From positions 1 through 32,853 of the forward strand of contig CADEDT010000020.1 in NCBI GenBank assembly GCA_902826145.1: DNA of 32,853 bases, in the 5' to 3' direction. This document shows, one piece after another, positions 1 through 32,853 of the stretch (its first letter is position 1; every line of letters starts with the position of its first letter). The DNA comes from an uncultured Caulobacteraceae bacterium. Its GTDB lineage: Bacteria; Pseudomonadota; Alphaproteobacteria; Caulobacterales; Aquidulcibacteraceae. The notes beneath the pieces are model-generated. The model was not told the origin of the DNA, did no database searches, and was given only the letters and a program-made list of their open reading frames with translations. A program made the translations under genes and the position numbers.

Positions 1-668
1 TTGATTCCCGCGCGCTTCTCCTCGCGGCCGCGACGGCTGCTGGCTTTGCCGGCATCCCGAATGATGCGGAAGCACTGACGCCGCTGTCGCTCGATCTTGC
101 GATCGATCCGGCTGTCACGGAGGGGCCATCAGAACACGCGATGCTGGCGCCGAGCTCGTTTGAGCGCGCGCCGGACGAAGCGTACGAGCCGATTGCGCGC
201 GTCACCAACAGCCGCGCGAAGCTGCAGTGCGTGCCGTTCGCTCGCCGCGAGTCCGGTGTCGAGATCTACGGCAACGCCAACACTTGGTGGCGTCAAGCGG
301 TTGGCCGCTACGAAACCACAGAAGAGCCGACTGAAGGCGCCGTGATGGTGCTGCATGGCTACCGCACCAACGCGCGCGGCCACGTCGCCGTTGTGAAAGA
401 GCAGGTTTCCCCGCGTCTCGTCATCGTCGATCACGCCAACTGGCTGAACGGCGGCGAGATCACGCGCGACGTGCCTGTGATGGACGTTTCCCAGGCTGGC
501 GATTGGTCCGAGGTGCGCGTGTGGAATGTGCCTGGCCGTCACTGGGGCGGCCGCACCTATCGAGTGCAGGGCTTCATCCAAAACATGCTGACTGAAGAAG
601 CGCGTGCCGAAGCTGTGGCTTCAACTGCGATCGCGCACGAAACCGGCGGGGCCGTTCCGCTCGGCTAA
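1..668 (+). CDS. Secreted CHAP-domain protein, 5' end outside window
   Basis: The frame is open from nucleotide 3 through the stop at 666-668, so the gene begins upstream. The visible N-terminal part has an Ala/Leu-rich stretch (LLLAAATAAGFAG) that looks like the end of a signal peptide, so export is likely. The body resembles a CHAP (cysteine/histidine amidohydrolase-peptidase) domain: a Cys followed by VPFAR (codon 228-230), a GNANTWW block, the GAVMVL strand and GHVAVV with the candidate catalytic His (codon 381-383). CHAP enzymes usually cut peptidoglycan peptides or amide bonds. The stop abuts the stop of the convergent gene at 669. Domain assignment is from motif reading; the exact substrate is unknown. 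Confidence 0.8.
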   Translation, partial: DSRALLLAAATAAGFAGIPNDAEALTPLSLDLAIDPAVTEGPSEHAMLAPSSFERAPDEAYEPIARVTNSRAKLQCVPFARRESGVEIYGNANTWWRQAVGRYETTEEPTEGAVMVLHGYRTNARGHVAVVKEQVSPRLVIVDHANWLNGGEITRDVPVMDVSQAGDWSEVRVWNVPGRHWGGRTYRVQGFIQNMLTEEARAEAVASTAIAHETGGAVPLG

Positions 669-920
669 TCAGCCCTCGTGTGAATCCGGCTTCGGCACGC
701 GTTTCTCTTTCGCGCTGCCATTCGTCACGCCGAAGTCCTCCGACTTCTGGCCCGCCTGGGCGAGATCGAATCCCTCTGACGCCAGTCCGCGCTTCAACAA
801 CTCGCGCACGGCCGCAGCGCGGCTCGGCATCCGCAACTTAAAGCGCCAATCGTCCAACGCCCGAAGTTCCTCAGGCGTGAGCATGATCTGCAAGCGTTCG
901 CCACGTGTGAGATCGTTCAT
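669..920 (-). CDS. Small ribbon-helix-helix-like protein (83 aa)
   Basis: An 83-aa protein starting at the ATG at 918-920, preceded by AGGG seven bases upstream; a longer form from 965 is possible but its extra 15 residues look like leader DNA. The N-terminal half (ERLQIMLTPEELRALDDW, then PSRAAAVRELLKRGL) has the strand-helix-helix pattern of MetJ/Arc-type ribbon-helix-helix DNA-binding proteins. The C-terminal tail is charged and probably disordered. No toxin partner is adjacent, so an antitoxin role is not supported. It may be a small transcription regulator; its target is unknown. Confidence 0.65.
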   Translation of the reverse strand: MNDLTRGERLQIMLTPEELRALDDWRFKLRMPSRAAAVRELLKRGLASEGFDLAQAGQKSEDFGVTNGSAKEKRVPKPDSHEG

Positions 921-1263
921 GGGACTGCCCTGTCGTCCTGTTGGTCCAAGTTCCAATGCCAACAATGAGTAAGATACGCCTTTGTTCCCTTTATCGCACT
1001 ACCCGATTTCGTGATCCGCCACTGTCTCGGCGCCTTAGGCGCATTAGACGCGTTATTACAAGTAGTATGAAGTGTTGATTAAGCAAAACTGTCATCAAAC
1101 TAGCTAGAGATGGTATTCATGACGCAGATTGTCGCATCGAATGCTTGTATTTTGTCTGGCGTTTGCTTCGGCGCGCGCTATGGTTATCTCAGCCGACCCC
1201 TGAAGTGCAATCGCATCCCCGGTTGAAGCAGGAAGAAGCAACGCGTCAGAGGACGCGAAGCGC
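921..1263. other. Intergenic region without a convincing gene
   Basis: This stretch lies between the start of the minus-strand RHH-like gene and the next plus-strand candidate. It is more AT-rich than its surroundings around 1050-1180, as expected for a regulatory region. A short inverted repeat GCGCC-TTA-GGCGC sits at 1030-1042. A basic 37-codon frame beginning at 967 shows no protein-like pattern. I found no well-spaced -35/-10 pair I would defend. Confidence 0.5.
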
Positions 1264-1443
1264 ATGACTCAAGACTTCCAACAACGCTCTTGGCTCGCAA
1301 ATGTGAGAACTGCGATGTCGTCGCTTTGGCGTCCTCGCCACTACGCGGTGACGGAACGATCCACGTCGTCGAAACCGAAGCTGGAGCCGATCGCGAAAGT
1401 CCTCGCCGATGCCGGACGTGATTCAACAACTCTCGCCGATTGA
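1264..1443 (+). CDS. Possible small protein (59 aa), unknown
   Basis: An open frame of 59 codons from ATG 1264 to TGA 1441-1443, with AGAGGA about 11 bases upstream. The predicted product begins MTQDFQQRSWLANVRTAM and is basic in the middle, with a final LADAGRDSTTLAD tail. Third positions are only weakly GC-biased compared with neighbours. There is no recognisable domain. It is a candidate only: coding status rests on an intact frame and a plausible ribosome site. It could instead be leader DNA of the channel gene. Confidence 0.3.
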   Translation: MTQDFQQRSWLANVRTAMSSLWRPRHYAVTERSTSSKPKLEPIAKVLADAGRDSTTLAD

Positions 1444-1520
1444 GTTCAGCCGTTCCCTGGTTTCCTGAGCCGCGCTAGTTTCGCGCGTGCCGCGCGGACT
1501 GCCGGCGTGGAGGGGACACG

Positions 1521-2429
1521 ATGGCGAATAGCGTCGCAGCTGCGGCTGGGGCTCAACCCGCGCGCAAGCCAAAAGCTAAAGCCAAGAACCGCGGCGGCAT
1601 TCCGCTGTTTCGTTGGCTCACGCGCAACTGGGTGTGGGATACCTTCATCCTACTCTGCATCATCGGCAACGCCGCGATCCTCGGCTACGACGCGCACTTC
1701 GGTGAAACAAATCCGTACCACGCTCTAATCGAGCAGTGGAACATGTACTTCCTCTTCATCTTCACCGGCGAACTCGCGCTTGAGTTTCTCGCGCAAGGTC
1801 CGCGCAAATATTTCTCGAGCGGCTGGAATATCTTCGACGTGATCGTTGTCGGGCTGAGCTACATCGCGGTGAGCCCGGCGATTTCCGCGTTGCGGACATT
1901 GCGCGTGGTGCGCGTATTCCGCCTTGTCAGCGCCGTGCCGCAGATGCGGCGCGTCGTTGAAGCGTTGTTCGGCGCGATGCCGGGCATTCTTGCATCGTTC
2001 GCGATCCTCGCTGTCGTCTTCTACATCGCCGCCGTCATGGGCACGACGCTCTTCCATACTGATCCCGGCTTCAAAGATCTGGGCGCGTCGCTGTTATCGC
2101 TCTTCGCATTGTCGCAGTTCGACGGCTGGGGCGACACCATTGCGCGGCTGCAGGAGCAGAACCCCTACGCCTGGGTTTTCGTGATTGGCTTCACGATCAT
2201 CGCAGCGTTCGCGGTGCTCAATCTCTTCATTGGCGTCATCGTCGAAGCCGTGCAGGCCGCGCCGCAGGAGGAAATCAAGGAAGAGATCGAAGAAGTGCAA
2301 AGCGACGTCGAGGAGCTTCAGGAAGCGCAAGAAGATGCCGCCACCGTGCAGCGTCGTATTCTTGAGGAAGTGCGAGCGTTGCGTGTCGAAGTGGCGTCGC
2401 TTCGTGGCGGCGGCTCGCCGCCCGCCTAA
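1521..2429 (+). CDS. Single-domain voltage-gated cation channel (BacNaV family)
   Basis: A 302-aa ion transporter of the one-domain, tetrameric NaChBac type in the inner membrane. S1 is near 38-56; S4 carries four arginines spaced every third residue (R125, R128, R131, R134); the pore loop and filter lie at 192-205 and S6 at about 217-243. A strongly acidic heptad-rich helix at 248-295 matches the C-terminal coiled-coil bundle of this family. The filter reads Q-F-D-G-W-G-D where NaChBac has T-L-E-S-W-S, which suggests altered ion preference. GGAGGGG lies six bases before the ATG. The family is clear; the ion carried is inferred. Confidence 0.92.
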   Translation: MANSVAAAAGAQPARKPKAKAKNRGGIPLFRWLTRNWVWDTFILLCIIGNAAILGYDAHFGETNPYHALIEQWNMYFLFIFTGELALEFLAQGPRKYFSSGWNIFDVIVVGLSYIAVSPAISALRTLRVVRVFRLVSAVPQMRRVVEALFGAMPGILASFAILAVVFYIAAVMGTTLFHTDPGFKDLGASLLSLFALSQFDGWGDTIARLQEQNPYAWVFVIGFTIIAAFAVLNLFIGVIVEAVQAAPQEEIKEEIEEVQSDVEELQEAQEDAATVQRRILEEVRALRVEVASLRGGGSPPA

Positions 2430-2479
2430 TTTGCTCGCCACGGCGGGAACGCGGTAAGCGCAGCCGACGTTGACGCGTC

Positions 2480-3802
2480 ATGCAAAACACCGCTCTACGG
2501 CGCTGCGCATTTGTAGCCGCCGCTCTGGCCGTTGCTTCCTGTGGCGGCGGAACAAATCTGCCAATCGAGCAGGGCTACGGCGCGAACCCAACGCTGCCTG
2601 AACCGCAACGACAGACGATCCCGCTCGTGAATATCGCGCCGGCTCAGCCCTGGGCCGATGGCGAAATGCCGACGCCGGCGGAAGGTCTCGCTGTGAATTC
2701 GTTTGCAAGCGGCCTGGATCACCCCCGCTGGCTCTACGTGCTGCCGAACGGCGACGTGCTCGTCGCGGAATCCAACGCGCCAGCCAACCGACCTGACGAA
2801 ACGCGCGGGATCCGCGCGTGGTTCATGGGACTCGTCATGCGCAACGCGGGCGCAGGCGCGCCAAGCGCTGACCGTATCACGTTGCTACGCGACGGTGATG
2901 GTGATGGCGTCGCCGAAACGCGCACGATTTTTCTACAAGGCCTGCATTCGCCGTTCGGCATGACGCTCGTCGGCAGCGATCTATACGTCGCCAACACCGA
3001 TGCGATTGTGCGCTATCCCTATCGAACGGGCGAAACTCAGATCACGGCGCAGCCGACGCGCGTCGTCGAACTTCCCGCTGGCCCGCGCAATCACCATTGG
3101 ACGAAGAACGTCATCGCCAGCCGCGATGGCTCGCGCCTCTACGCAACCGTCGGTTCGAACAGCAATGTTGGCGAGCATGGAATGGACATCGAGGAGGGGC
3201 GCGCCGCGATTTGGGAGATCGATCGCGCGACCGGCGAGCATCGGCTCTTTGCGACTGGTCTGCGCAATCCAAACGGCATGGATTGGGAGCCGCAAACTGG
3301 CGCGCTCTGGACCGTCGTCAACGAACGCGACGAAATCGGCAACGACCTCGTGCCCGACTACGCGACGAGTGTTCAGGACGGTCACTTCTACGGCTGGCCC
3401 TATTATTATTACGGCACGCATCGCGACGAGCGCATCGACATCCCCGCCAATGTCCGCCTGCGCGCAGCGACAGCGCCTGACTACGCGCTCGGCTCGCACA
3501 CCGCTTCGCTAGGTCTCGTATTCAATCGCGGCGACGCGCTAGGTGCCCGCTATCGCGGCGGCGCGTTCATCGGCCAACACGGCTCGTGGAACCGCGCCGA
3601 CCATAGCGGCTATAAGGTCGTCTACTTGGCGTTCGCCAACGGCCAACCGGATGGCCAGCCACAAGATGTGCTCACCGGCTTCCTCGATGAGGATGAAAAC
3701 GCGCGCGGCCGTCCGGTCGGCGTGGTCATCGACAATCGCGGCGCGCTGCTTGTCTCCGACGATGTGGGCAATGTGATCTGGCGAGTGACCGCGGCGCGTT
3801 AG
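2480..3802 (+). CDS. PQQ-dependent sugar (sorbosone-type) dehydrogenase lipoprotein
   Basis: A 440-aa beta-propeller protein of the glucose/sorbosone dehydrogenase family. It starts with a lipoprotein signal peptide ending AVAS-C (Cys21), so it should be anchored on the periplasmic side of a membrane. Family blocks include YVLPNGDVLVAES, PRNHHWTKNV with the conserved His pair, VGSNSNVGEHGM, GLRNPNGMDWEPQTGALW, FYGWPYYYYG, and the closing GRPVGVVIDNRGALLVSDD. These enzymes oxidise sugars or polyols with pyrroloquinoline quinone. No PQQ synthesis genes are nearby, so the cofactor would come from elsewhere. No clear Shine-Dalgarno is seen before the ATG. The substrate is not predictable. Confidence 0.88.
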   Translation: MQNTALRRCAFVAAALAVASCGGGTNLPIEQGYGANPTLPEPQRQTIPLVNIAPAQPWADGEMPTPAEGLAVNSFASGLDHPRWLYVLPNGDVLVAESNAPANRPDETRGIRAWFMGLVMRNAGAGAPSADRITLLRDGDGDGVAETRTIFLQGLHSPFGMTLVGSDLYVANTDAIVRYPYRTGETQITAQPTRVVELPAGPRNHHWTKNVIASRDGSRLYATVGSNSNVGEHGMDIEEGRAAIWEIDRATGEHRLFATGLRNPNGMDWEPQTGALWTVVNERDEIGNDLVPDYATSVQDGHFYGWPYYYYGTHRDERIDIPANVRLRAATAPDYALGSHTASLGLVFNRGDALGARYRGGAFIGQHGSWNRADHSGYKVVYLAFANGQPDGQPQDVLTGFLDEDENARGRPVGVVIDNRGALLVSDDVGNVIWRVTAAR

Positions 3803-4371
3803 CGCCCGGTCGCGCTCTCGTTCGACGCGACCAACACCGGTGGCGCGAGCACCACGTTGATGCCTTGAATGACGCCGTTCGACGCGTCGATGTCCTGCAT
3901 CGTCACGAGCTGGTCGTTTACGCGCAGGCCGTCGCGGCCATCCACCGTCACGCGATAGCCGTTCGACGCTTCAGGCCGCGTCACCCGGCCTTGCGCACTG
4001 GTGCTCGTCACGCGCGCCGGCACAACGTGATAGGCGAGGAGAGCCAATAGCTCGTCGCGGTTGGTCGGCTCCATTAAGCGGCGCACTTCGCGTTGGTCCA
4101 TCTGCCTGAATGCTTCGTCTGTCGGTGCAAACAGCGTGAACGGGCCTTCGCCACGCAACGTCTCTTCGTAGCCAGCAGCTTCCACAGCCGCGAGGAATTG
4201 CGTGAATTGCCCCGTCGCCGCGGCGACGTCGAGCACATCGCCCTGCGGATCAGGCGTTTGCGTTTCAGCGATCATGAAGCGCTCCGCATTTTGCGCGGTT
4301 GCGGGAGCGAGCGGGGCGAGCGCACACACGGCGGTGAGCAATGCGGCGCGAAGTGGGCGTTGGAACATCAT
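3799..4371 (-). CDS. Secreted fasciclin (FAS1) domain protein
   Basis: A 190-aa protein starting MMFQRPLRAALLTAVCALAP, a clear Sec signal peptide ending near PATAQ. The frame is open much further upstream, but that part overlaps the divergent DnaJ-like gene and is Cys/Arg-rich, so the start at 4371 is preferred. The FAS1 fold is shown by TQFLAAVEAAGYEETLRGEGPF, the FTLFAPTDEAF box, LLALLAYHVVP and the closing NGVIQGINVVLAP. FAS1 domains mediate adhesion or surface binding. Its TAA overlaps the TAG of the convergent dehydrogenase gene (shared TTAG, 3799-3802). Confidence 0.87.
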   Translation of the reverse strand: MMFQRPLRAALLTAVCALAPLAPATAQNAERFMIAETQTPDPQGDVLDVAAATGQFTQFLAAVEAAGYEETLRGEGPFTLFAPTDEAFRQMDQREVRRLMEPTNRDELLALLAYHVVPARVTSTSAQGRVTRPEASNGYRVTVDGRDGLRVNDQLVTMQDIDASNGVIQGINVVLAPPVLVASNESATGR

Positions 4372-4456
4372 GGCGTAGAAACCCCAAACGTCGCCTGCGG
4401 TTTCATGACCGTCGCAACGTACTGGCGCCTCTCTGCAGCATCGGCGACAATGAGGT

Positions 4457-5149
4457 ATGTCCGTATGGTCCCGCATCGTTGAGCTGGCCGCGCGCGCCTT
4501 CGACCCGGAGGCCGATCCACCCGAATTCAACGAAGAATGCGCGCCGCGCCCGAATGATGTCGGCTTTACGGCAGCGGTGATTGGTCTCGCTGCGAAGATG
4601 TCGAAGGCCGATGGCGTCACGAGCGAAGCTGAAATAGCCGCCGCTGCGCAGGTCTTTCGCCCGCCACCGGGCGAGGAAGAGCATTTCCGACGCGCCTTCA
4701 TGCTGGCGCAGCAAACGGTTCTGGGATTTGATTCCTACGCCAAGCAGATCGGCCGCAAATACCGCGCACGCCCGTGTCTGCTCGAAGACGTCCTCGACGG
4801 GCTTTTCCACATCGCCGGCGCGGACGGCTCGATCACGCCGGCTGAGCTGGATTATCTTGAGGAAGTCGCCGCGCATTTCGGCTTCAGCGAACTCGAATAC
4901 CGCCGCATCAAGGCGACCAATCTTGGCCCTGACGCCGGCGATCCTTACGCCATCCTGGGCCTGCTGCCGGGCGCGACTATGGAAGAGGTGCGCCACGCCT
5001 GGCGGCGAATGGCCGCTGAAAACCATCCCGACCGCATGCTCCAGCGCGGCGCGCCGCCTGAGTTTGTGGAAATTGCGCGCGAGAAAACCGCAGCGATCAA
5101 CGCCGCTTACGCCAAAATACGCGAAGAACTCAGCGCCAACGCGAAATGA
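4457..5149 (+). CDS. TerB-like/J-domain protein (soluble DjlA relative)
   Basis: A 230-aa protein with an N-terminal TerB-like helical domain (about 35-155) containing two acidic turn motifs, KADGVTSEAE and ADGSITPAE, and a C-terminal J domain (162-225) with the diagnostic HPD at 190-192 in NHPDRM. J domains stimulate DnaK ATPase. The architecture matches DjlA, but the membrane helix of enterobacterial DjlA is absent, so it should be cytosolic. It is divergent from the fasciclin gene and upstream of a small membrane protein and an amidase; a DjlA-like gene next to an AmpD-like amidase is, as I recall, a recurring alphaproteobacterial arrangement. A weak GAGG precedes the ATG. Confidence 0.85.
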   Translation: MSVWSRIVELAARAFDPEADPPEFNEECAPRPNDVGFTAAVIGLAAKMSKADGVTSEAEIAAAAQVFRPPPGEEEHFRRAFMLAQQTVLGFDSYAKQIGRKYRARPCLLEDVLDGLFHIAGADGSITPAELDYLEEVAAHFGFSELEYRRIKATNLGPDAGDPYAILGLLPGATMEEVRHAWRRMAAENHPDRMLQRGAPPEFVEIAREKTAAINAAYAKIREELSANAK

Positions 5150-5243
5150 TCACCAATGTGTGCGTGGCCGGAACGCGCCGTAAGGGCGCCGCATTGATCG
5201 GTGAGCGTAGCTCTCCATATTGGGCAAGAGGAGTTGTCCGCAC

Positions 5244-5513
5244 ATGACCGCGAACGCCGCCGACTTCGGATCCGCCGCCTTGAGCGCCTTCGCGCGCGCG
5301 GCCGGTCTATTGGCGCTCGCAGTCGGCGCTGCCCTCGCTTTCGTCTTTGCATTCGCTGCAGCGCTCGTGGTTGGCGTGATGATCGCCGGCGCAGCGTTAG
5401 CCATGCGGTTCTGGCCGCGCCGCCGCGCTGCCGGCCCGTCAGGCCCGGTTGTCCTTGATGCGCATCAGACGCCGCAGGGCTGGGTCGTCGAAACCGCAGC
5501 CAAGCGGAAGTAA
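5244..5513 (+). CDS. Small membrane protein (89 aa), unknown function
   Basis: An 89-aa protein. The ATG at 5244 is chosen over the TTG at 5220, because AAGAGGAG lies about ten bases upstream of the ATG. Residues about 17-53 form one long or two close hydrophobic helices rich in Ala, Leu and Phe, followed by an RFWPRRRAA basic stop-transfer and a hydrophilic tail ending in KRK. This suggests an inner-membrane hairpin or single span with the C-terminus inside. No domain is recognised. It sits between the TerB-J gene and the amidase, 18 bases upstream of the latter. Confidence 0.65.
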   Translation: MTANAADFGSAALSAFARAAGLLALAVGAALAFVFAFAAALVVGVMIAGAALAMRFWPRRRAAGPSGPVVLDAHQTPQGWVVETAAKRK

Positions 5514-5519
5514 CGCGCC

Positions 5520-5525
5520 TATAGT
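5520..5525 (+). promoter_or_regulatory. Possible -10 element placing a leaderless GTG start
   Basis: TATAGT ends six bases before the amidase GTG, a spacing that would put the transcription start at the start codon. No Shine-Dalgarno is seen and no good -35 is found at 16-18 bases upstream. Tentative. Confidence 0.3.
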
Positions 5526-5531
5526 CGGCGC

Positions 5532-6302
5532 GTGACTCGTTACCTTCAAAAGCCATCGCCCAATTTCGACGCGCGCACGCGTCCGATTGATCTTGTCGTG
5601 CTGCACTACACCGGCATGCAGGACGCCGAGATCGCTTTAGCAAGATTGACTGATCCATCGCCGGTCGCGGGCCACTATCCTGGCCCGTGGCAGAGCGATG
5701 ATGTCGACGCCAGCGCGCCGCTCTCGCGCGTGAGCGCACACTATGTCGTCGACGAAGCAGGGCAGATCTATTCACTCGTGCCGGAAGAGCACCGCGCCTG
5801 GCACGCAGGCGCATCGAGCTGGGAAGGCGACGGCGACGTGAACGCACGATCGATCGGCATTGAGATCGTCAACGGCGGCCACGACTTTGGCTTGCCCGAT
5901 TTCGCCGACGCGCAGATCGATAGCGTGATCCAGTTGCTCAAAGACATTTTCGGCCGCTGGCCCGAACTCAGCCCCAAGCGCGTTGTCGCGCATTCTGACA
6001 TAGCGCCCGAGCGCAAAGCCGATCCGGGAGAGAAGTTTCCCTGGAAGAAGCTCGCTGACGCCGGCGTTTCGATCTGGCCGGAGCACGTTGCCGTTCAGCT
6101 CGACAACGACGATCCCGTTTCTGCCGTCCAGCAGCAGCTCTCCTTCATCGGCTATGGCGTGAAGCAAACTGGCTATATGGATGAGATCACTAAAGCCTCT
6201 TTGATCGCTTTCCAGCGCCGCTTCCGCCCGAGCGACATGAGCGGCGGCGTCGATGACGAGACGCGCTACTTGCTCATCGCTCTCGGCCGGATGGTAAAAT
6301 GA
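5532..6302 (+). CDS. N-acetylmuramoyl-L-alanine amidase with PG-binding domain
   Basis: A 256-aa Amidase_2 (AmpD/AmiD) family enzyme that cuts the bond between MurNAc and L-Ala in peptidoglycan or muropeptides. Zinc ligands are visible as H25 (VVLHYTG), H154 (VVAHSDIAP) and D164 (RKADPG), with the AWHAG box at 89-93. The C-terminal part (about 190-256) matches a peptidoglycan-binding helical domain, including AVQQQLSFIGYG and a FQRRFRP motif. No signal peptide is evident, so a cytosolic recycling role like AmpD is likely, although the binding domain resembles AmiD. The GTG start is the only one near the conserved N-terminus. Its TGA overlaps the next gene's ATG (ATGA). Confidence 0.92.
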   Translation: MTRYLQKPSPNFDARTRPIDLVVLHYTGMQDAEIALARLTDPSPVAGHYPGPWQSDDVDASAPLSRVSAHYVVDEAGQIYSLVPEEHRAWHAGASSWEGDGDVNARSIGIEIVNGGHDFGLPDFADAQIDSVIQLLKDIFGRWPELSPKRVVAHSDIAPERKADPGEKFPWKKLADAGVSIWPEHVAVQLDNDDPVSAVQQQLSFIGYGVKQTGYMDEITKASLIAFQRRFRPSDMSGGVDDETRYLLIALGRMVK

Positions 6303-6706
6303 GCGAGCAGGTGGTGAGCTGCCCGTGCGGCCAGGCGACGCTGACGATCGCTGGCGAGCCCGTCTCGCAATTCTACTGCCACTGCAGCGATTGCCGCCGC
6401 ATCCACGGCGGCGCCTACGCGCCCGAAGCGCTCTATCCGGCAAGTGCAGTCACCGTCTCCGGCGAAACCATCAGCTTCGCGCTCAAGCGAACGCCGCGCG
6501 TCTCGTGCGCCAAATGCGGCGCGCGGCTGTACGCCGATCTGCCGTCCTTCAAAATGCGCGGCGTCAACGGCACGCTTCTGCTTGGCTTCAGGGCTGAGTT
6601 TCACATGCATTGCCGCGAAGCGCTCGCGCCCGTCCGTGACGACCTCCCGCACTACGCGCAGAGACCGGCCGCCTTCGGTGGCGAAGACACGCTGGTGGAT
6701 TGGTAG
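6299..6706 (+). CDS. GFA-family (CENP-V/GFA) zinc protein
   Basis: A 135-aa protein of the glutathione-dependent formaldehyde-activating enzyme fold. The zinc-binding cysteines are CPCG (C8, C10), FYCHCSDCRR (C27, C29, C32) and CAKCG (C70, C73). Members are often annotated as S-(hydroxymethyl)glutathione synthase, but most are uncharacterised, and the activity should not be taken from the name. The gene overlaps the amidase stop by four bases (ATGA), so the two are probably co-translated, although no functional link is obvious. It ends about 20 bases before rnpB. Confidence 0.87.
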   Translation: MSEQVVSCPCGQATLTIAGEPVSQFYCHCSDCRRIHGGAYAPEALYPASAVTVSGETISFALKRTPRVSCAKCGARLYADLPSFKMRGVNGTLLLGFRAEFHMHCREALAPVRDDLPHYAQRPAAFGGEDTLVDW

Positions 6707-6725
6707 GCAACGCGCTACATGACGC

Positions 6726-7105
6726 TCGCCAGTCGGCCGGACGGCCGCGGGTGTGCAAGCACTCGAGGAAAGTCCGGGCTCCACGCGGATACGGCGGCGG
6801 GTAACGCCCGCCGGAAGTAATTCTAGGGATAGCGCCACAGAGATTAGACCGCCGATGGCTCACGCAAGTGAGCACAGGCAAGGCTGAAACGGTGGGGTAA
6901 GAGCCCACCGCCGCGACCGTAAGGAAGCGGGCACGGCAAGCCCCGCCGGGAGCAAGACCGAATAGGAGCACGCGCTGCGCAAGCAGCAGGTCCGTCCGCG
7001 GATTGTGCTCGGGTTGGTCGCGAGAACCATGCGGCGACGCATGGTCCAGAGGAATGGTCGTCACCCGCAAGGGTACAGAACCCGGCTTACAGGCCGACTG
7101 GCATT
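6726..7105 (+). ncRNA. rnpB: RNase P RNA, bacterial type A
   Basis: This is the catalytic RNA of RNase P, which trims tRNA 5' leaders. The ends pair perfectly as helix P1: GCCAGTCGGCC (6728-6738) with GGCCGACTGGC (7092-7102). Conserved core blocks are in order: GAGGAAAGTCCGGGCTCC near 6763, GGTAACGCCC near 6798, CCACAGAGATTAGACCGCC near 6836, GAAACGGTGGGGTAAGAG near 6886, and ACAGAACCCGGCTTACAG near 7076. The pairing of the first and last of these makes the P4 core. A GCTACA -10-like sequence lies just upstream (6714-6719). P1 followed by ATTTTCCTTTC may assist termination. The exact ends are approximate to a few bases. Confidence 0.97.
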
Positions 7106-7138
7106 TTCCTTTCACATCAGCGCTGGAGAACCGATGCG

Positions 7139-7825
7139 ATGAGCGTCGTTTACGCGATTGGCGATATTCATGGTCGCGACGAACTACTCGAGCGACTCCA
7201 TGACCGCATACGACACGATCCGCATCGAAGCGGTGCTGTTGGGAAGCCGCTTGTGGTTCACCTCGGCGACTACATCGACGGGGGACCGGAGAGCGACAAG
7301 GTGCTCGATCGCCTCATGAAAGGCTCATGCAACTTCGACAGTGTCAGCCTGCTGGGAAATCATGAAGCTCTGATGCTCGCCTGCTTGGACACGGACGATC
7401 GGGACGTTTGGTGGAATTGGATCAGCAATGGTGGTGACCGCACGCTCGTTTCGTTGGGCCTGTCTGCGCGGATGGGCTATGACCCCCGGGCGCTTGCCGA
7501 TGCACTAGGCGCGCACCGAATTGCTTGGCTGCGAAGTTTGCCGGTCTTCCATGTCGTGGGTCGCTACCTGTTTGTTCACGCCGGCGTTGTCCCTGGCGTC
7601 CCATTGGCCGAACAAAAGACCAAGGATATGCTTTGGATACGCACTCGGTTCTTGGAGAGCGGCGCCGATCATGGGTACGTGGTCGTTCACGGGCACACCC
7701 AGACCGAAGAGCCAGAAGTGTTTCACAACCGCATCGGTATCGATACAGGCGCCGCCCGCCCCAAGACGCTTACCGCCGTCGCCTTGGACAGTGACCAGCC
7801 GCCACGTTTCCTAAGCGTACGCTAA
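7139..7825 (+). CDS. PPP-family metallophosphatase (serine/threonine or Ap4A type)
   Basis: A 228-aa calcineurin-like phosphoesterase with all PPP metal motifs: GDIHG (D9, H11), GDYIDGGP (D44), LLGNHE (N74, H75), FVHAGV (H147) and VHGHT (H184/H186). It resembles bacterial PrpA/ApaH-like protein phosphatases. Substrates could be phosphoproteins or dinucleotide polyphosphates. GGAGA lies about ten bases upstream of the ATG. It occupies the gap between rnpB and rsmH, where many alphaproteobacteria have mraZ. Codon third positions look less GC-biased than in the dcw genes that follow, which hints at a different history. It could be cotranscribed with rsmH, 66 bases downstream. Confidence 0.9.
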   Translation: MSVVYAIGDIHGRDELLERLHDRIRHDPHRSGAVGKPLVVHLGDYIDGGPESDKVLDRLMKGSCNFDSVSLLGNHEALMLACLDTDDRDVWWNWISNGGDRTLVSLGLSARMGYDPRALADALGAHRIAWLRSLPVFHVVGRYLFVHAGVVPGVPLAEQKTKDMLWIRTRFLESGADHGYVVVHGHTQTEEPEVFHNRIGIDTGAARPKTLTAVALDSDQPPRFLSVR

Positions 7826-7891
7826 CGCGCCCTCCAAGACCCGCTGCCGAAGACGAGCTTTGTTTCGCGGACTCAATGTAGGGTGCGACGA

Positions 7892-8869
7892 ATGTCCCAC
7901 GCGCCCGTTCTCCTGGCCGAAGCGATGGAAGCACTCGCGTTGGCGGACGGCGGGCTTTACGTCGACGCGACCTTCGGCGGCGGCGGCTATTCCCGCGAAA
8001 TGCTGGCGCGCGCCGATTGCCGCGTCATCGCTTTTGACCGTGACCCGGACGCCATAGCCCGCGGCGCTGAACTATCAGCGTCAGCGAAAGGTAAATTCAC
8101 GCTTCATCAAGGCCGCTTTGGCGATCTGTCGTCCGACGAATTGGTGGACGGCGTCGTCTTCGATCTTGGCGTCTCGTCCTTCCAGCTCGACGAAGCCGAA
8201 CGCGGCTTCTCGTTTCAGCAAGACGCGGATTTGGACATGCGCATGGAGAAGGAAGGTTTGAGCGCCGCTGACGCCGTGAACCGGCTCAGCGAAGGCGCGC
8301 TCGCCGATTTGATCTATCGCTACGGCGAAGACGATGACAGCCGCCGCATCGCGCGCGCCATCGTACAGGCCCGCGCGGCGCACCCGCTCACGCGAACACT
8401 TGAGTTTGCCAAGCTGGTCGAGGATTCCGTTGGCGGCCGCAAAGGGGCGCGCACGCATCCGGCGACGAAGACTTTCCAAGCGCTGCGTATGCTCGTGAAC
8501 GACGAACTCGGCGAACTCGCGCGGGGGCTCTCAGCGGCAGAGCGTGCGCTGAAGCCGGGCGGTCGCCTCGCGGTCGTCTCGTTTCACTCGCTCGAAGACC
8601 GCATGGTGAAGCACTTCATCACTGAACGCGCCGACGCGCAGGGGCGCGGCTCGCGTTATGCGCCGGACCTACCGCCCGAACGCGCGCCAAGCTTCGCCAT
8701 CGACCGCAAGCGCGCGACCGTCTCGAGCGACGCTGAAACCGCCGCCAACCCCCGCGCCCGCTCTGCGAGCTTGCGCTGGGCTACGCGCACCGAAGCGCCG
8801 GCATGGGATGAACTCGATGCGCCAGAACTGGCGCCGCGCGCGGAGGCCGAATGGCAAAAGTTACGTTGA
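7892..8869 (+). CDS. rsmH: 16S rRNA m4C1402 methyltransferase RsmH (MraW)
   Basis: A 325-aa SAM-dependent enzyme that N4-methylates C1402 in the 16S rRNA P site. The typical start MSHAPVLLAEAMEAL begins at the ATG at 7892; the in-frame GTG at 7883 would add three residues. Motifs include DATFGGGGYSREML (SAM binding), FDRDPDAI, FDLGVSSFQLD, GFSFQQDADLDMRM, ATKTFQALRMLVNDEL and VVSFHSLEDRMVKHF. It is the first gene of the dcw block here; no mraZ precedes it. It overlaps ftsL by 19 bases. Length is normal for the family. Confidence 0.96.
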   Translation: MSHAPVLLAEAMEALALADGGLYVDATFGGGGYSREMLARADCRVIAFDRDPDAIARGAELSASAKGKFTLHQGRFGDLSSDELVDGVVFDLGVSSFQLDEAERGFSFQQDADLDMRMEKEGLSAADAVNRLSEGALADLIYRYGEDDDSRRIARAIVQARAAHPLTRTLEFAKLVEDSVGGRKGARTHPATKTFQALRMLVNDELGELARGLSAAERALKPGGRLAVVSFHSLEDRMVKHFITERADAQGRGSRYAPDLPPERAPSFAIDRKRATVSSDAETAANPRARSASLRWATRTEAPAWDELDAPELAPRAEAEWQKLR

Positions 8870-9174
8870 AACGCTGGGGCCAGATCGCCGCCGCTGTGCT
8901 GATCGCCGTGCTGGCGGTTGGCCTCTATCGCGCCAAGAGCGATGCGGCGAAGACCGAGGCCGACGTGCGCCGTCTGAACGGCGAGATCGCCGAGCGCGAA
9001 GCGCGCCTGCGCGAGCTTCGCGCCGAGATCGCCGAACTTGAGAGCCCAGCCCGCATTGAGCGTCTCAACGACGAACGCCTCGGCCTCACCGTCGGCAGCG
9101 AAAGCGCCGCGTTGCCCGAGTCCGCGATCGACGATCGCCTGCCTGCGCCGCAAGCGCAGAAGGGGCGCGAGTGA
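8851..9174 (+). CDS. ftsL: Cell division protein FtsL-like
   Basis: A 107-aa bitopic membrane protein: a short basic cytoplasmic N-terminus (MAKVTLKRWG), one membrane helix at about 10-26, then a periplasmic coiled coil (about 30-68) of alternating Glu/Arg/Leu heptads. In the divisome FtsL forms a complex with FtsB and FtsQ and activates FtsW-FtsI. Sequence is poorly conserved in this family, so the call rests on topology and on position between rsmH and ftsI. Its TGA overlaps the ftsI GTG (GTGA). The C-terminal 35 residues are Pro/Ala-rich. Confidence 0.85.
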   Translation: MAKVTLKRWGQIAAAVLIAVLAVGLYRAKSDAAKTEADVRRLNGEIAEREARLRELRAEIAELESPARIERLNDERLGLTVGSESAALPESAIDDRLPAPQAQKGRE

Positions 9175-10808
9175 GGCCGCTCGGGCCCAACGTCTTTTCG
9201 CACGAGCGGCTGCCGCAAGCGCCGCTCGAAGCCGCGCCTGCGCGCAATCGCGTGCGCTTCCTCGCGCTCGGCATCTTCGCTGTTCTGCTGCTGCTCACCG
9301 GTCGCGCCGTGCAACTCGCGTTCTCCGGTGATCCGTTGGCGACGCCTCGCCACATCAGCGCCTCCACGCCGCTCCCGCGCGCCGATATTGTCGATCGCAA
9401 CGGCGAACTGCTTGCGACCACCGTGCGCGCCTGGGCGCTCACCGCCGAACCTGAGCGCATCCGCAACGTCGTCGAAACGGCCGATACCTTGATGCAGCAC
9501 TTCCCCGGCCTCGACCGCGAGACGTTGCTACGCCGCCTCGGCAATACCGAGCAAAAAACAGTCTTCCTGCAGCGCGGTCTCACCGAAGAGCAACGTGATC
9601 GCGCCATTGCCCTGCGCCTGCGCGGCATCGGCGCGCAGGTCGAACACCACCGCGAATATCCGCAGCGCACGCTCGCGGCGCACGTTATCGGCTTCACTGG
9701 CATCGACATGAACCCACAGGCCGGCGTTGAGCTTGGCTTGGACGAAGAAATCCGCGCCGCCGGTGAAGAGGGCAGACCTGTGCGCCTCTCACTCGACGTG
9801 CGTATGCAGTACGCGCTTGAAGAAGAGCTGGACGCCGCCGCCCGCGCCTCCCGCGCGACAAGCGCTGCCGCGATCCTCCTCGACGGCCACACCGGCGAAA
9901 CGCTGGCGCTCGCCTCGTGGCCGACCTTCGATCCCAACAATCTTGGCCGCTATTCCGAAGACGCGCGCCGTGATCGCGTCGCCGGCGATCTCCACGAACT
10001 CGGCTCCACCATCAAGCCGTTCACAATCGCGATGGCGTTGCAGGAACAGCTCACGCAATCGGGCGAGCTGTTTGACCTCAGCCACCAGCTCGAACTCGAC
10101 AACACCGTCATTGAAGATCACGAGCCGATCAGCGGCTACGCGACATTGCGCGATATCCTCGCGCGCTCCTCAAACATCGGCGCCGCGCGGCTTGCGCTTC
10201 GTGTCGGCGGCGCACGCCAACGCGCTTACCTTGATCGCCTCGGCCTCACATCGCCCACGACGCTGCAGCTCGGCCGCCGCCAGGCGCCGCTCGCGCCGGC
10301 GGCCCAAAGCCGTCGCGACGTCGCCGCGCTCGGCTTCGGCTACGGCCTCGCCACGACGCAAGCCACGCTCGCCAGCGCCTACACCGTGTTCACAAACAAC
10401 GGCGCGCGCGTCGAACCAACGATGCTGGCGCTGGCGCCGGACGCCGAAGTCCAGCGCACGCAGATATTCACACCTGAAGTGACGCGGCAGGTGGTTGCCT
10501 ATCTTCGAGCCGTCGTCACCGATGGCACCGGTCGCGCCGCCGACGTTCGCGGCCTCGCCGTCGCCGGTAAGACCGGCACTGCGGAAAAGCTGGGAAGCGC
10601 GCAAGGCTATGATGAAAGCCGCAATTTTTCCTCTTTCGCAGGCGTATTTCCGGCCAACAACCCGCGCTACGTGATTGTCGTGGCGCTTGATGATACAGGC
10701 GCGGGCGAAGCGGGCGGCTTGGTCGCCGCGCCGGTGGTGGCGCGGACGCTCAGGCGCATCGCTCCCATGCTTGGTTTGCGTGTGGAGCCTGCCAGTCCCG
10801 CGCGCTAG
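9171..10808 (+). CDS. ftsI: Septal peptidoglycan transpeptidase FtsI (PBP3)
   Basis: A 545-aa class B penicillin-binding protein that cross-links septal peptidoglycan. It has a cytoplasmic N-terminus, one membrane anchor at about 28-45 (FLALGIFAVLLLLTGRAV), a dimerisation region beginning PRADIVDRNGELLATT, and a transpeptidase domain with the active-site S279-T-I-K282, S333-S-N335 and K467-T-G-T470. The STIK is preceded by HELG rather than the common YEPG. The GTG start overlaps the ftsL stop by four bases, implying translational coupling. Length is near the family norm. Confidence 0.96.
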   Translation: MRPLGPNVFSHERLPQAPLEAAPARNRVRFLALGIFAVLLLLTGRAVQLAFSGDPLATPRHISASTPLPRADIVDRNGELLATTVRAWALTAEPERIRNVVETADTLMQHFPGLDRETLLRRLGNTEQKTVFLQRGLTEEQRDRAIALRLRGIGAQVEHHREYPQRTLAAHVIGFTGIDMNPQAGVELGLDEEIRAAGEEGRPVRLSLDVRMQYALEEELDAAARASRATSAAAILLDGHTGETLALASWPTFDPNNLGRYSEDARRDRVAGDLHELGSTIKPFTIAMALQEQLTQSGELFDLSHQLELDNTVIEDHEPISGYATLRDILARSSNIGAARLALRVGGARQRAYLDRLGLTSPTTLQLGRRQAPLAPAAQSRRDVAALGFGYGLATTQATLASAYTVFTNNGARVEPTMLALAPDAEVQRTQIFTPEVTRQVVAYLRAVVTDGTGRAADVRGLAVAGKTGTAEKLGSAQGYDESRNFSSFAGVFPANNPRYVIVVALDDTGAGEAGGLVAAPVVARTLRRIAPMLGLRVEPASPAR

Positions 10809-10817
10809 GGAGAGGCA

Positions 10818-12266
10818 ATGAAGCTCGGCGATCTCTTTGACCACGGCGTTCCCCTGGGCGCCGGAGGGATCGACATAACCGGTCTCACTGCGGACTCGCG
10901 GAAAGTGAAGCCAGGCTTTCTGTTCGCCGCGCTCAAAGGTGTCGCCGCTCACGGGCGCGACTTCGTTAAGCAAGCCAAAGCCAACGGCGCGGTCGCTGTG
11001 CTCTCCGGTGGCGATCTTGGTTTCGATCCAGGCATTGCGCATGTCGTCGAAGAGGAGCCGCGCGCGGCCTTCGCGCATGCGGCTTCAGGGTTCTTTGCGC
11101 GCCGCCCAGCAACGATCGTTGCGGTCACCGGCACCAACGGCAAAAGCTCGACCGTCGATTTCCTCCGGCAAATCTGGACGCACGCCGGCAAGCGCGCTGC
11201 GAGCATGGGCACGCTCGGCGCCATCGGCCCGAAGGGCGTCATCGATCTCGGCCACACCACACCTGATCCGGCCGCTGTGCATCAAACCCTGCAGACGCTT
11301 CACGATGAGGGCGTCACTCATGTGGCGATGGAAGCATCCAGCCATGGCCTCGAACAGCATCGCATCGATGGCGTGACGTTCGCCGCAGGCGCATTCACCA
11401 ACCTCACGCAGGATCACCTCGACTATCACACAGACATGGCCAGCTATCGCGATGCGAAGCTCCGGCTTTGGGAGCTTGTGCGCGTGGGTGGCCCGGCCGT
11501 CATCAATGCTGACGCCGCTGATGCGGATCCCTTCGAGCGCGCCGCCAAACAATTCGAGTTGGATATCGTCCTTTGCGGCTGGCGCGCGCCGCGCGAACAC
11601 GCGTTGAAGATCGTCGAAATCTTGCCGCGCCCCAACGCGCAGACCATGGTGCTGCTCTGGAACGGCAAGGAGCACAAAGTCGAACTGCCGCTGATCGGCG
11701 AGTTTCAAGCGCTCAACGCCGTCTGCGCCGCAACGCTCGCGCTTTCCCTCGGCGAAGCGCCGGAAGCGGTGTTCGCAGGCATGGCGAAGCTTAAGCCCGT
11801 GAAGGGACGCATGGAGCATGTCGGCCAAAGCAAAAGCGGTGGCCACGTGTTCGTCGACTATGCGCACACGCCCGATGGCCTCGATGTGTTGCTTCGCGCA
11901 GCGCGTCCGCACGCGCCAGGGCGCATCATCGCCGTGTTTGGCTGCGGCGGTGATCGCGACACCGACAAGCGCCCGAAAATGGGCGCTATCGCCGCGCGCC
12001 AAGCCGATGTCGTCATCGTCACCGACGACAACCCGCGCAGCGAAGATCCCGCAGCGATCCGCGCGCAAATCCTGAAAGCGGCACCGAACGCGATCGAAGC
12101 CGGCGATCGCGCCAAGGCGATCCGCGAGGCCGTCGCGATGCTGAAATCGGGCGATGCGCTGATGATTGCCGGCAAGGGCCACGAGACCGGCCAGATCATC
12201 AAAGGCGTCACGCACCCGTTCTCAGATCAGGACGTCGCGCGCGCCGCGCTGGATGCACAATCGTGA
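10818..12266 (+). CDS. murE: UDP-MurNAc-tripeptide synthetase MurE (meso-DAP adding)
   Basis: A 482-aa cytosolic ligase that adds meso-diaminopimelate to UDP-MurNAc-L-Ala-D-Glu using ATP. It shows TADSRKVKPG in the UDP-binding domain, the ATP loop GTNGKS (105-110), MEASSHGLEQHR, the carbamoylated-lysine region YRDAKLRLWE, FVDYAHTPDGL, FGCGGDRDTDKRP, and DNPR (404-407), which selects meso-DAP over lysine. GGGAGAGGC lies just before the ATG, nine bases after ftsI. It is separated from murF by a palindromic repeat rather than the usual overlap. Confidence 0.97.
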   Translation: MKLGDLFDHGVPLGAGGIDITGLTADSRKVKPGFLFAALKGVAAHGRDFVKQAKANGAVAVLSGGDLGFDPGIAHVVEEEPRAAFAHAASGFFARRPATIVAVTGTNGKSSTVDFLRQIWTHAGKRAASMGTLGAIGPKGVIDLGHTTPDPAAVHQTLQTLHDEGVTHVAMEASSHGLEQHRIDGVTFAAGAFTNLTQDHLDYHTDMASYRDAKLRLWELVRVGGPAVINADAADADPFERAAKQFELDIVLCGWRAPREHALKIVEILPRPNAQTMVLLWNGKEHKVELPLIGEFQALNAVCAATLALSLGEAPEAVFAGMAKLKPVKGRMEHVGQSKSGGHVFVDYAHTPDGLDVLLRAARPHAPGRIIAVFGCGGDRDTDKRPKMGAIAARQADVVIVTDDNPRSEDPAAIRAQILKAAPNAIEAGDRAKAIREAVAMLKSGDALMIAGKGHETGQIIKGVTHPFSDQDVARAALDAQS

Positions 12267-12280
12267 TCAACCAAACCACC

Positions 12281-12384
12281 GTCATTCCGGGGCAATGCGG
12301 AGCATTGAACCCGGAACCCAGGGGCAAACGCACAGCCCTACGGTCCCCTGGATTCCGGATCGCGCTACGCGCATCCGGAATGAC
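12281..12384. repeat. Long imperfect palindromic (REP-like) intergenic element
   Basis: The murE-murF gap is filled by nested inverted repeats. The outer arms are GTCATTCCGG (12281-12290) and CCGGAATGAC (12375-12384). A second pair is CCGGAACCCAGGGG (12311-12324) and CCCCTGGATTCCGG (12345-12358), 13 of 14 complementary. A third, GC-only pair with a small bulge lies in GGATCGCG...CGCGCATCC (12357-12376). This GTCATTCCGG/CCGGAATGAC style is typical of dispersed palindromic repeats in alphaproteobacteria. In RNA it would fold into a large branched hairpin. No second full copy is present in the window. Confidence 0.85.
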
Positions 12385-12407
12385 GAAGATTGTTCGGAGT
12401 GCAGGGA

Positions 12408-13811
12408 ATGTCTGAACTGTGGTCCGCAGACGAAGCCCAAAGTGCGACCGGCGGGCGTCTCGTCAACGGCGATGCCTGGAACGTCACCGGCGTTTCCATC
12501 GACACACGTTCGCTCGAGCCCGGCGATCTCTTCGTTGCGCTGAAGGATGTCCGCGACGGTCACGACTTCCTCGCGCAAGCGTTTGTTTCGGGCGCAAGCG
12601 CAGCGCTGATCTCAGATGCGCGCAAAGTCGAAGGCTTGGGCGCAGCGCTCGCGGTGCCTGACGTGCTCGAAGGCTTACGCAAGCTCGGCGAAGCTGCTCG
12701 TGATCGTTCGAGCGCGAAGCGCGTCGCGGTCACCGGCTCGGTGGGCAAAACCTCCACCAAGGAAGCGCTCGCCATCTGCCTTGCCGCTAGTGGCCAGACG
12801 CATCGCTCGGTGAAGAGCTACAACAACCATTGGGGCGTGCCGCTGACGCTGTCGCGCATGCCGCGCGAAAGCCAGTTCGCGGTCTTCGAAATCGGCATGA
12901 ACCACCGCGGCGAAATCCTGCCGCTCACCCAACTCGTGAAGCCGCACGCCGCGCTCGTCACCACCATCGCGCCGGCGCACGTCGAGAACCTGGGCTCCCT
13001 CGAAGCCGTCGCCGACGAGAAGGGTGACATCTACGCCGGCCTAGAACCCGGCGGCTCGGCCATCATCCCGAACGACGCGCCGCATTCCGATCGTCTCGTC
13101 GCCGCTGCTGAGCGCAATGGCGCGAACCTCGTTCGCTTCGGCCGCGACGCCGTCTGCGAAGCGCGGCTCATTCGTTTCGACATGGATGCGACCGGCTCGA
13201 ACGCCGAAGCCGAAATCCTCGGCCGCACCATCAAGTATCGCGTCGGCGTCGAAGGCGCGCATTGGGCGCTGAACTCGGTCGCCGCGCTTGCTGCCACAGA
13301 TGTTGTCGGCGCCGATCTCGAAGCTGCCGCGCACGCGCTCGAACATCTGCGCGCCTTCGATGGCCGCGGCGTCGCGCAGCAAGTCTCCGCGCCGTTCGGC
13401 GCGTTCATGCTTGTGGATGATTCTTACAACGCCAATCCCGCATCCATGGCTGCAGCCATCGCTACACTCTCCGCGCGGCAGCCCGGCTCAGGCGGGCGCC
13501 GCATAGCGGCGCTTGGGGATATGTTGGAACTCGGCGCGAACGAGCGCGCCTACCACGCCGGGCTTTCGCAGCCGCTGGAACAGGCTGGTATCGATCTTGT
13601 CTTCGCGGCAGGCCCGCGCATGGCGTCGCTCATGGAGGCGCTTCCCGCGTCTCGCCGCGGCGGCTATGCCGAAAGCGCAGACGCGCTGATTCCGATCATT
13701 GCAGGTTCGTTGCGATCGGGAGACATCGTGCTGGTGAAGGGATCAAACGGTTCAAAGATGAGCCGGGTGGTAGCGGCCCTTCAGCGCTTGAATGGGGATA
13801 AGAATGCTTGA
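12408..13811 (+). CDS. murF: UDP-MurNAc-tripeptide D-Ala-D-Ala ligase MurF
   Basis: A 467-aa ATP-dependent ligase that attaches D-Ala-D-Ala to the UDP-MurNAc tripeptide. Motifs: [16 protein letters not shown], the ATP loop GSVGKTS (110-116), the MurF hallmark [27 protein letters not shown] and [12 protein letters not shown]. The ATG at 12408 is preferred because GGAG lies about eight bases upstream and the Mur N-terminus begins there; a TTG at 12390 would start inside the repeat flank. Its stop overlaps the mraY start by eight bases. Confidence 0.96.
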
Positions 13812-14949
13812 GCTCTTGGCGCAGTTCAGCGAGCGCTCGCAATTCTTCAACCTCTTCAACTACATCACCTTCCGCACTGGCGGTGCGATGTTTACGGCGA
13901 TGGTTTTCGCCTTCGCATTTGGCGCGCCGTTTATCCACTGGCTGCGCAAGAAGCAGGGCAAGGGTCAACCGATCCGCGAAGACGGCCCGCAAGGCCATTT
14001 GCTGACGAAGAAGGGCACGCCAACGATGGGCGGGCTCATCATCCTTATCCCGCTGACCGTTTCGTCGTTGCTCTGGGCAGATCTCGACAACGCGTATGTG
14101 TGGGCCGTGCTCGTCGTGACGCTCGGCTTTGGCACGATCGGGTTTGTCGATGACTTCGCCAAGGTCACCAAGCAGCATCACGGCGGTCTATCGGCGAAGC
14201 TGCGGCTGTTCTTCGAGTTCTCGATCGCATTGGTTGCTGCGATGGCGATGCTGATCGCCGAGTGGATCGCCACGACGCCCGGCCAAACGCACGACCTCAT
14301 GGGGTTTGCAAACGCGCTCTTTGCCGGCGACCCGCTCACCGCCGTTGCACTGCCGTTCATTCAAGGCTGGGGCATTCAGCTGCTCGGCTTCTACGTCATC
14401 TTTGCGATGGTGGTCATCGCCGGTTTCGGCAACGCCGTGAACTTGACCGACGGCCTCGACGGCCTCGCCATTGTGCCCGTGATGATCGCAGCCGGCACGT
14501 TCGGCGTGATCTGCTACCTCGTCGGCCGCGTCGACTATTCGGAGTATCTCGGCATTCCGCACGTCGCGGGCGTCGGCGAACTCGCGACAATTCTCGGCGC
14601 GCTGCTTGGCGCTTCACTCGGGTTCCTTTGGTACAACGCGCCGCCGGCGCGCGTGTTCATGGGCGACACTGGCTCGCTTGCGCTCGGCGGCTTGCTCGGC
14701 GCCGTGGCGGTAGCGACGAAGCACGAATTGGTGCTCGCTATCGTCGGCGGTCTGTTCGTGCTCGAAACGCTATCGGTGATGCTGCAAGTTGCTGTGTTTA
14801 AACGCACAGGCAAACGCCTGTTCCTGATGGCGCCCATCCATCACCATTTCGAGAAATTAGGCTGGCAAGAGCCGACAATTGTGATCCGTTTCTGGATTAT
14901 CTCGGTGATTTTCGCGCTGGCTGGCCTCGCCACATTGAAGTTGCGTTAA
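13804..14949 (+). CDS. mraY: Phospho-MurNAc-pentapeptide transferase MraY
   Basis: A 381-aa polytopic inner-membrane enzyme that moves phospho-MurNAc-pentapeptide to undecaprenyl phosphate, making lipid I. Signature residues: GTPTMGG in the first loop, FVDDFAKV with D116, D117 and K120, [22 protein letters not shown] and the HHHFEKLGW loop. About ten hydrophobic segments are evident. The ATG at 13804 is chosen because GGGGA sits five bases before it; an ATG at 13792 would add four residues. It overlaps the murF end (ATGCTTGA), implying coupling. Confidence 0.96.
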
Positions 14950-14998
14950 CGGCGCGAAGCAGCGCACACCCGCTCGCTCACGGGTTGGAGGCGATCGG

Positions 14999-16423
14999 AT
15001 GATTCCGATCACGGAATTCAAAGGCCGCGACGTCGCGGTGTTCGGCTTGGCGCGAACGGGAATGGCGGCAGCGCGCGCGCTCGTCGCCGGCGGCGCACGC
15101 GTGCATGCATGGGACGATAGCGACGTCACGCGCGCGAAGGCCGAAGCCGCCGGCATTCCGATCTCCGACATCAACAGCCGCGACTGGCGCTCGTTCGCCG
15201 CGCTCGTCCTCTCTCCCGGCGTGCCGCTGACATTCCCCGAGCCGCATCGCGTCGTGACGCTTGCTGAAGCGACCGGCGTGCCGATCGTCAGCGACATCGA
15301 ACTCTTCGCGCGCGCTGTGAACGCGATGCCCGCCACGCAGCGGCCCAAGCTCATCGGCGTCACCGGCACCAACGGCAAGTCGACGACCTCGGCGCTGATC
15401 GCACACATCCTGAAGGAAGCGGGCAAGGACGTGCGCCTCGGCGGCAATATCGGCGACGCCATCCTCGAACAGCCACCGCTGCACGCCGGCGCCTATTACG
15501 TGATTGAGCTGAGCTCCTTCCAACTCGATCTCACGTCGAGCCTTCGCCTCGATGTTGCCGTCTGGCTCAACACGACGCCCGATCACCTCGATCGGCACGG
15601 CGACATGAGCGCCTACGTCGCCGCCAAGAAGCGTATCTTCCTGAACCAAGGCGCTGCCGATTGGGCCGTGATCGGCGTCGACGATCACTATTGCGCGCAG
15701 ATCTGCACTGAGTTGACGCGCGCCGCCGTTCAACACGTTGCGCCGATTTCGTCAGGCCAAGCGCTCGGCCGCGGCGTCAGCGCGCTCGATGGCAAGATCA
15801 TCGACGCGCTTTCCGGCCGTTCCGAGGTCGTAGCTGAGTTGGCGGCTGCGCCCGCACTCGCCGGCAAACACAACGCGCAGAACGCTGCCGCCGCTTACGG
15901 CGCTGCGCGGGCGCTAGGCGTTGATTTTCGCATCATCGCGCAAGCGTTCACAACGTTCGCCGGCTTGCCACATCGCCTCGAACGCTCTGGCACGATCTCC
16001 GGCGTGCGCTTCGTCAACGATAGCAAAGCCACCAACGCCAACGCCGCCGCGCAAGCGCTCGCCGTCTATCCGCGCGTTTACTGGATCGCCGGTGGCGTGG
16101 CGAAAGAGGGCGGCATCGAAGATCTCGCGCAATTCTTCCCACGCATCGCCAAGGCGTACCTTATCGGTCAATCGGCCGGCGACTTCGCTGACGTGCTTCG
16201 CGGCAAGGTCGCCGTCGCCATGTCCGGCAATCTCGAAGCCGCCGTGAAGATGGCGTTCGCGGACGCCAGGGCGTCGGGCGAACCGCATCCGGTCGTGCTG
16301 CTATCGCCCGCATGCGCCTCGTTCGATCAATTCAAGAGCTACGAAGATCGCGGCGACCAGTTCAAGAAATTCGTTGCGGCGCTGAACGAGGCGCCACCCA
16401 AGCGCAACGGAGGCGCGGCGTGA
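14999..16423 (+). CDS. murD: UDP-MurNAc-L-alanine-D-glutamate ligase MurD
   Basis: A 474-aa ligase that adds D-Glu to UDP-MurNAc-L-Ala. It has an N-terminal nucleotide-sugar domain (AVFGLARTGMAAARAL), the ATP loop GTNGKST (123-129), GGNIGDAI, IELSSFQLD, NTTPDHLDRHG, and FVNDSKATNANAAAQAL in the C-terminal domain, ending VLLSPACASFDQF. A good GGAGG lies seven bases before the ATG. The gap of about 50 bases after mraY is unremarkable. Its TGA overlaps the ftsW GTG (GTGA). Confidence 0.96.
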   Translation: MIPITEFKGRDVAVFGLARTGMAAARALVAGGARVHAWDDSDVTRAKAEAAGIPISDINSRDWRSFAALVLSPGVPLTFPEPHRVVTLAEATGVPIVSDIELFARAVNAMPATQRPKLIGVTGTNGKSTTSALIAHILKEAGKDVRLGGNIGDAILEQPPLHAGAYYVIELSSFQLDLTSSLRLDVAVWLNTTPDHLDRHGDMSAYVAAKKRIFLNQGAADWAVIGVDDHYCAQICTELTRAAVQHVAPISSGQALGRGVSALDGKIIDALSGRSEVVAELAAAPALAGKHNAQNAAAAYGAARALGVDFRIIAQAFTTFAGLPHRLERSGTISGVRFVNDSKATNANAAAQALAVYPRVYWIAGGVAKEGGIEDLAQFFPRIAKAYLIGQSAGDFADVLRGKVAVAMSGNLEAAVKMAFADARASGEPHPVVLLSPACASFDQFKSYEDRGDQFKKFVAALNEAPPKRNGGAA

Positions 16424-17562
16424 CCGCCGTCGCCGAGCGGTTCGGCGCGGCAGTCGAGCGTGCGCGCACCTACGACCGCCCGCTGCTGATCATCGCCGCC
16501 ATCCTGTTTGCGGCTGGCATCCTGCTCTCCATGGCCGCAAGCCCCGCCGCGACCGCGCGCATCCGTATCGAGGAAGCCTTCTATTTCGCGGGGCGCCAGG
16601 CCGCGTACGCGGGCCTCGGCGTTGTCGTCATGCTCGCCGTCGCTTCGCTCGATCCGCGCCAGCTCCGCCGCGCCGCGACGATAGCGGCGGGCATCTTCCT
16701 GCCGCTTTGCCTGCTTGCCTCAATATTCGGCCCGGAGATAAAGGGCGCGCAGCGTTGGTTCGACATTGGCTTCTTCTCGCTGCAGCCATCGGAAATCCTG
16801 AAGCCTGCGCTCATCATCGTTTGGGCGTGGATGCTCGGCGAAAGCATGAAGCACCCCGGCTTCCCCGGTCGCACGGTCGCCATCGCACTCTACGCCATCA
16901 CTGCCGCCGTGCTGCTCTCGCAGCCCGATATCGGCCAAACCGCGCTGCTCGGCCTTTGCATCGCGCCGATGCTGATCCTCTCCGGCGTCGCGCTACGTTA
17001 CGTTCTCGGCGGCGGCGTGCTCGCGGCGCTCAGCGCCTGGGCGATCTACAATTTCTATCCGCACGCGCGGGAACGCGTGGACACGTTCCTCAATCCCGAA
17101 GGCGACGCCGCTTACCAAGTGAACCGGGCGCTCGACGCCATCGCCGCCGGCGGCGTGTTCGGGCGCGGGCCGGGCGAGGGCGTTATCAAACGTTCCCTGC
17201 CCGACGCGCACGCTGACTTCGTGTTTGCTGTCGCTGCCGAGGAGTTCGGCCTCATCGCGTCAATCGGCCTCATCGTTCTCTTCGGCGCGCTCGCGTTCCG
17301 CGGATTGTCGCGCGCGAGCCGCTTGAATGAACCATTTGAACAACTTGCGGCTGCAGGTCTGATCACGCTGCTCGTCGCACAAGCCGCTATACACATAGCG
17401 GTGAACTTGAGTTTGTTGCCCGCGAAGGGCATGACGCTGCCGTTCATTTCGTTCGGCGGTTCCTCAATGATCGGCTCTGCGCTGGCTTTGGGGGCGTGCC
17501 TTTCTTTTCTCCGTGATCGTCCCGGCGCGTATCTCTATCCGGGGCGCAGACGCGACGGATAA
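16420..17562 (+). CDS. ftsW: Septal peptidoglycan glycosyltransferase FtsW
   Basis: A 380-aa SEDS-family polymerase working with FtsI. The GTG at 16420 overlaps the murD stop and has GGAGG six bases upstream; longer frames from 16312 lie wholly within murD. SEDS signatures: IKGAQRWFDIGFFSLQPSEILKP (split here as IKGAQRWFD and SLQPSEILKP), LLSQPDIGQTALL, AYQVNRALDAIAAGG, FGRGPGEGVIKRSLPDAHADF with the family-critical Asp, FAVAAEEFGLI and MTLPFISFGGSS. Ten membrane spans are expected. It is immediately followed by murG, two bases apart. Confidence 0.96.
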   Translation: MTAVAERFGAAVERARTYDRPLLIIAAILFAAGILLSMAASPAATARIRIEEAFYFAGRQAAYAGLGVVVMLAVASLDPRQLRRAATIAAGIFLPLCLLASIFGPEIKGAQRWFDIGFFSLQPSEILKPALIIVWAWMLGESMKHPGFPGRTVAIALYAITAAVLLSQPDIGQTALLGLCIAPMLILSGVALRYVLGGGVLAALSAWAIYNFYPHARERVDTFLNPEGDAAYQVNRALDAIAAGGVFGRGPGEGVIKRSLPDAHADFVFAVAAEEFGLIASIGLIVLFGALAFRGLSRASRLNEPFEQLAAAGLITLLVAQAAIHIAVNLSLLPAKGMTLPFISFGGSSMIGSALALGACLSFLRDRPGAYLYPGRRRDG

Positions 17563-17564
17563 CG

Positions 17565-18656
17565 ATGACAAAAAAGATCGTCGTGATTGCAGCGGGTGGA
17601 ACCGGCGGACATTTGTTTCCTGCCGCTGCTTTTGCTGAAGAGATGTTCCGCCGCGGCTGGCGCGTGATCCTGATGACGGACGCGCGGGGCCGCCGCTACG
17701 CTGAAGGCTTTCCAGCTGAGCGCGTTGAAGATGTTCCCGCTGCTTCGCTCTCGCCGAACCCAATCACCGCGATTCCCGCGATGTTCAAGATTTGGCGCGG
17801 CATCAACGCTGCGAAGGCGCGCTTCAAGGAAGCGCCGCCAGCGCTCGTCGCGGGCTTCGGCGGCTATCCTTCGTTCCCCGCTCTAATGGCGGCGCGCGCA
17901 CACAAAGTGCCGATCCTCATTCACGAACAGAATTCGGTGCTCGGCCGCGTCAATCGCGCGATGGCTGGAAGCGCCTCGATCGTTGCGTGCGGCTTCGATC
18001 GCTTGGACCGCCTGCCTGATAGCGCCGCGTCGCGCAAACATGTCGTCGGCAATCCGGTGCGCTTGCCAATCCTCGCTGTGCGTGAGCGCCCGTATCCAGA
18101 AGCGCCAGCAGGCGGGCGGCTCAATCTCCTCATAATTGGCGGCAGCCAAGGCGCGCGCGTGTTCGGCGAGGTGATCCCAGCTGCCATCGCGCTGCTGCCG
18201 CAGCAACTGCGCTCGCGGCTCGATGTTGTGCACCAGGTTCGCGAGGAGCAGGTCGAGGCTGCGAAGAAGAGCTACAAGAAGGCGAACGTGAACGCCGAAG
18301 TCGCGCCGTTCTTTACCGACATGGGGCTACGCCTCGGTGCAGCGCACCTTGTCGTCTCACGTGCGGGTGCGTCTTCGGTGACCGAACTTCAAGTCGCCGG
18401 CAGGCCCGCCATCCTCATCCCGTTCGCCGCCGCGGCCGACGATCACCAGACCGCCAACGCCGAAGGCCTCACCGCGGTCGGCGCCGCCGACGTATTTACC
18501 GAGTCCGAATTCGAGGCCGGCGCGCTCGCCGCTCTCCTAGAGCGCCGCCTGGCCGACCCTCACGGCCTCGCCGTCCGCGCCGCCGCCGCCCGCGCCGCCG
18601 CGAAGCCGGAGGCCGCCAAAACCCTGGCCGATCTCGCCGAACGGGCCGCCCGCTAG
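17565..18656 (+). CDS. murG: Lipid II synthase MurG (UDP-GlcNAc transferase)
   Basis: A 363-aa GT28 glycosyltransferase at the inner face of the membrane that adds GlcNAc to lipid I. Motifs: AAGGTGGHLFPA (N-terminal G-loop), GFGGYPSFPALMAA, HEQNSVLGRVNRAM, IIGGSQGARVF (second G-loop) and SRAGASSVTELQVAGRP followed by AAADDHQTANA for UDP-GlcNAc binding. The ATG lies two bases after ftsW, with no strong ribosome site, so expression probably depends on coupling. The C-terminus is an Ala/Arg-rich helix. It ends the first part of the dcw block. Confidence 0.96.
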   Translation: MTKKIVVIAAGGTGGHLFPAAAFAEEMFRRGWRVILMTDARGRRYAEGFPAERVEDVPAASLSPNPITAIPAMFKIWRGINAAKARFKEAPPALVAGFGGYPSFPALMAARAHKVPILIHEQNSVLGRVNRAMAGSASIVACGFDRLDRLPDSAASRKHVVGNPVRLPILAVRERPYPEAPAGGRLNLLIIGGSQGARVFGEVIPAAIALLPQQLRSRLDVVHQVREEQVEAAKKSYKKANVNAEVAPFFTDMGLRLGAAHLVVSRAGASSVTELQVAGRPAILIPFAAAADDHQTANAEGLTAVGAADVFTESEFEAGALAALLERRLADPHGLAVRAAAARAAAKPEAAKTLADLAERAAR

Positions 18657-18742
18657 AAACTTCCGCCGCCCCTGCATCCAGGATCGTCCGCAGCGGCGAT
18701 AGATGGTGAGAAGCGCCTGATCCGGGCAGTAGGGAGGTTCAC

Positions 18743-18886
18743 ATGAGCGAGGAATTGTTCCGCGACTTCTGGTGGCTGATGTTCCCCGTGTTTGGGATGG
18801 TGATGGCGATTTTGGGCATGGCGCGCGACAGTGCCCGCGACGACGCGATCCTCCGCCAAGCCCGCGACAGACTGGAGCGCAAATAA
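18743..18886 (+). CDS. 47-aa membrane protein, paralogous motif with next gene
   Basis: A 47-residue gene with AGGGAGG seven bases before its ATG. It begins MSEELFRDFWWLMFPVFGM, followed by VMAILGMARDSARDDAILRQARDRLERK: one membrane segment (about 9-26) and a charged amphipathic tail. The first half closely matches the start of the following protein (YWWLMFPIFGM). Its TAA shares an A with the next ATG (TAATG), so they are surely co-translated. Shape recalls PspC/PspB-like or small stress membrane proteins, but no family is claimed. Confidence 0.8.
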   Translation: MSEELFRDFWWLMFPVFGMVMAILGMARDSARDDAILRQARDRLERK

Positions 18887-19284
18887 TGTCGTTCGCACAA
18901 CTCTTCACGGGCTACTGGTGGCTGATGTTTCCCATCTTTGGGATGTTCATCGCTGTCATCGGAATGGTTCAGTCCGAGAACCGCAATCGCAAAGTCTTGG
19001 ACTTGATCAAATCCTACGTCGAACAAGGCAAGGAGCCGCCGGCGGAGCTTCTGAAAATGGCGCAGGAGCGCAGCGACTACGACATGGACATGGGCGTGCC
19101 GGCCAAACGTAGCGATGGCATTTGGACGTTCTTCGTTTTCCTTGCTCTCACTGCCGGATTCAGCGTTGGCTATTGGTGGGTGCGCGCCGAGAGCTGGTCA
19201 TTTGCCTTTCTGATCGTCGCAGTGACCATGGGCGTGCTCGCTATCGGTTCACTTATCGTCGCTCTCGTTCAGCGCCGCCCCTGA
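18886..19284 (+). CDS. Membrane protein, 132 aa, unknown (three predicted spans)
   Basis: A 132-aa protein starting MSFAQLFTGYWWLMFPIFGM, with a first span at about 9-28, a charged central helix (NRKVLDLIKSYVEQGKEPP...ERSDYDMDM), then two more spans at about 82-97 and 104-127, ending VQRRP. The central part resembles DUF6249-like membrane proteins often found beside ECF sigma factors, but that is from memory only. It is coupled to the preceding 47-aa gene by TAATG and followed six bases later by the sigma factor, so the three probably form one operon. Confidence 0.82.
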   Translation: MSFAQLFTGYWWLMFPIFGMFIAVIGMVQSENRNRKVLDLIKSYVEQGKEPPAELLKMAQERSDYDMDMGVPAKRSDGIWTFFVFLALTAGFSVGYWWVRAESWSFAFLIVAVTMGVLAIGSLIVALVQRRP

Positions 19285-19290
19285 CGCGCC

Positions 19291-19839
19291 ATGAACGCCG
19301 GGGAAGAGGCGCGCCTGATCGAGTTGGCGCGAAGGGGCGACTTTGCTTCCTTCGGCCGCCTGGTCGACACGCACCAAGCCGCGGTGCGGGCGTTTCTACG
19401 TCGCGTCACCGGCAATTACGCCGACGCGGACGATCTGGCTCAGGAGGCCTTCGCGCGCACATGGGAAGTGCTCTACCGCTTCGACGGCACGTCATCGCTA
19501 CGCACCTTTATTTGCGGGGTTGCGTTTCAGTATTGGCGTCGCGCACGGCGCGCGCAGAGCCGCCGCGAAGTACGCGAAACTGCCTACGCGGATTTGACCG
19601 ATACACAGACGGACGAACCACCCGAGCGTGCGGCGCAGCGCCTGGCGCTGCGCAAGGCGATGGACGAATTGCCCGAGGATCAGCGCGCCGCGCTTGCGCT
19701 TTGCCTCGGCCAGGAATTCACTCATGCGGAAGCTGCGGAGATTTTGGGTTTGCCGCTCGGTACCGTGAAATCCCATGTGACGAGAGGCCGGGCGCGCCTG
19801 CAGGCAGCGCTTGGCGTCGCGGAGAAGAGCGATGAGTGA
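19291..19839 (+). CDS. ECF-type sigma-70 factor
   Basis: A 182-aa extracytoplasmic-function sigma factor. Region 2 is seen as YADADDLAQEAFARTWEVLYRF followed by SLRTFICGVAFQYWRR (about 45-85), and region 4 as LPEDQRAALALCLGQEFTHAEAAEILGLPLGTVKSHVTRGRARLQ (about 125-175, helix-turn-helix). Region 3 is absent, as in ECFs. Overlap of eight bases (ATGAGTGA) with the next gene, encoding a membrane protein, matches the usual sigma/anti-sigma layout. Target promoters cannot be read from the window. GGGGAAGAGG lies within the 5' coding part; a weak site precedes the ATG. Confidence 0.92.
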   Translation: MNAGEEARLIELARRGDFASFGRLVDTHQAAVRAFLRRVTGNYADADDLAQEAFARTWEVLYRFDGTSSLRTFICGVAFQYWRRARRAQSRREVRETAYADLTDTQTDEPPERAAQRLALRKAMDELPEDQRAALALCLGQEFTHAEAAEILGLPLGTVKSHVTRGRARLQAALGVAEKSDE

Positions 19840-20167
19840 CGATCTCGATCTGGCCGCCCTGCTGGGCGAAGCGCCGAAGACGCCGGACCCCGGCTTCCGC
19901 TTCGACGTGCTTCAGCTTACCGCGATGCGCGCGAACCGCCGTACCGCGCGTCAACGGGCATTCCGCCTTGTCCTTGTCTCTACGCTCATCGGCCTCATCT
20001 TTCCTCTGGCGCATGTGTTCGGTGTTGGTTTCCACGAGTTGCAGCCGCTTCTGCTGGTTGCGGGCGTGCTCGGCCTCGCCTATGTGCTCGCCTTGTTGAC
20101 CATCCAAGGCCCGCGCGCCGCGCTGGCGCGATCCCGCGCCGTCTTGCGGTTGCAGCGCCTGCTGTGA
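19832..20167 (+). CDS. Small membrane protein, candidate anti-sigma factor
   Basis: A 111-aa protein beginning at the ATG at 19832 (GGAGAAGAG just upstream, inside the sigma gene). It has a cytoplasmic N-terminus of about 50 residues (LAALLGEAPKTPDPGFRFDVLQ), two spans near 53-70 and 75-92, and a short basic tail. Position, overlap and topology suggest an anti-sigma role for the ECF factor. It lacks the HxxxCxxC zinc motif of ZAS anti-sigmas, so if it is one it belongs to another type. The role is inferred from context. Confidence 0.72.
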   Translation: MSDDLDLAALLGEAPKTPDPGFRFDVLQLTAMRANRRTARQRAFRLVLVSTLIGLIFPLAHVFGVGFHELQPLLLVAGVLGLAYVLALLTIQGPRAALARSRAVLRLQRLL

Positions 20168-20179
20168 CGGAGAGTGGGA

Positions 20180-20380
20180 ATGGCGCGCTATCACATCCTC
20201 GCGCAATTGCTAACGGTGCCGAAGCCAATGGCGATCGACACGGCGGACACGCCCGCCGACGCCGTGCGTAAGGCGCGTGAGGCGACGCAACGCGGCAGCC
20301 AGGGCGTGCAGATCGGCGATTCCGAGGCTGCTCAGTATTTTGCCGTCGATCAATTCGCGGCCAAGCACGGCATCCGCTAG
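20180..20380 (+). CDS. Small conserved-looking protein (66 aa), unknown
   Basis: A 66-aa soluble protein from the ATG at 20180 (GGAGAG six to seven bases upstream; a GTG at 20174 would add two residues). It begins MARYHILAQLL and ends with GDSEAAQYFAVDQFAAKHGIR, with a likely helix DAVRKAREATQ in between. No domain is recognised. It lies directly downstream of the possible anti-sigma gene and 57 bases before murC, and may be part of the ECF cassette. Confidence 0.65.
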   Translation: MARYHILAQLLTVPKPMAIDTADTPADAVRKAREATQRGSQGVQIGDSEAAQYFAVDQFAAKHGIR

Positions 20381-20390
20381 CCGTCCGCCT

Positions 20391-20418
20391 TTGATGCGCC
20401 GCATCGCTCGCCTATACT
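20391..20418 (+). promoter_or_regulatory. Sigma-70-type promoter upstream of murC
   Basis: TTGATG (20391-20396), 16-base spacer, TATACT (20413-20418). The predicted start is near 20425, giving a short leader with AGGGGA before the murC ATG at 20438. This suggests that murC can be transcribed apart from the ECF cassette. Confidence 0.55.
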
Positions 20419-20437
20419 GACGCGGTTAGGGGAATTC

Positions 20438-21856
20438 ATGATCCGCCGCGCTATTCCGTTCGACACCGGGCCAATTCACTTCGTCGGCATTGGCGGCATT
20501 GGCATGTCCGGCATCGCCGCCGTGATGCGCAATCTCGGCTACGAGGTGACAGGCTCCGACGCCAAGGATGGCGCCAACATCGAGCGCCTGCGCGCACAGG
20601 GCATTCAAGTCAGCATCGGCCACAAAGCCGAGAACACTGCGAACGCCGGCGTTGTTGTGATTTCGTCCGCGATCAAGACCGGCAATCCTGAGGTCGACAC
20701 AGCTCGCGCGCGCGGTGTGCCGATTGTGCGGCGTGCCGAGATGCTCGCCGAGATTATGCGCTTGAAGTGGACGGTCGCCATCGGCGGCACCCACGGCAAG
20801 ACAACGACGACCTCCATGATCGCCGCGCTGCTCGACGCTGGCGGCAAGGATCCAACCGTTATCAATGGCGGCATCATCAACGCCTATGGCGCGAACGCTC
20901 GTATGGGCGAGGGCGAGTGGATGGTGGTTGAGGCTGACGAGAGTGACGGCACATTTACGCGCCTTCGCGCCACCGCCGTCGTCGTCACCAACATGGATCC
21001 CGAACACCTTGACCACTATGGTTCGGTCGAGGCCATGAACGACGCCTTCAAGACGTTCGTTGAGAACATTCCGTTCTATGGCTTCGCCGTTATGTGCACG
21101 GATCATCCGAAAGTGGCCGAACTCGCCGCCCGCGTGCGCGATCGCCGCATCATCACTTACGGCTTCGGCGAAAACGCTGACGTCCGCGCCGTCAACGTGC
21201 GCGTTGAGCGGGAAGGCGCCACCTTCGATGTCGTTGCTCGCCGCAAGGGCGAGGGCCCGGGCGTCACGCTGCACGATCTCTTCCTGCCGGTCGCTGGCCG
21301 CCACAACCTTCAAAACGCCATCGCTGCCATTGGCGTTGCACGCGAACTCGGGGTCACCGATGCCGGCATCCGCAATGGCTTGAAGAAGTTCTCAGGCGTG
21401 AAGCGCCGCTTCACCACTACTGGCTATTGGAACGAAGTCCGCATCGTCGATGACTACGGGCACCATCCCGTCGAAATCGCCGCCGTGCTGAGCGCGGCGC
21501 GCGAAACCACGCCTGGCCGCGTTATCGCCGTCGTACAGCCGCACCGTTACACGCGCCTGCGCGATCTGTTCGCGGATTTCTCCATCTGCTTCAAAGACGC
21601 CGACGTGGTTGCGATTGCGGACATCTACACCGCTGGTGAATCGCCGATCGAAGGCGTTACCCCGGACGCGCTCGTCGCCGGCATCACCAAATCCGGCCAT
21701 TCTGGCGCGCGCCGCCTTGTGAGCCTCGACGATCTGCCCAACTTCGTTCGCACCGAAGCGAAGCCGGGCGACATCGTCGTCTGCCTCGGAGCCGGCGATA
21801 TCACGGCATACGCCAACGCACTGCCGGCAAAGCTCGCGACAGTCGCGGCGGCGTGA
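20438..21856 (+). CDS. murC: UDP-MurNAc-L-alanine ligase MurC
   Basis: A 472-aa ligase that starts the stem peptide by adding L-Ala to UDP-MurNAc. Motifs: [13 protein letters not shown] (Rossmann-like loop), the ATP loop GTHGKTTT (117-124), [37 protein letters not shown] and [12 protein letters not shown], then [20 protein letters not shown] lies five bases before the ATG. Length is normal. It follows a plausible promoter rather than the usual close link to murG, and its neighbour downstream is not murB. Confidence 0.96.
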
Positions 21857-21901
21857 TCCTCGTTCATCCTCCACTCACATCGACCCAGTGATCATACCGT
21901 C

Positions 21902-22375
21902 ATGACCAAGTCCTTCGCCGCGCTCACTTTCGCACTCGCTTTGTCGGCCTGCGCCAGCGCCGCATCACAGCCGGCGGGGGTCACCCGCGTTGTCTCGACA
22001 ACCTCATTCGGCATGTGCGTCGGCTATTGCACGACGCGGCTGGAAATCAGCGAAGGGCAGGCTGTTCTCATCCGAGAGGCACGCGGTGGCCGCGGTGCGC
22101 CGAACCCCGCCCAAACGCCGCAGCGCTACTCCACTCCGCTGACGCCTTCGGAATGGCAAGAGATTCAGCGCCTCGCGACGAATGTTGATTTCGATGCGTT
22201 GCCTGACACGGTCGGCTGTCCCGATTGCGCCGACGGCGGCGCGGAAGGCCTCACGGTCGAGGGCTCAGCCGGCGCCGAAAGCGTCTCGCTCGAGTTCCGC
22301 GCATCTATCCCGGAGGCGCAACCATTGCTCGACCGTGTCCGCGCCTTGCGCGAGCGGCTGACGCCTCGGGAGTAA
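21902..22375 (+). CDS. Small lipoprotein (DUF6438-like)
   Basis: A 157-aa protein with a lipoprotein signal peptide ending LSA-C (Cys17). The mature part has the pattern TTSFGMCVGYCTTRLEI with two cysteines, then an Arg/Gly/Pro-rich loop, EWQEIQRLATNVDFDALPD, and CPDCADGG. The double-Cys beta start resembles the DUF6438 family; this is a recollection, not a search. It would sit in the periplasm or outer membrane. It is 45 bases after murC and unrelated to cell-wall synthesis as far as can be seen. Confidence 0.75.
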   Translation: MTKSFAALTFALALSACASAASQPAGVTRVVSTTSFGMCVGYCTTRLEISEGQAVLIREARGGRGAPNPAQTPQRYSTPLTPSEWQEIQRLATNVDFDALPDTVGCPDCADGGAEGLTVEGSAGAESVSLEFRASIPEAQPLLDRVRALRERLTPRE

Positions 22376-22431
22376 CTGCTCCACTTCCGCAACGTTTGAC
22401 TCTGTCGCCCGACTCCGCGCAGCCGGGTTGC

Positions 22432-23295
22432 ATGCCGGACACCGCTCACCGTAAGCCGCAGCCGCTCCGCGCCGCCATTGTCTACGATTTCGACGGCACG
22501 CTCGCGCGCGGCAATCTGCAGGAACGCAGCTTCATCCCCGACATCGCCGGCATGAAGCACGCCGATTTCTGGATGGAAGTGAAGCGCCTCGCCAAGCTTG
22601 AGGATGCCGACGAAATCCTCGTCTACATGCATCTGATGCTCGACCGCGCGCGCGCCGCTGGTCACCCGGTTACGCGCAAGCAGCTTCAAGAGAACGGCGC
22701 TGATCCGGATTTCTTCGACGGCCTCGATCATTGGTTCGACCGCGTCGATGCCTTCGCCGACGATCTCGGCCTCCAGCTCGATCACTACATCGTCTCGTCC
22801 GGCATCTACGAGATGATCGAGGGGTGCCCGCTTTTCCCGCGCTTCCGGCAGGTGTTCGCGTCACGCTTTCTCTACGACAAACAGGGCGAGGCGAAGTGGC
22901 CGGGCGTGGCCATCAACTACACGACCAAGACGCAATTTCTCTTCCGCATCAACAAGGGCATTGACAACGTCCACGATACGGAATCGATCAATCGCTGGAT
23001 GCACAACGATGCGCGTGAGCTGCCGTTTGAGCGCATGATCTTCATCGGCGACGGCGATACCGACATTCCATCAATGAAAATGGTCACCAGCCAAGGCGGC
23101 TGCGCCATCGCCGTGCTCGATCCGTATCAATGGACGGAGCCGCGCAGTCTCGACAAAGTGGCCCGCCTGATCGCCGAAGACCGAGTGAGTTATGTGGCGC
23201 CGGCGGACTATCAACCGAAGAGCCAGCTCGACGTCATCGTCAAAGGCGCACTGGGCCGCATCGCGCTCCGCGCCGGCTTGCCGGTGAACGCCTAA
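22432..23295 (+). CDS. HAD-superfamily hydrolase/phosphatase
   Basis: A 287-aa protein with HAD motif I VYDFDGTLARG (D19, D21), motif II VSSGIYEMIEG, and motif IV FIGDGDTDIPSMKMV. A long alpha-helical cap insertion lies between motifs I and II. The ATG at 22432 is chosen because longer frames run into the preceding gene. The large size and GDGDTDIPS block resemble HAD phosphatases annotated as phosphoserine-phosphatase-like or haloacid-dehalogenase-like; the substrate is unknown. No Shine-Dalgarno is evident. Confidence 0.83.
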   Translation: MPDTAHRKPQPLRAAIVYDFDGTLARGNLQERSFIPDIAGMKHADFWMEVKRLAKLEDADEILVYMHLMLDRARAAGHPVTRKQLQENGADPDFFDGLDHWFDRVDAFADDLGLQLDHYIVSSGIYEMIEGCPLFPRFRQVFASRFLYDKQGEAKWPGVAINYTTKTQFLFRINKGIDNVHDTESINRWMHNDARELPFERMIFIGDGDTDIPSMKMVTSQGGCAIAVLDPYQWTEPRSLDKVARLIAEDRVSYVAPADYQPKSQLDVIVKGALGRIALRAGLPVNA

Positions 23296-23300
23296 GCAAA

Positions 23301-23326
23301 CGCCGCGCTTCTTTATAAGCGCGGCG
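23301..23326. terminator. Strong hairpin between convergent genes
   Basis: A perfect 10-bp stem CGCCGCGCTT/AAGCGCGGCG with loop CTTTAT lies between the HAD gene and the minus-strand lipoprotein genes. No U-tract follows on either strand, so it may act as a bidirectional or Rho-aided terminator. Confidence 0.6.
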
Positions 23327-23350
23327 CAAAGCTCAGCTTGTGGTGAGCGC

Positions 23351-23722
23351 TTAGCTGCCCTGGTCGGCAGTCTCTACAGGCAGGCGCTCGATTGCCGTCA
23401 CCTGATGGGGGAACGGCGGATCGCCGCCGTACAGCGACACGCCGGACGGCTGGCCGACGCAGATGAAGCTCGTCACCGATCGGATCGAGATCGAATGGGT
23501 CCAATCCAGATCGCGCGAGTTGGACGGAATGGTGAGCGCGTAGCGGCGTGCGGGGCTGATGCGTACGCCGACCGTGTGCTCGTCGATCACGCTGTAGCCG
23601 CGAACATCGAGCGCGCGGAAGCAATCGCGCGACTCTCCGGTAGCGGCGCTGGCGCTGGTCGATTCCGTCGATGCGCAGGCGCCGAGTGCAACCGCAGCTG
23701 CCAAAACAAGAGTACGAAGCAT
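23351..23722 (-). CDS. Lipoprotein, DUF6491-like (second of tandem pair)
   Basis: A 123-aa lipoprotein; MLRTLVLAAAVALGA-C (Cys16). The ATG at 23722 is chosen because GGAGA lies seven bases upstream and because it makes the protein exactly as long as its upstream paralogue; an ATG at 23740 would add six residues and create a TAATG overlap. The mature region has RDCFRALDVRGYSVID, RDLDWTHSISIRS, ICVG and GGDPPFP. This matches what I recall as DUF6491, function unknown. Confidence 0.75.
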   Translation of the reverse strand: MLRTLVLAAAVALGACASTESTSASAATGESRDCFRALDVRGYSVIDEHTVGVRISPARRYALTIPSNSRDLDWTHSISIRSVTSFICVGQPSGVSLYGGDPPFPHQVTAIERLPVETADQGS

Positions 23723-23739
23723 TTCAGATCTCCGAAACA

Positions 23740-24111
23740 TTAGCTGCCTTCTACCGTCTCGTCGCCCGCCGCGCGTTCGATCGAGACGATCGGATAGTTG
23801 CGGCGAGGATCGCCGCCGATGAGTTCAACGCCCAGCCCGTTGCCCGTGCAGATGCGGCCGGTGCCGGAGCGGATGGCGATCTCTTGCGTCCAGTCGAGGT
23901 CGCGGGCGTTCCACATCGTGGTGAGGATGTAGTTGCGGTTCGCACCAACGCGGAAGCCGATATGGGTGTTGTCGATGACGTTGAAGCCGCGGACTTCCTC
24001 GCTGCGGAAGCAATCGTTCGACGTCGCCGCCGCGCTTTGCTGCGCGCCGTCCGAACTGGCGCAGGCGGCCAATGTCCACAAAGCGAACAGGGCGGTCAGT
24101 ATTGTTCTCAT
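23740..24111 (-). CDS. Lipoprotein, DUF6491-like (first of tandem pair)
   Basis: A 123-aa lipoprotein with signal MRTILTALFALWTLAA-C (Cys17). The mature protein has NDCFRSEEVRGFNVID, RDLDWTQEIAIRS, ICTGNGLGVELIGGDPRRNYPI. It aligns along its whole length with the downstream protein, showing tandem duplication. It is divergent from murB, with about 100 bases between their starts. Function unknown; it is probably an envelope protein. Confidence 0.75.
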   Translation of the reverse strand: MRTILTALFALWTLAACASSDGAQQSAAATSNDCFRSEEVRGFNVIDNTHIGFRVGANRNYILTTMWNARDLDWTQEIAIRSGTGRICTGNGLGVELIGGDPRRNYPIVSIERAAGDETVEGS

Positions 24112-24175
24112 GAGGCGCGGCCTCCTTTGCCACTAGTATGGGGCGATCCACCGCGCTGAGCGAGCGTCCGGTGCG

Positions 24176-24203
24176 TTGACGGGGCTCAAAAGCCTGCGAT
24201 ACC
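24176..24203 (+). promoter_or_regulatory. Promoter candidate giving a leaderless murB mRNA
   Basis: TTGACG (24176-24181), 16-base spacer, GATACC (24198-24203). The expected start lies about seven bases later, near or at the murB ATG (24213). No Shine-Dalgarno precedes the ATG (ACCCAATCAACA), which fits a leaderless transcript. Confidence 0.45.
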
Positions 24204-24212
24204 CAATCAACA

Positions 24213-25124
24213 ATGAGTGAACTCGACCTGCCGCAGGTGCGTGGCCAGCTTCTGCGGGGCGAAACGCTGGCGCCGTTCACCTGGTTTCGCGTCGGCGGCC
24301 CGGCGGACGCGCTTTTCTTGCCCGCCGACGAAGACGATCTCGCGCAATTCCTTGCCGCGCTTTCGCCACAGATTCCGCTGCTCCCGATCGGTGTTGGCTC
24401 TAACCTCATCGTGCGCGACGGCGGTGTGCCTGGCGTCGTCGTTCGATTAGCTGGCCGTCAATGGGCGCAGATCGAAGTGCTCGACGGTGCGCGCGTGAAG
24501 GCGGGCGCCGGCGCGCTCGACGCGATGGTTGCGAAGGCCGCGGCCAAGGTGGGTATCGCGCGCTTGGAATTCTACGCCGGAATTCCCGGCACCATCGGCG
24601 GCGCGCTCACCATGAACGCCGGCTGCTACGGCAGCGAAACCAAGGACGTGCTGATCGAAGCCACCGCGCTCGATCGCCAGGGCAAGCGCCACACTTTCAC
24701 CAACGCTGACTTCGGTTTCACCTATCGCCACAACGCGCTGCCGGGTGGCATGATCTTTCTCAATGCGACCTACCAAGGCGCACCGGATGACCCCGCCGCC
24801 GTCACCGCGCGCATGGCCGAGATCACATCGCGCCGTGAAGCTTCCCAGCCGATCCGCGAAAAGACTGGCGGCTCGACATTCAAAAACCCGCTCGACGCGA
24901 GCGGCGAGAAGCTTTCCGCCTGGAAGCTCAACGACGAAGCCGGCATGCGCGGCTATCGCCGCGGCGGCGCGCAGGTGAGCGAGTTGCATGCCAACTTCCT
25001 GATCAACACCGGTGACGCCACAGCGGCTGACATCGAAGGATTGGGCGAAGATGTCCGCGCCGCCGTGAAAGCCAAGCACGGCATCGAACTCGAATGGGAA
25101 ATCAAGCGGATCGGGCGGCCGTAA
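24213..25124 (+). CDS. murB: UDP-N-acetylenolpyruvoylglucosamine reductase MurB
   Basis: A 303-aa FAD enzyme that reduces enolpyruvyl-UDP-GlcNAc to UDP-MurNAc with NADPH. FAD-domain motifs: [45 protein letters not shown]; catalytic S221 in GGSTFKNP and a C-terminal Glu in ELEWEIK. The type II layout without the extra C-terminal loop fits. It is separated from murC by five other genes of opposite or unrelated function, and is followed at four bases by an antiporter gene. Likely leaderless (see promoter). Confidence 0.96.
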
Positions 25125-25127
25125 GCG

Positions 25128-26678
25128 ATGGTCCTCTTTGAATGGACCCTCGTTCTTCTCTTCTTCGCCGTCTTGGTCACGGGGTTTTCCCGCCGCATCG
25201 GCGTGCCGTACCCATCCATGCTTGCGCTGGCCGGCGCCGCACTCGCTTTCGTGCCCGCCGGCCCCGAAATCAGCATTGATCCCGAACTCGCGCTGGCGCT
25301 CTTCATCGCGCCCGTTCTGTTCGACGCCGCCTTCGACACCTCTCCGCGTGATCTGAAGCGCAACCTGACGCCGCTCATAGCGCTCGTCTTCGTCATGGTC
25401 GCGCTCACCATCGGCGCCGTCGCCTATGTTGGTGTGGAGTATGGCGGTCTGCCGATTGCCGCCGCCATCGCGCTAGGCGCTATCGTGGCCCCGCCCGACG
25501 CCGTCGCCGCCACTGCTGTGCTCGGCCAGCTCAAACTCCCGCGCCGCCTGATGCAAATTCTGCAGGGCGAGAGCCTCTTCAACGATGCGCCTGCGCTGCT
25601 GATCTATCGCTTCGCCGTCGTCGCCGCTGCGGGCGGCCTCACACTGGCGGAAGCCGTGCCCATGGTTGCGCTTGCCGCGATCGGCAGCGTCGTCGCGGGC
25701 TACCTGCTGGCGCGCGTCTTTGTCATTGCGGTTAGTCGCGTCACAGACGCGGCCAGTTTCACCGTCATCGCTTATTGCGGCACGTTCGGCGTCTGGATCC
25801 TGGCGGAGATGCTGCATCTCTCGGCCATCATCACCGTCGTCGTCTACGCTATCACCATGGCGCAACGCGTGCCGACGAGCATGTCGCCACGGGTGCGGGT
25901 CAGCACCTATTCCGTCGCCGAGACGGCCGTGTTCGTGCTGAATGTGCTCGCCTTCGTGATCATGGGCCTGCAAGTGCGGCCGATCATCGATCGGTTGTCA
26001 GGCGCGGAACTCACCTCCGCGCTTTGGTTCGGCGGCGCCGTGCTCGCCACTGTCATCCTCGTCCGGTTGGCGTACGTCTTCATCTACAACGGCGCCGCCC
26101 GTCTGAAGAACGCAACGATCGGCCCTGCGCCAGGCGTTGAAGCACCGCAAGCGAGGTATGCCTTGGTTGTCGGCTGGTGCGGCATGCGCGGCCTCGTCAC
26201 GCTCGCCACCGCGTTCGCGCTGCCTCAAGATTTCCCAGGCCGCGACGTGATCGTGCTGTCTGCATTCATGGTGGTGATTGGCACGCTGGTGGTGCAAGGG
26301 CTTACATTGAAGCCTCTGCTCGCACTGCTTAACATCCAGCGCGATGATAGCGTCGAAGCGGAAGTCTCGCGCGGCCGCGTCGCCATCGTGAACGCCGCGC
26401 TCGCGGAGCTTGAAGGCGCCACCGAACCTGAAGCAGAGTTTGTGCGCCAAGGCTACCGCGCCGCACTACCCATCGCCGCGAGCGAGACGCCGCAGGCAGC
26501 AACGGCCTACGAGCAGATCAAGCTCAAGCTCATCCCGAAACAACGAGCCGTGCTTGCCGGTATGCGCGAACGAGGCGAGATCGGCGACGAGGCGTTTCAC
26601 CGGCTCGAAGAGGAACTCGATTGGGCCGAACTCAACGCCGCGCCCGCCGGCCATTTTCAGCCGCTGACGACGGATTGA
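25128..26678 (+). CDS. CPA1-type cation/proton antiporter
   Basis: A 516-aa inner-membrane Na+(K+)/H+ antiporter of the NhaP/CPA1 type. About 12 hydrophobic segments cover residues 5-400. The transport motifs are APPDAVAATAV (D124) and GESLFNDAPALLIY (N152, D153), corresponding to the conserved helix 5 acid pair; a GMRGLVTLATAFALP block is also conserved. A soluble C-terminal tail (about 405-516) may sense pH or nucleotides. The ATG is three bases after murB, so it is probably in the same transcript. It replaces ddl at this position in the usual gene order. Confidence 0.9.
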   Translation: MVLFEWTLVLLFFAVLVTGFSRRIGVPYPSMLALAGAALAFVPAGPEISIDPELALALFIAPVLFDAAFDTSPRDLKRNLTPLIALVFVMVALTIGAVAYVGVEYGGLPIAAAIALGAIVAPPDAVAATAVLGQLKLPRRLMQILQGESLFNDAPALLIYRFAVVAAAGGLTLAEAVPMVALAAIGSVVAGYLLARVFVIAVSRVTDAASFTVIAYCGTFGVWILAEMLHLSAIITVVVYAITMAQRVPTSMSPRVRVSTYSVAETAVFVLNVLAFVIMGLQVRPIIDRLSGAELTSALWFGGAVLATVILVRLAYVFIYNGAARLKNATIGPAPGVEAPQARYALVVGWCGMRGLVTLATAFALPQDFPGRDVIVLSAFMVVIGTLVVQGLTLKPLLALLNIQRDDSVEAEVSRGRVAIVNAALAELEGATEPEAEFVRQGYRAALPIAASETPQAATAYEQIKLKLIPKQRAVLAGMRERGEIGDEAFHRLEEELDWAELNAAPAGHFQPLTTD

Positions 26679-26766
26679 ACGGATTGAACGGCCAGCGGCG
26701 ACAGCGCTGCCTTGACCACCGATACGTCTTCGCCCCTTAGTTTCTAGTGGTGCAGAGGGGTGCCGG

Positions 26767-27627
26767 TTGCCAAAATCGCTTGCCGCATGGTTTGGCGTGC
26801 TCAGCGGCGCGCTGTCGATTCTTGTCCTGCTGAAGAGCGCACTTGGCGTCGGCATCGGCCCGACGCTATCCGTCGTCGTCGACTACTATGACCGGCTGCT
26901 TGAGGTCATTCTCGGGTGGGCGGAGCCCGTACTCGAAGGCATCTTCAATTTTGTTCTCTCGCTGTTCAACGTTGCCGCGATCGACATCGATGATGTGTGG
27001 AAGCACGTCACTGTGCTCATCGGTCTCTACTTCCTGCGCAACGTCTCTAGGCTTTACGAAGGCGGGAAAGCGTCGGCGGCGACATATCAACTCGTCTTTG
27101 CGATCATCTTTATGTTCGTATTCGGAGCCGCCGCAGGTGTGTCGCGTACGGTGTTGCCTGGCTTCTGGTCGCATTTTGGCGTCGTGCTGTGGCCGATCGT
27201 CGGCACATTTGCGATGAATGTTGTTCAGGGCTTCTGGTTCGCGAGTTTTCCTGCCGATCGCGCCTACCGAACTTGGCCCGATTTCGGCGGCACTTGGTCC
27301 CACTTCGCGTGGATGCAAACAAAATGGGCGGGATATCTCGCACTGTCGGGCCTCGCGCTGTCGATTGTGTTCATGAGTTTGCCGGTCGTGTCTGCATCCG
27401 ATGATCCGGCAGTGCTTGCCCTATGCATGCTTGTAGTTGCCTTCGCGGGATATTGGTTCGTGATTGGAAATCTCTCCGTTCAGAAGAATGGTCCAAGAGA
27501 TCGCCCATACATCGCCGAGCTTTTTGCGTCGCCCGGCGGAAAAGTGGGCTTGGCTATGCTCTGGACAATTGTGGTTGTGGTCGCGTTCCTCCTGGCAAAC
27601 GCCGGATTGGGCATGGTCGGCCTCTAA
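26767..27627 (+). CDS. Multi-pass membrane protein, unknown function
   Basis: A 286-aa protein with about six or seven hydrophobic segments (around 8-30, 50-75, 82-92, 108-130, 136-156, 192-212, 216-234 and 262-284). It starts at TTG 26767 with AGAGGGG five to six bases upstream; no ATG or GTG fits. Trp/Phe-rich loops (GFWFASF, WPDFGGTWSHFAWMQ) are notable, but I recognise no family. It is less GC-biased than its neighbours, suggesting transfer. It lies between the antiporter and the CBS gene with no evident link to either. Confidence 0.7.
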   Translation: MPKSLAAWFGVLSGALSILVLLKSALGVGIGPTLSVVVDYYDRLLEVILGWAEPVLEGIFNFVLSLFNVAAIDIDDVWKHVTVLIGLYFLRNVSRLYEGGKASAATYQLVFAIIFMFVFGAAAGVSRTVLPGFWSHFGVVLWPIVGTFAMNVVQGFWFASFPADRAYRTWPDFGGTWSHFAWMQTKWAGYLALSGLALSIVFMSLPVVSASDDPAVLALCMLVVAFAGYWFVIGNLSVQKNGPRDRPYIAELFASPGGKVGLAMLWTIVVVVAFLLANAGLGMVGL

Positions 27628-27749
27628 CGCCGCTTGGCCTGCAAGAACACAGGGCCCACTTGCATTCGTGACGGGAAGCGGTCCGCGTATGGCTTTTCCA
27701 GCGCCGCGGCTCTAAACCCCGGCCAATCAATTTCCCAGGATTTCGACGC

Positions 27750-29117
27750 ATGCGCTTGAAGCCCAATATCCTCGCCGCGATCGGCAACACGCCGCTCGTG
27801 AAACTCAACAAGGTCGTGCCAAAGGGCGCGGCGGAAGTCTGGGTGAAGTGCGAGTATCTGAACCCCGCGGGCTCGATCAAAGACCGCATGGCCAACTACA
27901 TCATCGAGCAGGCTGAGAAAGAGGGGCTGCTGAAACCCGGCGGGCTCATCGTCGAAAACACCTCAGGCAATACCGGCCAGGGCCTCGCGATGGCCGCGGC
28001 GATAAAAGGCTATCGCTGCATCTTCACAATGCCGGACAAGATGTCGAAGGAGAAGCAGGACTCGCTGAAGGCCTACGGCGCCGAAGTGATTATCACGCCA
28101 ACGGACGTTCCAGGTGACTCACCCGAGCACTACGTCAACGTCGCCAAAAAGATTGCCGAAGACACGCCGGGCGCCTTCTACGTCGATCAGTACCACTCAT
28201 CCTGGAACATCGACGCGCACTATCATTCCACCGGCAAGGAAATCTTCGAGGACACAGACGGCGGCAAGTTCGACGCGTTTGTCGGCGGCACGGGCACGGG
28301 CGGCACGGTGTCCGGCGTCGGCCGCTACCTGAAAGAGCATGCGCCGAACGTGAAGATCATCGGCGCCGACCCGCTGGGCTCGGTGCACTACCATCTCTTC
28401 CACACCAAGACGCTGCCGACGGCGCACGTCTATATGGTCGAAGGCATTGGCGAAGACATCGAATGCCGCGCCATGGATTTCTCCGTCGTCGACGACATGC
28501 GCCAAGTGAATGACCGCGACAGCTTCGTTATGGCACGCCGCCTAGTGCGCGAAGAGGGGCTGTTCTGTGGCGGTTCGTCGGGCTCGAACGTCAGCGTTGC
28601 GATCGAGATCGCCAAGGAACTCGGCCCTGGTAAGATTGTGCTCACGGTCCTGCCGGATCACGGCAACCGCTACGTCTCCAAATTCCTGAACGACGCTTGG
28701 ATGAAGGAGCACGGCTTCACCGAAACCGAGCGTGAACTTGGCTTCGTCGAAGAGCTGATGAAGGGCCTGAAGTCTCGCCCCATCACCGCCAATGCCGACG
28801 CACCGCTTCGTGATGTCGTCAATTTGATGCGTGAAAACGGCGTCAGCCAGATTCCGCTCATCGAGCGCGGCAAGCTCAACGCAATCGTTCACGAGAGCGA
28901 CATCCTCACCAAGATGCAGAAGCGCGAGTTCGATCTGAACGCGCCAGCCAAGTCTGTCGCCGCGCCGATCGGCGGCCTGATCTACCCTAAGGCTCGCATC
29001 GAGGAGCTCTTCCACATCTTCGCCGCCGACAACGTCGCCGTTGTCGTGGATTCCTCCAACGTCGTTGGCGTCATCTCGAAGATCGACTTGATCGAATATC
29101 TCTCCAGCAAGCGCTGA
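27750..29117 (+). CDS. Cystathionine beta-synthase with C-terminal CBS domains
   Basis: A 455-aa PLP enzyme that condenses serine and homocysteine to cystathionine. It has the fold-type II core with PLP lysine K44 (GSIKDR), VENTSGNTGQGLA, GGTGTGGTVSGVGRYL and GGSSGSN, and two CBS domains after residue 335 (ANADAPLRDVVNLM... and a second near IYPKARIEELF...). It lacks the N-terminal haem domain of mammalian CBS. A cysteine synthase with CBS domains is the main alternative, but the coupled downstream CGL gene favours CBS. AGGAT lies about nine bases before the ATG. Confidence 0.88.
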   Translation: MRLKPNILAAIGNTPLVKLNKVVPKGAAEVWVKCEYLNPAGSIKDRMANYIIEQAEKEGLLKPGGLIVENTSGNTGQGLAMAAAIKGYRCIFTMPDKMSKEKQDSLKAYGAEVIITPTDVPGDSPEHYVNVAKKIAEDTPGAFYVDQYHSSWNIDAHYHSTGKEIFEDTDGGKFDAFVGGTGTGGTVSGVGRYLKEHAPNVKIIGADPLGSVHYHLFHTKTLPTAHVYMVEGIGEDIECRAMDFSVVDDMRQVNDRDSFVMARRLVREEGLFCGGSSGSNVSVAIEIAKELGPGKIVLTVLPDHGNRYVSKFLNDAWMKEHGFTETERELGFVEELMKGLKSRPITANADAPLRDVVNLMRENGVSQIPLIERGKLNAIVHESDILTKMQKREFDLNAPAKSVAAPIGGLIYPKARIEELFHIFAADNVAVVVDSSNVVGVISKIDLIEYLSSKR

Positions 29118-29124
29118 GGCAGCC

Positions 29125-30282
29125 ATGCATCACGACAACAAACGCTTCGGCACGCGCTGCATTCACGCTGGCCAGCAACCTGACCCATCCACCGGCGCCA
29201 TCATGACGCCGGTCTATCAGACCTCGACCTTCGTCCAGCAAAGCCCGGGCGTGATCATCGAGGACTACGACTACGCACGCTCCGCGAACCCCACGCGCAA
29301 GGCCGCCGAACGCAACATCGCTTCACTCGAAGGCGGCCGCCACGGCTTGCTCTTCTCGTCTGGCCTCGCGGCGCAAGCGGCATGCATTCACTTGCTGCAG
29401 TCTGGTGACCACGTCGTGCTGTCGGACGACGTCTATGGCGGCACCTATCGCCAGTTCGACAAGGTCTTCAAGCAATTCGGCATCACCTACACCCGCGCCG
29501 ACATGACCGACCTGAACGCCACCGAAGCGGCGTTCACCTCGAAGACCAAGCTGGTTTGGCTGGAAACACCGACCAATCCGCTGCTGAAGGTGATCGACAT
29601 CGCCGCCTTGGCGCGCCTCGCGAAAACAAAAAACGCGCTCACAGTCGTAGACAACACCTTCGGCACGCCGGTGCTCACCAACCCGCTGTCGCTCGGCGCC
29701 GACATCGTCAGCCATTCCTGCACCAAGTACATTGGCGGTCACTCCGACGTGATCGGCGGTGCGCTGATCTGCAACGATGACGATCTCGCCCAACGCCTCA
29801 AGTTCACCCAAAACGCCGTCGGCGCCGTTGCCGCGCCATGGGACAGCTTCCTGCTGATGCGCTCCACCAAGACGTTGCACGTCCGCGTCCAGCGCCATTG
29901 CGAGAACGCCGCCAAGATCGCGAACTTCCTTGCGGAGCAGAAGCAGATCGAACGCGTCGTCTATCCTGGCCGCGAAGATCACCCGCAGCATGCCATCGCC
30001 AAAAAGCAAATGACCGGTGGCTACGGCGGCATGATCACCGCTTACTTCAAAGGCGGCCTCGAACCCGCGCGCGCGTTCCTCGAACGCGTGAAGCTGTTCT
30101 CGCTGGCGGAATCGCTCGGCGGCGTCGAGTCGCTAATTGAGCATCCCGCTATCATGACCCACGCATCCGTCGAACCGCGCTTGCGCGAACAGATCGGCCT
30201 CACCGATGGCCTGGTGCGCTTCTCTGTCGGCATCGAAGACGTCGAAGACCTGATCGCCGATATTCAGGAAGCTCTGGGTTAG
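29125..30282 (+). CDS. Cystathionine gamma-lyase/gamma-synthase (Cys/Met PLP family)
   Basis: A 385-aa fold-type I PLP enzyme. PLP lysine K201 lies in HSCTKYIGGHSDVIGG; other blocks are YDYARSANPTR, LFSSGLAAQAA, DDVYGGTYRQF, WLETPTNPLLKVIDI and ESLGGVESLIEHPAIMTHA. Sequence alone does not separate gamma-lyase from gamma-synthase. Its place seven bases after the CBS gene indicates reverse transsulfuration, so lyase activity is more likely. Its TAG overlaps the TAA of the convergent glycosyltransferase (shared TTAG, 30279-30282). Confidence 0.9.
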   Translation: MHHDNKRFGTRCIHAGQQPDPSTGAIMTPVYQTSTFVQQSPGVIIEDYDYARSANPTRKAAERNIASLEGGRHGLLFSSGLAAQAACIHLLQSGDHVVLSDDVYGGTYRQFDKVFKQFGITYTRADMTDLNATEAAFTSKTKLVWLETPTNPLLKVIDIAALARLAKTKNALTVVDNTFGTPVLTNPLSLGADIVSHSCTKYIGGHSDVIGGALICNDDDLAQRLKFTQNAVGAVAAPWDSFLLMRSTKTLHVRVQRHCENAAKIANFLAEQKQIERVVYPGREDHPQHAIAKKQMTGGYGGMITAYFKGGLEPARAFLERVKLFSLAESLGGVESLIEHPAIMTHASVEPRLREQIGLTDGLVRFSVGIEDVEDLIADIQEALG

Positions 30283-31082
30283 CCGCGAGCGCGCCGCATT
30301 TCATTGGCGCGGCGCGCAATTTGTCCAGCTGGCGCTGAGATCACTTCGCCGGCCAGGGCTTCCTGCAACGCTTCGCGCATCGCGGGGTCGCGAAACGTGA
30401 TGCGCCAATAGTTCGCTTCCAGCAGGCTTGCTTCTTGGTCTTGCTGTGTTCGAGTGCTGCGCGGGATATGCAGGGCGGTGGTCGTTCCGCTCGCGGCGAA
30501 GCGCGCGCCGGCCGCGATCCATTTGCGCCACATGTTGAGATCCGTGGGCGTTTCCTTTGGCGCTGGCGCCCAGCCTTCCGGCAATTGCCGATATGCGTCG
30601 AGACGATGCCCGGCGACGCTCAAGCCCATAATGTTGAATTTCTCGTCCGGCTTGCACATGTGCTCGCGCACGCCCGCATCAGTGATCTGCAATGGAATGC
30701 AGGCGAATTCGAACTTTGGCTTGATGTAGGTGTGGCGCGTGTGTGCGAAATCGGCGCGCGAAAGCAATTCCGACATCACCTGCAAATGGTCCGGAAACCA
30801 ACAATCGTCGTCTGACAAATAGCAAACAGCTTCACCTGTCGCTTCCTGCAGCGCCTGGTGTCGCAACGCCTCGCCATGGCGCTCGCCCTTGTCAAACTTG
30901 AATACGCGCGCACGCGCATCCTGCGCGGCGAACCGGTCAGCGATTTGATGTGTAACCTTCGGCGCGCCATCGCAGACGATGAACAATTCCAGATCGGTGT
31001 GTGCCTGCGCCAGTGCGCTCTCGATCGCCGCCGTGATCATGGCCCCGTTATTGTATGTCGGGATCAGGCAGGTGACCTTCAT
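30279..31082 (-). CDS. Family 2 glycosyltransferase
   Basis: A 267-aa GT-A fold enzyme: MKVTCLIPTYNNGAMI start, FIVCDGAP, and the metal-binding DDD at 91-93 (YLSDDDCWFPDHL). It would transfer a sugar from a nucleotide donor during glycan or lipopolysaccharide synthesis. No membrane helix is seen, so it is cytosolic or peripheral. It is the last gene of a three-gene minus-strand operon, overlapping the oxidoreductase gene by ATGA (31079-31082). Donor and acceptor unknown. Confidence 0.85.
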   Translation of the reverse strand: MKVTCLIPTYNNGAMITAAIESALAQAHTDLELFIVCDGAPKVTHQIADRFAAQDARARVFKFDKGERHGEALRHQALQEATGEAVCYLSDDDCWFPDHLQVMSELLSRADFAHTRHTYIKPKFEFACIPLQITDAGVREHMCKPDEKFNIMGLSVAGHRLDAYRQLPEGWAPAPKETPTDLNMWRKWIAAGARFAASGTTTALHIPRSTRTQQDQEASLLEANYWRITFRDPAMREALQEALAGEVISAPAGQIARRANEMRRARG

Positions 31083-31978
31083 TGGCGTAAGATCAGCGCT
31101 TCGATTTGCGCCAGTGTCTTGATGATTTCGATTTCATCGCTGAGCGACGACATCGGAGGCGGCCCCCCGCGGACGTGCTCAACAAACGCGCGCAGCTCCG
31201 CCAGCAACGGCATATCGTCGGATACGCGGATATGCTGAGGCGTCTTCTCGTTTGGGCGGTGAACAATGATCAGGCCGTAGTCGCTCTGATCGAGCTGGCA
31301 CGTCGCATCACGGCAGCAAAGTACGACGCGGCGCAAAGCGAGGGGATGTCCGGACGAGAATTCCGTGGTGAAATTAACGCCACCGCTCGTGCGCATGTAC
31401 GCCACGCCTCCGCCATCGGCGTCAGTCGGATCGGGCGTGGCGGACACGAGCGCCGGAAGTTCGCCGAGGATGGTCAGCGCGATTGACATTTCATGCGGCG
31501 CCAAGATCCACAGCGAATTGGTGTCGGGGTGTGGGTTACCCCAGCCGACCCGGTAAGTGCGCAAGCCCTTCACTGGCCCGTACTCCTCGCTGCGGGCAAT
31601 GCGCGCGAGTTCGATGATGGCTGGATGGTAGCGCCACTTGTGCATGATGAAGATGAGGTCATGCGCTTCGCGCGGCAGGCGCTTCACGCGCTCGACATCC
31701 GAACTGATCGGCTTCTCGCAGAAAATTGGCGTTCCGCGCGGCAGCAGCACGTCGATGGCGTCGAGGTGCGAGGTTGTCTGGTTGGCGATCACGTAACCAT
31801 CGCACCGTGGTAGAAGCTCCGGCGTCTCAACGATGCTCGCCGCGCCGCCATCCTTGGCGCGCGCAATCGACTCTGCCGATCGCGCTACAGCATGCACCGT
31901 CGCGCCCAGCGCGCGCAGATCACGCAGCACATGCTTGCCCCACGGGCCAACGCCCACCAAACCGATCGTCAGGCTCAA
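31079..31978 (-). CDS. Gfo/Idh/MocA-family oxidoreductase
   Basis: A 299-aa NAD(P)-dependent sugar dehydrogenase-like protein. GVGPWG (9-14) is the nucleotide loop, FCEKPIS (E88-K89-P90) is the family signature, and HKWRYHPAIIEL and WILAPHEMSIAL continue the C-terminal domain; the latter keeps the His of the usual DxxxH but lacks its Asp. Such enzymes oxidise or reduce a nucleotide-sugar carbon in making rare surface sugars. It overlaps both neighbours by ATGA, so the operon is tightly coupled. Confidence 0.85.
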   Translation of the reverse strand: MSLTIGLVGVGPWGKHVLRDLRALGATVHAVARSAESIARAKDGGAASIVETPELLPRCDGYVIANQTTSHLDAIDVLLPRGTPIFCEKPISSDVERVKRLPREAHDLIFIMHKWRYHPAIIELARIARSEEYGPVKGLRTYRVGWGNPHPDTNSLWILAPHEMSIALTILGELPALVSATPDPTDADGGGVAYMRTSGGVNFTTEFSSGHPLALRRVVLCCRDATCQLDQSDYGLIIVHRPNEKTPQHIRVSDDMPLLAELRAFVEHVRGGPPPMSSLSDEIEIIKTLAQIEALILRQ

Positions 31979-32514
31979 GACGGTTTCGCCGTCGTAAGCG
32001 CCGCGCGCCGCTTCACGAACTCTCCGATCATCTGTTCGAGGCTGCCGGCCTCCTGATCGCGTTGAGAGAGCTCAGGGTCCTTCGTGCCCCATGAGATGCC
32101 AATGGCGGGATCGTCCCAGCGGCAGCCGAGTTCGTCGTCCATGTTCCAGTAGTGCGAGACCGAATAGAGGTGCTTGGCCGGCTTCGCGAAGTAGAAGCCG
32201 TGCGCAATGCCAGGCGGAATGATCGCCGCCGCGAGCTTGTCCTCCGAGAGGGTATGCGTCTCGACCTTCCCGAAGGTCGGCGACTCCGGCCGCACATCCT
32301 TCAGCCCGAGCAGCATCTCGCCAGCGACGCACATCAGATAGTCAGCGTGTGTTACGTGCACATGGAAGCCGCGCAGCACGTTCGGCTGGCTCGACACCAA
32401 GTTCCACTGGACGGGCGCGACGCCCGTCGGCCAGCTCTCGCGGTAGATCTCCGCGAAGACGCCGCGCTCATCGGCGTGCGGCGTGAACGTCTTGAAATTA
32501 ATAAGTCCTGACAC
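31975..32514 (-). CDS. RmlC-like (dTDP-4-dehydrorhamnose 3,5-epimerase family) cupin
   Basis: A 179-aa cupin of the RmlC family, first gene of the sugar operon, using a GTG start (GTG at 32512-32514; AAGGG about eight bases upstream). Family elements are HADERGVFAEIYRE, LRGFHVHVTHADYL where RmlC usually has RGLHYQ, SPTFGK, PPGIAHGFYF, SHYWNMDDE, and CRWDDPAIGISW. The extra histidines after the RGxH box and HYW for DYY suggest a different sugar or a non-enzymic role. It overlaps the oxidoreductase gene by ATGA. Confidence 0.83.
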   Translation of the reverse strand: MSGLINFKTFTPHADERGVFAEIYRESWPTGVAPVQWNLVSSQPNVLRGFHVHVTHADYLMCVAGEMLLGLKDVRPESPTFGKVETHTLSEDKLAAAIIPPGIAHGFYFAKPAKHLYSVSHYWNMDDELGCRWDDPAIGISWGTKDPELSQRDQEAGSLEQMIGEFVKRRAALTTAKPS

Positions 32515-32811
32515 GTCGCGGCCCTTAGCGCCGGAAACTCGCCTCCGCGTCCTGGGGTGTCAACCGAACGAGGCGTTGCTCACGCAAACGGCGCAGCAAC
32601 GTTGCTGCGCTACGCTTCTCGCCATTGAGGAAACGTCAACCGCAGTTAAGCGGCGTCAATCGCGGTGAATCGAAATTTACTATAAAAATCAGCAACTAAC
32701 TGCGTTGCCCTCATGATGCCTTAACCCCAAAGCGTTTCATTATGACACTCCCGGAATGAGCGCAGAAAAGGCGTTCTGCTGGGGTGGTGGTTGGTTGGTG
32801 AGGCAAAGCGC
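32515..32811. other. Divergent intergenic region with palindrome
   Basis: Nearly 300 bases separate the start of the minus-strand sugar operon and the plus-strand ddl-like gene. It includes a perfect palindrome (32591-32610) and an AT-rich stretch (32670-32745) that should hold promoters for one or both sides. I could not place a convincing -35/-10 pair. No ORF looks real. Confidence 0.6.
32591..32610. repeat. Perfect 20-bp palindrome
   Basis: GCGCAGCAAC followed by its exact reverse complement GTTGCTGCGC. It lies 77 bases upstream of the RmlC-like start. As DNA it could be an operator for a dimeric regulator; as RNA it could fold, but with no loop this is less likely to be a terminator. Confidence 0.7.
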
Positions 32812-32853
32812 ATGGCCCGGGTGGCGGTGCTATTAGGGGGCTTGAGCCCTGAG
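32812..32853 (+). CDS. ddl: Start of probable D-alanine-D-alanine ligase (cut by window end)
   Basis: Only the first 14 codons are present: MARVAVLLGGLSPE, with GAGG eight bases before the ATG. The pattern VAVLLGGxSxE is the usual N-terminus of Ddl, an ATP-grasp ligase making the D-Ala-D-Ala used by MurF. In alphaproteobacterial dcw clusters ddl follows murB, and ftsQ, ftsA and ftsZ follow it. A different ATP-grasp enzyme cannot be ruled out with so little sequence. Confidence 0.6.
   Translation, partial: MARVAVLLGGLSPE

Follow-up and report, generated by a model that had tools for sequence, protein, structure and literature searches.

A one-domain voltage-gated channel gene from an uncultured Caulobacteraceae bacterium encodes the selectivity filter QFDGWGD, which comparison with related sequences indicates is a near-genus-fixed variant within a known channel kind; its lineage forms a natural series for studying how glycine at filter position 4 (Gly4) acts in channels that probably lie outside the group of CavMr. 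The filter resembles those of calcium channels more closely than those of sodium channels. The gene lies in a stretch of 32,853 nucleotides (contig CADEDT010000020.1 of assembly GCA_902826145.1), hereafter the window. On balance, by residues and by analogy with characterised channels, we lean towards a depolarisation-gated homotetramer with a ring of aspartates and Gly4 that would be Ca2+-permeable and would probably prefer Ca2+ to Na+. The original prediction, that the protein may conduct Ca2+ or be poorly selective, is a fair one, and the interpretation as a whole is partly supported. What could not be seen from the window by itself is that the filter is near-fixed genus-wide, yet one of many within the order.

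Channel gene and protein architecture

The gene (P0001; positions 1521..2429, + strand) encodes 302 amino acids from an ATG preceded by a GGAGG stretch, spotted by eye. Its product matches Pfam Ion_trans over a single domain (5.7e-48) and has six transmembrane helices; a search of NCBIfam gave no match for it. The genome contains three matches to PF00520, among which this is the only Na/Ca-type channel, the other two proteins carrying the K+-channel filters TVGYGD and TTGYGD. By its domain, its S4, S2 and S3 residues and a P1–filter–P2 arrangement with Trp at position 5, we assign the protein to the one-domain prokaryotic voltage-gated channels of the BacNav kind.

The voltage-sensor domain (S1–S4, residues about 40–137; 1638..1931, + strand) comprises AlphaFold2 helices at residues 37–63, 67–92, 101–115 and 119–137, with pLDDT values of 63–84 by blocks. 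It is complete: F81, the acidic residue E84 of S2, the S3 aspartate D106 and four S4 gating arginines spaced by three (R125, R128, R131 and R134; 1893..1922, + strand) are all present, and all are invariant across the 15 rows of alignment A1, which joins the window's channel to 14 relatives. S5 (residues about 153–177; 1977..2051, + strand; modelled helix 153–177) leads into the P1 pore helix (modelled at residues 187–198; 2079..2114, + strand), the filter Q199-F200-D201-G202-W203-G204-D205 (2115..2135, + strand) and the P2 pore helix (modelled at residues 203–211; 2127..2153, + strand). One unbroken modelled helix (residues 217–294; 2169..2402, + strand) then holds S6, an acidic neck and the C-terminal helix, with block pLDDT values of 78–88 up to residue 240 and 44–75 beyond. 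P2 lacks one residue by comparison with TLESWSM channels: the filter Trp and the S6 Trp lie 15 apart here and 16 apart there (spacings of 13 and 14 in PWAW sequences are counted as 15 and 16). The P2–S6 loop reads LQEQNPYAW, and the only cysteine of the protein is C46.

The AlphaFold2 model, built from a 20-row alignment, is a monomer and as such is silent on pore width. Its mean pLDDT is 71, with 81–90 over residues 161–230 and 63–65 over S4 and the S4–S5 linker. It superposes on the NavMs pore (4x8a) at 1.4 Å over 92 residues with 45% identity, and structural alignments with full-length NavMs entries give 33–38% identity. The 50 VIA-align matches listed span Z scores of 14.5–15.4 with Nav, Cav and other channels mixed; the model therefore does not choose between Nav and Cav.

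Conservation of the filter

Bases 2115–2135 translate exactly to QFDGWGD, as predicted for residues 199–205, and in alignments with solved bacterial pores (7pg8, 4lto) the filter lies without gaps over TLESWSM. The residues picked out at the outset, a retained Trp, Asp at the Glu position, Gly at position 4 and Asp at position 7, hold on both counts. Their proposed counterparts need some correction. TLESWSM is indeed the filter of NavAb (PMC10120453), but not that of NaChBac, which is TLESWAS (PMC4225499). Engineered CavAb, a NavAb derivative with the filter TLDDWSD, shares Asp3 and Asp7 as claimed, but it also has Asp4, absent here, and Ser6 (PMC10120453).

A search of genome contigs yielded 20 loci (L004–L023), 14 of which (L004–L017) are near orthologues from metagenome-assembled genomes labelled Hyphomonadaceae, Caulobacterales or Alphaproteobacteria; all 14 carry Q[FY]DGWG[DE], and Q199, D201, G202, W203 and G204 are invariant in A1. 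Within the genus, 25 of 30 genomes contain a channel match at 1e-15, including all 24 that are at least 87% complete and one of the six below 87%; the five without a match still have none at 1e-5. One match (G271, a genome at least 87% complete) falls into two pieces, one with an internal stop. With it left out, the remaining 24 of the 25 channels comprise 16 with QFDGWGD, six with QFDGWGE, one with QYDGWGE and one with LFDDWGN, so that 23 have an acidic residue at position 7. Beneath this constancy the codons vary: among 26 distinct coding stretches picked for Q[FY]DGWG[DE], position 1 is CAG in 16 and CAA in 10, position 4 is GGC in 17, GGT in seven, GGG in one and GGA in one, and position 7 is GAC in 15, GAT in three, GAA in seven and GAG in one. 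Near-fixation in the genus under silent codon change indicates that the filter is under selection, beyond chance. We also considered whether the channel might be noise; the agreement of reading frame, domain match, relatives and silent codon change rules this out.

Filter variety among relatives

Searches of the order (398 genomes, 215 with a match at 1e-15) and of the phylum (398 genomes, 128 with a match at 1e-12) supplied 50 regions and 55 distinct regions, respectively, chosen as representatives, which together with the loci from the other searches gave an HMM alignment of 192 channel ORFs from 187 loci, 169 of them distinct. The 169 are a chosen sample, whose shares are not natural frequencies: TLESWSM occurs 51 times, Q[FY]DGWG[DE] 26, TFEDWTD 21 and the TMDGWR type 17, followed by TLEGW-type filters (14, ending in PD, AM, AD, AT, RE or VE), TLDGW-type filters (11, ending in GE, GD or SS) and rarer forms. 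Asp3-Gly4 is present in 56 and Glu3-Gly4 in 22; taking position 4 alone, 57 have Ser and 34 Asp or Asn. Other filters among relatives of the same order are TMDGWR(F)E, TLDGW(S)GE, TLEGWPD, TLEGWAM and TLESWSM. At position 4, four near relatives (L050, L051, L052 and L063) carry Asp or Asn, which shows that the branch of the window's channel can do without Gly4.

Two departures from the usual filter pattern were seen in passing. In a sister clade (L018, L064–L072, L074–L076 and L199–L201), TMDGWR(F)E and its variants place an arginine at position 6, right after the Trp and beside Asp3-Gly4, a positive charge that sets them apart from the characterised filters in the literature consulted. Other relatives (L054–L059, L062, L077 and L137) have length-shifted filters; TLDGW(S)GE has one residue inserted after the Trp. 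The spacing from filter Trp to S6 Trp ranges from about 15 to 17 among relatives.

Phylogenetic position

Trees were built without the filter columns from 151 rows, left after merging those of the 192 ORFs that share a filter, at an identity threshold of 90%; a careful tree of 72 rows was collapsed further at 70% identity with the same first five filter letters, and three long rows (L022, L095 and L179) were removed. A branch with support 99/94 parts 18 rows with TFEDWTD, TLEDWTD and like filters from 54 rows that include the TLESWSM channels. The window's channel falls among the 54, nested among LFDDWGN, LFDNWGD and LFDDWGA channels, and its clade adjoins the TMDGWR clade (96/70). The two sides are named by filter type, CavMr, NavPp, NavAb and NaChBac not being rows of the tree; published work places CavMr in the NavPp-type (AnclNav) group. 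In an approximately unbiased (AU) test, forcing the nine-row QFDGWG clade together with the 18-row group cost 17.7 log units and was not rejected (p-AU 0.157), the tested groups having been named after inspection of the tree. By the 99/94 branch, the window's channel would belong to the NavAb-like side, apart from the NavPp-type rows; it has the same fold and anatomy as NavAb, NavMs and other TLESWSM-type BacNavs. The shorter P2 would favour grouping with the NavPp-type rows, which share it; the same shortening is seen in TLEGWPD and TMEGWPD channels placed in other parts of the tree.

That Gly4 is a single inherited trait was rejected: a tree constrained to unite the 28 rows with Gly4 is 306 log units worse (p about 4e-79). 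Over the 72 rows, a minimum of 19 changes is needed at position 4, and a minimum of 12 for the distinction between Gly and any other residue. Under parsimony, Asp3 is present throughout the 15-row clade of QFDGWG and TMDGWR channels and Gly4 is the cheapest state at its base; two further Asp3-Gly4 channels, L060 and L061, join this clade at 92/66. At the NavAb-like root, G and S tie at position 4.

The 18-row NavPp-type group includes one channel (L178, genome G742), from a 1.2-Mb genome of the same class, with the filter TLSSWET, which is the filter reported for NavRh (PMC4225499).

Gene neighbourhood

Three genes near the channel are syntenic. A fasciclin-domain gene (3799..4701, − strand; Pfam Fasciclin 1.6e-28) recurs at 13 of the 14 near-orthologue loci; its ORF as listed overlaps the next one, and its true start is probably further in. 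That next gene encodes a TerB and DnaJ protein (4457..5149, + strand; Pfam TerB 1e-21, DnaJ 3.5e-8), which is DjlA-like, with a DjlA match under the NCBIfam cut-off. An N-acetylmuramoyl-L-alanine amidase gene follows (Amidase_2 and PG_binding_1 by Pfam; 5532..6302, + strand), near the channel in 13 of 14 near-orthologue loci and at L018 and L199. Downstream lies a cell-wall and division cluster, mraW, ftsI, murE, murF, mraY, murD, ftsW, murG, murC and murB, with names assigned from Pfam domains and order. A Na_H_Exchanger-family gene (25128–26678) comes directly after murB. Between the channel and fasciclin genes, a gene resembling GSDH/sorbosone dehydrogenases (2480–3802) had no match at 1e-8 in the available stretches of L004–L023, and for this reason may be a local insertion in the window.

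The TerB-DnaJ neighbour is present in 13 of the 14 near-orthologue loci (absent at L016) and at the TMDGWR locus L018, and was not found at the five other distant loci, L019–L023. Among 20 further loci, examined together with some 3 kb of flanking sequence in either direction, it stands by the TMDGWR channels of L199, L200 and L201 and the QFDGWG channel of L198; it was not found at the remaining 16, which include the near relatives L195 (TLDGWGD) and L197 (LFDNWGD). All four TMDGWR loci examined (L018, L199, L200 and L201) thus share the chromosomal place of the window's channel. On this shared gene order, the most natural reading is that QFDGWG and TMDGWR channels are orthologous and that the filter has changed in place.

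Ion preference

Published mutants indicate which filter residues bear on ion preference. CavMr of Meiothermus ruber (TLEGWVD), described as the first Ca2+ channel native to a prokaryote, has a PCa/PNa of 218, which drops to 11.9 in G4S, bearing out the importance that the original prediction gave to Gly4 in this channel, and to 7.7 in G4D; D7M leaves 144 (PMC7041947). V6T cuts the ratio to 40 and also admits K+ and Cs+, so position 6 matters as well. In NavPp, D4G raises PCa/PNa from 0.31 to 41.4 (PMC7041947), and Gly4 is the most powerful determinant among these mutants, all made in the CavMr and NavPp backgrounds. A 2023 review describes one-domain channels with Gly at the 'beacon' position as selective for Ca2+, irrespective of which of Glu and Asp occupies position 3, although in its relevant passage the examples for the two cases look swapped, CavMr having Glu (PMC10120453). 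By analogy, Gly4 is the best support for Ca2+ permeation of the window's channel. The arguments from Asp7 and Asp3 are weaker: that from Asp7 because CavMr D7M still reaches 144, and Asp3 is tied to lost Na+ selectivity, not to Ca2+ selectivity, in NsvBa (TLDSWGS) and NaChBac E192D (PMC4225499). NsvBa G189A, in which Asp3 is retained, still passed Ca2+ and Ba2+ (PMC4225499), and NavAb L176F, with Phe at position 2, is described as having no Ca2+ block (PMC10349818).

The window's channel has in common with CavMr the one-domain kind, Gly4, Trp5 and Asp7 (PMC7041947), the acidic position 7 (here D205) being a feature of the AnclNav group of CavMr and NavPp. It differs in having Asp rather than Glu at position 3, Gly rather than Val at position 6 and Gln-Phe rather than Thr-Leu at positions 1–2, and, with no Cys there, it is without the long disulphide-bonded L6 (P2–S6) loop of CavMr (PMC10120453). 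Against TLESWSM the filter differs at positions 1, 2, 3, 4, 6 and 7, with QFDG in place of TLES. Exchanging the full filters of CavMr and NavAb gave no current either way (PMC7041947), and because NavAb with the CavMr filter was silent, Gly4 may not act alike in a NavAb-like background.

We picture a BacNav-type cation channel that opens on depolarisation and is assembled from four copies of this protein. Each subunit would contribute D201 to a high-field-strength ring, and the small G202 just above it would leave a wide mouth, giving two carboxylate rings, the four D201 residues in the filter and an outer ring of D205. Hydrated Ca2+ should then be able to bind and pass, in line with proposals made for CavMr and for domains I and III of Cav channels. 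Given Asp3, and Gly6 where CavMr has Val, we would expect a moderate PCa/PNa, in the tens, with a monovalent leak at low Ca2+, and not the tight selectivity of CavMr. A physiological role in voltage-triggered Ca2+ entry is speculative.

Among the alternatives, we give most weight to a non-selective channel like NsvBa of Bacillus alcalophilus, in which the shorter Asp3 together with Gly6 would widen the filter enough to admit Na+, K+ and Ca2+ alike; we regard this as a real contender, though a good deal less probable than Ca2+ preference. NsvBa shares Asp3, Trp5 and Gly6 with the window's channel and is non-selective among Na+, Ca2+ and K+; D186E alone makes it Na+-selective, and moving Asp3 and Gly6 into NaChBac confers its selectivity (PMC4225499). 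Both residues are invariant in A1, and OsEukCatA1, with Asp at the same site, is likewise non-selective (PMC10120453). The resemblance stops, however, at position 4, which is Ser in NsvBa, and at position 7, where NsvBa has Ser and 23 of 24 genus channels have Asp or Glu. The passage of K+ in NsvBa has moreover been linked to a G6-x-G8 motif (PMC4225499), which is absent from the window's channel, where Thr stands at position 8 (G204-D205-T206).

An Na+-permeable channel in which extra carboxylates bind Ca2+ and block the pore, after the manner of NavPp, seems to us improbable. NavPp (TLEDWTD) has one more filter Asp than CavMr, yet its PCa/PNa is 0.31 and Ca2+ inhibits it (PMC7041947); charge alone therefore does not give Ca2+ selectivity. 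Six Na_H_Exchanger-family and two NhaA-family matches in the window's genome could recycle Na+. The residue that D4G removes from NavPp, with a rise in PCa/PNa to 41 (PMC7041947), is nevertheless one that the window's channel does not have, being already Gly4. Gene content gives no clear signal for Ca2+ or Na+: the genome, 92% complete, has no match to CaCA exchangers or to the P-type Ca2+-ATPase C-terminal domain and encodes a GDT1-type protein, and CaCA matches occur in 12 of the 30 genus genomes. Least probable by far, in our view, is that the Asp-Gly filter serves another end, such as structural or pH adaptation of an Na+ channel, while ion preference drifts freely in the order. The lability of position 4 across the tree would fit such drift, but near-fixation of the filter within the genus under silent codon change is unlike it.

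Returning to the Ca2+-preferring channel, we tentatively extend it to the lineage, with rather less confidence and at somewhat short of an even chance: the common ancestor of QFDGWG and TMDGWR channels would already have had Asp3-Gly4, later retuned at one chromosomal locus, the order would naturally contain a range of Ca2+-type filters built on NavAb-like scaffolds, and the window's channel would be a native Ca2+-selective homotetramer in which Gly4 confers Ca2+ selectivity outside the CavMr group too. Four Asp with four Gly in a native Ca2+-selective homotetramer is a state that we did not find recorded in the literature consulted, and our search, which covered open-licence literature, found no report of this filter in this bacterial group, although one may exist elsewhere.

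Relation to other Ca2+-type filters

What is at stake here is whether Gly4 can act only within the scaffold of CavMr, since the filter swaps between CavMr and NavAb gave no current (PMC7041947). A single order, with Gly4 on the apparent NavAb side and with natural variation at positions 4 (G, D, N or S) and 6 (G, R, A, S or P), provides ready constructs for this question. The matter also bears on the origin of the D/E-G-W filters of Cav domains I and III and of CatSper. The pattern D-G-W-x-D is common to the window's filter, to CatSper3 and CatSper4 (TVDGWTD and TQDGWVD; PMC7041947) and to domain III of Cav3.1 (SKDGWVD). These eukaryotic channels are four-domain or hetero-tetrameric and have such a filter in part of the ring, whereas the window's channel, if homotetrameric, would have it at all four positions. 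Among the four Cav3.1 repeats, domain III matches the P-loop best (33.0 bits, against 12.7, 11.7 and 5.1), with SLFVLASKDGWVD of the window's channel aligned on SLFALSQFDGWGD. Close homology to Cav3 was considered and rejected: the top rank of Cav3.1 among PDB matches sums four repeats, and a single stretch of 7pg8 scores 54.0 bits against 33.0. We take the Cav3.1 match, at the level of sequence, as a filter resemblance only.

A separate observation concerns adjacent channel genes. In four genomes from the phylum search, three of one genus and one of another, two one-domain channel genes lie next to each other on the same strand, with TTEGWPT followed by TMEGWPD in three (L133, G492:C135; L134, G430:C62; L135, G469:C22) and TTEGWPS followed by TSEGWPD in the fourth (L136, G578:C391). 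A literature search on tandem or heterotetrameric prokaryotic channels listed only a paper on Cav1.1. These pairs may encode a two-gene, hetero-tetrameric channel with Cav-like E-G-W filters. The two copies are 43–60% identical, and the distance from the first stop to the next ATG is −4 to 24 bases.
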